DNA of 64,000 bases from Halosimplex salinum (GTDB lineage: Archaea; Halobacteriota; Halobacteria; Halobacteriales; Haloarculaceae): positions 186,001 to 250,000 of the forward strand of contig NZ_QWGG01000003.1 of the NCBI RefSeq assembly GCF_003730195.1. The letters run 5' to 3'. Positions 1 to 64,000 of this stretch are shown here, one piece after another. Made by a program: the position numbers and the translations under genes. The notes below the pieces were generated by a model. The model ran no database searches, was not told the DNA's origin, and saw only the letters and a program-made list of their open reading frames with translations. Numbering within the stretch: position 1 is the stretch's first letter; every line of letters starts with the position of its first letter.

Positions 1-335
1 CCCAGGCGGCGGTCCTGCGGGCGCTCCGGGACACGCCGCCGGAGTACTACGAGCGGAACCGACAGCGCCTGCGCGAGCGGATCGACCGGTTCACCGACGC
101 GCTCGACGCGGCCGGCGCCGAGTACACGACGCCGGGCGGGTCGTTCTACGTAATGGCCCGGTTCGAGGGGTTCCCGGGGACGATGGAGAACGTCGAGCGC
201 CTGATCGACGAGGCGGGGGTCGCGGGGATGCCCGGTGAGGCGTTCGGCGAGGCGCGGGCCGACTGGCTGCGCTTCGCGCTCGTCACGCCGCGGGTCGACG
301 AGGCGGCCGAGCGACTGGCCGACTATCTGGGGTAG
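1..335 (+). CDS. PLP-dependent aminotransferase, C-terminal part (5' end outside window)
   Basis: Only the last 110 residues are present, read in the frame beginning at base 3; the gene starts upstream of the window. The visible part matches the small C-terminal domain of fold-type I (AspC-like) aminotransferases: GGSFYVMARF, then GMPGEAFGEA, then DWLRFALVTP, whose Arg is the position that binds the substrate alpha-carboxylate in this family. The reaction would be amino-group transfer between an amino acid and a 2-oxo acid in the cytosol. The lysine-bearing PLP domain is not visible, so substrate cannot be assigned. Confidence 0.85.
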   Translation, partial: QAAVLRALRDTPPEYYERNRQRLRERIDRFTDALDAAGAEYTTPGGSFYVMARFEGFPGTMENVERLIDEAGVAGMPGEAFGEARADWLRFALVTPRVDEAAERLADYLG

Positions 336-361
336 GGCGACTCACCCGCGAGGCGGACCGG

Positions 362-1417
362 TCAGTCGATACGCACGGACTCGCCGCGCTCGGCCGACTC
401 GTAGATGGCCTCGACGATCTCGACGGCCGGGCGCGCCGCCGGCCCGTCGAGCATGAACGGTTCGCCGGTCTCGCGGGCGTCGAGGAACTCGCGGACGTTC
501 GGCAGTTCGAGCGGGTCGGGTTCGTTTGCGCCGGCGTCCGGTTCGGTGAACCGCTCCCGGATCGCCGCGTCGTCGTCGCGTTCCTCGCGGAACGCCCAGG
601 TGTCGAGTTCCTCGCCGCGGATCTCCGCGGAGCCGTCGCGCCCCCCGAGTTCGTAGCGGATGTCGCCGCCGGGATAGGTGGCGGTCGTCGCGAGCACCTG
701 TCCGAGCGTCCCGTCGCGGAAGCGAAGCGTCGCGACCGCGGTGTCCTCGACGTCCAGGTCGGCGTCGTGCCCACGCACGTCGGCGAAGGCGAACACCTCC
801 GCGACGGGGTTCTCGCCGGGGTCGAGGTCCAGTCCGGCGCCGACGATCCACTGGAGGGCGTCGATGTTGTGGATCGCCTGGTTCATCGCGGCGCCGCCGC
901 CCGCGACGTCGCGCTCGGCCTGCCACGTGCCGTCGTAGTAGTCGTCCGCACGCCACCACGGGAGCGCGGTGGTCGCGACCGCCAGCGACCCGAAGCGCCC
1001 CTCGGCGACCGCCTCCCTGACCGTTCGGACGATCGGTTTGTACCGGCGCTGGAAGACGCAGCCGAGCCGGATGCCGTGGTCGTCGGCCGCGTCGATCATC
1101 CGGTCGATGCGCTCGGTCGTGATCTCGAGGGGCTTCTCGCAGAACACGTCGACGCCGCGCTCGGCGGCCGCGAGCGCCGGGTCGAGGTGGGCGCCGCTCG
1201 GCGTACAGACGTCGAGCACGTCCGGGTCGGCGTCGTCGAGCATCGCCTCGACGTCGAGAAAGGGGTCGCAGTCGTGTTCGTCGGCGAACGCCGCGACGTG
1301 GTCCTCGTCACGGCCCGCACAGGCGACGATCTCGACGTCGTCGAGCTGGTCGTAGACTCGGGTGTGCGTTCCGGCGGCGCTGCCGACGCCCGCGAAGGCG
1401 ATCCGGTGGGTGGGCAT
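362..1417 (-). CDS. Gfo/Idh/MocA family oxidoreductase
   Basis: This 351-residue protein is a cytosolic NAD(P)-dependent dehydrogenase of the Gfo/Idh/MocA family. An N-terminal Rossmann motif (AFAGVGSAAG, residues 8-17) is followed by the family EKP motif (about residues 94-96) and the C-terminal substrate domain with an HNIDALQW segment that carries the usual catalytic His region. The open frame runs far upstream, but that part is antisense-like shadow of the kinase gene, so the ATG before PTHRIAFAG was taken as start. It lies 44 bases downstream of the histidine kinase on the same strand; a functional link is not evident. The substrate, probably a sugar or cyclitol, cannot be named. Confidence 0.85.
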   Translation of the reverse strand: MPTHRIAFAGVGSAAGTHTRVYDQLDDVEIVACAGRDEDHVAAFADEHDCDPFLDVEAMLDDADPDVLDVCTPSGAHLDPALAAAERGVDVFCEKPLEITTERIDRMIDAADDHGIRLGCVFQRRYKPIVRTVREAVAEGRFGSLAVATTALPWWRADDYYDGTWQAERDVAGGGAAMNQAIHNIDALQWIVGAGLDLDPGENPVAEVFAFADVRGHDADLDVEDTAVATLRFRDGTLGQVLATTATYPGGDIRYELGGRDGSAEIRGEELDTWAFREERDDDAAIRERFTEPDAGANEPDPLELPNVREFLDARETGEPFMLDGPAARPAVEIVEAIYESAERGESVRID

Positions 1418-1461
1418 ACGGTCGACAGGCGTCGCCCGACGAAAAAGACCGGGGACCGCGG

Positions 1462-3759
1462 TCAGGTCGCGTCCTCGGGGTCGCCGGCGTCGAGGCGGAC
1501 GGTGACGGTCGTCCCGTCGGCGCCGGTGTCGAAGTCCAGTTCGCCGCCCGAGCGCTCGACGACCCAGGAGACGAGCCAGAGACCGACGCCCGTGCCGTGC
1601 TTGAGCGGCGTCTCCTCGCGGTCGGCGAGCACGTCGAGTTCGGCCTGCGAGATACCGGGCCCGTCGTCTGTGATGCGCAGGAGGACGGTGTCGTCGTCCC
1701 GCGTCGCCGAGACCGCCACCGAGGACGCGCCCGTCGCCTCGTCGGACTCCCGACGAGCCGTCGGAGCAGAGCGCTGCTCCGCGGTGTCGTCGGGAGCGTC
1801 GGCGACCGACGAGTCGCCGGGGTGTGCTCCGGCGGTGTCCTCCGGAGCGTCGGCGACGCATCCGTGCTCCACCGCGTTCTCGATCAGGTTCTCGACGGCG
1901 TAGGGGAACGCGCGGTGGACGCGAACGGGCACCTGTTCGGTGATCTGCACGTCGTAGGCGGCCTCGGAGTGGGCCGCGGACACGTTGGCGACACACCGGT
2001 TGACGACCGAGCGCAGGTCGAGCGTGACTCGTCCCTCGTCGCTCTCGATGACGCGTTCGATCGCCCTGGCCTTCTCCGCGGTACCGACGAGCTCCTCGCT
2101 CCGGTCGACGATGGTCTCGGCCATCCGACGCTCCTCGCCGGTCGTGCGTTCGGCGAGGACCTCGGCCTGCCCGCGGACGACGGTCAGGCCGGTCCGCACG
2201 TCGTGTCTGAGGACGCGCGTGAGCACCTGCTTGAGCAGGTCGAGTTCGCTCTCGCGCCGCTCGCGCTCGGTGACTTCGTGGAGGATCCCGACGGAGCCGT
2301 CCGCGTCGTCGGCCGCGCCCAGGCCCGCGACGGTCGCTTCGAACTGTCTGACGCCGTCGTCGGTGGGGAGGTCGAACTCGCAGATTTCGCTCTCGCCGGG
2401 GTCGGTCGCGTCGTCGAGCGCCTCGTCGATGCGGTCGATCGCCTCGTCGGGGAGGAGGTCTGGCAGGGAGGTACCGTGCAGCGAGTCGACGGAGCGGTCG
2501 AACAGTCCGGCCATCGCGTCGTTGCAGATCTCGATACGGCACTCGCCGTCGACGACGTACATCGGGTCGCCGGCGCTCTCGACGAGTCGGCGGTACTGTT
2601 CGAGCGTGCGCTCCCGGTCGCGGCGGTCGGTCACGTCGCGGGCGACGTTGACCAGCCCCTCGTACTCCTCGTCGCCGCGAACCGAGAAGTGGACGGCCAG
2701 GGTCCGCTCCTCGCCGTCGGCCGTCTCGAAGGTCATGTCGATGACCGCGCTGTCCCGGTCGGTGTTGCGCAGCTTCTGCAGCGTCCGCTGCCCGGCCTGG
2801 AGCTGTCCCTCGGTCATGAACGTCGCCGTGTGCTCGTCGACCATGTCCTCGTGACCGAGTAGGTCCGCGAACGACTCGTTGTGGTACTCGACGCGACCGT
2901 TGGCGTCGACCACGGAGATACCGTCCTGGACGTGCCGGTCGAGGAGGTCGAGGAGTTCGAACCGCGCGTCCGACCGCGCCGACCAGGTCACGTCCTCGAC
3001 GACGACCAGCCTGAGCGGGCCGACCGTCTCGGGGAACTCGTGTTCGCTGTACCGGAAGGAGGCCTCGCCGTCGGCCGTCGGGAGGGTAAAGCGGGTCGGC
3101 TCCGCGGGGACCTCGGGGCCGCGGATCGTCCGGATCGCCCCGGGGTCGTGTGACAGCGCCGCCGAGAGCTGCTTGTAGAAGTTCGGCGTCTCCGGGATCG
3201 AGACCGTCACGCCCCGGTCCTCGAAGAGGTCCCGGAGCGGCGTCGTCTCCCACATGACCGTCCCGTCGGCGTAGACGAGGTAGCAACTGGACGACTGGGT
3301 CTCCGGGTCGACGCGCTCGAACGCGCGGGTGAACCGCGACCCGGAGGTGCCGGCCGCTCTGGTCGTCCCGAGCAGTTTCTCGAGGACGAACTCCAGCCCC
3401 TCCTCGGCGGTCCACTTCTCTATCAGCGTGTCGGCCGCCCCGGACACCGCCGGGTCGAGGTCCGTCGGGTCGACGCTCGTGTAGAGGGCGACGGGCGCGT
3501 CGGCGCCGTCCAGGAGCGCGGCCACGTCGGCCTCGGCGTTGGGCTCGATCACGAAGACGTCGAAGTCGCCGGCGTCCAGCCACTCGTCGGTCCGGTCGAC
3601 GTCACTGGTCCCCTCGTAAGTCACGTCGTCGTCCGTCCGGTCGACGAACTCGCTCAGTCGCGAGAGAACCGTCTCGTCCGGGTCGAAGTGGCAGATCCGT
3701 ACGCCGGATCCGTCGCTCTCGTCCGAGTCGTCGTCCGCCTCGTCGTCCGATCCAGTCAT
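1462..3759 (-). CDS. PAS-domain sensor histidine kinase
   Basis: This 765-residue, apparently soluble kinase has an acidic start, a degenerate receiver-like domain (about 20-130), a poorly conserved sensory region (140-260), two PAS domains (265-380 and 388-500) and a kinase core. The phospho-acceptor is probably His519 in the LRHDVRTGL segment. The ATPase N-box is ENLIENAVEH (623-632), the G1 box TDDGPGIS (697-704) and the G2 box GTGVGLWLV (722-730). There are no membrane segments, so the ligand is likely intracellular. Between N-box and G1 box sits an acidic insert made of two 17-residue near-repeats (635-651, 652-668). No partner response regulator is adjacent. Confidence 0.88.
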   Translation of the reverse strand: MTGSDDEADDDSDESDGSGVRICHFDPDETVLSRLSEFVDRTDDDVTYEGTSDVDRTDEWLDAGDFDVFVIEPNAEADVAALLDGADAPVALYTSVDPTDLDPAVSGAADTLIEKWTAEEGLEFVLEKLLGTTRAAGTSGSRFTRAFERVDPETQSSSCYLVYADGTVMWETTPLRDLFEDRGVTVSIPETPNFYKQLSAALSHDPGAIRTIRGPEVPAEPTRFTLPTADGEASFRYSEHEFPETVGPLRLVVVEDVTWSARSDARFELLDLLDRHVQDGISVVDANGRVEYHNESFADLLGHEDMVDEHTATFMTEGQLQAGQRTLQKLRNTDRDSAVIDMTFETADGEERTLAVHFSVRGDEEYEGLVNVARDVTDRRDRERTLEQYRRLVESAGDPMYVVDGECRIEICNDAMAGLFDRSVDSLHGTSLPDLLPDEAIDRIDEALDDATDPGESEICEFDLPTDDGVRQFEATVAGLGAADDADGSVGILHEVTERERRESELDLLKQVLTRVLRHDVRTGLTVVRGQAEVLAERTTGEERRMAETIVDRSEELVGTAEKARAIERVIESDEGRVTLDLRSVVNRCVANVSAAHSEAAYDVQITEQVPVRVHRAFPYAVENLIENAVEHGCVADAPEDTAGAHPGDSSVADAPDDTAEQRSAPTARRESDEATGASSVAVSATRDDDTVLLRITDDGPGISQAELDVLADREETPLKHGTGVGLWLVSWVVERSGGELDFDTGADGTTVTVRLDAGDPEDAT

Positions 3760-3916
3760 CTGTGGTCCCCAGCGCGTCGGCCCGCGTCACGTACCCCAAC
3801 ACACGTTCCGTCGGCCGTCGATGGCGGATTCTCTGTCTCCAGGACCATAAGTGTCCCGTGGAGGCGGCCGGACGGCATCCGTGCGTTCATACGCGAGGAC
3901 GACACAGAGATCCACG

Positions 3917-6478
3917 ATGGCCGAAGACCGGACCGAGAGCGGCGAGGCCGGGAGCGGGTCGACGAGCGGCGCCGAACCGGGCGACGCCGAGGCGGCGTTC
4001 CCGAGCGGCGACCCCGAGACCGCCTGGCGAGACGTGTTCGGCTTCGACGAGCCCTACGAGAGCCAGACCGACGCGATCGAAACGGCGATCGACGTCGGCC
4101 AGCAGGGCGGCTACTTCGCCATGGAGGGGCCCTGCGGGACCGGCAAGACGATGGCCGCGCTGACCGCCGGCGCGACGCTCGTGCGGACGACGCGGAAGTA
4201 CGACCGCGTGATGGTCGTCACGCCGGTCAAACAGCAGCGCATCCAGTTCGTCGAGGACCTCCGGGCGATGAACGGCCGACTCGCCGCGGACCCCGACGCA
4301 CCGGACCCGCTCGACGGCGTCGCGCTCGTCGGCAAGCGCGACCTCTGTCCGTACGGGCGCGAGGGCGCGTTCCCGGACGACGCCTCGACCCACGACCGCT
4401 GTGAGGACCTGCGCGAGTCGACGGCGAACCTCGTCGAGGCCGACCGCCGCTCGGAGGACGCGCCCGCGGCCGACGCGTCGCTCGAATCCGACCCCGAAGA
4501 CGTCTGGTGGGACCCCGAGGTCGCGAGCGACCTGGTCCGCGAAGCGCGCATGGACGCCGACACCTACCGCACCTTCGACAGCGCACTCGAAACCGGGGGC
4601 GCCGAGTCGCCCTACCCGCGGAGCCAGCCCAGCGCGCCCGAGGGGATGACCTCGGGCGACGACGACCCTCTGTACTGCCCGTTCGAGGCCGACTGGTTCG
4701 CCCGCAACAAGGGCTCGCCCGTCGACTTCTCGGCCGGCGAGAACCGGGTCGTGACGGCCGACGACTACTTACCGGCCAGCGTCGAGCGCGGCACCTGTCC
4801 ACACCGGGTGATGGGCGTCATGCTCGAACACGCCGACGTGATCGTCGGCAACTACAACCACGTGTTCGACCCCGGGTCGCGCCCGCTCGTCGCCGCCGCG
4901 CTCGACTCCTCGACCTTCCTCGTCGTCGACGAGGCCCACAGGCTGGAGGAGCGCGTGCGCGACCTCCTCTCCGACCGGGTGGGTCGGTCGACGATCAAGC
5001 GAGCGCGCAACGACTGCAACCAGCTACTCACGCGTGCCCGGGAGAGCCGGGACCGCAAGCGGCAGGTCGAGGACCGCCTCGCCAGTCACGACGTGCCCCT
5101 CTCCGCGCTCGACCAGGCGCGGGCGTTCTACGACGACCTGATCGACTGGCTGGACGAGCGCGTCGAGCGCTACCTCGACGAGGAGTTCGAGCGCGACTGG
5201 CGCGTCGGCGACCCGGCAGAGAGCGTCCCCGCCCGCGACGTGGAGATACCCCTCCGGGATCCGGACGAACCGAAACCCGACGAACTCACGCGCTGGGCCG
5301 AACGGCAGGGGTACGACGGAGACACGTGGCGGACCCTCGCCACCGTCGGCGCGGCCGTCGAGGACGCCATCGACGGCCTCGGGCTGACGCGCTCGCCGGT
5401 GTGTGCCGCGGTCGGCGTGGTCATGACCCGCTGGTGGGAGCGCGACCACGACCGCTACCTGCGGGAGATCGAACTCGAACACTCCCCCAAGACGGGACAG
5501 GCGGCCGACGCCGTCGACGAGGGCTACCAGCGCGTCTACACCCCCGGGCTCGTCCTCTTCGACTGCATGCCCAGCGAGTCCCTGAAGGAGATATTCGACT
5601 CGCTGGGCGGGGGCGTCCTCATGAGCGCGACGCTCTCGCCGCTCGACGTGTTCACCGAGGTCTCCGGGCTCGAATCGCTCCGCGACGGCGACCCGGACCC
5701 GGGACCGACCCCCGACGAGGGTGACCACGGCCGCCCGGTGAAGGCCGACAGCTACCCCCTGCGATTCCCGGCGGAGAACCGCGCTAGCTGGACGATCGAC
5801 GCCCGGCCGTTCACCGCGCGCAACCGCGGGAACCCGGGCGACATGGACCCGCTGGGCGACGGCTGGAACGAGACGCGCGACGAGTACGCTCACGTCCTGC
5901 GGTCGGTCGCGCGCTCGCCGGGGAACGTCCTCGTGGCGATGCCCAACTACCGGGAAGCGGAGTGGGCCGGTGCCTACCTCGACGGCGCCGTCGACAAGCC
6001 CGTCCTCGTCGACGAGAGTTCGAGCAACGAGGCCACCGAGGAGCTCAAGGCCGAGTTCTTCGCCGGCGACGGGAAGGTTCTCGTGACGAGCACGCGCGGG
6101 ACGCTCACGGAGGGCGTCGACTACGACGGCGAGAAGCTGGCGGCGGCGCTCGTGATCGGCGTCCCGCTCGTCAACGTCGGATCACCACGTGTACAGGCGG
6201 TCCGTCGCGCCTACGCCGACGAGTTCGGCGAGGACAACGCCTTCGAGTACGCCCTGACTGTCCCCGCGGTCCGGCGCGCCCGGCAGGCCATCGGACGCGT
6301 CATCCGCGGCACCGACGAGGTGGGCGTCCGCGTCTTCGCCGACCGGCGATACACGGAGGGGACCCGCCACTCCGTCCACGAGTACCTCTCGCCCGCGGAA
6401 CGCGAGGAGTTCGTGCGGATGACCGCGGAGTTCCTCGACGGGAAACTGGAGCGGTTCTGGAGCGACCGGGCGCAGTAA
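3917..6478 (+). CDS. XPD/DinG-family ATP-dependent DNA helicase with probable Fe-S cluster
   Basis: This 853-residue protein is a superfamily 2 helicase of the XPD/Rad3/DinG type, presumably unwinding DNA 5' to 3' during repair. Visible elements are Walker A EGPCGTGKT (about 70-78), the DEAH box VVDEAH (336-341), the motif LMSATLSPL, GTLTEGVDY, and motif VI RARQAIGRVIRG. Cys144, Cys162, Cys254 and Cys294 lie between Walker A and DEAH and are good candidates for the four Fe-S ligands, although the second-to-third spacing is unusually long. The ATG before AEDRTESGE was chosen; the 22 codons upstream have no family similarity. It stands alone and faces away from the kinase. Confidence 0.9.
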   Translation: MAEDRTESGEAGSGSTSGAEPGDAEAAFPSGDPETAWRDVFGFDEPYESQTDAIETAIDVGQQGGYFAMEGPCGTGKTMAALTAGATLVRTTRKYDRVMVVTPVKQQRIQFVEDLRAMNGRLAADPDAPDPLDGVALVGKRDLCPYGREGAFPDDASTHDRCEDLRESTANLVEADRRSEDAPAADASLESDPEDVWWDPEVASDLVREARMDADTYRTFDSALETGGAESPYPRSQPSAPEGMTSGDDDPLYCPFEADWFARNKGSPVDFSAGENRVVTADDYLPASVERGTCPHRVMGVMLEHADVIVGNYNHVFDPGSRPLVAAALDSSTFLVVDEAHRLEERVRDLLSDRVGRSTIKRARNDCNQLLTRARESRDRKRQVEDRLASHDVPLSALDQARAFYDDLIDWLDERVERYLDEEFERDWRVGDPAESVPARDVEIPLRDPDEPKPDELTRWAERQGYDGDTWRTLATVGAAVEDAIDGLGLTRSPVCAAVGVVMTRWWERDHDRYLREIELEHSPKTGQAADAVDEGYQRVYTPGLVLFDCMPSESLKEIFDSLGGGVLMSATLSPLDVFTEVSGLESLRDGDPDPGPTPDEGDHGRPVKADSYPLRFPAENRASWTIDARPFTARNRGNPGDMDPLGDGWNETRDEYAHVLRSVARSPGNVLVAMPNYREAEWAGAYLDGAVDKPVLVDESSSNEATEELKAEFFAGDGKVLVTSTRGTLTEGVDYDGEKLAAALVIGVPLVNVGSPRVQAVRRAYADEFGEDNAFEYALTVPAVRRARQAIGRVIRGTDEVGVRVFADRRYTEGTRHSVHEYLSPAEREEFVRMTAEFLDGKLERFWSDRAQ

Positions 6479-6681
6479 AATCGTGCTAGTCGATACCACG
6501 GTACGGCGGCGCGGTCGCGTCGATTCGCGCCGCTGGGCCGGGTCGTCTCAGTCCGCCGACGGGTAGCACCGATATACCCCGGTGCAGCCGACTGTTTCGA
6601 ACGGTTGGAGGGGAGTTAATCGGTGTATACCGCCATCCACGGCCGGAAAGCATATGCCGGAGGATCACTGTTAGTCAAGGG

Positions 6682-6837
6682 ATGCCAGAGTGTCAGAACT
6701 GTGGGTCGTTCGTGACAGAGGCGTACGTACGCGTATTCACGCCCGACGGTCACACCGGCCCCCGAGTCTGTCCGTTCTGCGAAGACAAACTCCGCGACGG
6801 AGCCGAGGTGCGCGAGGCTCGGTCGTCGCGGTCATAG
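6682..6837 (+). CDS. 51-residue zinc-finger microprotein (DUF7563-like)
   Basis: The ATG at 6682 opens a 51-codon frame with two Cys-x-x-Cys knuckles, CQNCGS (residues 4-9) and CPFCED (30-35), the pattern of a treble-clef or zinc-ribbon microprotein. The sequence MPECQNCGSFVTEAYVRVF resembles a small family widespread in haloarchaea that I recall as DUF7563. Its role is unknown; regulation by protein or nucleic-acid binding is a guess. It is well separated from both neighbours and so is probably monocistronic. Confidence 0.75.
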   Translation: MPECQNCGSFVTEAYVRVFTPDGHTGPRVCPFCEDKLRDGAEVREARSSRS

Positions 6838-7493
6838 GCATCACGCCTAGCCGCTCGTGCCGGCCGTCCGGGGGGACGGTCGATCCTTTGCTGTTCGACC
6901 TCGGGTAGTGGCGACTGCGTGAGTAATATGAAATCCTGCTGGAACGATCCGGATCTGCTGGGACTGAAAGGCCTCGACCCGCTCGCTAGGAACTGGATCG
7001 ACCGAAAGAGACAGCGGGTGCCGAAAGCCCTCGCCCCACTCGCTCACGGCACCCTTCGGTCGCTGTTCGCGTGTCGAGGCGCTCCCGGTGGTCGCGCCTC
7101 GCTCTCGCGGTCGCTGAACCGGGATATCCTCCCTTCGGTCGGATAGTGCCCGCTCAGCGACCACGGGGCTGCGCCCCGCGAGCGCGCCTCGCCCTTTCAG
7201 TCCGCCAGGGACCGGGAAAGCAACGCACAGCACCGCGCCTCACGCCTCCCCAGCCGATTCGCTCGGTCGCTACGCTCCCTCTCTCATCCACCTGATGACT
7301 CCCTCCGGTCGTCTTCCGAGCCTTCGCTCGTTTCACTCGCGAAGACCTCGCGCGGCTACGTCGCGGCATGAACGCCGCGACAGCGCGCGCTACCGCGGGC
7401 TATTCGGTCGGTCCTCCGAGCAGTCGCCCACGAGTCGGGCAGACCGGTCCGCGAAAAGGTGACGTTTTCCGTCGCGCGACGGGAACTGAGAGT
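6838..7493. other. Non-coding interval of about 650 bases holding dispersed repeat copy A
   Basis: No convincing gene was found. The open frames inside (for example 6919-7146) have arginine/serine-rich translations unlike acidic haloarchaeal proteins. From about 7010 to 7260 the DNA matches, in inverted orientation, the interval at 43459-43660 (see the two repeat entries). The last part before 7494 should contain the promoter of the Get3-type ATPase gene. Confidence 0.6.
7010..7260 (+). repeat. Dispersed intergenic repeat, copy A
   Basis: Three blocks match copy B on the opposite strand. Bases 7072-7115 (44 nt) equal the complement of 43554-43597. Bases 7178-7210 (33 nt) equal the complement of 43504-43536. 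Bases 7225-7260 match the complement of 43459-43494 with two mismatches. A weaker match extends left to about 7010. The sequence between the blocks differs in length and content: copy A carries an extra stretch of roughly 35 bases between the first two blocks. The pattern is that of a non-coding element conserved in blocks. Confidence 0.85.
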
Positions 7494-8558
7494 ATGAGCG
7501 AGATCGACGTCGAGGCGGTCGAGGAGATCGACGACGACGCGGTGCCGATGGGCGTCGACGCCCCGGAGTACGTCCTCTACGGGGGGAAAGGCGGCGTCGG
7601 CAAGACGACGATGGCCGCCGCGACGGCGCTCGCGAGCGCCCGCGACGACACCGCGACGCTCGTCGTCTCCACCGACCCCGCTCACTCCCTCTCGGACACG
7701 CTGGAGTCCGATATCCCGGCCGAACCCGCGCGTATCCGCGAGGACATCCCCCTCTACGCCGCCGAGATCGACCCCGAGGCGGCGCTGGAGGACGGCCCGT
7801 TCGCCGAGGGCGGCGGCGTCGGTGGTGCGGGCGGTGCGCTGGGCGGTCTGGGCGGGATGCTCGGCGGCGACGACGACGAGATGGTCGACCCGCTGGGCGG
7901 GTCGATGCCCGGCGCGGACGAGGCCGCCGCCATCCGCCTGCTCATCCGCTACATGGACGACCCGCGGTTCGACCGCGTCGTCGTCGACACCGCGCCGACG
8001 GGCCACACCCTCCGCCTGCTCGAACTCCCCGACGTGATGGACTCGATGGTCGGCAAGATCCTCTCCCTGCGCGAGCGGATGGGCGGGATGATGGACAACA
8101 TCACGAACATGATGGGCGGCGACGAGGAGGTCGACCCGGAGGAGGGGCTCGACGACCTGCGCGTGCTGAGCGACCGGATCGAGCAGTTGCGGTCGGTCCT
8201 GCAGGACCCGACCCAGACCGACTTCCGCGTCGTGATGGTGCCCGAAGAACTCTCCGTGCTGGAGTCGGAGCGCCTGCTCGCGCGACTCGACGAGTTCGAC
8301 GTGCCCGTCGGGACCGTCGTCGTGAACCGGGTGATGCAGGACCTCACCGACGTGGCCGACGTGGACGCCGACTGGTTCGTCTCGCCGGACCTGGACGACT
8401 GCGAGTTCTGTCAGCGGCGGTGGTCCGTCCAGCGCGAGGCGCTCTCGCGGTCGCAGGACGTCTTCCGCGGGCACGACGTGCGCCGCGTGCCGCTGTTCGC
8501 CGACGAACTGCACGGAGAACGCGCGCTCCGCCTGGTCGCGGCGTGTCTGGAGGAGTAG
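7494..8558 (+). CDS. TRC40/GET3/ArsA-family ATPase
   Basis: This 354-residue ATPase carries the deviant Walker A motif GKGGVGKTT (31-39), the switch I region STDPAHSLSD (59-68) and the A-loop region VVVDTAPTGHTLR (162-174). Cys303 and Cys306 (DDCEFC) match the CxxC that joins the Get3 dimer through zinc, which favours Get3/TRC40 over arsenite-pump ArsA; no arsenical genes are nearby. Family members target tail-anchored membrane proteins in the cytosol. A Gly-rich insert (105-125) and a Met-rich stretch (196-208) fall where the hydrophobic client groove is expected. The ATG before SEIDVEAVE was chosen. Its stop is one base from that of the convergent DJ-1-like gene. Confidence 0.87.
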   Translation: MSEIDVEAVEEIDDDAVPMGVDAPEYVLYGGKGGVGKTTMAAATALASARDDTATLVVSTDPAHSLSDTLESDIPAEPARIREDIPLYAAEIDPEAALEDGPFAEGGGVGGAGGALGGLGGMLGGDDDEMVDPLGGSMPGADEAAAIRLLIRYMDDPRFDRVVVDTAPTGHTLRLLELPDVMDSMVGKILSLRERMGGMMDNITNMMGGDEEVDPEEGLDDLRVLSDRIEQLRSVLQDPTQTDFRVVMVPEELSVLESERLLARLDEFDVPVGTVVVNRVMQDLTDVADVDADWFVSPDLDDCEFCQRRWSVQREALSRSQDVFRGHDVRRVPLFADELHGERALRLVAACLEE

Positions 8559-8559
8559 G

Positions 8560-9189
8560 TCAGCCGCGGTACACGTCGGTACTGCGCTCGTACTCCATCG
8601 TGTCTTCGACGTCGGAAGCGACTTCGTGGCCCCACTCGCGCTCGACCAGCCACAGCGCCGCGTCGATGCCCGCCGTTATCCCGCCGGCAGTCACCACGTC
8701 GCCGTCGTCCACGACCCTGGCGTCGACCACCTCGGCGTCGGTCCCGCGCAGGTCGTCGAGCGCGCTCCGGTGCGTGACGGCGGGCCGACCGTCGAGCAGG
8801 CCCGCCGCCGAGAGGACCATCGCGCCGGTACAGACCGAGAGGAGCGTCGTCCCGTCCTCGTGAAGCGCTCGGATGGTGTCGAGAACGGCCTCGTCGCCTG
8901 CCAGCGCGCGGGCGCCCGCCGCCTCCGCGCCCCCCTCGCCGCCGTCGTTCCAGCCCCCGCCCGGAACGACGAGGTAGTCGAGGCCGGCGTCGGGGGCGAG
9001 GACGCCGTCCGGTTCGACGCGGAGGTCGTAGGCGGCGGTGACCCGGTCGGTCTCGTCCGTCGCGAGCATCTCGACCGTCCAGTTCGCACCCGCGGCGCGG
9101 GCGTTCTGGAACACCTCGTAGGGACCGACGGCGTCGAGCTCCTCGAACCCCTCGAAGGCGAGGATGCCGAGCGAAGCTGAGTCACTCAT
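8560..9189 (-). CDS. DJ-1/PfpI family protein (class I glutamine amidotransferase fold)
   Basis: The 209-residue protein shows the DJ-1/PfpI fold: an early acidic site in FEGFEELDAVGPYEVF (13-28) and the nucleophile elbow with Cys in LLSVCTGAMVLS. The DAVGPYEVF segment and SVCTGA elbow are closest to the isonitrile-hydratase-like and AraC-N-terminal subgroups. No DNA-binding domain is attached. The biochemical role in haloarchaea is not established: hydratase, deglycase-like or protective functions are all possible. It converges on the Get3-type gene with one base between the stops and is followed upstream by glycerate kinase on the same strand, 65 bases apart. Confidence 0.8.
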   Translation of the reverse strand: MSDSASLGILAFEGFEELDAVGPYEVFQNARAAGANWTVEMLATDETDRVTAAYDLRVEPDGVLAPDAGLDYLVVPGGGWNDGGEGGAEAAGARALAGDEAVLDTIRALHEDGTTLLSVCTGAMVLSAAGLLDGRPAVTHRSALDDLRGTDAEVVDARVVDDGDVVTAGGITAGIDAALWLVEREWGHEVASDVEDTMEYERSTDVYRG

Positions 9190-9254
9190 CGCTCGGTTCT
9201 ACCCGCGAGACGGGCGAAAAGCTATCGGCCAGTGGGAGAGTCCCCGGGCGTCCG

Positions 9255-10586
9255 TCACTGCACGAGCAACGCGCGCAGGTCGTTCACGTTCGTCCCGGTC
9301 CGACCGGTCCGAACGAGCGCGTCCCGGCCGGCGAGGAACGGTTCGGCGTCGTTGTCGGCGAGCGCGTCGCGTGCGGCCGACGCGTCGGCCGAATCGCCGA
9401 TCGTCTCGCCGTCGACGAGCGCCCCCGCCGCGTCGGTCCCGCCGTCGCGACCGTCCGTGTCGACCGCACCGAGCACCGCGCCTGCGGGGAGTTCCAGCGC
9501 CGCGCGGAGCGCGAACTCCTGGTTCGGGCCGCCCGAGCCGTCGCCGCGGACGGTCACCGTCGTCTCGCCGCCGGAGAGGACGACTGCGGGCGGTTCGGTG
9601 GGGTTTCCGGTCGCCGCGATCTCCTCCGCGACGGCGGCGTGCGCGAGTCCCTGCTCGCGCGCTTCGCCGCGGACCCGCGAGGAGAGGACGACCGTCTGGT
9701 AGCCGGCCTCCTCGGCCACCGCGCGAGCGGCGTCGAGTGCCGTCCACGCGTCCGCGAGGACGTGATAGCGCACGTGTTCGAAGTCCGCCTCGGAATCAGG
9801 TGTCTCCTCGCGGTCGCCGGCCGCGCCCGATTCGAGGGACGAGCGGACCGCCGCGGGCACGTCGAGGTCGTAGCGGTCGAGGACGGCCAGCGCGTCGGCG
9901 TAAGTGGTCGGATCGGGTGCGGTGGGACCGCTGGCGATCACGCCGAGGTCGTCGCCGACCACGTCGCTGAAGGCGAGCGTCACGACCGTCGCCGGCGCGG
10001 CCGCCGCGGCGAGCCGCCCGCCCTTGATGGCTGAGCAGTGCTTGCGGACGGCGTTGATCTCGCCGATATCCGCGCCCGCTTCGAGGAGCGCGTCGGTCGT
10101 CTCGCATAGATCTCGCAGCGAGAGGTCGTCGGCCGGTGCCGGGAGGAGCGCGCTCCCGCCGCCGGTGACGACGGCGAAGACGAGCGTCCGGTCGTCGGCC
10201 GACTCGGCCCGTGCTCGAACTTCGCGGGCGCCCTTCGCTCCGGCCTCGTCAGGCACCGGGTGTGCCCCCTCGACCACGTCGACGCGCTCGGTCTCGACCG
10301 GGTCGTCGGTGACGACGCACCCGCCGTCGACGGCGTCCCCGAGCAGGGATTCGAGGGCAGCGGCGACCTGTCCGGCCGCCTTCCCGCCGCCGAGGACGAC
10401 GATCTGGTCGAACGCCTCGAGGTCGTACACGTCGCCGGCGATCCGCAACTGGTCGCCCGACAGCGCGAGCGCGTCGGTCAGGACGCGCTCGGGCCGGGCG
10501 ACGGCGATCCCGGCTTCGAGGCAGTCGAGGACGACCTCGTGCGCGCCGGTTCGAGCCAGTTCGGCGCGGTTGCCCACTGCGGGCAC
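9255..10586 (-). CDS. gckA: Glycerate 2-kinase (MOFRL family)
   Basis: The 443-residue protein matches the archaeal MOFRL-type glycerate kinases, which convert D-glycerate to 2-phosphoglycerate with ATP. The N-terminal DUF4147-like domain contains VVLGGGKAAGQVA and FAVVTGGGSALLP. The C-terminal MOFRL domain contains LSGGETTVTV, GGPNQEF and VDTDGRDGGTDAAG. The start is a GTG at 10586. The upstream SDR gene stops one base before it, so the two are probably co-transcribed and coupled. The pair suggests a sugar-acid or glycerate route, but no sugar dehydratase is adjacent. Confidence 0.88.
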   Translation of the reverse strand: MPAVGNRAELARTGAHEVVLDCLEAGIAVARPERVLTDALALSGDQLRIAGDVYDLEAFDQIVVLGGGKAAGQVAAALESLLGDAVDGGCVVTDDPVETERVDVVEGAHPVPDEAGAKGAREVRARAESADDRTLVFAVVTGGGSALLPAPADDLSLRDLCETTDALLEAGADIGEINAVRKHCSAIKGGRLAAAAAPATVVTLAFSDVVGDDLGVIASGPTAPDPTTYADALAVLDRYDLDVPAAVRSSLESGAAGDREETPDSEADFEHVRYHVLADAWTALDAARAVAEEAGYQTVVLSSRVRGEAREQGLAHAAVAEEIAATGNPTEPPAVVLSGGETTVTVRGDGSGGPNQEFALRAALELPAGAVLGAVDTDGRDGGTDAAGALVDGETIGDSADASAARDALADNDAEPFLAGRDALVRTGRTGTNVNDLRALLVQ

Positions 10587-10587
10587 G

Positions 10588-11412
10588 TCAGGTCACGACC
10601 CACCGCACGAGTCGGTAGGCGGCGTCGCGCCAGCGGTCGGGAAGGTGCCGCGTCGCGATCATGACGCTCGCGAGCGTCCCGACCGGGTAGCGGGGATTCG
10701 GATCCGACGCGCAGGCCGCGTCGGCGATCACCGCCGCGACTTCGGAGGGGTGGACGCCGAAGTCGCCGCCGCTCCCCAGCACGTTCGTGTCCTCCTGGAC
10801 CGCGTAGAGGCCCTCGTACGCACCCGAGCGCTCCAGCCGGTCGAACTCCGACTCGGCGCGCGCGCCGAACCGCGTCGCGACGGGTCCCGGTTCGACGACC
10901 ACCACGTCGACCCCGTGGTCCTCGACCTCCTGCCGGAGCGCGTCGCTCATCGCTTCGAGGGCGTGTTTCGACCCGCTGTACGCGCCGGTGCCGCCGCTGG
11001 CGACCCGGCCCTGGACGCTGGAGACGTTGACGACCGTCCCCTGCTCGCGCTCACGCATGTGCGGGAGGACCGCCCGCGTGAGCCGATGTGGCCCGTAGAC
11101 GTTCACGTCGAACTGGTCGTGGAGGGCGTCGACCGGGACGTCCTCGGTCGGGCCGTACTGGGCGTAGCCCGCGTTGTTGACCAGACAGTCGATGCGACCG
11201 GTCTCCGAGACGACCCGCTCGACGACCCGCTCGACGTCGGCGTCGCTCGTCACGTCGAGTTCGGCCGTCTCACACCCCGCTTCGTCGAGGTCCGCCACGT
11301 CGTCGGTGTCCCTGGCCGTCGCGTACACCGTCCACTCCCGCCGCAGGAAGTCGACGGCGGTCGCACGCCCGATGCCGGACGAGGACCCCGTTATCAGCGC
11401 CGTCTTCGTCAT
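10588..11412 (-). CDS. Short-chain dehydrogenase/reductase (SDR)
   Basis: This 274-residue protein is a classical SDR: cofactor motif ITGSSSGIG (7-15), NNAG in the central strand, and the catalytic Ser (VSSVQG) and Tyr-x-x-x-Lys (YSGSK). A C-terminal hydrophobic stretch near RLVRWVV could graze the membrane. It oxidises or reduces an alcohol or carbonyl with NAD(P)(H); the substrate is unknown. The ATG before TKTALITGS was chosen. Glycerate kinase follows after one base. Confidence 0.88.
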   Translation of the reverse strand: MTKTALITGSSSGIGRATAVDFLRREWTVYATARDTDDVADLDEAGCETAELDVTSDADVERVVERVVSETGRIDCLVNNAGYAQYGPTEDVPVDALHDQFDVNVYGPHRLTRAVLPHMREREQGTVVNVSSVQGRVASGGTGAYSGSKHALEAMSDALRQEVEDHGVDVVVVEPGPVATRFGARAESEFDRLERSGAYEGLYAVQEDTNVLGSGGDFGVHPSEVAAVIADAACASDPNPRYPVGTLASVMIATRHLPDRWRDAAYRLVRWVVT

Positions 11413-11544
11413 GTCCCCGACGACGAACGCCCACCAGTTAAGTCTCCGCCGTTCACGCGCTCGACCCCGCGACCGGTCGAGGCACGCGCGACCGAACCAC
11501 CGGCGAGGCACACGCGACCTATTTCCCGTCGCGACCGCTATTGG

Positions 11545-12114
11545 ATGACGATGGGTCACCACACGTTCCCCGCGGCGGACGCGGACAAACTGGAGGACGC
11601 GACGATGCGCTATCGCCACTGCTCGGCCGAGGAACTGCACTGGGCGATAGACCCCGACCCGACGGACAGCGTCGTCGACCTCGGCAGCGGAACCGGATTC
11701 TTCACCGACGACGTCGCGCCCCACGTCGACGAGGTGTACGCCGTCGACGTGCAGGCGGCGATGCACGACCGCTACCGCGAGAAGGGCGTCCCGGACAACG
11801 TCGAACTCGTCACCAGCGGTGCGGACGAGTTGCCCTTCGACGACAGATCGATGGACGCCGCGTTCGCGACGATGACCTACCACGAACTCCCCGGCGCGGC
11901 GGTCGAAGAAGTCGCCCGCGTCCTCCGTGCGGGCGGCCGGTTCGTAATCGTCGACTGGACCGCCGACGGTCCCGGCGAGAGCGGCCCGCCGGTGGAGGAA
12001 CGATACGACGCCGACCACGCCGCCGCGGCCCTCCGCGAGGCCGGCTTCTCCGTCGCGTTCCGCGCGACCCGTTCGGACACGTTCCTGCTGGTCGCGACGC
12101 TAGACGGCGAGTAG
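11545..12114 (+). CDS. Class I SAM-dependent methyltransferase
   Basis: The 189-residue protein has the class I methyltransferase core: motif I VVDLGSGTGFF, an acidic motif II end (VYAVD), ADELPFDD at the adenine-binding position and the motif IV region DAAFATMTYHEL. It resembles the UbiE/Methyltransf_11 group, which acts on small molecules or lipids. ATG 11545 is used; a second ATG two codons on (11551) is equally possible. It is divergent from the SDR gene and convergent with endonuclease V, 14 bases apart. Confidence 0.83.
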   Translation: MTMGHHTFPAADADKLEDATMRYRHCSAEELHWAIDPDPTDSVVDLGSGTGFFTDDVAPHVDEVYAVDVQAAMHDRYREKGVPDNVELVTSGADELPFDDRSMDAAFATMTYHELPGAAVEEVARVLRAGGRFVIVDWTADGPGESGPPVEERYDADHAAAALREAGFSVAFRATRSDTFLLVATLDGE

Positions 12115-12128
12115 CTCAGAGAGACGGC

Positions 12129-13004
12129 TTACGACAGTTCCTCGCGGACCTCGGCTTTCACGTCGTCGGCGTACTGGTCGGCCAGCCGCGTCGGTTCCGG
12201 GAGTTTGTACCCGGCCGCACAGGCGAGCGCGACGTCGCTGGCCGTGTCGGCGCTCACCCGGTGGCCGGGGCTGACGATCAGCGGGTTGATGTACCGCTCA
12301 GAGTTCTCGAACTGCCGGGTCTGGACGGCGTCGCCGATGTGCGTCCCGGGCGCTGCGGTCTCCACGTCCGCGTCGGCCTCGACGGCGACGCGGGCGCCCG
12401 CCAGGAGTTTCCGGTCGAGCGACTCTCGCGGAGTGCCACAGAGCAGGCTCTTGGCGACGCCGACCGTCGGCAGGTCGAGCGTGACGCCGACGTGGGTCGC
12501 GATGCCGGCCTCACGGAAGTGGATGCGCCCGCTCCCGTCCAGGAGTGCGAGGTCGGGATCGCGGGAGAGCAACTCGAACGCTGAGAGAATAGCCGTCCCC
12601 TCCCGGAAGCTCAGGAGGCCGGGGATGTAGGGGATCTCGACGGGTTCGACGGCGTAGGCGCGTTCGACGACCTCGCCGCCGCGCAGGAGGACGATAGCGC
12701 TGACGGCGTGGTCGTCGACGAACGCCTGATCGACGCCCGCGACCAGCGGCGGATCTGTGCTCTCGGCGTCCATAGACTCGGTGCCGTCGCCCTCGTCGCC
12801 GCCGACCGCGTCCCCGAGCGCGTCCAGGCTGGTCTGGCCGGCGTCGGTCACTGTCTCGGCGTCACCGTCACGGCAGACCGTCGCGGGGTCGAACGGGAGG
12901 TCGTTCGCGAAGACGGCGGTCTCGGCGATCTCGCGCTGGAGCGCCTCCATGTCCTCGCGGGAGAGGGAGGCGTCGGGGACGAACTCGGGGCGGACGACGT
13001 CCAT
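12129..13004 (-). CDS. nfi: Endonuclease V (deoxyinosine 3' endonuclease)
   Basis: The 291-residue protein matches endonuclease V, which nicks DNA one nucleotide 3' of deoxyinosine to start repair of deaminated adenine. Visible motifs are VAGVDQAF with the first metal Asp, EIPYIPGLLSFREG with the wedge Tyr/Pro-Gly and catalytic Glu, LLDGSGRIHFREAG with the second Asp, and ATHVGV. It is longer than bacterial Nfi (about 225) because of an acidic insert near residues 45-85. Its ATG overlaps the stop of the upstream rhomboid gene by one base, so translation is probably coupled. Confidence 0.9.
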   Translation of the reverse strand: MDVVRPEFVPDASLSREDMEALQREIAETAVFANDLPFDPATVCRDGDAETVTDAGQTSLDALGDAVGGDEGDGTESMDAESTDPPLVAGVDQAFVDDHAVSAIVLLRGGEVVERAYAVEPVEIPYIPGLLSFREGTAILSAFELLSRDPDLALLDGSGRIHFREAGIATHVGVTLDLPTVGVAKSLLCGTPRESLDRKLLAGARVAVEADADVETAAPGTHIGDAVQTRQFENSERYINPLIVSPGHRVSADTASDVALACAAGYKLPEPTRLADQYADDVKAEVREELS

Positions 13005-13951
13005 CAGAACGGGCCGCGGCCGCCGGGGCCGCCCGGACCGCCCGGACCGCCCGGACCGCCGGGGCCGCGGCCGCCGGCACCGAACTGGAGGTGGTCGGGG
13101 ACGCGCTGCCGGCCCTCGACGTGCTTGCCGTACAGCAGGCCGATCCCCAGGCCGAGGAGGTGAGCCAGCTGCGCGGTACCGCCGGCACCGATGCCGGTCG
13201 TGAGGATCTGGAAGACCGTCCAGCCCGTGTACCCGGCCGTCAGCAGCCACAGCGGCACCGGGAGGATGAAGTAGAGGTACACCCGGAGGTTCGGGTTCAG
13301 GACGGTGAGCACGCCCATGATCGCGAGGCCGGCGCCGCTGGCGCCGAGCACGCCGGGGGCGACCTGCGGGATCCCGCCGTTCTGGAGGATCTGGAAGCCG
13401 ACCTGCCCGAGTCCGGCGAGCGCGCCGCTCCCGAGGAAGAGGAGCGTGAACTCCCGCGACCCGACGTAGTCCTCGACGATGCGGCCGAAGAAGTAGATCA
13501 CGATGCTGTTGATCCCGATGTGGAACAGCGAAAACGGCGCGTGGGAGAAGACGGAGGTGAACCACGTCCAGACGTACTGCGGGTGGCTCGGCCGGAGGAC
13601 GAACAGCGTGTTGTGGAACCCCTCCGACACGGCGAGGAGGGCGACGTGCTGGAGGAGGAACGTGACCCACATCGCCGCGAGGAAGACGTAGGTCATGTTC
13701 CCCCGGAAGTACCCGAACAGGCTGCCGGGGCCGGTGTCGACGCCGAGTCTCGACGCGATCCCGCCCCGGTCGTCCTCGGCGACGCTGTCGTCGAAGCCGC
13801 TATCGAAGACGCCGCCGGGGTCTTCCCAGTTGTCCAGCCCCGGGCACCCGTGGTTCTCGGGGAGGCGATGTTCCGCACAGAACGTGCCGCCGCAGTGACG
13901 ACACTGGTACGGCATGTTCTCCTGTTTGCCGCACTCGTCGCACCTCGACAT
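13004..13951 (-). CDS. Rhomboid intramembrane serine protease with N-terminal AN1-type zinc finger
   Basis: This 315-residue protein begins with a zinc finger (CDECGKQENMPYQC, CGGTFC, H-x5-HGC in the first 40 residues) of the AN1 type, then a linker and a six-helix rhomboid domain. The nucleophile Ser lies in GASGAG, the catalytic His in AHLLGLGIG, and the HIGIN segment fits the helix-2 His/Asn oxyanion site. It should cleave substrates within the membrane. The tail is a run of Gly-Gly-Pro repeats ending in GRGPF. The ATG before SRCDECGKQ was chosen because the finger starts there. It is coupled to endonuclease V downstream. Confidence 0.9.
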   Translation of the reverse strand: MSRCDECGKQENMPYQCRHCGGTFCAEHRLPENHGCPGLDNWEDPGGVFDSGFDDSVAEDDRGGIASRLGVDTGPGSLFGYFRGNMTYVFLAAMWVTFLLQHVALLAVSEGFHNTLFVLRPSHPQYVWTWFTSVFSHAPFSLFHIGINSIVIYFFGRIVEDYVGSREFTLLFLGSGALAGLGQVGFQILQNGGIPQVAPGVLGASGAGLAIMGVLTVLNPNLRVYLYFILPVPLWLLTAGYTGWTVFQILTTGIGAGGTAQLAHLLGLGIGLLYGKHVEGRQRVPDHLQFGAGGRGPGGPGGPGGPGGPGGRGPF

Positions 13952-14142
13952 TGCCCGAGTTTGGGAGGGTACCGGCAAAGGGATTGTGTTTGGGCCCACC
14001 GAGATCGGGTTCGAACACGCCGGGATCGCGTTCGGGCCTACCGAACCCGTTCGGCGCGCGGAACGCCCGAATACGGCACGTATCCGCCGGAGGCTGGCCG
14101 GCACCCACGAACTTACATAGCATCGTCGCGTGGTATCGCGCT

Positions 14143-14718
14143 GTGAACGAGACGAGTACCGAGCCGCGGGTCCTGATCGTCGACGACGAGGCGGAGGTCG
14201 CCGACGTGTACGCGCTCCGACTCCGCGACGATTACGACGCGGTGACGGCCTACGGCGGTGAGGAGGCGCTCGACGCCGTCGACGAGACCGTCGACGTGGT
14301 GTTGCTCGACAGGCGGATGCCGCAGGTGTCGGGCGACGAGGTGCTCTCGACGATCCGCGACCGTGGCCTGGACACCCGGGTCATCATGATCACCGCCGTC
14401 GACCCGGACTTCGACATCGTCGACATGCCGTTCGACGACTACCTCTGCAAACCCGTCCAGAAGGAAGATCTGGTCGCCGCCATCGAACAGCAACTCGCCG
14501 CGAGTCGCTACGACGACAGGCTCACCGAGTACCTCGAGGTCACCTCGAAGATCGCCCTCCTCGAGGCCGAGAAGACCGAGACGGAACTCGACGCCAGTGA
14601 CGAGGTCACGGGCCTGCGCCAGCGCGCCGAGCAGTTGCGCGTGGAGATGGACGACGCGCTCTCGGAGTTCGACGACTTCGAGGCGGCGTTCAACGAGATC
14701 AGCCGCCACGCCGAGTGA
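14143..14718 (+). CDS. HalX-type response regulator
   Basis: The 191-residue protein has an N-terminal receiver domain with the acidic pair VDDE (13-16), phospho-acceptor Asp56 in VVLLDRRMP and the conserved Lys in YLCKPV (about 103), followed by a C-terminal HalX domain predicted to be helical or coiled coil (SKIALLEAEKTETELD onward). HalX regulators in haloarchaea are usually partners of PAS kinases; none is adjacent here. The output does not bind DNA by any recognisable motif. The start is a GTG at 14143, because upstream in-frame sequence is non-coding. Confidence 0.87.
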   Translation: MNETSTEPRVLIVDDEAEVADVYALRLRDDYDAVTAYGGEEALDAVDETVDVVLLDRRMPQVSGDEVLSTIRDRGLDTRVIMITAVDPDFDIVDMPFDDYLCKPVQKEDLVAAIEQQLAASRYDDRLTEYLEVTSKIALLEAEKTETELDASDEVTGLRQRAEQLRVEMDDALSEFDDFEAAFNEISRHAE

Positions 14719-14770
14719 GTTCCGAGCGCGCACCGAACGATTCTACGGCGAGGTACCCCGACGTGCCCGG

Positions 14771-15595
14771 TCAGCAGAAGTCCGCAGTGGCGAACACGTC
14801 GCCGCGGCGGGTGATGTCGACTCCGACGCCGACTCGGCTGGCGTTCTGACGCGTCAGTCGCGGGTTGTAGGTCGAGGAGTTCCACCACGTGTCGACGAGC
14901 GACTCCGCGACTGCTCGCTCGTTCCCGTTGAACTTCCGGTCGCCCTCCTCGTAGTAAGGTTCGCCGGCGACCGTCCGTCCGACGGCCTCGAGCGCGTTGT
15001 CGTCGGCGGTCACGAGCGTGTCGCTCTCGGCGGCGGGCCACCGGCAGCGCTCGTACAGGTCGTTGTCGCGGTAGCGGTCGGCGCTGTCCCGCCCGTCGAT
15101 CCGATGGATCGCCTTCCCCGCGTCGGCCATGTCGACGCTGTGGGTCCGCGCCATCTCGACGATCGGTTCGACGCCCCCGCCGTCGATCGAGAGCGTCGAG
15201 AGCCCCACGGCCCGTCGGCGCTCGTTGAGGTACTCGCCGACGTGGCGTTCGATCTCGTGTTCGTCGAACGTGTCGACCGGGACGTCGGTCAGCGCCGGCG
15301 TCGCCGTCGGCGTCGGTGTCGGCGTCGCCGTCGGTGTCAACGTCGGATACGGCGTCGGCGTCGCCGTCGGTGTCCCGTCGATAGCGCCCCCCTCCGGCGT
15401 CGTCGTCGCCGAGCCCTCCGGCGTCGGTTCGAGCGTCGGCAAGTCCGTCGCCCTGACGTCCGTCACGTCGGGGTCGTCCCCGGTCACCGGCGCGTTCGGC
15501 TGGCTCAGTGCGGCCCCCACCAGCACCGCGACGACGACCAGCGCGACGACGCCGCCCCCCGCGACCAGCAGCGTCGGCCTGTTCACGTCGACCAT
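14771..15595 (-). CDS. Membrane-anchored CAP (SCP/PR1)-domain protein
   Basis: The 274-residue protein starts with an N-terminal membrane anchor (about 8-30, VAGGGVVALVVVAVLVGAAL), continues with a Thr/Pro-rich spacer typical of haloarchaeal surface proteins (about 45-105) and ends in a CAP/SCP domain. The CAP motifs are EYLNERRRAVGL, ARTHSVDMADAG, IHR and the late VDTWWNSSTYNPRL and TRRGDVFATADFC. Function outside the cell is unknown; CAP domains elsewhere bind lipids or proteins. The ATG gives a short positive-free n-region directly before the anchor, which supports the start. Confidence 0.82.
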   Translation of the reverse strand: MVDVNRPTLLVAGGGVVALVVVAVLVGAALSQPNAPVTGDDPDVTDVRATDLPTLEPTPEGSATTTPEGGAIDGTPTATPTPYPTLTPTATPTPTPTATPALTDVPVDTFDEHEIERHVGEYLNERRRAVGLSTLSIDGGGVEPIVEMARTHSVDMADAGKAIHRIDGRDSADRYRDNDLYERCRWPAAESDTLVTADDNALEAVGRTVAGEPYYEEGDRKFNGNERAVAESLVDTWWNSSTYNPRLTRQNASRVGVGVDITRRGDVFATADFC

Positions 15596-15675
15596 ACTCG
15601 GCTGTCAGTTCGCCCGCCAATAACTGTTGTGACCCAGTCGGTACCGCGACGCACGGCGGCGCCGACCTGACGGCC

Positions 15676-17028
15676 TCAGTCGTCGGCCGCGACGGGGTTG
15701 TCGAGCGCGCGCCGAACGCCCGCGACGACTGTCTCCGGGGTGGCGGCCTCGGCGGCGTCGACCGCCCCGTCCCCGCGGCTCCGGTCGGCGCCAGACCGCT
15801 TCTCGTTCCCCCGCGGGCCGTCGTCCGGGTCCTCGATCCGGACGAGCGCGTCGTGGTCACGGACGAGCGCACGGAGCGCGGCGGGGACTGGCTCGACGAC
15901 GACCGCCGCGTCGGCCGCGACGAGCAGATCCCGGGCCTCGGCCTCTCGCTCGGCGTCGAGCGTCGTGAAGGCCGGGGCCGTCACCGTCTCGGCGGCGACC
16001 TCCCGGGCGGTCGCGGCAGCCACGTCCCCAGCGGGGACGGCGCCGACCGTGACTCGCGCACCGGCCGACGACAGCGCCGCGACGGTCCGGGCGGTCCGCT
16101 CACCCGTCCCGACGACGTGGACGGTCGCGTCGAACTCACCTGGTTCCGACAGGGGCGTCACCGCCGGCGTCCCCGTCACCGGGTTGGGCAGGACCGCGGC
16201 GTCGGTATCGAAGGCGGTCCCGACGTGCTCGGCGGTCAAGACTTCCTCGGGCGGGCCGACCGCGAGCAGGTCGCCGTCGGCGAGGACGGCGAGGCGGTCA
16301 CAGAAGCGCGCCGCCAGGTCGAGGTCGTGGATGGCCGCCAGCGCCGCCTTCCCCTCGGAGTCCACCAGGTCGCGGACGAGTTCGAGCGTCCGCACCTGGT
16401 GGTTCACGTCGAGGCTCGCCGTCGGTTCGTCGAGCACGAGCGCGGGCGTCTCCTGGGCGAGCGCGCGGGCGAGGACCACCCGCTGGCGCTCGCCGCCGCT
16501 GAGCGAGGCGACCGAGCGGTCGCGGAACTGGTCGGTCTCCGTCCGTTCGAGCGCGCGCTCGACGGCCTCGCCCGCGTCCGGGTCGCCGCTGAACCGGCCG
16601 TGGTACGGCGTCCGCCCCATCTCGACGATATCCTCGACGGTGAACTCGAAGGCGACCGTCGTGTCCTGTGGCACCGTGGCGACGCGGCGACTCGCCGCGC
16701 GGGACGACAGGTCCGCGACGCGTTGGTCGGCGACGCGGACCGACCCCCGGGCTGGCGCGAGCACGCCGTTGATCGCCTTCAGCAGTGTCGTCTTCCCCGC
16801 GCCGTTGGGGCCGACGAGACCGACGAATTCGCCGGCCGCGACCGACAGCGACACGTCGTCGAGCACCGTCACGTCGTCGTATCCCATCGAGACGTCGTCG
16901 ACCTCGATGAGGGAGCCGTCAGTCGCAGGCATCGCCGGCCGGTCGTGTGACGACGGCGTGTCGCGGTCCGCCCCGTCGCCGACGAGCGCGTCGATGGGGT
17001 CGGGGAGGTCGGGAAGGTCGAGGCTCAC
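15676..17028 (-). CDS. btuD: BtuD-type ABC transporter ATPase with C-terminal extension
   Basis: The 450-residue protein is the ATPase of a cobalamin/haem-type importer: Walker [11 protein letters not shown]-loop VPQDTT, signature LSGGERQRV, Walker [11 protein letters not shown] and the His switch AAIHDLDLA. The usual ATPase (about 255 residues) is followed by about 160 residues with a Rossmann-like pattern ([16 protein letters not shown], later [14 protein letters not shown]), of unknown role. A GTG at 17028 overlaps the btuC stop by four bases (GTGA) and was chosen as start; the ATG at 16932 is the alternative and removes a 32-residue acidic leader. Confidence 0.87.
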
Positions 17029-18131
17029 AGCGAGTGCACCTCCCGGGTCCGTAGCAGATAGAGGAAGAAGGGCGCGCCGAGCGCGGCCGTGACGATACCC
17101 ACGGGCACCTCGACGGGGCCAGCGCGGGCGACGGTGTCGGTCGCGACGAGGAACGCGGCGCCGGCGATGGCGCTCGACGGGAGCAAGATTCGGTGGTCGG
17201 GGCCGACGACGAGGCGCATCATGTGCGGGACGACGAGACCGACGAACCCGATGGCGCCGGCGACCGCGACGGCCGCGGCGGTGACGACGCTCGACACCGC
17301 GAGCAGGATCCGCTTGGTGCGCTCGACCTCGATACCGAGCGTATGGGCGTCCTCCTCGCCGAGCAGGAGGACGTTCAGGTCCCGCGTGTAGGACAGGAGG
17401 ACCGCGAAACAGGCCAGCGCGACCGGGGCGGTGACGGCCACGTCCGACCACGCGGCGTTGTGCAGTCGGCCCATCAGCCAGTACAGCGCCTGTTCGAGGC
17501 TCTCGCCGGCCTGGAGGAGGAGGTAGGATACGACCGCGCCGAGGAACGTCTGGATCGCCACGCCCGAGAGCAGGAGCGTCGCGACGGGCGTGCGCCCGCC
17601 CTCGGTGGCGATGACGTAGACGGCGAAGGCGGCGACGATGGCGCCGACGAACGCGGCGGCCTGGATGCTGAAGGGACCGGAGAACGAGAGGGCGATCGTG
17701 GCGACGGCGCCGACCGCTGCGCCCGAGGAGACGCCGATGATCGAGGGGTCGGCCATCGGGTTGCGGAAGAAGCCCTGCATCACGGTGCCGGCCGCGGCCA
17801 GCGCGAACCCGACCGCCGCGCCGAGGACGATACGCGGCAGGCGGATCCGCCGCACGATGGTCTCGTCCGTGCTCTCGACGGGGAAGGCGAAGAGGTAGGT
17901 GTAGGAGAGATCCGGGACCGGCACCGACAGCGTCGCGCCGAACAGGGCGACGGTGCCGCTGGCGAGGCGGACGCCGGTGGGGACGCCGACGGCGTTGAGC
18001 GTCGCTTTCGCGACGACCGGGAGCGCGACCGTGACGGGCCCGATGGTCGCGCTCACGAGCACGACGGCCACGAGCACGCCGGTCAGGCCCGCCGACCACC
18101 CGGCCGCCCTGGTCCGGACGTTCATGCTCAT
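17025..18131 (-). CDS. btuC: BtuC-type ABC transporter permease
   Basis: The 368-residue FecCD/BtuC-family permease has about ten hydrophobic segments and family motifs: [39 protein letters not shown] and [19 protein letters not shown], the last being the cytoplasmic loop that contacts the ATPase. With BtuD and the divergent BtuF it forms an importer for cobalamin or a similar corrinoid. Three starts compete: TTG 18134, ATG 18131 and ATG 18125; the last sits symmetrically about the shared TATA element and would suit a leaderless transcript. Its stop overlaps the btuD start. Confidence 0.88.
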
Positions 18132-18150
18132 CAAGTCTGGTTGGAGTAGG

Positions 18151-18160
18151 TAAATATTTA
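18151..18160. promoter_or_regulatory. Palindromic TATA element between btuC and btuF
   Basis: The ten-base sequence TAAATATTTA is perfectly self-complementary and is the only AT-rich element in the 56-base btuC-btuF divergent interval. Its centre lies about 32 bases from the btuF ATG and about 24 or 30 bases from the two btuC ATGs. Those distances suit leaderless mRNAs in both directions. A single TATA box serving both genes is inferred. Confidence 0.6.
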
Positions 18161-18187
18161 TTGCAAAGAAGCACAGCCACAGACGCC

Positions 18188-19420
18188 ATGAAAACAGCGA
18201 CAGCAGTCGTCGGAGTCGCGCTGGTGCTCGTCGCCACGTTCGGGGCGGTCGCGGCCCCGGCGGCGGCGAGCGGTGGATCGGGCATCGGTGCGGACGCGAG
18301 CGTCGCGGACTCGCACTGCACCTTCCCGGTCACCAGCACTGACGCGACCGGAACAGAAGTGACGATCGAAGAGGACCCCGATAGACTCGTCGCGCTCGCG
18401 CCGAGCGCGGCCCAGATCCTCTGGAGCATCGGTGCCGAGGACGAGGTCGTCGGGATGCCGCAGGACTACAACACGGACTACCTGAACGACACCGACGGGA
18501 AGACCGACGTGGTGCAGGACGACGGGACGGTCATCGGCGAGGCGGTCGTCGGGAGCGAACCCGACCTCGTGCTCGCACCGAACGTCGTCTCGAACGAGAC
18601 CGTCCAGAGCCTCCGCGAGAGCGGGCTGACGGTCTATCGCTTCGAGGCCGCCGCCGACCTCGAGGACGTGAGCTCGAAGATCGAACTGTACGGACGGCTC
18701 ACCGGCAACTACGACCAGGCGGGACAGACGAGCGCCCGGATGCAGGGCCACGTCGAGGCCGTCCGCGACGCCGTGGGTGACGAGGAGAACCCCGACGTGT
18801 TCTTCCACCTCGGTGGCGGCTGGACCGCCAGCGAGAACACCTTCATCGGACAGATCATCGAGGCTGCCGGCGGCGACAACATCGCCGCGGGCGAGATCAA
18901 CACGAGCAACGGGTACGGCCAGCTCAGCGACGAGGTCGTCGCCCGGGAGGACCCAGAGTGGCTCGTCCTGAACGGCGAGTTCGGGACGGTGCCCCAGACC
19001 GCTGCGTTCAACGAGTCGACCGCCGTCCAGGAGGGCAACTTCGTCCGGGTCGACCGGAACTTCATGAGCCAGAACGGGCCGCGAAACGTCCAGCCGCTCA
19101 AGCAGATGGCCGAAGCGTTCCACCCCGAGGCGTACGAGAGCGTCGACTTCTCGGCCGTGGAGACGCCCGAACCGGTCTCCTGTACGACGCCGACGCCGAC
19201 CGAGACGCCCGTGCCCGGCGGGACCGAGGACGTGACGCCGACGGCGACCGACGAAACCGGTGACTCGACGGCAACCGCGACGCCGACGGCGGAGTCCGAG
19301 AACGGCGCCGAGTCGCCCGCTGAAGGGGGGACCACCAGCGGCGACGGCCCCGGCTTCACGGCCGCGACCGCGCTGGTCGCGCTGCTGGCGGGTGCGCTGT
19401 TCGTGCGCCGACGCCGATAG
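18188..19420 (+). CDS. btuF: BtuF-type substrate-binding protein with PGF-CTERM anchor
   Basis: The 410-residue protein begins with a Sec signal peptide (about 1-27, ending near PAAASGG). The periplasmic-binding core follows, with family segments [20 protein letters not shown] and [13 protein letters not shown] Thr/Pro-rich spacer and the haloarchaeal PGF-CTERM tail (DGPGFT, hydrophobic helix, RRRR) end the protein, so it is probably cut by archaeosortase and lipid-anchored outside the cell. It would capture a corrinoid for BtuCD, encoded divergently. Haem or siderophore remains possible from sequence alone. A T-rich tract follows the stop. Confidence 0.88.
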
Positions 19421-19436
19421 GACGGACGCGACCCGC

Positions 19437-19442
19437 TTTTTT
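19437..19442 (+). terminator. T-tract terminator after btuF
   Basis: Six consecutive T residues lie 17 bases after the btuF stop in otherwise GC-rich DNA. Archaeal RNA polymerase stops at U-tracts, so this is a likely terminator that also insulates srp19. Confidence 0.5.
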
Positions 19443-19500
19443 CGCCGCGCGTGACGCCGACCGGAAAGACCCTTACGTAGGCGGGTTCTCAGGGCCGCGT

Positions 19501-19779
19501 ATGGTCGAGAACGTCATCTGGCCGGCGGCGCTCGACGCCACCCGCACGCGCAGCGAGGGGCGTCGCGTGTCGACGGATCTTGCGGTCCCGGAGCCGACGG
19601 TCGACGAGATAGCCCAGGCCGTCCAGCAGGTCGGCTACGACGCCGTCATCGAGCGCGACATGACCTACCCGCGCGAGTACGAACCTCGCGGGCGCGTCCT
19701 CGTCAAGGACGCCGACGACGCCAGCAAGAGCGACCTCCTGGGCGCCGTCGCCGCCTATCTGGGCGTCATCCGCGAATGA
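19501..19779 (+). CDS. srp19: Signal recognition particle protein SRP19
   Basis: The 92-residue protein matches archaeal SRP19: the opening [19 protein letters not shown] is the family signature that contacts the tetraloops of 7S RNA helices 6 and 8, and [14 protein letters not shown] follows in the typical place. It helps assemble the signal recognition particle that directs proteins to the membrane. The gene heads a likely srp19-gar1-presenilin operon. The 7S RNA gene is not in this window. Confidence 0.93.
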
Positions 19780-19798
19780 CTCGCTCCGGAGGACAGTC

Positions 19799-20026
19799 GT
19801 GAAACGCGTCGGCGAAGTCGTTCGGATCGCACAGAACCTCGCCATCGTCCGCGCGCCGGACGACGACCACGTCGACATCGGGACGCCCGTGGTCGACGAG
19901 AACCTCGACGACCTGGGCCGCGTCGTGGACGTGTTCGGCCCGGTCGACCGCCCGTACCTGGCCGTCACCACCGATGACGACGTGCATCTCCCCGCTCTCG
20001 TCGGCACGCCGCTGTACGCGCGGTGA
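19799..20026 (+). CDS. gar1: H/ACA ribonucleoprotein subunit Gar1
   Basis: The 75-residue protein is a compact archaeal Gar1, the beta-barrel subunit of H/ACA guide RNPs that supports Cbf5-dependent pseudouridylation. Segments GTPVVDENLDDLGRVVDVFGPV and PYLAV match the family. A GGAGGA Shine-Dalgarno-like sequence at 19788-19793 lies five bases before the GTG start and decides it. The gene follows srp19 by 19 bases. Confidence 0.88.
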   Translation: MKRVGEVVRIAQNLAIVRAPDDDHVDIGTPVVDENLDDLGRVVDVFGPVDRPYLAVTTDDDVHLPALVGTPLYAR

Positions 20027-20101
20027 GGGAGCGATTCTCTGCCGGGCGGGACCGACCTCGCGGGCCGTAACCCTCAAACGCGTCGTGGGCGAGGTGAGAC
20101 C

Positions 20102-21244
20102 ATGGACCAGCGGACGCGCGCGTACGTCGCCTCGGGGGCCATCGTCGTGATCTTCCTGCTCGTCCAGCTGGGCGCGCTCGCGCTCGTCGACCCCTTCCAG
20201 AGCGCGGGGTACCAGGCCGTCGAGGACCCGCAGAACCCGACGAACAGCGTCGTCTACGTGGGCTTCATCCTCGTGATGACCGGCGTCATGCTGGCGATCA
20301 TCCGCTTCGGCGTCGACTGGCTCCTCCGACTCCTTCTCGTGGGGACGGGCGCCTACATCGGCCTGTTCGTCCTGCGCGTGCTCGTCCCGCCGGTCGTCAC
20401 CGTCCCGGTCGGCGGCGTGGCGCTCAACGGCCTCGCGTGGGCCGGCGGCGCGGCAATCGGGCTCGCGCTGTGGTTCCACCCCGAGTGGTACGTCATCGAC
20501 GCCGCGGGAATCCTGATGGGCGCCGGCGCGGCGGCGCTGTTCGGCATCAGCTTCGGCGTCCTCCCCGCGCTCGTCCTGCTCGTCGTCCTCGCGGTATACG
20601 ACGCGATCAGCGTCTACGGCACCGAACACATGCTCACGCTGGCTTCCGGCGTGATGGAACTCAAGGTCCCGATCGTCCTCGTCGTGCCGCTCTCGCTGTC
20701 GTACTCGTATCTCGACAGCGAGACGCCGGCCGCAGTCAGCGACGAAAACGAGGACGAAGACGAGGACATCCCCGAAGTCGTGGAGAGCGACGCCGCCGAA
20801 GCGAGCGACGGGTCCGGGACGACGCCCGCGGCGAACGGTGGGCCGGCGGACGAACGAGACGACGGACCGACGGACGACCGAGGCGACGGACGGGCGGGCG
20901 CCGGCGCGGAGGCCGACGGGGAGCGCTCGCTGGACCGCGACGCGCTGTTCATCGGTCTCGGCGACGCCGTCATCCCGACGGTGCTGGTCGCGAGCGCGGC
21001 GTTTTTCGCCCCGGACTCCGTGCCGACGGTGGACCTGCTCGGGATCCCGGCGACGCTTCCGGCGGTGACCGCGATGGTCGGGACGACCGCCGGGCTCGTC
21101 GTCCTGCTGTGGATGGTCCTCAAAGGCCGCCCGCACGCGGGCCTCCCACTCCTGAACGGCGGGACGATCGCGGGCTACCTCGTCGGCGCGCTCGCCAGCG
21201 GGCTCACGCTCGCACAGGCGACCGGGATCGCGCCGTACCTGTAG
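20102..21244 (+). CDS. Presenilin/signal-peptide-peptidase-type intramembrane aspartyl protease (family A22)
   Basis: The 380-residue protein has about nine hydrophobic segments and both catalytic aspartates of family A22: YD in AVYDAISVYGTEHM and GLGD in FIGLGDAVIPT. An LPLLNGG segment near the C terminus sits where the family PAL motif is expected. A long acidic, Thr/Gly-rich loop (about 205-275) separates the two catalytic helices and is probably cytosolic. It would cleave single-pass or signal-peptide helices within the membrane. The position after srp19 and gar1 suggests, but does not prove, a link with protein export. Confidence 0.9.
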   Translation: MDQRTRAYVASGAIVVIFLLVQLGALALVDPFQSAGYQAVEDPQNPTNSVVYVGFILVMTGVMLAIIRFGVDWLLRLLLVGTGAYIGLFVLRVLVPPVVTVPVGGVALNGLAWAGGAAIGLALWFHPEWYVIDAAGILMGAGAAALFGISFGVLPALVLLVVLAVYDAISVYGTEHMLTLASGVMELKVPIVLVVPLSLSYSYLDSETPAAVSDENEDEDEDIPEVVESDAAEASDGSGTTPAANGGPADERDDGPTDDRGDGRAGAGAEADGERSLDRDALFIGLGDAVIPTVLVASAAFFAPDSVPTVDLLGIPATLPAVTAMVGTTAGLVVLLWMVLKGRPHAGLPLLNGGTIAGYLVGALASGLTLAQATGIAPYL

Positions 21245-21261
21245 CGGAGCCGTCCGATCGG

Positions 21262-22224
21262 CTACTCCTCGAAGGCCTGACTCGCCGGCAGGAACTCGAT
21301 CTCGCGGCCCAGATCCGCCTCGACGGCTCGCTCGTACAGCATGTGCGCGGCGGCGACCGTCTCGATGGCCGTGCCGCCGCTGTCGAACAGCGTCACCTCG
21401 TCGTCGCTCGTGCGTCCGGGTTCGACGCCGGCGACGACCTCGCCGAGTTCGGCGTGGACGTGGTCGTCGTCGATCGCTCCCTCCTCGCGAGCCAGCAGGA
21501 AGGCCCCCGCGTCGCGGGTGACCCGCTCGCGCAGGTCGGGGACGTAGGTCGAGCGAGCGACCGTCTCCGCGTCGACTTCGCGTTTCTCCGGGTCGTACTG
21601 GCCCATGCAGGTGACGTGGGCGCCGTCCTCGAGGTGGGCGCCGTCGAACACCGGTTCCGAGGCGTTCGTGGCGGTTATCACCACGTCGGCGCCCGAGACG
21701 GCGGCTTCGCTGGAGTCGACGGCGCGGACCGCAGGGTCGAGGGCGGCGTCCATCTCCTCGGCGAACGACTCGCGGTGCTCGCGCGTTGGGGAGTACACCC
21801 GGACCGTCTCGAAGTCACGGACGGTGACCGTCGCGCGGAGCTGGCCACGGGCCTGCGAGCCGGTCCCGACGAGCGCGAGGTCGGTCACCTCCTCGCGAGC
21901 GAGCGCGTCGACGCCGACCGCGCCGGTCGCGCCCGTCTTGTGCGGGTTCAGGCTCGCGCCGTCGAACACGGCGAGCGGGGCGCCCGTGTCGGCGTCGAAC
22001 AGCGGGAGGACGAAGTGAGCGTCGCCGGAGCCGAACCCGCCCGTGTACATGTACCCGCCCATCGCGCCCGTCTCGGGGAGGATGGCGGTGTAGCCGGTGA
22101 GCATCCCCGGCGGGTCGCCGCCCAGCAGTCGCGTGCGCGGCCGGGCCGGTGCGCCCTCGCCGCGCTGGCGATACCCGTCCCGGACCACGTCGACGTACTC
22201 CGCGGGCGTCGCGAGTCCGGTCAC
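21262..22224 (-). CDS. Ornithine cyclodeaminase / mu-crystallin / alanine dehydrogenase family protein, start uncertain
   Basis: The 320 residues from the GTG at 22224 contain the family features: MLTGYTAILPETGAMGG, SLNPHKTGATGAVG, the NAD-binding LVGTGSQARGQL and VITATNASEPVFDG. The protein is an NAD(P)-dependent amino- or imino-acid enzyme; archaeal relatives include an alanine dehydrogenase. The frame continues upstream of the GTG with ARFLSSDEV, which looks like the authentic family N-terminus, but no ATG, GTG or TTG precedes it before an in-frame stop. An ATG at 22258 lies one base out of frame. Either a GTG-started shortened protein or a one-base shift is indicated. Confidence 0.78.
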   Translation of the reverse strand: MTGLATPAEYVDVVRDGYRQRGEGAPARPRTRLLGGDPPGMLTGYTAILPETGAMGGYMYTGGFGSGDAHFVLPLFDADTGAPLAVFDGASLNPHKTGATGAVGVDALAREEVTDLALVGTGSQARGQLRATVTVRDFETVRVYSPTREHRESFAEEMDAALDPAVRAVDSSEAAVSGADVVITATNASEPVFDGAHLEDGAHVTCMGQYDPEKREVDAETVARSTYVPDLRERVTRDAGAFLLAREEGAIDDDHVHAELGEVVAGVEPGRTSDDEVTLFDSGGTAIETVAAAHMLYERAVEADLGREIEFLPASQAFEE

Positions 22225-22356
22225 CTCGTCGCTCGACAGAAACCGTGCCGTCTGACATACCCGCCACTAGGTCGAGCGCTGGTTTAGGGATGTGGGAACG
22301 AGACGGCGTGGTCGGCAGAGAGAGGGAGAGAAAGACAGAAAACCGACGAACGGAGT

Positions 22357-22575
22357 TCAGTCGGCGGGCTGGTAGGCCGTCTCGTCCGCCGTCGTGCGCG
22401 CGGCGTCGTCGACCGGTCCGTTGACGAACATGGCGTGGCCGATGAGTCCGACCGCGACGACGGAGGCGACCGGGACGGCGGTCGTGAGCGCGAATCCGAA
22501 CGCCGCGAGGAGGGCCGCGATGCCACCGAGTGCGAGCGGGATGAGGCCGAGCACGAGGTCGTAGTATCGGGTCAT
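22357..22575 (-). CDS. Small two-helix membrane protein
   Basis: A 72-residue protein with two hydrophobic segments (about 6-27 and 32-50), a short GPVDD turn and a charged cytosolic or external tail. The opening TRYYDLVLGLIPLALGG resembles small haloarchaeal membrane proteins of unknown function. Its codon use is typical of the genome, and an AT-rich stretch directly upstream (22576-22625) could serve as promoter. Confidence 0.7.
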   Translation of the reverse strand: MTRYYDLVLGLIPLALGGIAALLAAFGFALTTAVPVASVVAVGLIGHAMFVNGPVDDAARTTADETAYQPAD

Positions 22576-23036
22576 AATATACTAGAAACTACGATAGAGT
22601 GTTACATAAGTGTTTCTCGAAAGTAGTGCATATCATTCCTTGTTACCCCTGTGTGAATGCTGGGTCACTTTTAAGTATAATCTCCATAACTTATAGAGAT
22701 TATACCGAACCGATATCGCCGTGCGTCCGCCGCTACCGTTCGATCTCGGAGGGTTCGACAGATCAGGACGGATGTAGTACGTGTGTCCGGTCGTGCCGAC
22801 CTCGCTCCGAGACCCGTGGGAGCCGACGGACAACCGGTATCAAGAGCGAAAACCGGGGGTGAACGACGGAGCCGTTCCGCGGTCGGGAGCTCGAACCAGT
22901 TCGTCGAGATTAGCCGTTAGGACGCTCATAAACCCCATTATCCGAGGTGATACTGTGAGGGCGGGACTTATGGGATGTGACTGGCAACCACGGGATGGAG
23001 GGAGAGACGAGACGGCACGGGCCGACTCACGATACT
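22576..23036. other. AT-rich intergenic region without a clear gene
   Basis: About 460 bases without a convincing coding frame. The first 130 bases are conspicuously AT-rich and hold a 9-bp inverted repeat at 22676-22704. The right half contains TATA-like patches (around 22926-22945 and 22960). A small RNA or a regulatory region for the flanking small genes would fit, but nothing specific is recognisable. Confidence 0.5.
22676..22704. repeat. 9-bp perfect inverted repeat in AT-rich DNA
   Basis: Arms TATAATCTC (22676-22684) and GAGATTATA (22696-22704) are exact reverse complements around an 11-base AT-rich spacer. It could be an operator for a dimeric regulator, with each arm overlapping a TATA-like element, or an RNA hairpin. 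Confidence 0.6.
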
Positions 23037-23204
23037 ATGACGCACGCCACGGACAACCCAGACGGACGGCAGGAAACGGACGACGAGCGACGACGCTACG
23101 CCGAGCTCAACATCGGCGACGAGGAGTTCGTCATCTACGACCGCGAGAACCACCAGGCGTGGATCCAGTCGACAGTAGCCGTCCCTGTGGAGGAGTCGTC
23201 GTGA
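23037..23204 (+). CDS. 55-residue haloarchaeal protein (DUF7331-like)
   Basis: The ATG at 23037 gives a 55-residue acidic protein whose second half, RYAELNIGDEEFVIYDREN then HQAWIQS, matches a small haloarchaeal family that I recall as DUF7331. No transmembrane helix or metal motif is visible. Function is unknown. The 20 in-frame codons upstream of this ATG lack the family pattern. Downstream lies the G-free tract. Confidence 0.72.
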   Translation: MTHATDNPDGRQETDDERRRYAELNIGDEEFVIYDRENHQAWIQSTVAVPVEESS

Positions 23205-23287
23205 CGACGAGGCGTCGGCGAGTCCGCGGCGCGAGCGACCCCCTCCGCTATCTCGAGGCATCGCATCGCTGACCACACCCCATCTGG

Positions 23288-23381
23288 CATTCACCCCCCA
23301 CCCCCACCCCTACTCCACCTCACTTCCACCCCCCACCTCAACTTCACCCCACCCCACCCCCCACACCCCATTTCCCTCTCT
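23288..23381. other. 94-base G-free, C/A/T-rich tract
   Basis: The plus strand from 23288 to 23381 contains no G at all and is dominated by runs of four to six C separated by A or T. The complementary strand is therefore very G-rich, with many GGGG runs suited to G-quadruplex formation. It lies between the ends of two convergent genes. Confidence 0.85.
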
Positions 23382-23462
23382 GCAGTCGGTCTCTCTGCGC
23401 GCGGCGGTCCCGCCGCCGCGTCGTTCCTATCGTCCCCCAGCGGCGCGTCCCGATCGCCGCTC

Positions 23463-23894
23463 TCAGGCGTCAGATCCGACGACAGTCACTGCGACCCGCC
23501 AGGGCACCAGGAGTGCAAGCACGACGCCGACGGAGACGAGGAAGAACGTCAGTGCGGCGTTCCCGGGGAAGACGGGAGTGGCACGCAGTCCCTGTGCGAC
23601 GACCGCGGCGCCGACCCACGCGGGGACCGTCCACGCGATCGCGCGTTTCACCGAGCGACGCGCGTCGACGGTGTAGAGGCCGCCCAGGAACGACGTGATC
23701 GCCCACCCGACGACGAACGTGAGGAACGTGGCGAGCACGCGACCCGGTCGGGCCAGCGGGTCGATCCCCTCGTGGCCGGCCGTCACGCCGAGCAGGACGA
23801 ACGCACCGATACAGGCGAGATCACCGAGTGCCACGAGCGCCGTGAACGGCGCCGGGTCCACGCGGTGTCTGACCGCCGTAGCCACGGATGTCAT
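23463..23894 (-). CDS. DUF3054-like four-helix membrane protein
   Basis: The 143-residue protein has four hydrophobic segments (about 17-39, 54-73, 84-102 and 113-137). The start DPAPFTALVALGDLACIGAF and the RPGRVLATFLTFVVGWAITSFLGGLY segment fit the DUF3054 family of small prokaryotic membrane proteins. Function is unknown. It ends just after the G-free tract and is probably transcribed alone. Confidence 0.8.
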   Translation of the reverse strand: MTSVATAVRHRVDPAPFTALVALGDLACIGAFVLLGVTAGHEGIDPLARPGRVLATFLTFVVGWAITSFLGGLYTVDARRSVKRAIAWTVPAWVGAAVVAQGLRATPVFPGNAALTFFLVSVGVVLALLVPWRVAVTVVGSDA

Positions 23895-23968
23895 CGGTCG
23901 ACACCAGGGCTCGCCGGCCCTTCACTGGTTCGGTGGCATCCCGGCACCCCGCCGCGGCGCGAACCCCC

Positions 23969-24541
23969 TCAAGAGGGTTTGACTCCCGCTACCGTGTACC
24001 CGAACCCGCGGTCGGGCACCGACGCGTCGAACCCGCCCGCCGCGACGCGATCCCGGAGCGCCTCGGCGGCGTAGAACTGCGAGTCGAACCCGACGAGATG
24101 CTCGGCCGCCACCAGCCCCCGCCCGCGGAGCGTGGTCGGGTCGAACTCCCGGATCACGAGCACGCCGCCCGGTCGGACCGCCCGCTCGGCCGCCGCTATT
24201 ACGCCGTCCACGTCGCCCATGTGGTGGAGCGCGTCGACCACGAGCACGGCGTCGACCGACTCGTCGGCGACCGGCAGCCGCGCGGCGTCGCCCTGAACGG
24301 TCGCGAGGCCGTGACCGCGGGCCTCCCGAAGCATCCCGCGAGCGGCGTCGACGACTACCGGACGGGGAACGTCGAGCGCTCGCGACGCGCGTCCGGTCCC
24401 GCCGCCGACGTCGAGCAGCGTCTCCACCGGCCCCTCGGCGAGGGTCAGTCCCACCCGAAGCGTCTCGGGGTCGGCCGCGTACATCAATCGGTCGTACGCT
24501 CGTGCGAACCGATGGAATACCCCCACGTCTCCGAGTGACAT
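23969..24541 (-). CDS. Class I SAM-dependent methyltransferase
   Basis: This 190-residue protein carries motif I LLDVGGGTGRASR, an acidic residue in VVVDAARGML, GDAARLPVADESVDAV at the adenine/motif II region and DALHHM, which together resemble the UbiE/Methyltransf_11 group. Its N-terminus FHRFARAYDRLMYAADPETL resembles methylases acting on quinone-like or lipid substrates; no substrate can be assigned. The ATG before SLGDVGVFHR was chosen. It is divergent from the GNAT gene. Confidence 0.83.
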   Translation of the reverse strand: MSLGDVGVFHRFARAYDRLMYAADPETLRVGLTLAEGPVETLLDVGGGTGRASRALDVPRPVVVDAARGMLREARGHGLATVQGDAARLPVADESVDAVLVVDALHHMGDVDGVIAAAERAVRPGGVLVIREFDPTTLRGRGLVAAEHLVGFDSQFYAAEALRDRVAAGGFDASVPDRGFGYTVAGVKPS

Positions 24542-24552
24542 GGTCGTGTGTA

Positions 24553-24673
24553 CGGTGCCCCACGGCAAAACGGTGGGCACCGCGGTCCGCCGGAGTCGTC
24601 GCCCGGCCCCGGTAGAGGGCGGTCACTGCGTCCAACAGGAGGCCGCCACCGCGTCCTACAAGAGGCCGCCACC
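24553..24673. repeat. Inverted repeat and 23-bp tandem repeat in a divergent promoter region
   Basis: Arms CGGTGCCC (24553-24560) and GGGCACCG (24575-24582) are exact complements around 14 bases. To the right, bases 24628-24650 and 24651-24673 are head-to-tail copies of a 23-base unit (gcgtcc-w-aca-r-gaggccgccacc) with two mismatches. Both structures lie between the divergent methyltransferase and GNAT genes and could bind regulators. Confidence 0.7.
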
Positions 24674-24687
24674 GGTAGCGATCGGTG

Positions 24688-25311
24688 ATGGAGTACGTCC
24701 TGCTGGGGTGGCCCGAGGAGGGACCGACGATGACCCTGGACTACCGCGAGTTCAGCTACGCCGGCAAGTTCGTGATGTCGAACACCGGGAAAGCGGTGGT
24801 GCGGGACGGCGAGGGAAGCGACCCCGCGGGCCCGCCCGTGACCGACGACGGCGACGCCGCCGCCGACGTGGTCGCCGCCGCCGCGTTCAACGAGGACCGC
24901 ACGGACGCCGGCGTCTGCTGGATCCGGTACATCACGGTTCGCGACGACCGTCGCGGCGAGGGGATCGGCCCCCGTCTCGCCGCGTTCGTCGCCGACCGCG
25001 CGGCGACCCGCGGCTACGACCGCGCCCGCATCGCCGTCAACAACCCTTTCGCCTACCAGGCGCTGTACCGCGCCGGCTTCCGCTTCACCGGCGACGAGAC
25101 CGGCGTCGCCGAACTCGTCCTCGACCGACCGCTCGGCGACTCGGACGAGGTGACGGCGGACCGGTCCCGGGAGACCTACCAGTCCGGCCTCGACCGCTAC
25201 CGCGAGCGCGACCGCTCGCCGGACGGACACGACCTCTCGGCGGAGGAACGGGAGTTTCTGGCGGAGAAAGCAGGATCGGACCCACCGGACCCGGTCGACT
25301 CCCCGGCGTGA
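24688..25311 (+). CDS. GNAT family N-acetyltransferase
   Basis: The 207-residue protein has the GNAT core: a strand WIRYITVRDDRRGEGIGPRL with the R-x-x-G-x-G/A acetyl-CoA loop (RRGEGIG), and the later AVNNPFAYQALYRAGFRFTG segment typical of motif B. It transfers an acetyl group to an unknown amine. A charged C-terminal extension (after about residue 150) is peculiar to haloarchaeal members. ATG 24688 was preferred over the adjacent GTG 24685. Confidence 0.85.
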   Translation: MEYVLLGWPEEGPTMTLDYREFSYAGKFVMSNTGKAVVRDGEGSDPAGPPVTDDGDAAADVVAAAAFNEDRTDAGVCWIRYITVRDDRRGEGIGPRLAAFVADRAATRGYDRARIAVNNPFAYQALYRAGFRFTGDETGVAELVLDRPLGDSDEVTADRSRETYQSGLDRYRERDRSPDGHDLSAEEREFLAEKAGSDPPDPVDSPA

Positions 25312-25359
25312 GCGCGATGGCCCGCCGGTGACGGGCGCGACTGTGACGGTCGGCGCAGT

Positions 25360-26271
25360 TCAGGCCGCGACCTCGTCGTCGACGGGCGACTCGAAGACGC
25401 GGGCGCCGCAGTCGTCGCAGGTGACCGCCGCGACGGTGCGGCTGGTACAGCAGGACTCGACGGTCTCCGTGTCGAACGAGACCACGCCGCCGCAACTCGG
25501 ACACGTTTCGAGGAAGATCCGCAGCCCGTTACACACCTGTCCGCGGTCGCGCGAGGAGAGGGACCCCCACCCGCTCACGCGGTCGGCGAGCAGGGACGCC
25601 GCCGCGAGGTCGGCCTCGAAGGCCGGTTCCGACTCCCAGGAACCGACCCGGGACCCGTCGACGCTCACGACGAACGATCCCCCCAGATCCGTCGTCGTGA
25701 CCTCGCCGCCCTCGATCGCGAGCGCCTCGAACCACGGCGAGAGGTCCTCGGCCGCCCCGACGGCCTCGCTCTCCTCGCGCCAGGCCTCGCCGAACGCCTC
25801 GGTGAGACAGCGGTCGTCCCCGCGGCAGGGCTCGATCGTCCCTGCGCGCTGAAGGAAGGCTTCGACGTCGAGCGGCTCCCCGGACTCCGCGGCCGGTTCG
25901 TCGCCCGCGGCGTCACCCGCAGTCGCCGACGCCCCGGCGTCCCCCTCGCCGGCCCCCGGGTCGAGTCCCTCCGGGGAGCTGTCGGGCGTCTTGCCGAACG
26001 CGGCGAGGACCGACGCGGGCAGGTAGCGTTTCGTCAGCGTCGGCGTGCCGGGGACGAGATACCCGCGCAGCCAGATCGCTGCGAGCGAGAGGACGAGCAC
26101 GCCCGTTCCCGCCCAGAGGCCGACCGTCGCGTACCCGGCGGCCGTGAGCCACGCGACCAGCAGCGTCGCGCCGACCGACGCGATGGCGACGTTGAGTATC
26201 GTGCACGGCAGACAGCGGTTCTCCCCCGTATACTGCGGTTGGCGCAGTCGCGCCACGAGCGACCCGAACAT
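25360..26271 (-). CDS. Haloarchaeal membrane protein with zinc-ribbon-like C terminus
   Basis: The 303-residue protein opens with GENRCLPCTILNVAIASVGATLL and two hydrophobic helices (about 26-48 and 50-68), then a disordered acidic linker (95-135), a middle domain and a terminal cysteine cluster: CPSCGG, two adjacent Cys, and CDDCG, suitable for one zinc ribbon. An additional CRGDDRC pair lies in the middle. The function is not recognised; haloarchaeal homologues are familiar as hypothetical proteins. The ATG before FGSLVARLRQ was chosen. Confidence 0.75.
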   Translation of the reverse strand: MFGSLVARLRQPQYTGENRCLPCTILNVAIASVGATLLVAWLTAAGYATVGLWAGTGVLVLSLAAIWLRGYLVPGTPTLTKRYLPASVLAAFGKTPDSSPEGLDPGAGEGDAGASATAGDAAGDEPAAESGEPLDVEAFLQRAGTIEPCRGDDRCLTEAFGEAWREESEAVGAAEDLSPWFEALAIEGGEVTTTDLGGSFVVSVDGSRVGSWESEPAFEADLAAASLLADRVSGWGSLSSRDRGQVCNGLRIFLETCPSCGGVVSFDTETVESCCTSRTVAAVTCDDCGARVFESPVDDEVAA

Positions 26272-26365
26272 ACCAGCCCGTTCGCACCCCCCCGAATTGA
26301 ATGTGACGGGTGACTGAAACGCGCGGTCGGGGGATTCAAATCGGCCTCCGCCGTAGCGAGGGGCG

Positions 26366-27346
26366 ATGGGAAACGCAGACCTCCGGGATCTGGCGGTCAT
26401 CGAGGACGTGCCGTTCGACGACCTGTCGGGGTCGGTCGTCGCCGTCGACGCCCACAACTGGCTGTATCGGTACCTCACGACGACGGTCCGGTGGACGAGC
26501 GACGACATCTACACGACCGCGGACGGGGCGGAAGTCGCGAACCTCGTCGGCGTCGTCCAGGGGCTCCCGAAGTTCTTCGAACACGACATCACGCCCGTCT
26601 TCGTCTTCGACGGGTCGGTCGTCGACCTCAAGGACGACGAGGTCGAGGAGCGCCGCGAGGCGCGCGAGAAACGCGAGGAGGAACTCGAACAGGCCCGCGA
26701 GGAAGGCGACTCGCTCGCGGTCGCCCGCCTGGACTCCCAGACCCAGCGGCTGACGGATACGATCCTGACGACCACGCGGAAAGCCCTCGAGTTGCTCGAC
26801 GTGCCGGTGATCGAGGCGCCCGCCGAGGGCGAGGCCCAGGCCGCGCACATGGCCCGCGAGGGCGACGTCGACTACGTCGGCACGGAGGACTACGACGCGC
26901 TCCTGCTGGGCGCGCCGCTGACCCTGCGCCAGCTCACCAGCAAGGGCGACCCCGAACTGATGGACTTCGCGGCGACGCTGGAGACCCACGACCTGACGTG
27001 GGAACAGCTGGTCGACGCCGCCATCCTCATGGGCACTGACTTCAACGAGGGCATCTCGGGGATCGGACCGAAGACCGCCGTGACGGCCGTCCGCGAGCAC
27101 GGCGACCTCTGGGGCGTCTTCGAGGCCCGCGACGTGTACGTCGACAACGCCGACCGCATCCGCGACCTCTTCCTGAACCCCGCCGTCACCGACGACTACG
27201 ACTACGACCCGGATATCGAACCGGACCTGGAGGCCGCCCGCGCGTACGTCTGCGACGAGTGGGAAGTCGACCCCGACGAGGTCGAGCGCGGGTTCGAACG
27301 GATCGAGCAGTCGGTCGTCCAGACGGGTCTCGACCGCTGGACCTGA
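26366..27346 (+). CDS. fen: Flap endonuclease 1 (FEN-1)
   Basis: The 326-residue protein is archaeal FEN-1, which removes 5' flaps during Okazaki-fragment processing and repair. Metal-binding acidic residues are visible in [42 protein letters not shown] and MGTDFNEGI, followed by the helix-hairpin-helix [10 protein letters not shown]. The C-terminal QTGLDRW is a PIP box for binding the PCNA clamp, although the last aromatic position is Thr rather than Phe. No polymerase or PCNA gene is adjacent. A TTCAAAT patch about 30 bases before the ATG may be the promoter. Confidence 0.94.
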
Positions 27347-27533
27347 GTGTGACGGTATGCTCGGCCAAACGAGACCGGGCCGCGACCGCGGCCGTCGAAC
27401 GCCGCCCTTACTCTGTCCTGAAAGCGGTTACCCAGAGCGCCGCTAAACCGCGCGCAGATACGCCGTCGCTACCGAAAAAACGGTTTCACGGATTTATGCG
27501 TCGGAATTCCTAACGTCCGCTGGAGTCAAACTG

Positions 27534-28784
27534 ATGACAGACGAGCCTGCAGACCGACCAGCGACTGGTGAACCGAACAGACGGACGTTCCTCAAGAGCG
27601 GCGCGCTCGCGACCGGTGCGCTCGCCCTCGGGACGGGTGCGGTCGTCTCGGGGACCGACGCACAGGACGAGGACGATGACGACGACGAGGAGGGGGGCGA
27701 CGACGCGCAGGAGGAGGCGGAGACGCCGTTCGCCGCGGTCGAGTTCTCCAACCAGGAGTCCGACGGGACCGAGGTGGTCGTCGACTCCCACACTCTCTCG
27801 GAGTCGGGATACGTGGCGTTTCACGGCCCCTCGCTGCTCGACGGCGCGGTCGTCGAGAGCGTCGTCGGCGTGACCGACTACCAGGAACCGGGCATCGCCT
27901 ACCGGACGTCAGCGTCGCTGTTCGACGTGGTCGGCGCCGAGTTCGAGCAGTCGGAACTCACGGAGACGACGCCGGTCGTCGCCATGCCGCACCTCGAGAC
28001 CGGCGACAACGAGGAGTACGACTTCGTCGACACGGAGGGCGCGGAGGACGGCCCGTTCGCGGAGGACGGACTCCCGGTCGTCGACCTGGCGTACGTCGTC
28101 CCCACCGACGCGGAAGACGGGACGCCGACCGACAGCGGGAGTCCGACCGCGACGCCCACCGCGACGGCGACGCCGGACGGGACCGACGAGGGGACCGGAA
28201 CCCCCTCCGAGTCCGCCGAGACGGAGGACGGGGGACCCTTCGCGGCGGTCGACTTCTCGAACCAGACGATCGAGGACGGCGCCGTCACCGTCGGCGAGGC
28301 CGTCCTCTCCGACGGCGGGTTCGTCGTCCTCCACGACGCGCGACTCCTGGGCGGCGACGCCCTCGGGAGCGTCGTGGGCGTCTCCGAGTACCTCGAGGCC
28401 GGGCGCCACCGGGAGATCGAGGTCACGATCGACGACCCCGACGAGATCACCGAGGTCGCGCTGCCGGCCCCGCCGCTCGTCCCGATGCCCCACATGGACA
28501 CGAACGGCAACGAGGAGTACGACTTCGTCACCAGTGAGGGCGCGGAGGACGGCCCCTACACGAAAGCCGGGAACCCGGTCGTCGACATCGGCCTCGTGAA
28601 CCCCGAGGACGACGAAGGGGCCGAGACCGAGACGGAGGAAGATGACGAAACCGAGACCGACGACGATGACGACGAGGAGACCGACACCGAAACCGAGACC
28701 GACACCGCGACGACGACGGACGCTGGGACGGACACCGACACCGCGACTGACGCTGAGACGGACACCGAGACGGAGGCGTCCTAA
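27534..28784 (+). CDS. Tat-exported protein with two DUF7282-type domains
   Basis: The 416-residue protein starts with a twin-arginine signal (NRRTFLKSGALATGALALG, 15-33), then two homologous domains of about 110 residues. The first begins FAAVEFSNQESDG, the second FAAVDFSNQTIEDG. Both carry VxMPHxxTxxNEEYDFV and GAEDGP segments. A Thr/Pro spacer separates them, and a 60-residue Glu/Asp/Thr tail ends the protein. The domain resembles one I recall as DUF7282, common in haloarchaeal secreted proteins. There is no C-terminal anchor, so it is probably released or held by charge. The role is unknown. Confidence 0.8.
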   Translation: MTDEPADRPATGEPNRRTFLKSGALATGALALGTGAVVSGTDAQDEDDDDDEEGGDDAQEEAETPFAAVEFSNQESDGTEVVVDSHTLSESGYVAFHGPSLLDGAVVESVVGVTDYQEPGIAYRTSASLFDVVGAEFEQSELTETTPVVAMPHLETGDNEEYDFVDTEGAEDGPFAEDGLPVVDLAYVVPTDAEDGTPTDSGSPTATPTATATPDGTDEGTGTPSESAETEDGGPFAAVDFSNQTIEDGAVTVGEAVLSDGGFVVLHDARLLGGDALGSVVGVSEYLEAGRHREIEVTIDDPDEITEVALPAPPLVPMPHMDTNGNEEYDFVTSEGAEDGPYTKAGNPVVDIGLVNPEDDEGAETETEEDDETETDDDDDEETDTETETDTATTTDAGTDTDTATDAETDTETEAS

Positions 28785-28810
28785 CTAACTACGCGGCGGA
28801 ACCGGTGGAG

Positions 28811-28834
28811 CGGCCGGTCGCCTTCGGCCGGCCG
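28811..28834. terminator. GC hairpin between convergent genes
   Basis: Arms CGGCCGG (28811-28817) and CCGGCCG (28828-28834) are exact complements around ten bases, in the 88-base gap between convergent genes. A bidirectional transcription-end structure is plausible, but no U-tract follows. Confidence 0.4.
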
Positions 28835-28872
28835 TTCGGGTTGTCCCGCTCCGGTCGTCGAGAGACGGCCCG

Positions 28873-29646
28873 CTACGGACACTTGCCCGGCCAGCGGTCT
28901 TCCTCGGGGATCACGGGCACCTCGACGGAGGCGTCCGTCCCGTAGTCGAACCGCATCGTCGTCGCCGCGGTCGCCGTGTTCCCGTCCTGGGACACCTCGA
29001 ATTCGACGCGCGTCTTCCGCGGCCGGTCCGTCTCGCCGTCGAGCCAGACTCGGACTTCGGCGTCGTCGATGCTCGGCCCGCCGAGGACCGGCCGCGACCG
29101 ACGCTCCTGATACTGCGTGAGCGCGTCGGTCGTCGGTTCGCCGACCAGCAGCGTCGTCTCCTCGCCGTCGACCGTCTCGGTCCCGTTGTGAGAGAGCGAC
29201 CCGGATTCCAGCAGCGAGAGCTGTCGGACGGCGGGCGTCAACGTCGACCAGTCGTCGACCTCGTGTTCCTCGACGGCCCAGCGGTCGAACATCCCGCCGC
29301 ACTCCTGGTACCGCGTCCGGTTGTCCAGGTACGACTCGAAGGCCTCGCCGTCGCGCTCGGCGAACCCGTGTATCCGCTGGTCGGCGGCGTCGACGGTCCC
29401 GTTCAGGCGTACGTCGACGCGCTCGGTACGGTCGTCGACGGTCGCGACGACGCCAATGTCGGCCTCGAACCGGTAGCGCTCGGTGTCGTCGACCGCGTCT
29501 CTTGCGTCCGCGAGCGCGGACTCGGCGCGCTCGTCGCGCGTGTGGTCCGGGCCGAGCAGCGAACACCCGGCCAGCAGGACGCAGACGGCTATCGCGAGGT
29601 GGAGGGCGGGGCGGCGCACGACCGGCCGATCGGTGGCGGTCGGCAA
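28873..29646 (-). CDS. Secreted lipoprotein, LolA-like fold suspected
   Basis: The 257-residue protein has a signal peptide ending in a lipobox (VCVLLAGC, Cys at about 28), so it is lipid-anchored outside the cell. The mature part begins with an ERAESALADARDAVDDTERYRFE helix and continues as beta-strand-rich sequence with paired Cys near QECGG and KCP. The pattern resembles haloarchaeal LolA/LppX-like lipoproteins. Function is unknown. It is divergent from fumC. Confidence 0.75.
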   Translation of the reverse strand: MPTATDRPVVRRPALHLAIAVCVLLAGCSLLGPDHTRDERAESALADARDAVDDTERYRFEADIGVVATVDDRTERVDVRLNGTVDAADQRIHGFAERDGEAFESYLDNRTRYQECGGMFDRWAVEEHEVDDWSTLTPAVRQLSLLESGSLSHNGTETVDGEETTLLVGEPTTDALTQYQERRSRPVLGGPSIDDAEVRVWLDGETDRPRKTRVEFEVSQDGNTATAATTMRFDYGTDASVEVPVIPEEDRWPGKCP

Positions 29647-29767
29647 ATGTCTTGGGCCCGTCTGGCGGTCGCTCCCGCCGACAGCGTTCCGTCGGGGCGG
29701 TGACGGCTCTCGCTGCCGGCGAGAAAACAGTGCCTTTTACGCGCCTCCGCGAGACGTTCACACCGTT

Positions 29768-31180
29768 ATGACCGACGACGAGTTCCGCACGGAAGAGGAC
29801 AGCCTCGGCGAGATGCAGGTTCCCGCGGACGCCTACTGGGGCGCCCAGACCCAGCGCGCCATCCAGAACTTCCCGATCAGCGAGGAGACGTTCGGGCGGC
29901 GGTTCGTCCGCGCACTCGGGGTCGTGAAGAAGTCGGCGGCGCTGGCCAACAGCGACCTCGGGCTCGTCGCGGACGACAAGGTCGAGGCCATCGTCGAGGC
30001 CGCCGACGAGGTCATCGCCGGCGAGCACGACGACCAGTTCCCCGTCGACGTGTTCCAGACCGGGTCGGGCACCTCCTCGAACATGAACGCCAACGAGGTC
30101 ATCTCGAACCGCGCGACCGAGGTCTACGGCGGCGAGATCGGCTCCCGCGAGATCCACCCCAACGACCACGTCAACTACGGCCAGTCGAGCAACGACGTGA
30201 TCCCGACGGCGATGCACGTCGCCAGCCTCGAAGCCGTCGAGAACGACGTGCTCCCCGCGCTGGAGACGCTCGCCGAGGCGCTCGGCGAGAAGGAAGACGA
30301 GTTCGACGACGTGGTCAAGACCGGCCGCACGCACCTCCAGGACGCGACGCCGATCACGCTGGGTCAGGAGTTCTCGGGCTACCGCACGCAGGTCGAGAAG
30401 GGGATCGAGCGCGTCGAAGACACGCGCGACCACCTCTCGGAGCTCGCCCTCGGCGGGACCGCCGTCGGCACCGGGCTGAACACCCACCCCGACTTCCCGC
30501 CCAAAGCCGCGGAGTACATGAGCGAGGAGACCGGCATCGAGTTCCGCGAGGCCGACAACCACTTCGAGGCCCAGGCCGCCCACGACGCGATGTCGGAGGC
30601 CCACGGCGCCCTGCGGACGGTCGCGGGGTCGCTGAACAAGATCGCGAACGACCTGCGTCTGCTGGCGTCCGGTCCGCGGAACGGGCTCGGCGAGATCGAC
30701 CAGCCCGAGAACCAGCCCGGCTCGTCGATCATGCCCGGGAAGATCAATCCCGTCGTGGCCGAGGCGGTCAACCAGGTCCACAAGCAGGTCGTCGGGAACG
30801 ACGCGGCTGTCTCCGCCGGTGCGGCGGAGGGCCAGATCGACCTCAATTTGTACAAGCCGGTGCTGGCGAACAACTTCCTGCAGTCGGCGCGCCTGATCGC
30901 CAACGGGAGCGAGGTGTTCGCCGAGAAGTTCGTCGCGAAACTGGAGGCCGACCGCGAGCACTGCGAGGAGCGCGTCCAGCAGTCGATGGCGCTGGCGACG
31001 GCGCTGAACCCCGCCATCGGCTACGACAAGGCCAGCAAGGTCGCGAAGCAGGCGATGGCCGAGGGCAAGACGATCAGGGAGGTCGTCGTCGCCGAAGGGT
31101 ACCTGAGCGAGGACGAGGCCGACGAGGTGCTCGACCCGCGGAAGATGACGGAGCGTGTGATTCTCGGGGACGAGGAGTAG
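29768..31180 (+). CDS. fumC: Class II fumarate hydratase
   Basis: The 470-residue enzyme reversibly hydrates fumarate to L-malate in the TCA cycle. The opening DSLGEMQVPADAYWGAQTQR, GSGTSSNMNANEV, GRTHLQDATPI and the signature GSSIMPGKINPVV (catalytic Ser loop) identify class II. The Met at 29768 starts the conserved N-terminus; the long upstream frame is a shadow of the lipoprotein gene. A CTTTTACG element about 33 bases upstream may be the promoter. A hairpin directly follows the stop. Confidence 0.94.
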   Translation: MTDDEFRTEEDSLGEMQVPADAYWGAQTQRAIQNFPISEETFGRRFVRALGVVKKSAALANSDLGLVADDKVEAIVEAADEVIAGEHDDQFPVDVFQTGSGTSSNMNANEVISNRATEVYGGEIGSREIHPNDHVNYGQSSNDVIPTAMHVASLEAVENDVLPALETLAEALGEKEDEFDDVVKTGRTHLQDATPITLGQEFSGYRTQVEKGIERVEDTRDHLSELALGGTAVGTGLNTHPDFPPKAAEYMSEETGIEFREADNHFEAQAAHDAMSEAHGALRTVAGSLNKIANDLRLLASGPRNGLGEIDQPENQPGSSIMPGKINPVVAEAVNQVHKQVVGNDAAVSAGAAEGQIDLNLYKPVLANNFLQSARLIANGSEVFAEKFVAKLEADREHCEERVQQSMALATALNPAIGYDKASKVAKQAMAEGKTIREVVVAEGYLSEDEADEVLDPRKMTERVILGDEE

Positions 31181-31207
31181 CGTGGTTCGAGCGGAGCGAG
31201 AACCACG
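31181..31207 (+). terminator. Inverted repeat directly after fumC
   Basis: Arms CGTGGTTC (31181-31188) and GAACCACG (31200-31207) are exact complements around an 11-base loop, starting on the first base after the fumC stop. It probably marks the transcript end; no long T-tract follows. Confidence 0.45.
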
Positions 31208-31254
31208 TTATAGCGAGCGGCGAACGGAGTGAGGACCTCGTCGCGGACGGCCGG

Positions 31255-32070
31255 TCAGTTTGCTCCGTCGAACCACGCGGGTGGGTCGACGGTCGTCTCG
31301 CCGACGCGTTCGTAGGCGAAGGAGTAGCGGACGCGGCGGGGCGGACCGACCGAGCGGACGGTGTAGGAGACGTCGAGCGACCGGACGAACCCCTCGGGCG
31401 AGACGACGGCGACGACGGTGTAGTCGCTCACTCGGTCGCTGGCGGGCCGGTCCCAGTCGCGGCCGACGACCTCGTAGTGGCGGCGGTCGTCGACGCTGAC
31501 CGCGGCGACGGTCGCGTTCCCGACGGCGAGGTACCGCTCGATAGCGTCGGTAGCACCGAGGCCGATGTGCCGGTGGGCGACCGCGTCGATCGGGTGGACC
31601 CGGTAGTGTTCGTAGTCGGTCCGGCCGACGTACCGGTAGCGGACGATTCGCTCGGTGCCGTCGGCGTACTCGGAGTAGTTGGCGACGTTCGTCAGCCCGG
31701 AGCGGAGGCGGACGCGCTCGTCACCGCTCCAGACGCGGTAGACCGACTGCAACTCGACCCGCGCGACCGTGCGGTCGAACAGCGGCACGGACCCGTTCGG
31801 ACGGGTGGTCGACCCGTGGCGCTCGCGCCAGACGTACGAGCGGTCGGTCGTCGCCGCACGGTGGGCCGCGACGAGCGCGTCGATGTCGGCGACCGCGTCG
31901 CCGGTCAGTCCGGGGGCGATCCCCCACCGCTCGGGCGTCGGGGTGACCTCCGGGACCGGCGCGGGCGTGAGCGTGTCCGTCGCGTCGAACGACTGCTGCC
32001 CGGCGCCGAACAGCGACCCGCAGCCGGCGGTGAGTACGACCGCGAGCGCGACGAGGAGGCGCCACCGCAT
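31255..32070 (-). CDS. Secreted lipoprotein (DUF7537-like), paralogue of the 32.4 kb gene
   Basis: The 271-residue protein has a short signal ending in the lipobox LTAGC, a TLTPAPVPEVTPTPE spacer, and a domain with ALVAAHRAATTDRSYVWRER near the start and PEGFVRSLDVSYTVRS then VRYSFAYERVG near the end. The gene at 32438-33316 shares this layout (TLTPAPVPTDSPTATP, SYVWTEHS, GEGFVRRLGVSYRTE), so the two are paralogues. I recall this family as DUF7537, haloarchaeal lipoproteins of unknown role. The ATG directly before RWRLLVAL was preferred; an in-frame ATG 13 codons upstream (32109) is possible. Confidence 0.75.
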   Translation of the reverse strand: MRWRLLVALAVVLTAGCGSLFGAGQQSFDATDTLTPAPVPEVTPTPERWGIAPGLTGDAVADIDALVAAHRAATTDRSYVWRERHGSTTRPNGSVPLFDRTVARVELQSVYRVWSGDERVRLRSGLTNVANYSEYADGTERIVRYRYVGRTDYEHYRVHPIDAVAHRHIGLGATDAIERYLAVGNATVAAVSVDDRRHYEVVGRDWDRPASDRVSDYTVVAVVSPEGFVRSLDVSYTVRSVGPPRRVRYSFAYERVGETTVDPPAWFDGAN

Positions 32071-32233
32071 CGGCCGCGCTACGGGTCCGGGCGGCAAAAA
32101 CCGTCGCATCGGTCGGGCGGAGCGACCGAGAAGGGGACCCGCTCTAGTCGTCTGCCGCCGCGCACCCCTCCGCCGCCCGGCGGGCGACGACCTGCCGCCG
32201 GCCGCTCCAGAACCGCGCCGCGTTGACGCCGGC

Positions 32234-32395
32234 CTAAACGTAGAAGTCGACGACGATGGCTGCGTAGACGGCGACGAGGCCGAGGCCGAGTCCGGGCGTG
32301 AGGGAGACGCCGGCGACCGTGACGGTCACCGTGTCCCGCCGAGCCTGTCTCGGCAGTCCGCTCCGCCAGTCTCGATTCGTCGGTCCGTCGGTCAC
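32234..32395 (-). CDS. Possible 53-residue single-helix protein
   Basis: A GTG-started frame of 53 codons fills most of the gap between the two paralogous lipoprotein genes, on their strand. It encodes a basic N-terminal half and a hydrophobic C-terminal helix (GLGLGLVAVYAAIVVDFYV). A membrane-anchored microprotein is plausible, but no family is recognised and the start is weak. Confidence 0.35.
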   Translation of the reverse strand: MTDGPTNRDWRSGLPRQARRDTVTVTVAGVSLTPGLGLGLVAVYAAIVVDFYV

Positions 32396-32437
32396 GACCC
32401 GCCGGTCGCGTTTCGTCGCGGACGCTGGCCCGAACCG

Positions 32438-33316
32438 CTAGTTGCTCCGAGACGGTCCCGCGGGAGTGCCTTCGCTTTCGGGCGTCCCGCCCTGGAGGTC
32501 GAGCGCCTCGCGCGCCTCCTCGATCCACGCGGGCGGGGAGACTGTCACGCCGCCGACTTCACGGTAGGTGAAGTCGTACTCGATGCGGACGGGGACACCG
32601 CGTCGCTCGGTGCGGTAGGAGACGCCGAGTCGGCGGACGAACCCCTCGCCGGTGACCAGCGCCTCGACGGTGTAGTTGGCGGCGTACTCGCCGTCGATGA
32701 CGCCGCTGCCCTCGCTACGGACGAGGATCCGGTGGCCGCCGTCGACGCGGCCGGCCGCCACGGTGGCGTTGGAGACGGTGAGATACGCCTGGACGCGGCC
32801 GGCGGCGAGGGCGGCGAGAGCGTCGCTGGCGTCGTTCGCGTCGCTGGCGTGGTACGTCACGTCGTCGCCCTCGCCCTCGCGAACGTACCGCGTCTGACCG
32901 TCGGCGTACCGCTCGACCGTGGGCAGGTACTCCAGACCGAGACCGGTCCAGAGGACTCGCTGGGAGCGGGTCGAGCGGTAGTTGCGGCCGTCCTCGAGGC
33001 GGATCGTCCGGGTTCGGTTCCGGGCGAGGGACCAGTTGCCGTCGCCGTCGCCCGTCAGCACGCGACTGTGCTCGGTCCAGACGTAGCTCGTGCCGACCAC
33101 CGCCTCGATGTGGGCGGTCGCGAGCGCGCTCGGGCTGACGCTCCCGTCGGCCGAGAGGCCCGAGGGGAGCGGTGACGGGGTCGCCGTGGGGGAGTCAGTC
33201 GGGACAGGCGCCGGCGTCAGGGTGTCCGCCGGATCGTCGGGGTCGCCACCGTCGGCGACCAGCGAACAGCCGGCGAGGAGGACCAGCGCGACGACGGCCA
33301 GCGTCCGCCCGTTCAT
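32438..33316 (-). CDS. Secreted lipoprotein (DUF7537-like), paralogue of the 31.3 kb gene
   Basis: The 292-residue protein has a signal peptide with lipobox LLAGC (Cys at about 17), an acidic TLTPAPVPTDSPTATP spacer and the same domain as its neighbour: TAHIEAVVGTSYVWTEHS, SNATVAAGRVDGGHRI, GEGFVRRLGVSYRTERRGVPVRIEY and SPPAWIEE. The C-terminal tail is longer than in the neighbour. It is presumably lipid-anchored on the outer face. The ATG before NGRTLAVVAL was chosen because the hydrophobic region follows at once; an in-frame start at 33343 is the alternative. Confidence 0.75.
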   Translation of the reverse strand: MNGRTLAVVALVLLAGCSLVADGGDPDDPADTLTPAPVPTDSPTATPSPLPSGLSADGSVSPSALATAHIEAVVGTSYVWTEHSRVLTGDGDGNWSLARNRTRTIRLEDGRNYRSTRSQRVLWTGLGLEYLPTVERYADGQTRYVREGEGDDVTYHASDANDASDALAALAAGRVQAYLTVSNATVAAGRVDGGHRILVRSEGSGVIDGEYAANYTVEALVTGEGFVRRLGVSYRTERRGVPVRIEYDFTYREVGGVTVSPPAWIEEAREALDLQGGTPESEGTPAGPSRSN

Positions 33317-33415
33317 GGGGAGCGGTACGGACCGGACCGACAAAATCCCTCGGCGGAGTCGGGTCGCCGCGGTCGCCGCAGTCCGGTCGGCGGACCGGTA
33401 GTCGCGGGGGCGTGT

Positions 33416-33592
33416 TCAGCGATCGAGCCGAGAGACGAGACGATAGCCGAGATACGCAGTCGCGCCCGCGACGACAGCGGCCGCGAACAGGTTCCTCGGC
33501 GTGAACGGAGTGATACTGACGAGGACCGCCCCGACTACTGCACCGCTCGCACCGCCGATCGCGCCCGCAGTGTTGTCGTACTGCTCGCCCAC
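33416..33592 (-). CDS. 58-residue small membrane protein
   Basis: A GTG-started frame encodes 58 residues: GEQYDNTAGAIGGASGAVVG, a first hydrophobic helix (about 11-29), the turn TPFTPRN and a second helix (35-51), ending YRLVSRLDR. The Gly-rich first helix, positive-inside tail and high third-position GC support a real gene. No function is recognised. It lies alone between a lipoprotein gene and gatE, facing away from gatE. Confidence 0.55.
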   Translation of the reverse strand: MGEQYDNTAGAIGGASGAVVGAVLVSITPFTPRNLFAAAVVAGATAYLGYRLVSRLDR

Positions 33593-33746
33593 AGTGTCTC
33601 ACGATCCGAGCGGCGGGTAGTGTGTCTTCCGCTCCGAACCGAGCGAGCGACGTGGTGACGGGTGTTCCGGACACGTCGGGGTCGACGACCGCGACGGGGC
33701 GCCTGAGACGGAGTTCTTTTTGTCCACCCGTTCGCACACACGCTCA

Positions 33747-35624
33747 ATGAGCGACGCCGACTACGACTACGAGGATCTGGGGCTGGTGGCGGGGCTGGAG
33801 ATCCACCAGCAACTGGACACGGCCCACAAGTTATTCTGCCCGTGTCCCACCGACCTCCGTGAGCCGGAGGCCGCCGAGCGGACGTTCTCGCGGTACCTCC
33901 ATCCGACCAAGAGCGAACTCGGGGAGATAGACGAGGCCGCCCTCGAAGAGAGCATGGTCGACCGGGAGTTCGAGTACCTCTCCTACGACACCACCTGTCT
34001 CGTCGAGGAGGACGACGAACCGCCCCACCGCGTGGACCGCGAGGCGATGGACGTGACGATGGAGATCGCGCAACTGCTCGACGCGAGCGTCGCCGACCAG
34101 GTCCACGTCATGCGGAAGATCGTCGTCGACGGGTCGAACACGACGGGGTTCCAGCGGACGATGCGCGTCGCCGGCGAGGGCGCCATCGAGACCGACGAGG
34201 GCACCGTGCGGATCGAGGACCTCATGCTCGAAGAGGAGTCCGCCCAGCGCGTCGAGGAGACGGACTCCGGGGTCCAGTTCTCGCTCGACCGACTGGGCAT
34301 CCCGCTGGTCGAGATCGGGACGAAGCCGGACATCCGCTCGCCCGAGCAGGCCCGCGACGCCGCCGAGCGCATCGGCATGCTCCTGCGGTCGACGGGGCAG
34401 GTCAAGCGCGGCTTAGGTACTATTCGCCAGGACGTGAACGTCTCCATCGCAGAGGGCGCCCGCGTCGAGATCAAGGGCGTCCAGAGCCTCGACGACATCA
34501 ACGACATCGTCCGCAACGAGGTCCGCCGACAGGTCGAGTTACTGGACATCGCCGAGGAACTGCAGGCGCGCAACGCCAGCGTCGGCGACCCGCAGGACGT
34601 GACCGAGGTGTTCGAGGACACCGACTCGGGTGTCATCGGCGGCGCCCTCTCCAGCGGCGGGAACGTGATGGCCGTTCGCCTGGCGGGATTCGACGGGCTG
34701 GTCGGACGGGAGATCCAGCCCGACCGCCGCCTCGGGACCGAGCTCTCCGACCACGCGAAGCGCCACGGCGCCGGCGGCATCTTCCACACGGACGAGCTCC
34801 CGGCCTACGGCGTGACCGAGGACGAGGTCGCAGCCCTCCGTGACGCGGTCGACGCCGGGCCCGAGGACGCGGTCGCGCTCGTGGCCGACGACCCGGAGAC
34901 GACGAGTCTGGCCATCGACGCCGTGGTCGAGCGGGCCGAGGACGCGCTCGAACTGGTGCCCGAGGAGACCCGCGACGCGAACGAGGACGGCACGACGCGT
35001 TACCTGCGCCCGCTCCCGGGCGCGGCGCGGATGTACCCCGAGACGGACGTGCCGCCCGTGGAGCCCGACCCCAGCGAGGTCGACCGACCGGAGCTCCTGA
35101 CGGAGAAGGTCGAGCGCTACCAGTCCGAGTACGACCTCGGCGCCGGCCTCGCCGAACAGGTCGCCTACGGCGAGTACATGCCGCTGTTCGAGCGAGTCGT
35201 CGCCGACGGCATCGACCCGACGCTGGCGGCCGGGACCCTCGAGTCGACGCTCACCGAACTGCGCCGCGACGACGTGGCCGTCGAGCGACTGACGGACGAC
35301 CACCTCGCGGGCGCGCTCGCGCTGGTCGACGGGGGCGAGGTGCCACAGGAGGGGCTCGACGACCTCCTGCGGGCGCTGGCTGCGGACCCGAGCCTCTCTG
35401 CCGAGCAGGCCGTCGAGCAGGAGGACCTCGGCGGCGTCGGCGAGGACGAAGTCCGCGAGGCGGTCGTGACGGTCGTCGAGCGCAACGCCGAGCAGGTCGA
35501 GAGCGAGGGGATGGGCGCCTTCTCCGGGCTGATGGGCGAGTGCATGGGCGAACTCCGCGGGAAGGCCGACGGCGACACGGTGAGTAGCGTCCTCCGCGAG
35601 GAGATCCAGGAGCGAGCGGGGTGA
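33747..35624 (+). CDS. gatE: Glutamyl-tRNA(Gln) amidotransferase subunit E
   Basis: The 625-residue protein is GatE, the tRNA-binding and kinase subunit of archaeal GatDE, which converts misacylated Glu-tRNA(Gln) to Gln-tRNA(Gln). The GatB/E catalytic opening GLVAGLEIHQQLDTAHKLFCPC carries the zinc-associated Cys residues. SYDTTCLVEEDDEPP, GSNTTGFQRT, IRQDVNVSI and VEIKGVQSL follow. An AspRS-like insert (about 290-400) distinguishes GatE from GatB, and a YqeY-like tail (LTEL, SAEQAVEQEDLGG, GFSGLMGECM-type end) closes it. GatD is not adjacent. The ATG at 33747 precedes the conserved start. Confidence 0.95.
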   Translation: MSDADYDYEDLGLVAGLEIHQQLDTAHKLFCPCPTDLREPEAAERTFSRYLHPTKSELGEIDEAALEESMVDREFEYLSYDTTCLVEEDDEPPHRVDREAMDVTMEIAQLLDASVADQVHVMRKIVVDGSNTTGFQRTMRVAGEGAIETDEGTVRIEDLMLEEESAQRVEETDSGVQFSLDRLGIPLVEIGTKPDIRSPEQARDAAERIGMLLRSTGQVKRGLGTIRQDVNVSIAEGARVEIKGVQSLDDINDIVRNEVRRQVELLDIAEELQARNASVGDPQDVTEVFEDTDSGVIGGALSSGGNVMAVRLAGFDGLVGREIQPDRRLGTELSDHAKRHGAGGIFHTDELPAYGVTEDEVAALRDAVDAGPEDAVALVADDPETTSLAIDAVVERAEDALELVPEETRDANEDGTTRYLRPLPGAARMYPETDVPPVEPDPSEVDRPELLTEKVERYQSEYDLGAGLAEQVAYGEYMPLFERVVADGIDPTLAAGTLESTLTELRRDDVAVERLTDDHLAGALALVDGGEVPQEGLDDLLRALAADPSLSAEQAVEQEDLGGVGEDEVREAVVTVVERNAEQVESEGMGAFSGLMGECMGELRGKADGDTVSSVLREEIQERAG

Positions 35625-35628
35625 GTTG

Positions 35629-36624
35629 ATGCGGGCGACCCGGCGACGCGGTGCGAGCGTGCTCGTCGCGACGCTGTTGCTGGGCCTCGCGACCGTGACG
35701 CTGGCGTCGGTGCCGCCGCGCCCGCTGCGGAGCGTCGTGACGCTCGTCCACGGGCTCGGCCTCCGGGTCGCGACCGACTGGCTGGCCGTCGTCGCGCTCC
35801 TGAGCCTCGCCGACCGGGTGGCGACCGAGGACGGGGCCGTCACTCGAAGCACCGTCCGACGGCTGGCGCTCGCGGTGTTCGTCGGCGCGTTCGCCATCGA
35901 GGTGTCGCCGCTCGTCAGACTCGTCGCCGAGCCGTCGGCGGTCGACGCGAACGTTCTCGTCGAGGGAGTGGCGCGCGCGCTCCAGGAGGGCGTGTTCGCG
36001 GCCGGGCTCCTCGTCGCCACCGCGGCGGGCGGGGCGCGGCTCCGCCGTGAACTGGGTGACGACGGCGCGGGCGGGCTCCCGCTCGCACCGACCGACCGAC
36101 TGCTCCCGCGAGTCGGGCCGGGAACGATCGGTCGCGTCGCGCGCGTGCTCGGCGTCGTCGCCGCCCTCTGGTTCGGGATCGAGCTCGTTACGCGGCTGAC
36201 GATGGGCGCGCCGTACTTCTGGCTGGCAGTCGGCGACACGGCCGTCGCCGCGCTGGGCGGGGCCGTCGACTACGCCGTCCTCGCGGTCGCGTTCCTCGCG
36301 CTCGCGGTCGACGGAGCGACCGTCCGGTCGGTCGTCGGCGGGACGGCCGTCGTCTGGCTCGTGCTCGTCCTGCTCGGGATCGGGGTCGCCGTCCTGAGTG
36401 CCGGGCTCGGCGTCCTGCTCGTGGGCGCGACGGCCACGCCGATGGGCGCCGTCGAGAGCGCCGGGATGGGGCTGTGGCCGGACCCCGACTCGTGGACTCG
36501 CCTGCTCGCGACGGGGACCTTCCTCGCGGGCGCGGTCGGCCTCTGGGTCGTCCAGCGGACGGTCCCCGAACCCGATTCCGGCGGCCCGAACGCCACGGTC
36601 GACGACTCGCGGACGGCACGATGA
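35629..36624 (+). CDS. Multi-pass membrane protein of unknown function
   Basis: The 331-residue protein contains about eight hydrophobic segments, with Arg-rich loops and a short polar C-terminal tail. It starts four bases after the gatE stop, so it may be in the same transcript, and its final TGA overlaps the ATG of the next gene. No catalytic motif or transporter signature was recognised. The ATG at 35629 was preferred to TTG 35626. Confidence 0.75.
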   Translation: MRATRRRGASVLVATLLLGLATVTLASVPPRPLRSVVTLVHGLGLRVATDWLAVVALLSLADRVATEDGAVTRSTVRRLALAVFVGAFAIEVSPLVRLVAEPSAVDANVLVEGVARALQEGVFAAGLLVATAAGGARLRRELGDDGAGGLPLAPTDRLLPRVGPGTIGRVARVLGVVAALWFGIELVTRLTMGAPYFWLAVGDTAVAALGGAVDYAVLAVAFLALAVDGATVRSVVGGTAVVWLVLVLLGIGVAVLSAGLGVLLVGATATPMGAVESAGMGLWPDPDSWTRLLATGTFLAGAVGLWVVQRTVPEPDSGGPNATVDDSRTAR

Positions 36625-37076
36625 AGTCCAGCGCACACGCAGCGATCTCGCTGGCGGTCGCCGTCGGCGCGCTCGCGGTCACGACGCCGCCGATCCCGGC
36701 GTGGGCCGTCGTCGCCGTCGCGCTCGTCGTCGGCGTCGGCATCGACTTCGACCACTTCCTCCTCGCGTGGTACAACACCGGCGACCTGCGTCCGGTCCGC
36801 CGCTGTCTCCGCGACCCGAGGATCGTCGTCTTCGACCAGGACGCGATCTTCGACGACGGGACCGTCGGCGCGCTGAACCGCCTCCTGAGTCACGTGGTCG
36901 TCGGCGGACTCGCCGTGCCCGCACTGTGGCTGTGGCGACCGTACCTCGCCGGGCTGGTCGCCGCCTCGCTGTACGCGCACGTCCTCGCCGACCTCGTCTC
37001 GACGGCGCGCAACGGGGTCGTCGTCGACCGCGAAGGCCACCGCCCGGCGGGCGAGCCGTCGGATTCGACCGACTGA
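36621..37076 (+). CDS. Small membrane protein resembling YdjM-type metal-dependent hydrolases
   Basis: The 151-residue protein begins SSAHAAISLAVAVGALAV and holds two motifs that suit metal binding near the membrane: IDFDHFLLAWYNTG (Asp/Asp-His) and YAHVLADLVSTA (His/Asp), with a further His in LLSHVVVGG. This is the pattern of YdjM/LexA-regulated predicted membrane hydrolases, but the match is loose. The ATG overlaps the previous stop (ATGA), so it is translationally coupled to the multi-pass protein. Confidence 0.7.
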   Translation: MKSSAHAAISLAVAVGALAVTTPPIPAWAVVAVALVVGVGIDFDHFLLAWYNTGDLRPVRRCLRDPRIVVFDQDAIFDDGTVGALNRLLSHVVVGGLAVPALWLWRPYLAGLVAASLYAHVLADLVSTARNGVVVDREGHRPAGEPSDSTD

Positions 37077-37108
37077 GCCGGGGGACGGGTCGGTCGAATG
37101 GCGTCCGC

Positions 37109-37780
37109 TCAGGCCCGCCTGGTCAACCGGACGTCCGTCCCCGGCGAGTACCGCAGGAGCGGGTCGTCGCTGGGCTCGACGCCGACCGTGTCCAGGAGTT
37201 CCGTGTCTTCGATCGCGCCGGTGGCCGTCGCCAGCCGCCAGGGCTCGTGCCCGATCTCGCCGTACCGACCGTCGGGGAGGTAGTAGCGGTAGCGTTCTGT
37301 CAGCCAGGCGTCGAGCGAGTCCGGGTCGGCCGGCGTCGGGTCACGCTCCGGAGCGAACGAGGCGTCGTACCGGGCAGTGCCACCGCCGGACTCGGCCCGG
37401 ACGCGTATCGACTCGCCCGTCCGCTCGAAGTCGACTGGCGCGCGAATGTACGGGATGCCGAAGACGATCCGCCCGCCGAGTGTCGCGAACCTGCTCGGGG
37501 CGGCGACGCGGAGGAAGAAGACGCCGACCGCGTCCTCCTCGGAGCGGTCGTCGCTGTCCGCCGGGACGACGTAGGTCCGGCAGGCGACCTGCGGGAACTC
37601 GTAGCGGCCCGGGAGGCCGCCGAGGCCGGCGCGCGTCCGCTGGGCGAGGACCGACATCCACGCCGACCCGTCGCGGGTCGCCGGCGCCAGTGCGGCCGGC
37701 ACCACCGGAGCGAGACCGTCGGGGTCGACCGGCCAGTGTGCGAAACAGACGTCCCGGACGTCGGCGCGTGCCAGCGGCAT
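37109..37780 (-). CDS. DUF2071 (acetoacetate-decarboxylase-fold) protein
   Basis: The 223-residue protein has the DUF2071 pattern: CFAHWPVDPDGLAPVVP at the start, SWM-type SAWMSVLAQRTRAGLGGLPG, YEFPQVACRTYV, GVFFLRVAA and YIRAPVDF. The fold is related to acetoacetate decarboxylase, yet the catalytic lysine of that enzyme is not obvious, so no reaction is proposed. It lies 65 bases downstream of trmJ on the same strand and may be read through with it. Confidence 0.82.
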   Translation of the reverse strand: MPLARADVRDVCFAHWPVDPDGLAPVVPAALAPATRDGSAWMSVLAQRTRAGLGGLPGRYEFPQVACRTYVVPADSDDRSEEDAVGVFFLRVAAPSRFATLGGRIVFGIPYIRAPVDFERTGESIRVRAESGGGTARYDASFAPERDPTPADPDSLDAWLTERYRYYLPDGRYGEIGHEPWRLATATGAIEDTELLDTVGVEPSDDPLLRYSPGTDVRLTRRA

Positions 37781-37845
37781 CGTCCGCGCTTGACCCGCCG
37801 GTCGGATATAAGTCGACCCGACGGAGTGGTTCCGTCGCCCGCCGT

Positions 37846-38664
37846 TCACTCCTCGTCGCGCCGCTCGACCGCCTGCGCCGCCCTGCGGAAGATCCCGCGG
37901 AGCGTCGTCGCCTCCCGGCCGGTCGGGTGCGCGCGACCGACGAGGCGCCGCCAGAGCCGGCGGGCCTTCGGTCGCTTCTCCTCGGGGTGGTCGATCGCTT
38001 CGAGGAAGTCGCCGAACTGGTCGTGCAGCCCCTCGACCTCGTGTTCCTCGGCGCGCTGGTGGTTGGTGTCGGGGTGCTGGGTGTCGGCGACGGTCAGGTC
38101 GCGGAGTTCGTACAGGACGATGGTGGCCGCCTGGCCGAGGTTCAGAACCGGGTAGTCGGCGGCGGCGGGGATCGAACACACCTCGTCGAGTCGGGCGAGT
38201 TCGTCGTTCGTGAGCCCGACCCGCTCGCGGCCGAAGACGATGCAGGTGTCGGCGTCGACGTCGCGGAGGCCGTCGGCCAGTTCCGCGGGCGTCTTGAACG
38301 GGTAGCGGGTGTGGCTGCGCTCGTCCTCGTTGGTGACCGCGGTCGATCCGACGGTGTGGAAGTTCTCGACCAGATAGTCGAACGTGACCTCGCGGGCGTT
38401 CGGCAGGATGTCCTCGCGGGCCTGCCCGGCGAAGCCGTAGGCCTCGCCCTCCGGGTCGAGTTCCGGCGGGTCGACGAGCAGCAGGTCCGAGAGCCCGAAG
38501 TTCTTCATCGAGCGGGCGATGGTGCCGACGTTGCCGGGCGTCTCCGCGTCGACGACCGCGACGGTGATCGACGGACCGGGCGAGTCGGTGTCGGCGTCGG
38601 GGCCGGTGTCGGAGACGGCTTCGGGGTCGACGCCGTCGACTCCCTCGTCGCTTTCGGGGACCAT
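37846..38664 (-). CDS. trmJ: SpoU/TrmJ-type tRNA 2'-O-methyltransferase
   Basis: The 272-residue protein is a SPOUT-class RNA methyltransferase. Motif 1 NVGTIARSMKNFG, motif 2 CIVFGRERVGLTNDELARLD and motif 3 YPVLNLGQAATIVLYEL form the trefoil-knot SAM site. The family archaeal function is 2'-O-methylation of C32 in tRNA. An acidic leader (about 1-30) precedes SITVAVVDAETPG. The ATG overlaps the stop of the DUF7097-like gene by one base, so the pair is coupled. Confidence 0.9.
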   Translation of the reverse strand: MVPESDEGVDGVDPEAVSDTGPDADTDSPGPSITVAVVDAETPGNVGTIARSMKNFGLSDLLLVDPPELDPEGEAYGFAGQAREDILPNAREVTFDYLVENFHTVGSTAVTNEDERSHTRYPFKTPAELADGLRDVDADTCIVFGRERVGLTNDELARLDEVCSIPAAADYPVLNLGQAATIVLYELRDLTVADTQHPDTNHQRAEEHEVEGLHDQFGDFLEAIDHPEEKRPKARRLWRRLVGRAHPTGREATTLRGIFRRAAQAVERRDEE

Positions 38665-39191
38665 CAGTCGAGGTCCAGGTCGCTGAGGTCGACGTCGAGC
38701 GCGTCGAGTTCGTCGTCGTCCATCTCCTCGATCTCTTCTTCGAGCCCCGGGAGTTCGTCGTCGGGGTCGGGCGCCTCGGGGACGCCGTCGGGGTCCTCCT
38801 CGACGTGTTCCAGTTCGAACCCCTCGGGCGAGCGACCGCCGTTGGCGAACCACTCGTGGAAGCGGGTCTGGATCTCGCGCTCGCCGGCGAATTCGTGGCC
38901 GCCGACCTCCTGGAACCAGTAGACGAAGTCCGCTTCGTGGTCGTCACACAGCAGTACCTCGCCGAGTGGTTCCCCGTAGATAGCCTGTGCGGGGTTGCAC
39001 CGTTCGATGTCCTCGTCGCCGTAGCGGAGATAGCAGGCGTCGCAGGGGTCGCCCATCATCGCCGAGAGCCGGACGATCCGCTCGCGCGTGTCGGCGTCCA
39101 TGTTCCCCAGCGGTCGGATCCGCCCGTCCGCGTCGAACACCGCGTCCTCGTCGAACCGCCAGCCGCGGAGTCCGATCGATACCTTGCCCAT
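38664..39191 (-). CDS. Conserved haloarchaeal protein (DUF7097-like)
   Basis: The 175-residue protein begins [19 protein letters not shown] and contains [16 protein letters not shown] and an [14 protein letters not shown] segment, suggesting a small Cys/His metal site, then a strongly acidic C-terminal third. I recall the family as DUF7097. Coupling to trmJ hints at a role in RNA modification or binding, but this is inference from position only. An AT-rich CTTTTTG patch about 30 bases before the ATG fits a promoter. Confidence 0.75.
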
Positions 39192-39287
39192 GTCCCCGGG
39201 TAGACGACCGGCCGACAAAAAGCGCCCGAGTCCGCCTCGACCCCGATCCGGGCGGCGACTTTTGCCGTTCGGGGCCGTACGGCGACC

Positions 39288-40154
39288 ATGGAGGTGAACT
39301 GCGAGGGGTGTGCGGGCTGTTGTCTCGACTGGCGCTCGCTCGCGCCGGACGACGGCGCTCACGGCCACGAACGCCGCGGTCGATACCGCCCGCTCGACGA
39401 CGTCGACAACCTCGCGCCCCTGTCCAGCGACGAGGTCCGCGCGTTTCTCGACGCCGGCTACGCCGCCGCGATGGTGGCGCGACTGTTCCGGATCGACGAC
39501 GGACCGAGCGTCTCGGTCGGCGGCGTCGAGGTCGCCGCGGTCCGGGGCCGCCCCGCGTTCCTCGTCGGCCTGCGGAAGATTCCGAAGCCCGTCGCGCCGT
39601 TCGACGCCGACCCGGCGTGGCTCCCCAGTTGCGTCTTCCTCGACCCCGAGACCCTCCAGTGTCGGATCCACGGGGACGGGATCTACCCCGAGACCTGTGC
39701 GACCTACCCCGGCGACAACCTCGCACTCGACGCCGAGACCGAGTGTGAACGGGTCGAACGCGTCCACGGCGGCGAGCGACTCGTCGACGGCGACCCGCCC
39801 GCGGACGCCGAGCCGGTGATCGGGCCGGGCGCCATCGGCGCGCGCGTGTTCGCCCATCCCGACGCCGACCGGATCGCGGAAGCGGTCGAGCGGCTCGCGG
39901 CCGGCGACGCCACGCGCGCCGACCACGCGGAGTTCGTCGGCGTCGCCGCCGCGTCTACGCCGGGACGACTCTCTGTCGACGACGGTCGGTACGAACGGGC
40001 CCGCGATCGGGCGCTCGAAGCCGAGTCGTGGATCGACGGCGCGACGGCCGAGTGGGTCGACCGAGTGGCGAGCGGCGAACCGGCCGACCCGACCACGGCC
40101 GAGAACGTGGAGGCGGACCGCGGTGCGCCCGAGACGCCGGGCTGGGAGGGGTGA
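39288..40154 (+). CDS. YkgJ-type cysteine-cluster protein
   Basis: The 288-residue protein opens with the YkgJ cluster [13 protein letters not shown] (Cys5, 8, 11, 12) and carries the later [18 protein letters not shown]. Together these can hold a zinc or Fe-S site in the YkgJ/CxxCxxCC family. The second half is acidic and helical with no further motif. The role is unknown; some relatives accompany RNA or metal-handling genes. It is divergent from the DUF7097-trmJ pair. Confidence 0.83.
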
Positions 40155-40250
40155 GCGGCGGCCCGGACGAGAGAGCGGTTCGGCCGCTGAGCCGCGCGAC
40201 GGTGCGCCGGCGCCTCGGGTGTTCAAGGAGATTCAGTCCGTGGACCCGGT

Positions 40251-41201
40251 ATGCACGTGCTCGTCACCGGAGCGACGGGGTTCGTCGGGGGCCGGCTCGT
40301 CCCCGCGCTCCGGGCGGCCGGCCACGAGGTGCGCGCGCTCGTCCGCGACCCCTCGGCCTACGACCCGCCGGCCGACGTCGAGGTCGTCCAGGGCGACCTG
40401 CTCGAACCGGGGACGCTGGATCCTGCCTTCGAGGGTATCGACGCCGCCTACTACCTCGTCCACTCGATGCGGGCCGGCGACGACTTCGAGGAGCGCGACC
40501 GCAACGCGGCGCGCAACTTCGCGGCGGCCGCGAGCGGCGCGGGCACCGACCGAGTAGTGTACCTCGGCGGTCTCGGGGAGGACGGCGACGACCTCTCGCC
40601 GCACCTGCGTTCGCGCCGCGAGGTCGAAGCGATCCTCTCCGAGGGAGACTACGACCTGACGACGCTCCGCGCGGCGGTCATCGTCGGCGACGACAGCGCG
40701 AGCTTCCGGATGGTCCGTCAGCTCGTCTCCCGGCTGCCGGTGATGGTGACCCCGCGCTGGGTCGCCAACGAGTGCCAGCCCATCGCCATCGACGACGTCG
40801 TCGCTTACCTCGTCGGCGTCCTCGACGCGCCCGGGACGGCCGGCGGCACCTTCGGCATCGGCGGCCCGGACGTGCTGACCTACCGGGAGATGCTCGGCCG
40901 AACCGCCGAGGCGATGGGGCGACAGCGACCGTTCGTCGTCTCGGTGCCGGTGCTCACCCCGAACCTCTCCTCGTACTGGGTCGGGTTCGTGACCGACGTG
41001 CCCAGCGGCGTCGCGCGCCCGCTCATCCTCGGGCTGAAAAACCCGGTCGTCGTCACCGACGACAGCATCCGCGACCACGTCGACGTGGACCTGACCCCCT
41101 TCGACGTGGCCGTCGAGAAGGCCCTCGCACCCGAAACGGGGGCCCGCCGGCCGACTCCCCCCGGCACTCCCGCCACGGAGGAACACGGGGGCGGAAGCTG
41201 A
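40251..41201 (+). CDS. NAD(P)-binding NmrA/epimerase-like protein
   Basis: The 316-residue protein is an extended/atypical SDR: VLVTGATGFVGGRLVP (4-18) at the cofactor site, YYLVHSMRAG where the active-site Tyr usually lies, then VVYLGGLGEDG and FGIGGPDVLTYREML. It matches the NmrA-like/complex I NDUFA9-related group of oxidoreductases or redox-sensing proteins. The cofactor is probably NADP(H). The following membrane protein starts 16 bases later, so the two may be co-transcribed. Confidence 0.85.
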   Translation: MHVLVTGATGFVGGRLVPALRAAGHEVRALVRDPSAYDPPADVEVVQGDLLEPGTLDPAFEGIDAAYYLVHSMRAGDDFEERDRNAARNFAAAASGAGTDRVVYLGGLGEDGDDLSPHLRSRREVEAILSEGDYDLTTLRAAVIVGDDSASFRMVRQLVSRLPVMVTPRWVANECQPIAIDDVVAYLVGVLDAPGTAGGTFGIGGPDVLTYREMLGRTAEAMGRQRPFVVSVPVLTPNLSSYWVGFVTDVPSGVARPLILGLKNPVVVTDDSIRDHVDVDLTPFDVAVEKALAPETGARRPTPPGTPATEEHGGGS

Positions 41202-41217
41202 TGGAGGACCGACGACG

Positions 41218-42036
41218 ATGATCGACCACGACCCGGGCGGGGAGGCCGCCGGACCCGAAGCGCCGGAATCGACGGGCACGGATCCCTCGGGCGACGGTTC
41301 GGGCGTCGTCCCCGGCCCGGAGTACGGCGAGACCTGGGTGTACGAGAGCATCATCGGCGCGCTCCCGGGGGTCGACATCTCCGAGCGACTCGCCCTCGCC
41401 ATCCAGTTCTCGCTGTTCGAGGCCGGCGTGCTCGTCCTCGCGGCGGTGTACGGGCTCTGGGACGCCGCGCTCGCCGGGACGGTCGCCGTGTTCGTCGCGA
41501 CCGTCGGGAGCGTGGAGATGCTGCGGATCAGCAAGCTCGTCCGCCGGGCCGACACCCCGGAGGAGTACGAGCGGTTCGTCTTCGGGTCCAGCATCGAGGT
41601 CGTTCTCGGCGTGCTCGCGTTCGTCGCGCTGCTCACCTACCTGTTCGTCCTCGACCCGCGCTCGGCGCGGCCGCTCGTGACCGAACTGCTCGGGCCGGAG
41701 CCGCCGCTGCTCGCGACGTATCTGACGCTGCTCGTCCTCTGGGACGTGTGTTACCGGATCGGCACCGGCTGGTGGGCCAGCGTCGCCGCGCTCTGGCGGT
41801 CGGTCCGCTTTCGCTTCACCCCCGAACAGACCCGCGTGCTCGCCCGCGCCGACCTGGAGACCATGGGCTTCGGCGTCCTGCAGTTGCTCCTCGTCCCGTT
41901 CCTGCTCGACCACACCGTCCTCCTCGTCGCGGTCGTCGGCCACGTCGTCGCCGTGGCGGCGGTGAACTCGCTGTCGCTACTCGTCCTCTACAGACGCACA
42001 GAAGGGATCGGCTCGATTACGAATTTATCTCTCTGA
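41218..42036 (+). CDS. Six-helix haloarchaeal membrane protein (DUF7530-like)
   Basis: The 272-residue protein has an acidic leader, then YGETWVYESIIGALPGVDI and about six hydrophobic helices. The EMLRISKLVRRADTPEEYERFVFGSS and FTPEQTRVLARADLETMGFG loops are characteristic. I recall the family as DUF7530; no function is known. Its 3' end overlaps the convergent DUF5786 gene by 20 bases. Confidence 0.75.
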   Translation: MIDHDPGGEAAGPEAPESTGTDPSGDGSGVVPGPEYGETWVYESIIGALPGVDISERLALAIQFSLFEAGVLVLAAVYGLWDAALAGTVAVFVATVGSVEMLRISKLVRRADTPEEYERFVFGSSIEVVLGVLAFVALLTYLFVLDPRSARPLVTELLGPEPPLLATYLTLLVLWDVCYRIGTGWWASVAALWRSVRFRFTPEQTRVLARADLETMGFGVLQLLLVPFLLDHTVLLVAVVGHVVAVAAVNSLSLLVLYRRTEGIGSITNLSL

Positions 42037-42187
42037 ACTGGTCGAGCAGTTCTTCCGTCGACTCGTCGCTCTCGTACTTCACGCTCCCGCGGTACTCCGT
42101 CCTGTCGTCGTCCTCGCTCATGTCCACTTCGCTGTTCTTCCGCTCCCGCCGTTCATGCTCCACTTCGTCGTATGCACCCATAGACAT
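42017..42187 (-). CDS. DUF5786 protein, 56 residues
   Basis: The 56-residue acidic protein SMGAYDEVEHERRERKNSEV, then DDDRTEYRGSV and STEELLDQF, is a clear member of the small haloarchaeal DUF5786 family. Function is unknown. The first ATG at 42187 fits the family N-terminus; the open frame extends further but without conservation. It overlaps the convergent DUF7530-like gene by 20 bases. Confidence 0.85.
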   Translation of the reverse strand: MSMGAYDEVEHERRERKNSEVDMSEDDDRTEYRGSVKYESDESTEELLDQFREINS

Positions 42188-42358
42188 TGTGTACCACACC
42201 CACACTTTGGGGTAGGTACCTATCAATGTAACGGTCATCACGAAATCCGTCGTCGAGTGTCCAGCCGGGCGGATCGGTCGGTTTCGATCCGTCGGACCGG
42301 ACGGCGGTCCGCCAGCGAGTCCGAACAGTGTTTACCCCTGGCCGCCCCCAGGTCAGGT

Positions 42359-43360
42359 ATGGCCGGACCGGTTCGCTTTCGGCGGTCGACCGAGCGCTGG
42401 GACGAGGAGCGCGTCAGACGCGACCTCCTGGCCCCGCTCGAGGACCGCTTCGGCGCCCGACTGACGACGCCGAAGACCGACGCCCCCAAGGGGTACACCG
42501 CCCGACGTCTGGAGATGGACAACGGCGACCTCGCCCTGTTCGTCTGGAACGACGACGGCGCCTACTGGCTGGGCAACACCGTCACCCCCGAGACGCTCTG
42601 GCGAACAGAGAAAGAGACCTTCGAGGAGGCTCCCTTCGCCGTCGGCCGCTGGGCCCAGCGCGAACTCACCTACGACCTCCAGCGCCAGGCTCCCTGGCTG
42701 GCCTCCTTCGAGTACGTCTCCTGGTTCTTCCTCCCCGTCCTCTTCTCGAAGGACGGCCGCGAGACCACCCGCGCCTTCTTCGACCGCGACGCGGCGGGCT
42801 TCCCCGACGCCACCCGCGAGGAAGGGCTCGAGTTCTACGAGCGGTTCCTCAAGACCGGCGTCCTCGACGACCACCGCTACACGATGGCCGCCAAACTCGG
42901 CACCAGCGAGCGCAACGAGTTCGGTCGCATGCGCGCCACGATGGGAGAGTTCAACGCCGCCAAACTCCTCGCCGACGCCGGCATCTCCTTCGTCCCCGAG
43001 TCCGAACGCGACTCCGGCCACGCTCTCGACTTCGTCGTCGACACCCCGCAGGGCGAGCGCCTCGTCGAAGTCACCCGCCCCATGGCCCCGCGCAACCGCC
43101 CCGCCGGCACCGCCATCGCCGCCCTCCGGCGCACCGTCGACTCCAAGACCCGCGACCAGCTCGCCATCCACGACGAGGCCGTCCTCCTCGTCGACTGCAC
43201 CTCCTTCCGCGACGACGAGTGGAACCCCATCCGCGCCGAGAAACCCTCCCTGGGCTACGAACCGACCGTCGTCTTCCGCTACCGCCCCGACGGCCACTGC
43301 GAAGGCTATCGCCACGGCGACGTCCCCCTCGACCTCGACGCCGGCATCGAGTGGGTCTGA
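42359..43360 (+). CDS. DUF5784 protein, nuclease-like fold possible
   Basis: The 333-residue protein belongs to the haloarchaeal DUF5784 family. The N-terminal half has conserved aromatic segments (LFVWNDDGAYWLGNTVTPETLW, YVSWFFLPVLFSKDGRETT). The C-terminal half has an AKLLADAGISFVPESERDSGH, then ALDFVVDTPQGERLVEVTRP pattern, similar to the D-x(n)-E-x-T/K core of PD-(D/E)XK nucleases, although the usual Lys is replaced by Thr. A nuclease role is only an idea. A TGTTTACC element 27 bases before the ATG suits a leaderless transcript. Confidence 0.83.
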   Translation: MAGPVRFRRSTERWDEERVRRDLLAPLEDRFGARLTTPKTDAPKGYTARRLEMDNGDLALFVWNDDGAYWLGNTVTPETLWRTEKETFEEAPFAVGRWAQRELTYDLQRQAPWLASFEYVSWFFLPVLFSKDGRETTRAFFDRDAAGFPDATREEGLEFYERFLKTGVLDDHRYTMAAKLGTSERNEFGRMRATMGEFNAAKLLADAGISFVPESERDSGHALDFVVDTPQGERLVEVTRPMAPRNRPAGTAIAALRRTVDSKTRDQLAIHDEAVLLVDCTSFRDDEWNPIRAEKPSLGYEPTVVFRYRPDGHCEGYRHGDVPLDLDAGIEWV

Positions 43361-43458
43361 CCAGAGGAATTTCTGCAGTGGCGCACGCTGCCGAGCGTGC
43401 CGAACGACAGTGAGGCCGCGAGGCGTAGCCGTGCGAGGGATGAGCGACCGCAGGGAGT

Positions 43459-43660
43459 GAATCGGTTGGGGAGGTGTGAGGCGCGGTGCTGTGCGAGTGC
43501 GGACCCTGGCGGACTGAAAGGGCGAGGCGCGCTCGCGCTTGTGCAGTCGTCTGAGCGACCGCGAGAGCGAGGCGCGACCACCGGGAGCGCCTCGACATGC
43601 GAACGGCGAACGGAGTGAGCCGTGAGCGAGCGCGCCGAAGGCTTTCGATCCCTACTGCCG
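43459..43660 (-). repeat. Dispersed intergenic repeat, copy B (inverted relative to copy A)
   Basis: Bases 43554-43597 and 43504-43536 are exact complements of 7072-7115 and 7178-7210, and 43459-43494 matches 7225-7260 with two mismatches. Weaker similarity continues to about 43660. The copy begins about 100 bases after the DUF5784 stop. No inverted termini, target duplications or encoded transposase were seen. Confidence 0.85.
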
Positions 43661-43689
43661 AGCGCAGTCGCTCTGGAACGAACTTCACT

Positions 43690-43850
43690 ACCGGCGGGAT
43701 TTGAACCGGAATCAGACGTGCTCGCTCACTTCGTTCGCTGTGCGCGACTGATAGGGTTCAAACCCACGACGGCGTCCATCGAACTCAGCACGCGGCGCGA
43801 TGAAACGCGCCGCTTGCCAGTTGAGTTCGAAGAAGCGCCCGAGGCGGGAT
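43690..43850 (-). repeat. Tandem tRNA-flank repeat, copy 1
   Basis: This copy aligns with 43903-44066 over about 160 bases. It includes a hairpin: outer arms 43779-43787 and 43822-43830 (TCGAACTCA/TGAGTTCGA), inner arms 43792-43799 and 43806-43813 (GCGGCGCG/CGCGCCGC). It ends with CGCCCGAGGCGGGAT (43836-43850), the 3' end of tRNA-Asp. Oriented as the tRNA is transcribed, it is the distal copy. Confidence 0.8.
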
Positions 43851-43902
43851 CGAGCAAACGCGAAGCGTTCGCGAGGGTCGAGAGACGCCCGCGGCGTCTC
43901 TC

Positions 43903-44066
43903 GGGATTTGAACCGAAGAGAGACGTTCCGGGTCGCTCACTCCGTTCGCTTCCCGGGCTGCGACTCTCAGGGTTCAAATCCCGGTCGGCGTACACCGAAC
44001 TCAGAACGCGGCGCGATAAAACGCGCCGCTTGCCAGTTGAGTTCGGAGAGACGCCCGAGGCGGGAT
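43903..44066 (-). repeat. Tandem tRNA-flank repeat, copy 2 (adjoins tRNA-Asp)
   Basis: This copy contains the same hairpin: outer arms 43995-44003 and 44038-44046 (CCGAACTCA/TGAGTTCGG), inner arms 44008-44015 and 44022-44029. Relative to copy 1 the terminal pair changes from T-A to C-G, so pairing is kept. The hairpin begins six bases after the tRNA 3' end, and the last 15 bases of the unit are part of the tRNA gene itself. Confidence 0.82.
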
Positions 44067-44124
44067 TTGAACCCGCGTCACGACCGTGACAGGGTCGTAT
44101 GATGGGCCACTACACCACCCGGGC
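44052..44124 (-). tRNA. tRNA-Asp (anticodon GUC)
   Basis: On the minus strand the 73 bases fold as a tRNA: acceptor GCCCGGG with CTCGGGC and discriminator G, T-arm GCGGG-TTCAAAT-CCCGC, and an anticodon arm CGACC-CTGTCAC-GGTCG giving anticodon GTC, which decodes aspartate GAC/GAU codons. The discriminator G73 is an aspartate identity element. CCA is not encoded. No intron is present. The downstream flank carries the tandem repeats. Confidence 0.95.
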
Positions 44125-44410
44125 ACGCATTCATCGCTTTGCCGGAGTTGGATTTAAGACTTTCCAAACGATGGCCTCCGTGACACGCGAACCCACCCCA
44201 GCCGCCGCGCCCGAACAGCGACAGATCGACCGATAGCTAATACTCAACTGACAATATAGATGCACCCACCTGACTGCTAATTCACCGATTCTAACCGGAC
44301 ACGCTTCCGACATCTCAGAACTGATAACATCAGCGGAACTTACTTGGGTACCGATCGCTCTTTGTAGAGATAAGCGGAGTTACGTCGGATACAACTCCGG
44401 AGACATCGCC
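44125..44410. other. Intergenic region upstream of tRNA-Asp and the DUF7504-like gene
   Basis: This 286-base region is less GC-rich than its surroundings and contains no supportable gene. It should hold the divergent promoters of tRNA-Asp and the DUF7504-like gene. No clear operator or repeat was recognised. Confidence 0.5.
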
Positions 44411-45010
44411 ATGAGTACGACACCGGACGAGGACCGTGGGAGTACAGAGATGCCGTCGAACGTCCTGTTACTGGCGCCGTCGATCGGCGAACAGGGAGAC
44501 GAGGTCTGTCGCGAGTTGCTACACGGGACCGGCCAGCGACACCACAGACTGATCGTCACCTGTATGGAATCGCCACGGCAGCGACTGGCCGCGTGTGCCG
44601 ACCACGAACACGCCGGTGAAGTGACGGTCGTCGACGTGGAGACGGCCGCCCGGTCCGCTGTTGCGGCGTCGGCCGACAGCGCCGGACCGACGGACGCGGT
44701 CGTCGAACACGCCCCCGCGGAGACCGACCTGGTCGGACTCGGCGACGTGATCGACCGGCACCTCACCCGGCTCTCGGCCGAGGGTGAGACCGCCGTCTGT
44801 TTCCACTCGGTGACCGCCCTGCTCCAGCGCGCCGACGAACCGGCCGTGTTCAAGTTCCTCGAAGTGCTGACGAGCACGGTCGAGCGAGCGGACGCAGTGG
44901 CGCACTACCACGTGAACCCGGACGTCCACGACCCGGAGACGGTTCGGACGTTCGAAGTACTGTTCGACAGCGTCGTCGACCTCAGAACCGCCAATGTCGC
45001 CGACGAGTGA
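44411..45010 (+). CDS. DUF7504-like RecA-fold protein
   Basis: The 199-residue protein begins NVLLLAPSIGEQGDEVCREL, where a RecA/KaiC-like P-loop would be, but without GxxxxGKT/S. AAVCFHSVTALLQRADEPAVFKFLEVL-type and VAHYHVNPDVHDPETVRTFEVLFDSVVDLR segments follow. This is the pattern of a haloarchaeal family I recall as DUF7504, often encoded beside HalX regulators or PAS kinases. It is probably a non-hydrolysing RecA-fold signalling protein. The HalX gene follows after 25 bases. Confidence 0.72.
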   Translation: MSTTPDEDRGSTEMPSNVLLLAPSIGEQGDEVCRELLHGTGQRHHRLIVTCMESPRQRLAACADHEHAGEVTVVDVETAARSAVAASADSAGPTDAVVEHAPAETDLVGLGDVIDRHLTRLSAEGETAVCFHSVTALLQRADEPAVFKFLEVLTSTVERADAVAHYHVNPDVHDPETVRTFEVLFDSVVDLRTANVADE

Positions 45011-45035
45011 ATGCCCGCGAACGACCACAGCTCAG

Positions 45036-45635
45036 ATGAACACAGACAACACGACGGGAGGGAAGGCCACCGCTCCGAACCGATCGCGCGACGACACGGC
45101 CGCGACGCGGGTCGTCCTCGTCGCCGACCGCGACCCGACCGTCACCGACGACATCGCGGCCGTCCTCCGTGACAGCTACACCGTCCGGTCGGCCTACGAC
45201 AGCGCGGACGCGCTCGCGAGCCTCGACCCCGACGTGAGCGTCGCACTGCTCGACACCGAGATGGCCGGCCTCTCGCCGCGGCGAGTCCTCGAGCGCGTCA
45301 GGACCGGGTCCGTCGACTGTCAGGTCGCGGCACTGACCGACGAAGCGCTCGACCTCGACGCCTCCGCGTTCGACGAATACCTGGTCAAGCCGGTCGCACC
45401 GGACCACCTCGTCGAGACTGTGGACCGACTCAGTCGACGGGCGACCTATCGCACGACCCTGGAGGAGTACTACCAGACTGCGAGCGAGCGAGCGACCGCA
45501 GCGGGCGACCGGAAGGAGCGACTCGACGACCGCCTCGCCGAACTCGACGAGCAACTCGACGACGTGTTCGTCTCGTTCGAGGGCTCCGAAGCCTACGACG
45601 CTGCGCTGCGCGAACTCGACGTCGACTCCTGCTAG
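45036..45635 (+). CDS. HalX-type response regulator
   Basis: The 199-residue protein has a receiver domain with Asp73 (VALLDTEM) and Lys118 (YLVKPV) and a C-terminal HalX-type helical domain (SRRATYRTTLEEYYQTASERATAA). One member of the usual acidic pair is Ala (VLVADRDP), so phosphorylation may be weak or metal binding altered. It is probably co-transcribed with the DUF7504-like gene. The ATG before NTDNTTGGK was preferred to a GTG 14 codons upstream. Confidence 0.8.
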   Translation: MNTDNTTGGKATAPNRSRDDTAATRVVLVADRDPTVTDDIAAVLRDSYTVRSAYDSADALASLDPDVSVALLDTEMAGLSPRRVLERVRTGSVDCQVAALTDEALDLDASAFDEYLVKPVAPDHLVETVDRLSRRATYRTTLEEYYQTASERATAAGDRKERLDDRLAELDEQLDDVFVSFEGSEAYDAALRELDVDSC

Positions 45636-45825
45636 ACACCCCGACTCGACCTCGGATCAGGTCGCCGTCCACACGCCAGTTCCCGGATCGACCGCCGCGC
45701 GGTCACGCTCTTTCGAGGCGCCACTCGCTCTCGAGATCCCAGTACTTTGCATCGCAAGCCGCGGTGCTATCTCCGCAGCGGCGTTACTAGGTACACGGCG
45801 CTGGTACTGCGCCGGGACCTCACCA

Positions 45826-46092
45826 ATGAGTATCCTTCGACTCACCGGGGACACCTGGCTCGATCTGACTGTGAACCTCGTCCCGCTCGGGATCCTGGCG
45901 TTCTTCGACATCCTGTTCTGGATCTTCAACCCGTGGGGGTTCGACCCCTGGTTCGTCTTCTGGGCGCACGTGTTGACACTCGTCCCGTTCGTCCTCCTGT
46001 CGATACTCACCTACGTCTCCGGTCGCGCGATACAGGGGGCGGAGCGCCACACGGAATCAGTCACCGAAGCGGAGGAAACCGCCGAAGCATGA
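45826..46092 (+). CDS. Small two-helix membrane protein (DUF6684-like)
   Basis: The 88-residue protein has two hydrophobic helices (about 14-36 and 43-66) separated by NPWGFDPWFVFWAH, which is rich in aromatic residues. The start TGDTWLDLTVNLVPLGILAFF matches small haloarchaeal proteins often found near respiratory oxidase genes (recalled as DUF6684); no oxidase gene lies nearby here. Its stop overlaps the ATG of a 38-codon frame. Confidence 0.72.
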   Translation: MSILRLTGDTWLDLTVNLVPLGILAFFDILFWIFNPWGFDPWFVFWAHVLTLVPFVLLSILTYVSGRAIQGAERHTESVTEAEETAEA

Positions 46093-46205
46093 CCCGAGAT
46101 CGCACGCACACGACCGCGAACGGATCCGACGCACGGAGACTCAAAGACCGAATTGAGCGTTCGCCGACTTTTGGGGGGTTCCGCGCAACCCTCCTGTACG
46201 GATGA
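46089..46205 (+). CDS. Possible 38-residue bridging microprotein
   Basis: An ATG-started frame of 38 residues joins its neighbours with ATGA overlaps at both ends: its ATG overlaps the stop at 46090-46092, and its TGA overlaps the ATG at 46202. That arrangement suggests translational coupling of three small genes. Against it, third-position GC (about 65%) is lower than in neighbours and the peptide is basic. A leaderless promoter for the next gene could occupy the same DNA. Confidence 0.35.
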   Translation: MTRDRTHTTANGSDARRLKDRIERSPTFGGFRATLLYG

Positions 46206-46495
46206 GTGGTTCCACGCCCCATCGGCGGTTCGGTCGCGCGCTCGCCGAGGCCGTCGACGTCGTCGAGCGGCTGGCCTTCTGGGCGGCCGTCGCCCTCCCG
46301 TGCGTCCACCTGCCGCTGCTGGTGCTCGGCGGCTTCTCCCCGGAGACGACACCGCTGCTCCTCGCTCTCTGGTCGCTCCACGGTGTCTCCCTGCTCGTCG
46401 GTCGTCGACATCGAACCGACGCACCGGGCGACACCGACGCCCTCGACCGCTCCGAGGCGTCCGAGCGCCACGACCGCCCCGACACCGCGGACTGA
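46202..46495 (+). CDS. Small two-helix membrane protein
   Basis: The 97-residue protein has two hydrophobic helices (about 22-43 and 48-65) with a Gly-Phe-Ser-Pro turn between them and a charged tail rich in Arg, Asp and His. No family was recognised. Genome-typical codon use supports expression. It follows the DUF6684-like gene and the 38-codon frame, and precedes the PUA gene, which has its own promoter. Confidence 0.6.
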   Translation: MSGSTPHRRFGRALAEAVDVVERLAFWAAVALPCVHLPLLVLGGFSPETTPLLLALWSLHGVSLLVGRRHRTDAPGDTDALDRSEASERHDRPDTAD

Positions 46496-46550
46496 CTCGC
46501 GCTCGGCGACCGCCGACCGGTCGAGCGCGCTGTGACCGTCGCGGAGCGGT

Positions 46551-46560
46551 CGATTTATCT
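46551..46560 (+). promoter_or_regulatory. TATA element of the PUA-domain gene
   Basis: CGATTTATCT is centred about 28 bases before the ATG at 46584, in otherwise GC-rich DNA. The distance predicts a leaderless transcript. Confidence 0.6.
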
Positions 46561-46583
46561 CCCGTCCCGGCCCACGTCGAGGT

Positions 46584-47114
46584 ATGAACGTCAAGTCGCG
46601 CCACCATCTCCGGGCCGACGCGATCGACGACATCGAGGACGCCGTCGCGACGCAACTCGGCGTCGACATCGAGGCGGACAGCTACGAGAGCGTCGAGTTC
46701 GAGGACAGCGACTGGGAGGTCGTCCTCGTCGACGGCGAACCGCTCGTCCTGTACGTGGAGAGCGAGACGCGAAGCGCCTCGGACGGGAGCGGCGGAGCCG
46801 CGGGAGGGGAGAGCGAGCCGTTCCTGACGGTCCAGGGCGCCAACGCCTACCCGCCCGAGCGGAACGTCGTCACCGTCGACGCCGGCGCCATCTCATTCGT
46901 CTCCGACGGCGCCGACGTGATGCGCCCCGGCATCGTCGAGGCCGACGACTCCATCGAGGCCGGCGACCTGGTCGCCATCAACGAGGAAGGCCACGGGAAG
47001 TTCCTCGCCATCGGCCGCGCGAAGACCGACGGGTCGGACATGGTCGGCGACTCCGGCAAGGTCGTCGAGTCCATCCACCACGTCGGCGACGACCTGTTCG
47101 AGTTCACGGTGTAG
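46584..47114 (+). CDS. PUA-domain RNA-binding protein
   Basis: The 176-residue protein ends in a PUA domain: VVTVDAGAISFVSDGADVMRPGIVEAD, then GDLVAINEEGHGKFLAIGRA, the motif shared by archaeosine transglycosylases and pseudouridine synthases. The N-terminal part NVKSRHHLRADAIDDIED resembles small archaeal PUA proteins related to MCT-1/Tma20. An RNA-binding role in tRNA modification or translation is likely; no catalytic domain is attached. A Gly/Ser-rich insert (about 60-75) separates the domains. Confidence 0.85.
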   Translation: MNVKSRHHLRADAIDDIEDAVATQLGVDIEADSYESVEFEDSDWEVVLVDGEPLVLYVESETRSASDGSGGAAGGESEPFLTVQGANAYPPERNVVTVDAGAISFVSDGADVMRPGIVEADDSIEAGDLVAINEEGHGKFLAIGRAKTDGSDMVGDSGKVVESIHHVGDDLFEFTV

Positions 47115-47184
47115 CGGTCGCCGGGTTCTCTCACGGTCTCGAGTCCACCCGAACACTGAGTGTCCGGCGCCCGAAGAGCGACCG

Positions 47185-48447
47185 ATGGACGACTTCGCGA
47201 GCGCCTACGGGGACCGCCTCCGCTCGGTCACGGAGCGACTCGTCGGCTTCGAGACGACCGCCGGGAACGAGGCGCCGGCCCAGGAGTATCTCGGGGACCT
47301 GCTGACCGACCTGGGGTTCGAGACGTATCGCTGGACCGCCGACGCGGACGCGCTCGCCGACCACCCGGAGTTCGCGTCGGCCGACGACCTCGCCGTCGCC
47401 GACCGGCCGAGCGTCGGCGGCGTCCTCGAGTTCGGGGACCCCGAGAGCGGACGGACGCTCGTGCTGAACGGACACGTCGACGTGGTTCCGGCGGGCGAGA
47501 CGGGGTGGACCGGCGACCCGTTCGCACCGCGGTGGGACGGCGACCGACTCGTCGGCCGCGGCGCGGTGGACATGAAGAGCCAGCTGGCGGCCTGTGTCTT
47601 CGCCGCGCGCCACCTCGCCGACCGGGTCGAGTCGGGAGCGGTCGACCTCGACGGTCGAGTCGTCGTCGAGAGCGGCGCCGGAGAAGAGGACGGCGGCGTC
47701 GGCGCGGCGGCCGCCGCGCTGTCGAACCCCTATCCCTTCGAGCGCGACGCCGCGCTCGTCGCCGAGCCGACGGACATGCAGGTGGTGACGGCCACCGAGG
47801 GCTGTCTGATGGCGCGAATCGAGATCGGGGGTACGCCCGCTCACGCTGCGCGCCGCTGGGAGGGAGAGTCCGTCCTCCCCGCGTTCGAACGCGTCCGCGA
47901 GGCGTTCGAGCGACTCGAATCGGAGCGCGCCCGGTCCGTCACGCACCCGCTGTACGACCGGTTCGACGTGCCCTGGCCGGTCGTGATCGGCCGAGTCGAG
48001 GCCGGGACGTGGGCGTCGAACGTCCCCGGCACGCTCACCGCCGAGGCCCGGGTCGGCGTCGCACCCGGCGAGTCGCTGGAGCGCGTCGAACGAGCGTGTC
48101 GGGAGACCCTCGACGCCGTCGCGGCCGACGACGAGTGGTCGGTCGCGCCGCCGACCTTCGAGCGGTTCGGCGTCCAGTTCGCTTCGGCCGAGGTCACTTC
48201 AGACGAGCGCGTCGTGACCGCGCTCCAGCGCGCGATGGGGGCCGCCGGACTGTCGGGGACCGCGCCGGTCGGCGAGACGTACGGGAGCGACGCGCGCCAC
48301 TACATCGAGGCGGGGGTCCCGACGGTCGTGTTCGGTCCCGGGCGCATCGAAGACGCCCACTTCCCCGACGAATCGGTCCACTGGCCGGACGTGCTGACCG
48401 CTGGCGAGGTGCTCGCCGAGACCGCACGGCGGTACCTGTCCGACTGA
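47185..48447 (+). CDS. M20-family metallopeptidase / ArgE-DapE-type deacylase
   Basis: The 420-residue protein has the di-zinc M20 pattern: LNGHVDVVPAGE (His/Asp), GRGAVDMKSQLAA (bridging Asp), ESGAGEEDGG (catalytic Glu-Glu), AEPTDM and the late GPGRIEDAHFPDES (His). A dimerisation domain with HAARRWEGES sits in the middle. It would hydrolyse an N-acylated amino acid or dipeptide; ArgE, DapE and LysK roles cannot be separated by sequence, and no amino-acid biosynthesis genes adjoin it. Confidence 0.88.
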   Translation: MDDFASAYGDRLRSVTERLVGFETTAGNEAPAQEYLGDLLTDLGFETYRWTADADALADHPEFASADDLAVADRPSVGGVLEFGDPESGRTLVLNGHVDVVPAGETGWTGDPFAPRWDGDRLVGRGAVDMKSQLAACVFAARHLADRVESGAVDLDGRVVVESGAGEEDGGVGAAAAALSNPYPFERDAALVAEPTDMQVVTATEGCLMARIEIGGTPAHAARRWEGESVLPAFERVREAFERLESERARSVTHPLYDRFDVPWPVVIGRVEAGTWASNVPGTLTAEARVGVAPGESLERVERACRETLDAVAADDEWSVAPPTFERFGVQFASAEVTSDERVVTALQRAMGAAGLSGTAPVGETYGSDARHYIEAGVPTVVFGPGRIEDAHFPDESVHWPDVLTAGEVLAETARRYLSD

Positions 48448-48472
48448 CCGGTTCCGAGTATCCGACGGCGTC

Positions 48473-49207
48473 TCACTCGCCGGCGTCCTCGTCCTCGGCG
48501 TACTCGTCGGCGTAGCGCTCCATCGCCATCTCGTAGCCCTCCGCAGCGAGTTCGTACGTCTCGCGGAGGTCCTCGACGGGCGTCTCCGTGGCGTCCACGC
48601 GCAGGTCGTCGTAGTAGGGAGCCATCTCGCGGTCCTCCGTCGTGCGGACGAGCAGTGCGGCGCTCTGGACGTGCAACTCCTCGCGCTTGTCGCCGCCGAG
48701 TTCGTGGCCCGCCGCGAGCGCCTCGACGAGGCGTTTCGCGAGCGGCGTCTCCGGGTCGTCGTCCGGGTCGTCCGGCGCGTCGACGGCCGTCGCCTCGTAG
48801 GCGGTCGCGACGGCCTCGACGACGTCCTCACCGGTGAGCAGGTTGCCGGCCACGGTGTAGTTGTCGCCGACGACGTGGCCGAACCAGGGGCGACACTCCT
48901 CGCCGGAGAAGGCGAACTCGCCCTCGGCCCCGACGCCGTGGAGTTGTCGTTGCGGGCGGCCGTCGTCGGCGTTCAACAGCGCCTCGAGGGCGTCCTCGAC
49001 CGCCAGGCCGTCGCCGAGATACTCGATCCCCTTCCGACCGAGGTCGACGTTGACGAGGCTCTGTGTCGCGACGGCCCCGTGTTCGCTGGCGAACGGGCAG
49101 AGCGTTCCGACGCCGGCCAGCCGCGTCGTCACCGCGACACCGAAGCGAGTCTGCTCGTCGCCCGCCTCGTCGGTGTACGACTCGCGAACGCAGATGCTGA
49201 AGGTCAT
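48473..49207 (-). CDS. DUF1028 family protein
   Basis: The 244-residue protein matches DUF1028, an Ntn-hydrolase-like fold of unknown activity. TFSICVRESYTDEAGDEQTRFGVAV is the family start. VNVDLGRKGIEYL, AFSGEECRPWFGHVVGDNYTVAGNLL and HGLGG-like DKREELHVQSAALLV follow. The ATG before TFSICVRE is firm because the family starts there. An acidic C-terminal tail is haloarchaea-specific. Confidence 0.87.
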   Translation of the reverse strand: MTFSICVRESYTDEAGDEQTRFGVAVTTRLAGVGTLCPFASEHGAVATQSLVNVDLGRKGIEYLGDGLAVEDALEALLNADDGRPQRQLHGVGAEGEFAFSGEECRPWFGHVVGDNYTVAGNLLTGEDVVEAVATAYEATAVDAPDDPDDDPETPLAKRLVEALAAGHELGGDKREELHVQSAALLVRTTEDREMAPYYDDLRVDATETPVEDLRETYELAAEGYEMAMERYADEYAEDEDAGE

Positions 49208-49544
49208 GGCGGCTACGTCGGCGGCGAACACCGTCAGTGTTGGGCCGTCACCCGACCCAGACGAACGACCGCAGAGCGGATGTTCGATGGCGAGACACGT
49301 GGCAACCGGAGAGATTGACCGGTACGTTTTTAATAGTTCTCTCGTAACATGACGCTCTGCAGGGGTCCACCGACGCCGGCGACGAGCCCAGACAGGGGGA
49401 CTGTTCGGGCGTTCGTCGTCCGCTACTGACGAGTTTCGACTTCGCCACCGCATTTTCGCAAGTAACTGATACGTAAACCTCAGTGAACATATTGAACTGA
49501 AAAGTATAAAGCGTTAATACAGTACCAAAAGACAACACGAGTGG
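49208..49544. other. Intergenic region between DUF1028 and the TFB gene
   Basis: About 337 bases with no gene. The stretch from about 49320 to 49545 is AT-rich for this genome and holds a CGTTTTTAATAG patch near 49325 and a GTATAAAG TATA element near 49505. The latter is the probable TFB promoter; the former could drive a transcript in either direction. Confidence 0.55.
49503..49511 (+). promoter_or_regulatory. TATA element of the TFB gene
   Basis: AGTATAAAG lies about 38 bases before the TTG used as start. Archaeal spacing predicts transcription beginning around 49530 and a leader of roughly 12-15 bases. Confidence 0.6.
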
Positions 49545-50480
49545 TTGCACGGGGGAGTACGCTTGAGGGAACAATCGGAACGCCGGCCGAGTAGTACCGA
49601 AACCGAAGACGACGCGCGGACGGTCGCGTGCTGTGCGGAGTGTGGTGGGCGTCTGCGCGAGGCGGAGACCGAGACGGTCTGTGAGGACTGCGGGCTCGTG
49701 TTCGCGGAGGACGCGATCGAGCGCGGCCCGGAGTGGCGGTCGCTCGACGAGGAGACCGACAGACGACGGACGGGAGCGCCGCTGACGGCCTCGCGCCACG
49801 ACAGGGGACTGTCCACCGAGATCGGGTACGGGACCGGATCGGACGTGTCGGGTCCCCGCCAGCGTCAGCTCGTACGGATGCGACGCCAGCACAACCGGGC
49901 CAGACTCGACTCCAAGGCCGAGCGAAACAAGCTCTACGCGTACACGGAGATCCGGCGGCTGGTCTCGGTCATGTCGCTGCCCACGTCCGTCCGGGACCAG
50001 TCGTGTTCGCTGTTCTCCTCGGCACAGTCCGAAGACCTGCTGTGTGGTCGCTCGCTGGAGGGGTTCGCCGCCGCGGTGGTCTACGCTACCTGCCGGACCC
50101 AGTCTATCGCCCGGACCATGGACGAAGTCGTCGACGTGGCTCGCGCCGAGCGGAGCGAGCTGAAGACCGCCTACGACGCGCTGAATCGCGAACTGGGGCT
50201 CCCGGTCGGTCCGGTCAGTCCGACGGAGTACCTCCCGCGGTACGCGTCGGACCTCGACGTCGAGACCGAGGTCGAACGGCGCGCCCGCGAATACGCCGTC
50301 GTGCTCGTCGAGTCCGGGCGGATGGGCGGCAAGAACCCCAGCGGAGTCGCCGCCGCGTGCCTCTACAAGGCCGCCAGGGAGCACGGCATCGACGTCAAAC
50401 AGACCAGAGCCGCCGAACTGGCCGACGTGTCGCGGATGACCATCGGGTCGACCGTCAGCGACCTCGACGACCTGGAGTGA
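49545..50480 (+). CDS. tfb: Divergent transcription initiation factor B (TFB)
   Basis: The 311-residue protein is a TFIIB homologue: zinc ribbon CCAECGGRLREAETETVCEDCGLVF, B-reader/linker region near ERGPEWRSLD and two cyclin folds, with GRSLEGFAAAVVYATCR in the first and NPSGVAAACLYKAAREHG in the second. The helix-turn-helix ELADVSRMTIGSTVSDL that contacts BRE is present. The linker and first cyclin fold differ strongly from general TFBs, so this is probably one of the specialised haloarchaeal TFBs. The start is TTG at 49545 or the TTG six codons later; no ATG precedes the ribbon. Confidence 0.86.
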   Translation: MHGGVRLREQSERRPSSTETEDDARTVACCAECGGRLREAETETVCEDCGLVFAEDAIERGPEWRSLDEETDRRRTGAPLTASRHDRGLSTEIGYGTGSDVSGPRQRQLVRMRRQHNRARLDSKAERNKLYAYTEIRRLVSVMSLPTSVRDQSCSLFSSAQSEDLLCGRSLEGFAAAVVYATCRTQSIARTMDEVVDVARAERSELKTAYDALNRELGLPVGPVSPTEYLPRYASDLDVETEVERRAREYAVVLVESGRMGGKNPSGVAAACLYKAAREHGIDVKQTRAAELADVSRMTIGSTVSDLDDLE

Positions 50481-50561
50481 GCGCGGTCGCGGTGTCGACG
50501 CGGTCGTGCAGACCCCTGTCTCGTGTGTAGGTTGAAAACGGAAGACGAGCCCACTAGGGGC

Positions 50562-52235
50562 ATGATAGCGATCGCAGGCGCGAAAGGTGGCTGTGGCAAG
50601 ACGACGACGACGCTCGGTCTCGCGGCGGCGTTCGGGCGCTCGGGCGTCCAGACGCTGGCCGTCGACGCGGACCGACAGCTCCCGGACCTGCACGTCGTCG
50701 CCGGCGTCGAGCGCGAACCGACCGTCGCGGCGCTCGACCGGGAGACCGGCTGGCACGCGCTCGCACAGGAGACCCCCGGAGCCACCGGGGCCCACGTCCT
50801 CCCCGGACAGAAACCGACGGAGAGCGTCGAGCTCGACGCCGCACTGGAGTGGCTCGACGCCGGCGCCACCGAGGTGTTGCTCGACTGCCCCTCCGGTGCC
50901 GGCCCGGACGTCGTCGAGGCCATCGCCGTCGCGGACGGCGTCGTCGTCGTGACGACCGACAGCGAACAGAGCCTCGACGCGGCCGGGACGACCATCGACA
51001 TCGCTCGCCGGCTCGACGTACCGATCGCCGGCGCCGTCTTCACCCACTGTACGGCCGTCCCCGAGGCGTTCCACTCGCGGTTCGAGATCCCGGTGCTCGC
51101 GGTCGTCCCCGAGTCGGAGTCGCCGCTCGCGGACGACGAGGCCCGGGCGGAGTACGACCGCGCCGCCGACGAACTCGCCGCGATGACCGCCGTCACACCC
51201 GACGACCACGGCGCGTCCGACCGGCAGAGCGCCCCGGCGACCGACGAACCCACACCCGCCGACACGGCCGAGGAGTCACCGACCGCGGGCGCACCCGACG
51301 AACGGACGGACCGAGACGCGGAGCCAGGGCGCGCACCCAGCCCGCAGAGAGCCGCGAGTCCAGACAGGAACGGACACGACCCGGCGGACGACGACGGTCG
51401 CGAGGCGACCCCGGAGACAGAGCCGGGGAGGTCCGCCGAGATCGAACGCGCGAGCGGTGCGACCACCGGCGACGGAGCCGGGACGGGCACCGCCGACGGG
51501 TCGACAGCGGGATCGAATCCCTCCGGTGGTCTGACCGCGCTGGAGGCCGACCTGAGCGCGCTCCCGCCGGGGAGCGTCGCCGTCGTCGAGGCGCCGCCGG
51601 CCAGCCAGTCCGAGCAGTTGCTCTACGGGCTGACGGCCGCACGCGGGACCCTCTACGTCTCGACCGAGCGCACCGAGCAGGCGGTCAGGGCGGCGCTCGA
51701 GACGGCCGCGGTCCCCGTCGGGAGTCCGACCGTCCGCTACCTGACCGAGGACAGACTCGACGAGACCGAGCGGCTCGTCGGCGAGGTGCCGGACGGGTCG
51801 AACGTCGTCGTCGACCCGATGGCGTCGCTCGAACGCGCCGACCGCGACGACTACCGCGAGTTCGCGAACCGGCTGAAGACGCGGATGCTCGAGACGAACA
51901 GCGTCGCCGTCCTCCACTGCCTGTCGCGACCGACCGTCCCCGAGAACCGCGCGACGACGAAGCACGTCGCCGACGCGGTGTTCGCCGTCGACCCGAGCGG
52001 AGCGGGAGCCGACCGGGTCTCGGTGCGGAAGTTCCGGTCGGCGGGCGCCGTCGCCGGTTCCGTCGAACAGGTCCTCTCCGGTGACGGCGACCGGCGCCGA
52101 CCAGGTGACGATAGCGGGCACCGGACCGAGCCGGGCGCGAACCGCGACGGAACCCCGCGACCCGTCCGCCAGGGGACCGACCGACGCGGCCGGACGACGG
52201 TCGACGGCGAGCGACCGGTCGACCGGGACGACTGA
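50562..52235 (+). CDS. MinD/ParA-like ATPase fused to a degenerate RecA-fold domain
   Basis: The 557-residue protein begins at an ATG with a MinD-type deviant Walker A (AIAGAKGGCGKTTTT, 3-17), VDADRQLPDL and LLDCPSGAGPDV. It then has a 110-residue disordered acidic linker (about 230-340). The C-terminal domain GLTALEADLSALPPGSVAVVE, then NVVVDPMASLERAD and VLHCLSRPTVPENRATT, resembles RecA/KaiC-fold DUF7125/HTR-like proteins, but its P-loop position (APPASQSEQ) lacks the Gly-Lys-Thr. MinD proteins position complexes on the membrane; the fusion suggests regulation by a non-hydrolysing RecA fold. Confidence 0.82.
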   Translation: MIAIAGAKGGCGKTTTTLGLAAAFGRSGVQTLAVDADRQLPDLHVVAGVEREPTVAALDRETGWHALAQETPGATGAHVLPGQKPTESVELDAALEWLDAGATEVLLDCPSGAGPDVVEAIAVADGVVVVTTDSEQSLDAAGTTIDIARRLDVPIAGAVFTHCTAVPEAFHSRFEIPVLAVVPESESPLADDEARAEYDRAADELAAMTAVTPDDHGASDRQSAPATDEPTPADTAEESPTAGAPDERTDRDAEPGRAPSPQRAASPDRNGHDPADDDGREATPETEPGRSAEIERASGATTGDGAGTGTADGSTAGSNPSGGLTALEADLSALPPGSVAVVEAPPASQSEQLLYGLTAARGTLYVSTERTEQAVRAALETAAVPVGSPTVRYLTEDRLDETERLVGEVPDGSNVVVDPMASLERADRDDYREFANRLKTRMLETNSVAVLHCLSRPTVPENRATTKHVADAVFAVDPSGAGADRVSVRKFRSAGAVAGSVEQVLSGDGDRRRPGDDSGHRTEPGANRDGTPRPVRQGTDRRGRTTVDGERPVDRDD

Positions 52236-52337
52236 ACCGACGGCTCGACGACGGTCGGTTCAGCGTCGGTCGAACGCGGCGAGAGGAACGGTTCCGGCGG
52301 CCCGGGCGGGGACGCCGGCGCCCCGCCCGTCCGGCGG

Positions 52338-53036
52338 TCAGGCGAGTTCCGCGTCTTCGGAGATCTGTCGTTCGCTCTCCTCGATACGGTCGGTCAGCGT
52401 CTCGAAGGCGGGCAGGGCGGGACACTCGGGGTCGTGGTCGCGGAGCGGGCGCCCGGCCCGAAAGGAGGTCGCCAGGGTCGAGTGGCGCGGGACGACCGTC
52501 GTCGTCGCGCCCATCTCGTTCTCCACGCGGTCGGCCACCTCGCGGTCCTCCTCGTCGGTCGCTTTGTTGAGGACGACGCCGGCCACGGGCGTGTCGAGTT
52601 CGCCGGCGAGGTGGCGCGTACGGAACGCGTTGAGCAGGGCCGGCCGGTCGTGCGTCGTCACGAGGACCACCGCGTCGGCGCCGTGGATCTGGTAGCCCAC
52701 GTCCCGAGCGAGGCCGGCCGGACAGTCGACGACGACCCGGCCGTACTGCCGGTCGACCATCGCCAGCGTCTTCGGGAGCTTCGTCAAGTCCGCCGCTCGC
52801 GCGCCGGCGAGCGTCCGGCCGCAGGGGAGCAGTTCGATCGAGTCGACCGTCTCGACAGCCTCCATCGGCGCCGCGCGCCCGGTGAGCACGTCGTGGAGGT
52901 CGGGGCCGCGACCGCGGGGCAGGTCCGGCGTCGCCAGGTCGGCGTCGACGGCGACGGCGTCGAGTTCCCGCGAGAGGTTCAGCGAGACGGTCGACTTGCC
53001 GACCCCGCCCTTCCCGCCGCAGACCGCGAGGATCAT
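52338..53036 (-). CDS. MinD/ParA-like ATPase
   Basis: The 232-residue protein has the deviant Walker A ILAVCGGKGGVGKST (2-16), VAVDADLATPDLPRG (switch I) and VVVDCPAGLARDVGY (Walker B). Archaeal MinD homologues place pili, archaella or chemosensory arrays. A clear C-terminal amphipathic membrane helix was not seen. Its ATG overlaps the stop of the DUF7857-like gene (ATGA), so the pair is coupled, and it converges on the fused MinD gene. Confidence 0.86.
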   Translation of the reverse strand: MILAVCGGKGGVGKSTVSLNLSRELDAVAVDADLATPDLPRGRGPDLHDVLTGRAAPMEAVETVDSIELLPCGRTLAGARAADLTKLPKTLAMVDRQYGRVVVDCPAGLARDVGYQIHGADAVVLVTTHDRPALLNAFRTRHLAGELDTPVAGVVLNKATDEEDREVADRVENEMGATTTVVPRHSTLATSFRAGRPLRDHDPECPALPAFETLTDRIEESERQISEDAELA

Positions 53037-53407
53037 CGGTCCGACGAGAGCGCCTCGCTCGGTGGCGACCAGTCGTCGAGCGACGCGAGCACTTCCTCGG
53101 GGGCCGCTTCGTCCGCGTCGCCCGCGCGCGTCCGCGAGACGACTTCGACCGGGTCCTCGTCGTCGAACGGCGGCGCCGGCGTGGCGTAGCCGACGCCGAC
53201 CGTCTGTCCCGGTTCGACCCGCGCCTCCCACGTGCCGTCGGTCCACTCCGGCGCGGTCACGTCGCCGAAGCGCGGCGGCCACACCGGCCCGTCCAGCCGG
53301 TTGGCGAGTCGCACTACCTGCGGCGTCCCGCGCTCGTTCGTGACCGTCGCCCGCACGAACGTCACCCCGTTCCGCCTCACCGTCTCGCACTCCGATACCT
53401 CGTCCAT
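53033..53407 (-). CDS. Small haloarchaeal protein (DUF7857-like)
   Basis: The 124-residue acidic protein reads VSECETVRRNGVTFVRATVTN in its first strands, then RLDGPVWPPRFGDVTAPEW and RVEPGQTVGVGYATPAPPF, a beta-rich pattern I recall as DUF7857. Function is unknown. The ATG at 53407 was chosen because a TATA element lies 28 bases upstream; upstream in-frame codons overlap that promoter. It is coupled to the MinD gene. Confidence 0.75.
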   Translation of the reverse strand: MDEVSECETVRRNGVTFVRATVTNERGTPQVVRLANRLDGPVWPPRFGDVTAPEWTDGTWEARVEPGQTVGVGYATPAPPFDDEDPVEVVSRTRAGDADEAAPEEVLASLDDWSPPSEALSSDR

Positions 53408-53430
53408 ACCGGTAATGGTCCCCCGTTCCT

Positions 53431-53440
53431 GTATAAAGTT
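53431..53440 (-). promoter_or_regulatory. TATA element of the DUF7857-minD pair
   Basis: On the minus strand this reads AACTTTATAC, centred about 28 bases before the ATG at 53407. This distance predicts a leaderless transcript and supports that start over the in-frame GTG at 53446. Confidence 0.65.
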
Positions 53441-53498
53441 CAACACGGAGACGCGACCCGATTCGGCGCGGAGACCGCCAGCGGACGGTGCCCGCGAC

Positions 53499-54755
53499 TC
53501 AGTCGTCGGAGAACATCGACGCCAGTCGCCCGTCGTCGCCGTCGTCCGCGGGAGCCGCCTCGTCGGCGTCGCCCCCGGTCGCGCCGTCCGGGACCGGTCG
53601 GTCGCCGGGTTCGCGCTCGGGTTCGTACTCGGCGAGCCGGTGGAGCCCTTCGGGCGTCCCGAGGACGTAGACGGTGTCGCCGACTTCGAGCGTCTCGTTG
53701 TCGGCGGGGAAGGGGATCGGGTCGCCGCCGCGGACGAGCACGAGCACCGTGACGGGGAGCCAGTCGACGAACTCGCCGCGGAGCGGGTCGTCGTCTTCGA
53801 CGGTGACGGCGGTCACCGTCTCCTCGGCCTCCCAGACCGTCGCGACGAGTTCGTTCACGTCGTTGGCGGTGTCCGGCCGGGTGACCAGCCGGTAGGACTC
53901 GGCGGAGTCGAACGCGTCGGCGTCGTCGGTGCCGACCGTGATCGTCACCACGTCGCCGACGGCCGCCCGGAACTTGCCGGTCGCGACCAGGTGCCCGTCG
54001 GCCGAGCCGTCGGCCCAGACCTCCACCGGGTCGCCGGTGCTCGCGTTCGGCGACGGGTCGCCCTCGACGGCGACCGCGACCGTCCCCGGCGGGAGCGACG
54101 GGCTGACCCCGGAGGGGCGACGGCCGACCGCCAGCGACGACACCGTGAGGTCGCCGTCGATCGCCGCGTGGACGTGCCCGACGTCGAAGTCGCGTGCGAG
54201 GCGCGCCGCGAGCCGCGACTCGGTCTCGTCGCGAGAGAGGCGCCGGGGGAACAGCATGGTCCGTCCGGCCAGGGCGCGTTTCGTCGCCTCGTCGACCGCC
54301 GGATAGCCGTCGATGTCCTCGACCGTCTCCGGGAGCGCGAGTTCGACGACCAGCCCGGCCGACTGGACGAGTCGTGCGACCTCCCCACCGGCGTCGATCC
54401 GGGTCACGTCGAACACGTCGGCGGCGAAGTGGTCGCCGATGCGCCGGCCGACGTCGGAGGCGACGGCGCCGACCCCGAACACGCCGAGCAGGTACGCCCC
54501 GCTGGCGTAGTGGATCTTCGGCGTATCGCCGATGACCGACGACTGGACGACCGCGTCGATGTTCAGCGACATCGTGACGAAGGAGAGTCCGACGACGACG
54601 CCGACGCCGACGGGGAGCGGTCGCGTGCTGTAGCCGCGATAGAGGAAGGCAAAGCCCATCGCGACCACGCTCGCGTACAGTCCGAACCCGAGGATCCGCA
54701 ACAGCGCCGTCATCGTCCAGTCCGAGACCAGCTGGAGCGGGACCGCGATCGTCAC
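53499..54755 (-). CDS. Membrane protein with TrkA-C-type (RCK-C) domains
   Basis: The 418-residue protein has three or four N-terminal hydrophobic segments (about 18-40, 47-65, 85-105), a middle region and a C-terminal TrkA-C domain ending PADNETLEVGDTVYVLGTPEG, where the GDTVYV strand is the RCK-C signature. The NAD-binding RCK-N half (GxGxxG) is absent. The GTG start overlaps the stop of the next gene upstream by four bases, so the pair is translated together. A role in ion transport or ligand-gated regulation is likely, but neither protein contains a recognisable pore. Confidence 0.78.
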   Translation of the reverse strand: MTIAVPLQLVSDWTMTALLRILGFGLYASVVAMGFAFLYRGYSTRPLPVGVGVVVGLSFVTMSLNIDAVVQSSVIGDTPKIHYASGAYLLGVFGVGAVASDVGRRIGDHFAADVFDVTRIDAGGEVARLVQSAGLVVELALPETVEDIDGYPAVDEATKRALAGRTMLFPRRLSRDETESRLAARLARDFDVGHVHAAIDGDLTVSSLAVGRRPSGVSPSLPPGTVAVAVEGDPSPNASTGDPVEVWADGSADGHLVATGKFRAAVGDVVTITVGTDDADAFDSAESYRLVTRPDTANDVNELVATVWEAEETVTAVTVEDDDPLRGEFVDWLPVTVLVLVRGGDPIPFPADNETLEVGDTVYVLGTPEGLHRLAEYEPEREPGDRPVPDGATGGDADEAAPADDGDDGRLASMFSDD

Positions 54756-55999
54756 GGCTCCACCCCCGCTCCGTCGCCGGACCGCCGACTCGTCACGTCC
54801 CCGGAGAGCCGGCGCACCGTCGCGCTGGCGTCGTCGCCGACGACGAACGCCTCGTCGGCGCCCTCCACGCTCAGTTCGTCGGGGTCGAACTCCCAGCCCC
54901 GCCCGTCTTCGCCGGTCTGGCGGACGCCGACGACCGACAGGTCGGCGCCGTCGGCGGCGACGGCGGCGCGGTCGTCGTCGTCGAGACGGACCCGCCGGAC
55001 CGCCTGCCCCGCGCGTTCGAGCTCCGAGAACGCCTCGAAGACGTGACTCGCCCCCTGCGAGCGGACGCGAAGGCTCGCGTCGTCCTCGCCGAGAACCGTC
55101 CGCGCGTCCGCCGTCCGAACGGCCACGGTCACGCGCCCGCGGCCGCCCGGCGTCTCCGCCCGGGCGCGCTTGCGCGTCTCGACCTCTCCCGGCGACGAGT
55201 GCGTCGGCGACGCCGCCGTCTCGGCGGTCGCGTCGCCGTCCGCCCCGGCACGCACGCCGAGCACCCGGCCCGACACCGACGTGTCGCCGGCGTCGACGAC
55301 CACCTCGTCGCCGGGGGCGAGTCCCGTCGGCAACAGCGCCGAGAAGGAGACCGCCCGCCAGCCGTCGGGGACTCGCTCCGCGAGGTCACGCGACGGCGGT
55401 GCGGCGGCGATCGACGCCCGACCGCGGGCGTCGATCGCGACCGCCGCGTCGGCCAGATCGTAGTCGCTCCGCAGCTGGTCCTCGAGGCGCGTCTCCAGTT
55501 CCGACAGCGGCAGGTCCGCCGGCAGGCGCCACGCGCCCGACTCCAGGGTGGCGCGGAGTTCCGGCGAGAGCGGGGGGTACCCCTCCACGTCGCGGATCTC
55601 GCCGGTCGCGCGGACCATTACCTGCCCGGAGCCGTCGACGCTGTCGACCGCCTCGGCCGAGAGCGTCCGCTGGCTCCGGGACGCCTGCGAGAGGTCGCCC
55701 GGCAGATCCGTCGCGAGTCGACTCCCCTGACTGTTCGCGTACAGCGCGAGCATGAGCGCCACGAGCGCGGCGATCATGAGTCGCGGCACCTGTTCGACGG
55801 TCGTCCCGACGAGGCCGACGACGTACCCGTTCGCGCCGGCCAACGGGAGCGCGACCAGGACGGCCGCCGCTCCGGGGACGGTGTAGCCCCCGTAGTACTC
55901 CAGCAGGAAGCTCCCGAGCCCCACCACGAACGCCGGGACGAGCCCGACCAGGAGCCCGAACGAGATCCCGATCAGGACCTCAACGGGTAGCGATGCCAT
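54752..55999 (-). CDS. Membrane protein with TrkA-C-type domain, partner of the downstream gene
   Basis: The 415-residue protein has three N-terminal hydrophobic helices (about 8-34, 42-58, 66-88), then DLPGDLSQASRSQRTLS, a region AVDSVDGSGQVMVRATGEIRDV and beta-rich domains with APGDEVVVDAG, again RCK-C-like, and a terminal FDPDELSVEG motif. Its overall plan matches the 53499-54755 protein, including EIRDVEGYPPL versus EDIDGYPAV. Together they probably form a hetero-oligomer in the membrane. Family names such as TrkA-C apply to the soluble domain only. Confidence 0.77.
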   Translation of the reverse strand: MASLPVEVLIGISFGLLVGLVPAFVVGLGSFLLEYYGGYTVPGAAAVLVALPLAGANGYVVGLVGTTVEQVPRLMIAALVALMLALYANSQGSRLATDLPGDLSQASRSQRTLSAEAVDSVDGSGQVMVRATGEIRDVEGYPPLSPELRATLESGAWRLPADLPLSELETRLEDQLRSDYDLADAAVAIDARGRASIAAAPPSRDLAERVPDGWRAVSFSALLPTGLAPGDEVVVDAGDTSVSGRVLGVRAGADGDATAETAASPTHSSPGEVETRKRARAETPGGRGRVTVAVRTADARTVLGEDDASLRVRSQGASHVFEAFSELERAGQAVRRVRLDDDDRAAVAADGADLSVVGVRQTGEDGRGWEFDPDELSVEGADEAFVVGDDASATVRRLSGDVTSRRSGDGAGVEP

Positions 56000-56045
56000 C
56001 CGTCCTCCGTGTCGTGTATTTCGTAGTATCCATCGTTCACACCCA

Positions 56046-57338
56046 CTAGTAGGGCCGCCGAGACACCGCCAGCGCGGCGAGAGCGGCCACTGCCACGAGA
56101 ACTGCGACCGGTCCGAAGCCGGGGCCGGCCCCGAAGGTCCCGCCCGACGACGTGGGCGTCGGCGAGGGGGTCGGCACGTCGGTCGGCGTCGCCGTCGGCG
56201 TGGACGGGGCCGGCGTCGGCGTCGGCACCTGCCACTGGTCCAGCGGGTCGACGTCCGCCCGCTCCCACTGGTGGACCGGGTAGTCGTCGGTCGCCATCCA
56301 GACGTTCGCCGTGTCGAAGCCGTCGACGTTCTCGGTCGCGCTCTCGCCGGTCAGGTCGTCGGTCGACAGCGCCGTGCCGATGCCCGCCTCGTCGCCCGAG
56401 GCGTTCTCGACGCCCGCGGCGCCCTCGTCCCAGTAGGTCTGGCTGACGATGCTGTCGCCGTTCGTCCCCACCAGCCCGCCGAGGTTGCGGTCCCCGGAGA
56501 CCCGACTCGCCGCGTAGGAAGTCCGGATCGTCCCGGCGTTGGTCCCGGCGAGCCCGCCGCCGACCTCTTCGACGTCGACCGTCGCCGTCGCGTACGAGGC
56601 CGTGAGCGCGTTGGAATTCGCGCCGACGAGTCCGCCGGCGACTCGCTCCGAGTCGACCGTCCCTGCGGCGTACGAACCCCGCAACGGCCCGTTGTTGGCA
56701 CCGACCAGTCCGCCGACGATCTCCGACCCGGAGACCGACGCGTCCGCGTACGCGGCGACGATCTGGCCGGAGTTGACGCCGACCAGTCCGCCGACTCTGA
56801 CTGACGAGCCGAGCAGTTCGCCCGTCGCCGACGACCCGGTGATCGAACCGCTACTGAACCCGGCCAGGGCGCCGATGTTCCTGTTTCCGTTCACCAGCAC
56901 GTCGCGGAGCGAGACGTTCTGCACCGTCCCCGCAGACCGCCCGAACAGGCCGACGTTCGTCTGTCGCGGGCGAACGATCGTCAGTCCGGTGATGGTGTGG
57001 CCGTTCCCGTCGAGCGAACCGCGAAACGCGCCCTCCTGACTGCCGATCGGCTGGAATCCGTTCCCGGCGTTCCACGTCTCCGTGACGCTCGCGTCGACGT
57101 CGTTCCCGAGGACGTAGTGCGCCCGGAGGTCATCGTTCATCGCCTGTAACTCCCCGACCGTCGTGATCACGTACGGGTCCTGCGGGGTTCCGCTCCCGGC
57201 CATCTCCGAGAGCGGCGACGCGGTCCCCGTCTGTTCCTCCTGGCCGTCCGCGGCCGCGAGGCCGACCGACGGCCCGACCAGCGACACCGCCAGTAGCACG
57301 GCGAACACGACACTCCCGAACCGCTCCGTTCGATTCAT
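56046..57338 (-). CDS. GLUG-repeat surface protein with PGF-CTERM anchor
   Basis: The 430-residue protein has a Sec signal (1-30), an N-terminal module (GSGTPQDPYVITTVGELQAM, then HYVLGNDVDAS and DGNGHTITGLTI), about six GLUG repeats (for example VGGLVGVNSG, VGGLVGANNG, LGGLVGTNGD) expected to form a beta-helix, a Thr/Pro spacer and a PGF-CTERM tail (GPGFG, hydrophobic helix, SRRPY). It should be exported and lipid-anchored outside. GLUG proteins in other microbes are adhesins or IgA-peptidase-like. It is a close paralogue of the next gene upstream. Confidence 0.85.
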   Translation of the reverse strand: MNRTERFGSVVFAVLLAVSLVGPSVGLAAADGQEEQTGTASPLSEMAGSGTPQDPYVITTVGELQAMNDDLRAHYVLGNDVDASVTETWNAGNGFQPIGSQEGAFRGSLDGNGHTITGLTIVRPRQTNVGLFGRSAGTVQNVSLRDVLVNGNRNIGALAGFSSGSITGSSATGELLGSSVRVGGLVGVNSGQIVAAYADASVSGSEIVGGLVGANNGPLRGSYAAGTVDSERVAGGLVGANSNALTASYATATVDVEEVGGGLAGTNAGTIRTSYAASRVSGDRNLGGLVGTNGDSIVSQTYWDEGAAGVENASGDEAGIGTALSTDDLTGESATENVDGFDTANVWMATDDYPVHQWERADVDPLDQWQVPTPTPAPSTPTATPTDVPTPSPTPTSSGGTFGAGPGFGPVAVLVAVAALAALAVSRRPY

Positions 57339-57397
57339 CTGCGAGACACCCAGCCCGACCCAGTTCGGTTTGTCAGTTCGATCATCGTCTCGTTTGC

Positions 57398-59797
57398 TTA
57401 CTGCCGTCCGCTCCGAGATCGCGTCCGCGCGAGCAGTGCGACCAGCGCGACCAGCGCGGCCACGACGCCGAACCCGGGCCCGTCGCCGCTGGTCGTCTCC
57501 GCACCGCCGTCGTCGCCGCTCGATTCGTCGTCACCGTCGCCGTCCGCGTCGCCGTTCTCCGGGTCATCGCCCGCGTCGCCGCCGGATTCGGCGGTCGCCG
57601 TCGACTCCTGCGTCGGCACGTCGACGGTCGTGCCGCCGGTCCACTCGGCGTCGCCGGCACGCACGGCGTGCTCGATCGACTCGCTGTCTTCGGGGGCCGT
57701 CGCTTCGAACGAGACCGTCGTGCCGTCGGCCGGCACCTCGACGGTCTGTGAGCCGGCGGAACTGCCGCCGACGCTGTAGGTCACGTCCGTGGTAATCGGG
57801 AGCCCACCGGAGTTCGCCAGCGTCGCCGTGACCTCGTAACTCTCACCCGCGCCGACCGAGTCGGGCACGGACACGCTCTCGACGGACACGCTCCCCATCT
57901 CGGCGACAGTGAGCGTCCCGGCGCTCGTCCCGTCGACGGCGAGGTCGTACTCGCCGACGCTCTCGGCGGTGTAGTCGAAGGTCACCGTCGTGCCGTCCGC
58001 GGGCACGACGACGTCTCTCGTCGCGACGGTCTCACCGCCGGCGGTCAGTTCGACCGTGTGCCCGGCGGCGGCGTCGCCGGCGTTCTCCAGCGTCGCCTCG
58101 ACGGTCGTCGCGTCGCCGAGCGCGAGCAGGCGCTCGGACATCGTCGCCGAGGCCACGCTCGTCTCGGGTTCCTCCACGACGGTCAGTTCGCCGAGGTCGG
58201 TGCCGTTGATCGCGACGGGGTACGTCCCCGTCGCGGACGCGGAGTAGTTGATCTGGACCGTTCGCGTGCTGTGCCCCGGGACGGTGACGGTCCGAGTCGC
58301 TTCGACCGTGCCGTCGACCGAGAGCACGACGTCGAACTGTCCGTCGGCACCGCCGTCGTTGGTGAGCGCTACGTCGACCGGTGCGGCGGTTTCAGAACCG
58401 ACCCGGTCGTAACGCAACGCCGAGTCGTCGATCGAAACGTCCGGCGGCGTCACGACCGAGACGGCGCCGCTCGCGGACCGACCAGCGACGGTCGCCGTCA
58501 CCTCGGCCGTGCCCGTGCCCGTGGTGTCGAACCGCCCCGCGTCGAGCGACAGGAACGACTGGTTCGTGCCGTACTCCGCCGTCTGCGTCGCCGTGACGGT
58601 CCGACCGTCGGCGAGCGTCAGCGACACCGTCGCCGTCGCGGGTCGATCGGTGATCACCTGATCCGGGGCCGACAGCGAGACGCCGTCGACCTCGGAGCGG
58701 AGGACGGGGTACTCGTCGGTGGCGGTCCACACGAGACCGAACTCGAGTGCGGCCATGTTCGACCCGGCGTTCGTACCGGACATCTCGGCCGTCGTCAGTC
58801 CCGTTCCGACCGAATCCCCCGCTCCCGTACCCGCACGCTGGCCGCTCGACTCCTCGTCCCAGTAGAGGTCGGCGGCCCGGCCCTGATTGGATCCGACGAC
58901 ACCGCCCGCCGACGAACCGCCGTTCACGTCGCCCGCCGCGTACGACCCGCTCACGTCGCCGCCGTCGATCGTCCCGACCAGCCCGCCCACGGAGTTCGAC
59001 CCGTCGACGGACCCGGTCGCGTACGAACGCACGACCGCGCTCTCTCGAGAGGCGACGCCGACCAGTCCGCCGACGCTCTGACCGCCCGAGACGGCCCCCG
59101 TCGCGGACGTCACGTCGACGGCTCCCCCGGTGACGAAGCCAGCGAGGCCGCCGACCTTGTCCGCGCCGCTAACCGCGACGGCGGCGTGACTGCGGCTGAG
59201 ACTCGAATCCTGCCCTCGCACGAGCCCCACGAGCCCCCCGACGTTGTTGTCCTCGGCAGAAACTCGTCCGGTGACCGTGACGCCGGTTATCTCCGTGTCC
59301 CGCGTGACACCGGCTACACCGCCGGTCGCACGCCCGCCCCGGACGTCGATATCTCCGAGTTCGACGTGTTCGACGGTGGCCTGATCGGTGATGGAGAACA
59401 GCCCGACGACGTTCGTCGTCGGACGGTCTATCGTCAGTCCGGTGATCGTGTGATTCCGACCGTCGAAGCTCCCGGTAAACGCCGCATCGGCGGTGCTCCC
59501 ACCGACCGGGTCGAACCCGCTACCGCGGTTCCAGTCGGCGGTCTCACTCGCGTCGACGTCGTTCACGAGCACGTAGTGAGCGGTCCGGTCCTCGTCCATC
59601 GCCTGCAGTTCCGTCGCGTTCGTGATCTCGTAGGGGTCGTCCTGCGTGCCGCTACCGGCCAGATCGTCGAGGACCGCCGCGTCGCGGTCGGGCGAGTCGA
59701 GCGCCGCCGCGGGGGCCGCGAAGCCGACACACAGTGACGCCGTTGCCAGAACGGCAAACAGTATCGACGGTGTTCGCTCGGTCGGTTCGAGTGTCAT
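57398..59797 (-). CDS. Large GLUG-repeat and CARDB-like surface protein with PGF-CTERM anchor
   Basis: The 799-residue protein has a signal peptide, the same opening module as its neighbour (GSGTQDDPYEITNATELQAM, DGRNHTITGLTI), about five GLUG repeats (VGGLVGLVRG, VGGLVGTIDG), a WTATDEYPVLRSEV end-cap, then three or four Ig/CARDB-like domains (for example VDVALTNDGGADGQFDVVLS and VEATLENAGDAAAGHTVELT), an acidic spacer and DGPGFG plus a hydrophobic tail. Both GLUG proteins probably display beta-helices on stalks. The ATG before TLEPTERTPS was chosen; an ATG seven codons upstream is possible. Confidence 0.85.
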   Translation of the reverse strand: MTLEPTERTPSILFAVLATASLCVGFAAPAAALDSPDRDAAVLDDLAGSGTQDDPYEITNATELQAMDEDRTAHYVLVNDVDASETADWNRGSGFDPVGGSTADAAFTGSFDGRNHTITGLTIDRPTTNVVGLFSITDQATVEHVELGDIDVRGGRATGGVAGVTRDTEITGVTVTGRVSAEDNNVGGLVGLVRGQDSSLSRSHAAVAVSGADKVGGLAGFVTGGAVDVTSATGAVSGGQSVGGLVGVASRESAVVRSYATGSVDGSNSVGGLVGTIDGGDVSGSYAAGDVNGGSSAGGVVGSNQGRAADLYWDEESSGQRAGTGAGDSVGTGLTTAEMSGTNAGSNMAALEFGLVWTATDEYPVLRSEVDGVSLSAPDQVITDRPATATVSLTLADGRTVTATQTAEYGTNQSFLSLDAGRFDTTGTGTAEVTATVAGRSASGAVSVVTPPDVSIDDSALRYDRVGSETAAPVDVALTNDGGADGQFDVVLSVDGTVEATRTVTVPGHSTRTVQINYSASATGTYPVAINGTDLGELTVVEEPETSVASATMSERLLALGDATTVEATLENAGDAAAGHTVELTAGGETVATRDVVVPADGTTVTFDYTAESVGEYDLAVDGTSAGTLTVAEMGSVSVESVSVPDSVGAGESYEVTATLANSGGLPITTDVTYSVGGSSAGSQTVEVPADGTTVSFEATAPEDSESIEHAVRAGDAEWTGGTTVDVPTQESTATAESGGDAGDDPENGDADGDGDDESSGDDGGAETTSGDGPGFGVVAALVALVALLARTRSRSGRQ

Positions 59798-59994
59798 GAG
59801 TGAAAGAGTGTGCTGCATTCTATCGGTCGTCGGCCGTTGCCAGTCTCTCGTGCCGTCGGGGTGGTAGCGATCGCAACCGCGGAGGGCCGTGGCACGACGG
59901 GCCGGGCGTCACCTGCGTCTTCGACGACACCGCGCGGAACGCTGGCCGAACTCCGTGCGGACGATACACCGGCTCTGTGGACCGCATGTCGCAC

Positions 59995-60525
59995 TCACCG
60001 GGTCACGACGAGCTCGGGGTTCGGTTTCTCGTCCTTGTAGTTCCCGTCCCCGTTGAACACGATGTCGAACGTGAGCGTCCCCTTGTCCTGGTCGGATCGG
60101 AAGTTGACCGCCGGTCTGTCGCTGGTCGACGACCCGCAACTGGTACTGGGGTCGTCGACGTCACAGGCGGACCCGATCTTCAGTTTCCCGTCGTCGGAGG
60201 TCGGCGAGGCGGACCCCCCGGTACGCATCTGGAGCGGCCCGTTCTCGAGTGTGAGCGTCCCGGACTCCATCAGGACTCGCGCGTTTCGGACCGGGTCACC
60301 TTCCTCCGTGACGACGGTGATCTCGATGTCACTGCCGCCGGAATCTGCGATACCGCCGGAGCGGATCTCGACGGTGACCTCCTGCTGTGAGTTGAACCCC
60401 AGGTCGCCGATCATCTGCATCATGATGGCGAGACTCGCCACACCCACCACGAGGGCGATGACGAGCCGTATGGGGAGTCCTTCGATGGCCCGTTCGTCCT
60501 GCGACAGCGTCGTTGTGCGCCGCAT
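59995..60525 (-). CDS. Pilin-like secreted protein
   Basis: The 176-residue protein has a positive N-terminus and a type IV pilin-like hydrophobic segment (EGLPIRLVIALVVGVASLAIM, about 14-34), then a beta-rich domain TVEIRSGGIADSGGSDIEITVVTEEGDPV resembling carboxypeptidase-regulatory-like folds, and paired cysteines (SACDVDDPSTSCG). Processing by prepilin peptidase is plausible, but the consensus site is not exact. A TATA element lies 27 bases before the ATG. It is divergent from the HerA-like gene and lies beside the pilus operon. Confidence 0.7.
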   Translation of the reverse strand: MRRTTTLSQDERAIEGLPIRLVIALVVGVASLAIMMQMIGDLGFNSQQEVTVEIRSGGIADSGGSDIEITVVTEEGDPVRNARVLMESGTLTLENGPLQMRTGGSASPTSDDGKLKIGSACDVDDPSTSCGSSTSDRPAVNFRSDQDKGTLTFDIVFNGDGNYKDEKPNPELVVTR

Positions 60526-60546
60526 GCCGGTCTTGGTCCCGTCCTC

Positions 60547-60556
60547 GTATTTAAAC
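60547..60556 (-). promoter_or_regulatory. TATA element of the pilin-like gene
   Basis: On the minus strand this reads GTTTAAATAC, centred about 27 bases before the ATG at 60525. The identical decamer stands before the coiled-coil gene at 61781-61790. Confidence 0.7.
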
Positions 60557-60584
60557 CTTGAACCGAAGTTACAAGTGCGGGGGA

Positions 60585-60600
60585 GCGAGTATCGACTCGC
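60585..60600. promoter_or_regulatory. Inverted repeat abutting the HerA-like start codon
   Basis: GCGAGT (60585-60590), ATCG, ACTCGC (60595-60600) forms a perfect six-base inverted repeat ending exactly one base before the GTG at 60601. It could be an operator, or a 5' hairpin if the transcript has a leader. Confidence 0.5.
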
Positions 60601-61689
60601 GTGACATTCGTCATCGGACGGGGGAAGGTGGTCGAGGCCGACGACGACGCGCCGGCGGGTCATCTGGGGAGCTATCGGGCGCGGGACGGCTCCAGCGGCG
60701 CGCCGCTGCACCTCGACCTCGACGGCCCGCACGCCGTGCTGATCGTCGGGAAGCGGGGGTACGGGAAGTCCTACACGCTGGGGGTCGTCGCCGAGGCGCT
60801 CTCGCGGGCCCACGGCGTCGCGCCGGTCATCGCAGACCCGATGGGCGTGTTTCCCACGCTCGGCGAGGCCTCCGAGGGCGACCCCGTGCCCGCCGAGGTG
60901 ATCGACGACCCCGAGATCACCGCGACGACGCTCGACCCGCGGTCGTGGTGTGCGCTGCTGGACCTCTCGCCGGAGAGCGGCGCGGGCGGTCTCGTCTGGC
61001 AGGCCGCACAGGACGAGGCCACGCTCGCGGACATGCGCGCGAACATCGAGGCGACCGAGGCGCCCGGCGTCGACAAGCGCGCGGCGATCAACCACCTGAA
61101 TCTCGCCGACTCGTGGGGCATCTTCGACTCCGACGGGCTGGACGCCCGGGAGCTCGGCGGCGGCGAGGTGACCGTCGTGGACGTGTCGGGACTGGATTCG
61201 GCGCCGATGAACGCCGTCGTCCGGGGCATCGGCGAGGCGCTGTATCGCGCTCGGGTCGACGGCGAGATCAAGCGGCTCCCCTGGTACATGATCGACGAGG
61301 CCCACACCTTCTTCCAGGGCGTCGGCGAGGCCGCGCTGGAGACGATCCTCACCCGTGGGCGCGCCCCCGGGGTGAGCCTCGTGCTGGCGACCCAGCGGCC
61401 CAGCGCCGTCTCGGAGGTGGCCGTCTCCCAGTCCGACGTCGTCGTCTCCCACCGGCTGACCTCGGAGGCGGACCTCGACGCGCTGGAGGCCGCACAGCCG
61501 ACGTACATGCAGACCTCGCTGGCCGAGCGCCTGCCCACGAGCCCCGGCGAGGTCATCGTCATCGACGACGCGACCGAGACGGTCCACTCGGCGAACGTCC
61601 GCCAGCGGGAGACGCCACACGGCGGGGACAGCCCCAACGCCAGCGACGTGGACGTGGAGCCAGACCAGCCGCTCTCCCCGGACGACTGA
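60601..61689 (+). CDS. HerA/FtsK-like ATP-binding protein
   Basis: The 362-residue protein has a HerA-type core: Walker A LIVGKRGYGKSYTLG, Walker B LPWYMIDEAHTFF, the conserved ATQRPSAVS sensor segment and an Arg-finger-like RGRAPG. In archaea HerA family ATPases form hexameric translocases, with NurA in DNA repair or with other partners in defence and secretion. NurA is not adjacent; instead the gene sits between the pilin-like gene and the pilus operon. The GTG start is inferred because no ATG precedes VIGRGKVVEA. The acidic C-terminal tail is haloarchaea-typical. Confidence 0.83.
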   Translation: MTFVIGRGKVVEADDDAPAGHLGSYRARDGSSGAPLHLDLDGPHAVLIVGKRGYGKSYTLGVVAEALSRAHGVAPVIADPMGVFPTLGEASEGDPVPAEVIDDPEITATTLDPRSWCALLDLSPESGAGGLVWQAAQDEATLADMRANIEATEAPGVDKRAAINHLNLADSWGIFDSDGLDARELGGGEVTVVDVSGLDSAPMNAVVRGIGEALYRARVDGEIKRLPWYMIDEAHTFFQGVGEAALETILTRGRAPGVSLVLATQRPSAVSEVAVSQSDVVVSHRLTSEADLDALEAAQPTYMQTSLAERLPTSPGEVIVIDDATETVHSANVRQRETPHGGDSPNASDVDVEPDQPLSPDD

Positions 61690-61780
61690 GCGAGCGCCGG
61701 CGGGCGGCCGCCACCCCGCAGGCGGGATCAGGTGGTCCGAACCCCACGTTCACGGTGCGAACGGCGGCCACGGCGTTGTG

Positions 61781-61790
61781 GTTTAAATAC
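61781..61790 (+). promoter_or_regulatory. TATA element of the pilus operon
   Basis: GTTTAAATAC is centred about 27 bases before the ATG at 61812 and equals the pilin-like promoter element. It predicts a leaderless transcript for the first gene of the operon. Confidence 0.7.
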
Positions 61791-61811
61791 GATGAGGTGG
61801 GCAAGAGGGGT

Positions 61812-62510
61812 ATGACCGACATCGAGCGCCTGGACGAGCGGCTGACGGCGGTCGAGCGGGCGGTCGTCGACGGCGACTACGAGCTCGACGAGCTCGCGGA
61901 CCTCGCGGCGGTCGCCGACGACCTGGACCGGCTCGAGTCCCGCCTCGACGACGTCGAGGAGCGTCTCGCGACCGTCGAGGCGCGCTCGCAGTCAGTGGAG
62001 GGGTTCGTCGGGCAGGTCCGCTCCGTCAACGAGGACGTGGAGAAACGGGCGGACGCGGCCATCGCGGCCGTCGACCGCCTGGAGCGCCGCGTCGGCGAAC
62101 TCGAAGCGCTCACCGAGGGCCCGGCCCGCGGCGGGCGGGGCGACGACCGTCACCGGTCGGCCGGGGGCGGTCACGGGCGCGCCGGACCGGAGAACCCCGA
62201 GCGGTCCGTCGACCGGGTCGTCACCGGCGGCGACCAGGGACGGGGACGGGACGCCGGCGGAGCGAACGGCCAGGGCCGCGGCGCGGGCGCGGGCGCCGGC
62301 AACGGGGCCGGAACGGGAGCGGGTGGCCGTGGCGGGGCCGGCCGTCGCGCTGGAACCGGCGGAGCCGGCGGCCGCGCCGGGACTGCGAACGGCAGCGGCC
62401 GCGCCGACACCGACGGGGACGCCGATCAGGAGATGCTGTCCGACACGTTCGACCGCGACGACGACGACGGCGACGGTATCCTGACCGCGATCCGTTCGAA
62501 ACTGCCGTGA
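61812..62510 (+). CDS. Coiled-coil protein (DUF7310-like)
   Basis: The 232-residue protein starts with a long heptad-rich coiled coil (about 5-100: RLDERLTAVERAVVDGDYEL, LDRLESRLDDVEERLATVEA), continues with a Gly/Arg/Ala-rich disordered segment (105-205) and ends in acidic DADQEMLSDTFDRDDDDGDG. In haloarchaea such proteins (recalled as DUF7310) occur immediately before type IV pilus ATPase genes. It has no signal, so it is cytosolic. The next gene overlaps it by four bases (GTGA). Confidence 0.78.
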   Translation: MTDIERLDERLTAVERAVVDGDYELDELADLAAVADDLDRLESRLDDVEERLATVEARSQSVEGFVGQVRSVNEDVEKRADAAIAAVDRLERRVGELEALTEGPARGGRGDDRHRSAGGGHGRAGPENPERSVDRVVTGGDQGRGRDAGGANGQGRGAGAGAGNGAGTGAGGRGGAGRRAGTGGAGGRAGTANGSGRADTDGDADQEMLSDTFDRDDDDGDGILTAIRSKLP

Positions 62511-62974
62511 TCCGCGTCCTCCTTGCAGTCGTCCTGACCGTCGTGCTGCTCGGGATCGCGTTGCCGGCGATCGACCACGCGGCCGGCGCCAACAGCGACG
62601 GGCGTGTCGGGAGTATCGCCAGTCAGTTCGAACAGACCGCAGTCGAACTCGACGAGCGGGAAGACCTTCCCCCGAGAGGCGTGCAGGGTCCCCAACGGGT
62701 CCTGGAGGTGGAGTTCCCGACCCCGTCGCTCACGGCGACTTCGGTCCTGAAGTTCCAGATCGAGTACTTCCCAGACGAGAGACACAGTATCATCACCTAC
62801 CGCGTGGGAGGGCGTCCCGAGCGGACCCACCACGTCGACGCACCGGTCGTCAACGCCGACGGCGGGACGCTGAAGCTGGGGCGGATCACCGGACATCAGG
62901 AGTTTATCCTCCGGCTCGAACGGGAGCGCGGGACGGGCGACTCGATCATCCGGGTCCACCGGGTCGGCGGGTGA
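62507..62974 (+). CDS. Secreted or membrane-anchored protein (DUF7311-like)
   Basis: The 155-residue protein begins with a hydrophobic N-terminal segment (IRVLLAVVLTVVLLGIALPA, 2-21) and a beta-rich domain containing RVLEVEFPTPSLTATSVLKF and GRPERTHHVDAPVV. I recall it as DUF7311, always near haloarchaeal PilB/PilC genes. It is probably exported and either anchored by its N-terminal helix or assembled as a minor pilin. The GTG start overlaps the upstream stop. The PilB-type gene follows after 71 bases. Confidence 0.75.
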   Translation: MIRVLLAVVLTVVLLGIALPAIDHAAGANSDGRVGSIASQFEQTAVELDEREDLPPRGVQGPQRVLEVEFPTPSLTATSVLKFQIEYFPDERHSIITYRVGGRPERTHHVDAPVVNADGGTLKLGRITGHQEFILRLERERGTGDSIIRVHRVGG

Positions 62975-63010
62975 CCCGGTCACGTCGGCGAGACGCTCGC
63001 TCCCGCGTGT

Positions 63011-63020
63011 AGAAGTTTAA
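63011..63020 (+). promoter_or_regulatory. TATA-like element before the PilB-type gene
   Basis: AGAAGTTTAA is centred about 29 bases before the ATG at 63046. It could give the PilB-type gene its own leaderless transcript in addition to read-through from the upstream operon. Confidence 0.55.
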
Positions 63021-63045
63021 GACCGAACACGCGGCCACTCCCGGC

Positions 63046-64000
63046 ATGGCAAAGGGTACGTTCTCTCTGGGGTCGGTCCTCGGCGCGGTCGGGCTCGACG
63101 GTCTGGCCGGCGAGGGGCCGGACCAGACGGACGACGGTCCCTGTACCTGCGATCTGACCATCGAGGAGGGGACGCTGCTGGTCGACGCCTCGGCGTGTGA
63201 CGGCGACGGCGACCTGCGGGCGTCGCCGGCGTGTCGGGCGACGGTCGTCCGCCAACTCGCCGACCACACCGTCGGCGGGCTGGTCGTCCGGTCGAGCGGG
63301 CTGGAGTACCGCTACGGCGACCGCGCGCTCGACCTGCTCGGGACCGCCGGCCGGTTCGTCGACCTGCTGGGCGAGCGCGACGAGCGCCTCGCCGGGGCCG
63401 CCGCGACCGACCCGCTCTCGGTCGCCGAGGAGGTTGAGACGCGCGTCGGCCCGGTCGCCGACATCGCGACGCAGGCGGGGCTGGTCGGCGCGGCGGCCGA
63501 CGTCGAGGACTACGACGCGGCGCTGGCCCCGACCGTCGGCCTGACCGTCGGTCACTACTTCGTCGACCGGGCCGTCGACGACGGCGCACGGCTGCGGGAC
63601 GTGAGGGAACTGCCGACCGGCAGCACGGCACGTATCTACGGCCGCGAGGACTCCGTCCCCCTGTACTCGCTGGACGTGGTCGACGTGAGCCTCTCGGTCG
63701 ACCAGCGCGAACTCCTGCTGAAGGGGTACGAGGCCATCGCGAAGGGGTTAGTCGAGGGCGACCGTCGGGCCTCGCGGGCCGTCGAGTACGTCAGCGACGG
63801 CGAGGTCGACCCGATCCTGACGTCGATCCTCGGGAAGCACACGCAGGGGTACGGCGTGCTGGAGGACCTGTTCGCGGACCCGCGGGTGACAGACGTGTAC
63901 GCCACCTCGCCGGTCGGGTCGAACCCGATCCGGGTCGAGGTCGACGGGCAGGCGATGACGACGAACGTCCACCTCACCGAGGACGGCGGCGGGGCGCTGG
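63046..64000 (+). CDS. Type II/IV secretion (PilB-type) ATPase, N-terminal part (3' end outside window)
   Basis: The 318 residues visible before the window ends are the N-terminal domain of an archaeal type IV pilus/secretion ATPase. CTCDLTIEEGTLLVDASAC and repeated Cys near residue 60 are typical of haloarchaeal PilB. The later VDPILTSILGKHTQGYGVLEDLFADPRVTDVYATSPVGSNPI marks the start of the catalytic VirB11-like core (LADPRVTDV). The Walker motifs lie beyond the window. It should power assembly of pili from pilins such as the one encoded at 60 kb. Confidence 0.86.
   Translation, partial: MAKGTFSLGSVLGAVGLDGLAGEGPDQTDDGPCTCDLTIEEGTLLVDASACDGDGDLRASPACRATVVRQLADHTVGGLVVRSSGLEYRYGDRALDLLGTAGRFVDLLGERDERLAGAAATDPLSVAEEVETRVGPVADIATQAGLVGAAADVEDYDAALAPTVGLTVGHYFVDRAVDDGARLRDVRELPTGSTARIYGREDSVPLYSLDVVDVSLSVDQRELLLKGYEAIAKGLVEGDRRASRAVEYVSDGEVDPILTSILGKHTQGYGVLEDLFADPRVTDVYATSPVGSNPIRVEVDGQAMTTNVHLTEDGGGAL

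Follow-up and report, generated by a model that had tools for sequence, protein, structure and literature searches.

In E. coli K-12, the rtT repeats of tyrV form an array in which all three copies contain the last 19 nt of tRNA-Tyr with 0 mismatches, at a spacing of 178 bp. To our knowledge, rtT-type repeats are known from tRNA-Tyr only, and we know of no established mechanism for them. Among mobile elements, casposons insert at tRNA 3′ ends, recognize the motif TCAAATC, and duplicate their target without harm to the tRNA (PMC6614799, PMC4046053). The MITEs, PATEs, and SMRs of Haloquadratum are short, transposase-free mobile repeats that often bear palindromes and are thought to be moved in trans (PMC3119063).

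How does the locus considered here compare? It lies in a window (the whole stretch of DNA that was analyzed) of 64 kb from the 5.07-Mb genome of Halosimplex, hereafter G000, in which two head-to-tail copies with a spacing of 216 bp (43744-43850 and 43960-44066; 87% identity over 107 nt) stand downstream of a tRNA-Asp(GTC) gene, both on the minus strand (Table 1). The original prediction had reported two such copies, each with a two-tier hairpin of a 9-bp outer and an 8-bp inner stem, and we find this hairpin in both units; its start six bases past the mature tRNA end also agrees, 44046 being the sixth base after N73. The compensatory change claimed for the outermost pair is real, as the proximal copy has C-G at this pair where the distal one has T-A. 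The 15 bases of the tRNA-Asp 3′ end with which each unit was said to close are there in full in the proximal unit; the distal unit has kept the sequence given in Table 1 and lost the acceptor part. Overlooked at that stage were a larger second hairpin in each unit, the arms of which copy the tRNA T-arm, one in inverted (CCGGGATTTGAACC) and one in direct orientation (GGTTCAAATCCCG), and the presence of the same units behind many other tRNAs. The region folds far better than shuffled sequence (z -8.2). An Rfam scan of 43300-44400 returned the tRNA alone above gathering score, with no rtT match up to E=5, and the genes around the locus encode DUF7530, DUF5784, DUF7504, and a response regulator, with no integrase gene among the scanned neighbors.

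Table 1. Parts of the tRNA-Asp array, with positions in the window
Feature	Position	Strand	Basis
tRNA-Asp(GTC), host gene	44052..44124	(-)	RF00005 59.3 bits; ARAGORN
Duplicated segment, last 21 nt of tRNA-Asp (G53-N73)	44072..44052	(-)	
Proximal hairpin A: outer stem CCGAACTC..GAGTTCGG, inner stem GCGGCGCG..CGCGCCGC	43995..44046	(-)	sequence, fold
Proximal a′, inverted T-loop/T-stem copy (CCGGGATTTGAACC)	43971..43984	(-)	repeat search
Proximal hairpin B core, GAGAGTCGCAGCCCGG..CCGGAACGTCTCTC, tandem-GA apex	43915..43970	(-)	
Proximal direct repeat, half 1: G52/G53-T-loop-T-stem copy (GGTTCAAATCCCG)	43902..43914	(-)	
Nested second insertion within proximal direct repeat, AGAGACGCC..GGCGTCTCT + GCGAACGCTTCGCGTTTGC	43850..43901	(-)	
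Proximal direct repeat, half 2: T-stem 3′ strand, acceptor 3′ strand, N73 (ATCCCGCCTCGGGCG)	43836..43850	(-)	
Distal hairpin A, TCGAACTC..GAGTTCGA, compensatory T-A outer pair	43779..43830	(-)	sequence
Distal a′ (GGGTTTGAACC)	43755..43766	(-)	
Distal hairpin B core (CCTATCAGTCGCGCACAGCGAACGAAGTGAGCGAGCACGTCTGATTCC)	43708..43754	(-)	
Distal direct repeat, decayed (GGTTCAAATCCCGCC), acceptor part gone	43693..43707	(-)	

The proximal direct repeat is itself split by a nested insertion of 52 bp. Insertions of the same class are placed within the T-stem of direct repeats, between CCCG and TCCCG (AGAGACGCC..GGCGTCTCT..GCGAACGC..GCGTTCGC), and occur also in the repeats behind Arg-CCT (C11:746804), Lys-TTT (C25:38727), Ser-GGA (C21:144731), and the other tRNA-Asp (C11:47224); a related piece stands isolated at C22:370758 (L017). 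Given this class, it looks as if the direct repeats were insertion targets themselves. The units also generate long spurious open reading frames with GFEP/GFKP motifs that come from the inverted T-arms (window 43622-44089, plus strand), a likely origin of false hypothetical proteins in annotations.

A search of G000 with the two units found mainly 3′-flanking sequence of other tRNA genes. For 45 tRNAs of this genome, the flanking DNA was screened for copies of each tRNA's 3′ end under a strict criterion (the last 20 nt of the tRNA's own sequence, at most 3 mismatches, at most 350 nt downstream), and such a copy lies downstream of 17 of the 45 (permutation mean 0.9, maximum 6). Foreign tRNA ends matched under the same criterion in 1 of 1920 comparisons, and upstream and far-downstream control regions contained 0 own-end copies. 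If split and indel-bearing copies, tRNA-Trp, and a displaced tRNA-Phe array are counted, about half of the tRNA genes of G000 carry one to three units, the longest row being the three behind Gly-GCC. Unit-bearing tRNAs are those for Asn, Tyr, Ser, and Trp and, with two genes each, Lys, Gly, Thr, Arg, Val, Met, Glu, Asp, and Leu. The tie to tRNA-Asp alone that the original prediction had drawn is therefore wrong, since most tRNA species bear units; its question of whether copies follow other tRNAs too has a clear answer, in that they follow many different ones.

Two copies that had seemed dispersed and tRNA-less actually lie behind an intron-containing tRNA-Trp (L021) and a displaced tRNA-Phe end (L022), and the remaining tRNA-less matches have nothing in common but widespread haloarchaeal hairpins. 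In the tRNA-Phe case, an integrated element has apparently come to lie between the gene and its array of units (L022, G000 C28:2221; G000 C23:23424), and at the far end of that apparent element are a unit and two Phe 3′ ends. Hairpins that have GA mismatches in tandem (GCGAACGAAGTGAGC) are found in haloarchaeal intergenic DNA away from tRNAs (L023, L027, L028) and form the apex of the two unit hairpins as well. In a congener, G005, a 14-tRNA array on a 157-kb replicon (L265, C3:5500-10500) has no downstream units; this array is apparently repeated about 110 kb away.

The units share one plan, which consists of a T-rich leader with a hairpin A, followed by an inverted arm (a′), the core of a hairpin B, and the tRNA end repeated in direct orientation. 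They measure about 90-220 bp and have no coding capacity, and the listed units showed no terminal repeats in common. The direct repeat begins at G53 and ends at the discriminator N73, which makes 21 nt without CCA; the base that precedes G53 departs from the tRNA, and the copy fits the local tRNA, whichever tRNA that is. In a set of 102 units drawn from many genera, a′ shows complementarity to the T-loop and T-stem 3′ strand of its own tRNA at the variable positions 57, 59, and 62-65 (z 3.6 to 10.8 relative to shuffled sequence), and its complementarity to the acceptor strand is inconsistent; inverted arms do enter the acceptor strand in copies from Woesearchaeota and in some haloarchaeal ones (Lys, Thr, Arg). 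TTCAAAT T-loops are overrepresented among unit-bearing tRNAs in pooled data (p=0.012), with G005 alone not significant.

Median fold z is -5.2 for hairpin B and -2.6 for hairpin A, compared with -0.8 and 0 for controls. Among hairpins B of the most frequent length class, 97% of the cells in the core are paired, and both-side changes occur in 9 of the 10 core pairs, amounting to 47 such cells against a mean of 12 and a maximum of 20 in shuffles, while the mismatched positions of the core stay conserved. Asymmetric bulges, which might suggest an integron attC-like folded site, can be seen by eye. The fold scores and the covariation of hairpin B, with its conserved mismatches, mean that a folded single strand, be it RNA or DNA, probably matters.

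Comparison of congeners shows how units come and go. Units at Leu-TAA and Asn are filled in G000 and empty in G005, and the reverse holds for Leu-CAA; at all three, the flank that abuts the tRNA in the empty genome abuts the distal repeat in the filled one. At Leu-CAA, G000, G003, G004, and G007 are empty, and G005 and G006 are filled at the same base. The number of units at Leu-TAA is 0, 1, or 2 across congeners, and both number and type vary at the orthologous tRNA-Asp loci. Like core families recur behind different tRNAs and across genera, with arms that follow the local tRNA. Additionally, the arrays are polarized: of 38 arrays that have two or more repeats, 20 show the greater divergence in the distal repeat, 2 in the proximal, and 16 show no difference (p=1.2e-4, an optimistic value, since the arrays come partly from related species and are not fully independent). 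Precise filled and empty sites, together with polarized arrays, bear out the earlier suggestion that units arose by a duplication that took in part of the gene, or were left behind by recurrent site-specific integration. An instructive case is Leu-TAA of G000, where the present tRNA (TTCAAATCCCCT) is matched by the direct repeat but a′ agrees with the allele of the congeners (TTCGAATCCCAC); either gene conversion makes the repeat track the tRNA, or a relative was the source of the unit.

Among named genomes, matches to an inverted T-arm hairpin pattern come mostly from Halobacteria, and about 60 of the first 80 loci directly follow a tRNA and repeat its 3′ end, in most cases with no more than 1 mismatch in 20. 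A wider pattern is present in 262 of 292 Halobacteria genomes and 71 of 76 genera, a presence that is understated because pattern searches see units only in part, and the reversed-pattern control gave 0; in other words, about 90% of the sampled haloarchaeal genomes bear units. In the other classes of the phylum, the pattern appears in only 4 of about 236 genomes, near chance level. Actinarchaeum halophilum, which carries it, is placed by NCBI in Halobacteria as Halocatena halophila. Two Woesearchaeota genomes have the same anatomy with other cores behind Ser-CGA, Ile-TAT, Val-TAC, and Asn-GTT (L317, L319, L321, L322), and 277 other Woesearchaeota genomes gave no match to the pattern used. A viral collection yielded 11 pattern matches, 0 with unit anatomy; several of these are palindromic tRNA-half sites of a Bifidobacterium type, and others resemble coding-sequence or low-GC matches. 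Near-perfect palindromes of tRNA 3′ halves (CCAGAGG..GGTTCAAATCCATGCCCCGCTA and its inverse) occur in Verrucomicrobia and in Bifidobacterium/prophage contigs (L085, L087, L299-L301, L303).

What, then, are these units? Because they appear and vanish between related species, we favor, as reasonably probable, the explanation that they are mobile, non-coding tRNA-3′-end cassettes, two of which were inserted behind the tRNA gene of the window; such turnover suggests a type of mobile element, so far undescribed, for which tRNA genes serve as docking sites. Insertion would occur beside a functional tRNA gene, through one cut at the T-loop (52/53) and another, some two helical turns away, behind N73, so that 21 nt would be duplicated and the tRNA left intact. 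The newest unit would adjoin the tRNA, older units being displaced outward, where they would decay or drop out through recombination between repeats. The donor structure is likely the fold of hairpin B, in which mismatches and bulges are conserved, and it may be recognized as a folded single strand; the inserting enzyme would have to act in trans, as the units contain no gene. The fit of a′ to the local T-loop and T-stem could come about by copying or by hairpin-templated correction, the latter a guess. Of all steps, this tailoring of a′ to each tRNA is understood least, and simple insertion with target duplication does not account for it. Other objections to mobility can be raised: precise empty sites could be explained as precise deletions between 21-bp repeats, but states vary both ways; the polarity could be mimicked by gene conversion between the tRNA and the nearest repeat; and strong covariation is equally expected from RNA function.

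The last objection deserves attention, for the units might be functional structured RNAs, i.e. co-transcribed trailers in which hairpins A and B serve 3′ processing, termination, or a tRNA-linked small RNA, and in which selection keeps both the fold and the tRNA match. The strong covariation of the hairpin B core, above that of shuffles and with its mismatches conserved, keeps this explanation in play, as do median fold scores below controls for both hairpins, the predicted folds, 15 of 18 of which have a′ paired to the direct repeat instead of the tRNA, and the annotation of the analogous E. coli repeat as the ncRNA RttR. About half of the tRNAs have no unit, however, the number of units ranges from 0 to 3 among congeners at one locus, and identity to the acceptor end of the tRNA is not in itself required by an RNA role; overall, we consider the RNA explanation unlikely. 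Alternatively, the units could have arisen in situ, through template switching during replication or repair at highly transcribed tRNA genes (by a dumbbell or a quasi-palindrome), with no mobile element involved. The order of the parts, direct-inverted-direct with a hairpin at either junction, is what one would expect from such events, and a′ does follow local T-loop variants, but the same core families stand behind different tRNAs in different genera, the boundaries are invariably G53 and N73, and the phenomenon is nearly restricted to Halobacteria, all of which makes template switching improbable. The dumbbell model (a-hpA-a′-hpB) in particular is weakened, given that a′ fits the T-loop and T-stem and not the acceptor strand, although some inverted arms (Woesearchaeota; Lys, Thr, Arg) do enter that strand.

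Two explanations invoke known integrases. The original prediction had considered att-site relics beside integrases, that is, attL/attR remnants of large tRNA-targeting integrative elements with tyrosine integrases, the bodies of which were deleted. Archaeal integrases often target tRNA 3′ ends (PMC8371274), and an integrated element apparently separates the tRNA-Phe of G000 from its units; nevertheless, the units are non-coding, too short for integrase genes, and located at about half of the tRNAs of one genome independently of any neighboring integrated element, their two-hairpin anatomy of 90-220 bp is uniform at about 20 tRNAs, and the scanned neighbors of the window locus include no integrase. 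Moreover, an integrase element carries the 3′ end of its single target, whereas the units fit every tRNA, so a tyrosine-recombinase circle becomes less likely, as one element would need the right 3′ end for each of them. We regard att relics as very improbable, and of the earlier interpretation, duplication or repeated integration is supported, the att relic is not supported, and the exclusive link to tRNA-Asp is wrong. Less probable still, to the point of being hard to credit, is insertion of the casposase/Cas1 type, in which a Cas1-family integrase would read the T-loop motif TCAAATC and duplicate its target. The casposase of A. boonei does recognize TCAAATC in the 3′ end of tRNA-Pro, with duplications of 14-15 bp (PMC6614799), and polarized arrays recall CRISPR growth, but the duplication seen here is 21 bp and at other positions, and some Cas1-positive genomes lack the pattern. 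Cas1 is found in 101 of the 292 Halobacteria genomes, against 262 with the pattern; it is absent from G000 and from 191 of the 292, so the units do not require it. Docking of the same kind by an integrase unrelated to the casposase is possible.

Returning to mobile cassettes, one may take the idea further and propose, tentatively and with more doubt than confidence, that tRNA genes of haloarchaea and a few Woesearchaeota lead polarized arrays that resemble those of CRISPR and integrons; that a class-wide, trans-acting integrase other than Cas1 docks on the T-loop and inserts folded hairpin cassettes with a 21-bp duplication; that the inverted arm is rewritten for each tRNA; and that E. coli rtT is a bacterial relative of the process. 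If the cassettes are mobile, haloarchaea possess an unrecognized integrase system, and tRNA genes are universal, harmless landing sites with a built-in time order; if the units are RNA elements, archaea have a new layer of regulation in their tRNA trailers. We found no description of the units in the open-licence literature; an account in a subscription journal is possible.

Set beside the known systems, the haloarchaeal units share features with several. Casposons are gene-bearing, kilobase-sized elements with terminal inverted repeats and a 14-15 bp duplication, and their target overlaps only the last 4-7 nt of the tRNA, whereas the haloarchaeal duplication comprises the 21 nt from G53 to N73 and G000 is without Cas1. 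With MITEs, the units have in common precise filled and empty sites, but MITEs, PATEs, and SMRs, as described, have no tie to tRNAs, no tRNA-derived repeats, and no polarized arrays. As with archaeal tRNA-targeting integrative elements, a direct repeat of the tRNA 3′ end lies beyond the insert and the upstream tRNA is intact; those elements, however, are large and gene-bearing, come one per specific tRNA, and lack an inverted tRNA copy. The original remark that no name is known for the element was nearly right, in that the rtT repeat of E. coli tyrT/tyrV is the sole close anatomical relative that we found. Like the haloarchaeal units, rtT/RttR repeats are tandem and non-coding, stand behind a tRNA gene, and each close with a copy of the tRNA 3′ end, and the tyrV unit also carries, upstream, the tRNA end in inverted form (GGGGAAGGAT/ATCCTTCCCC, 10 bp), which closes a large hairpin. 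A unit of like make also lies behind tyrT; bacteria thus have this anatomy too, at one tRNA species. The rtT units differ in that they are near-identical, are confined in E. coli to that one species (two genes), and repeat the last 19 nt including CCA instead of G53-N73; the haloarchaeal units follow most tRNA species and have two hairpins, modular cores, and species-level turnover. The anatomy common to both turns a single-locus curiosity into a general, testable phenomenon.
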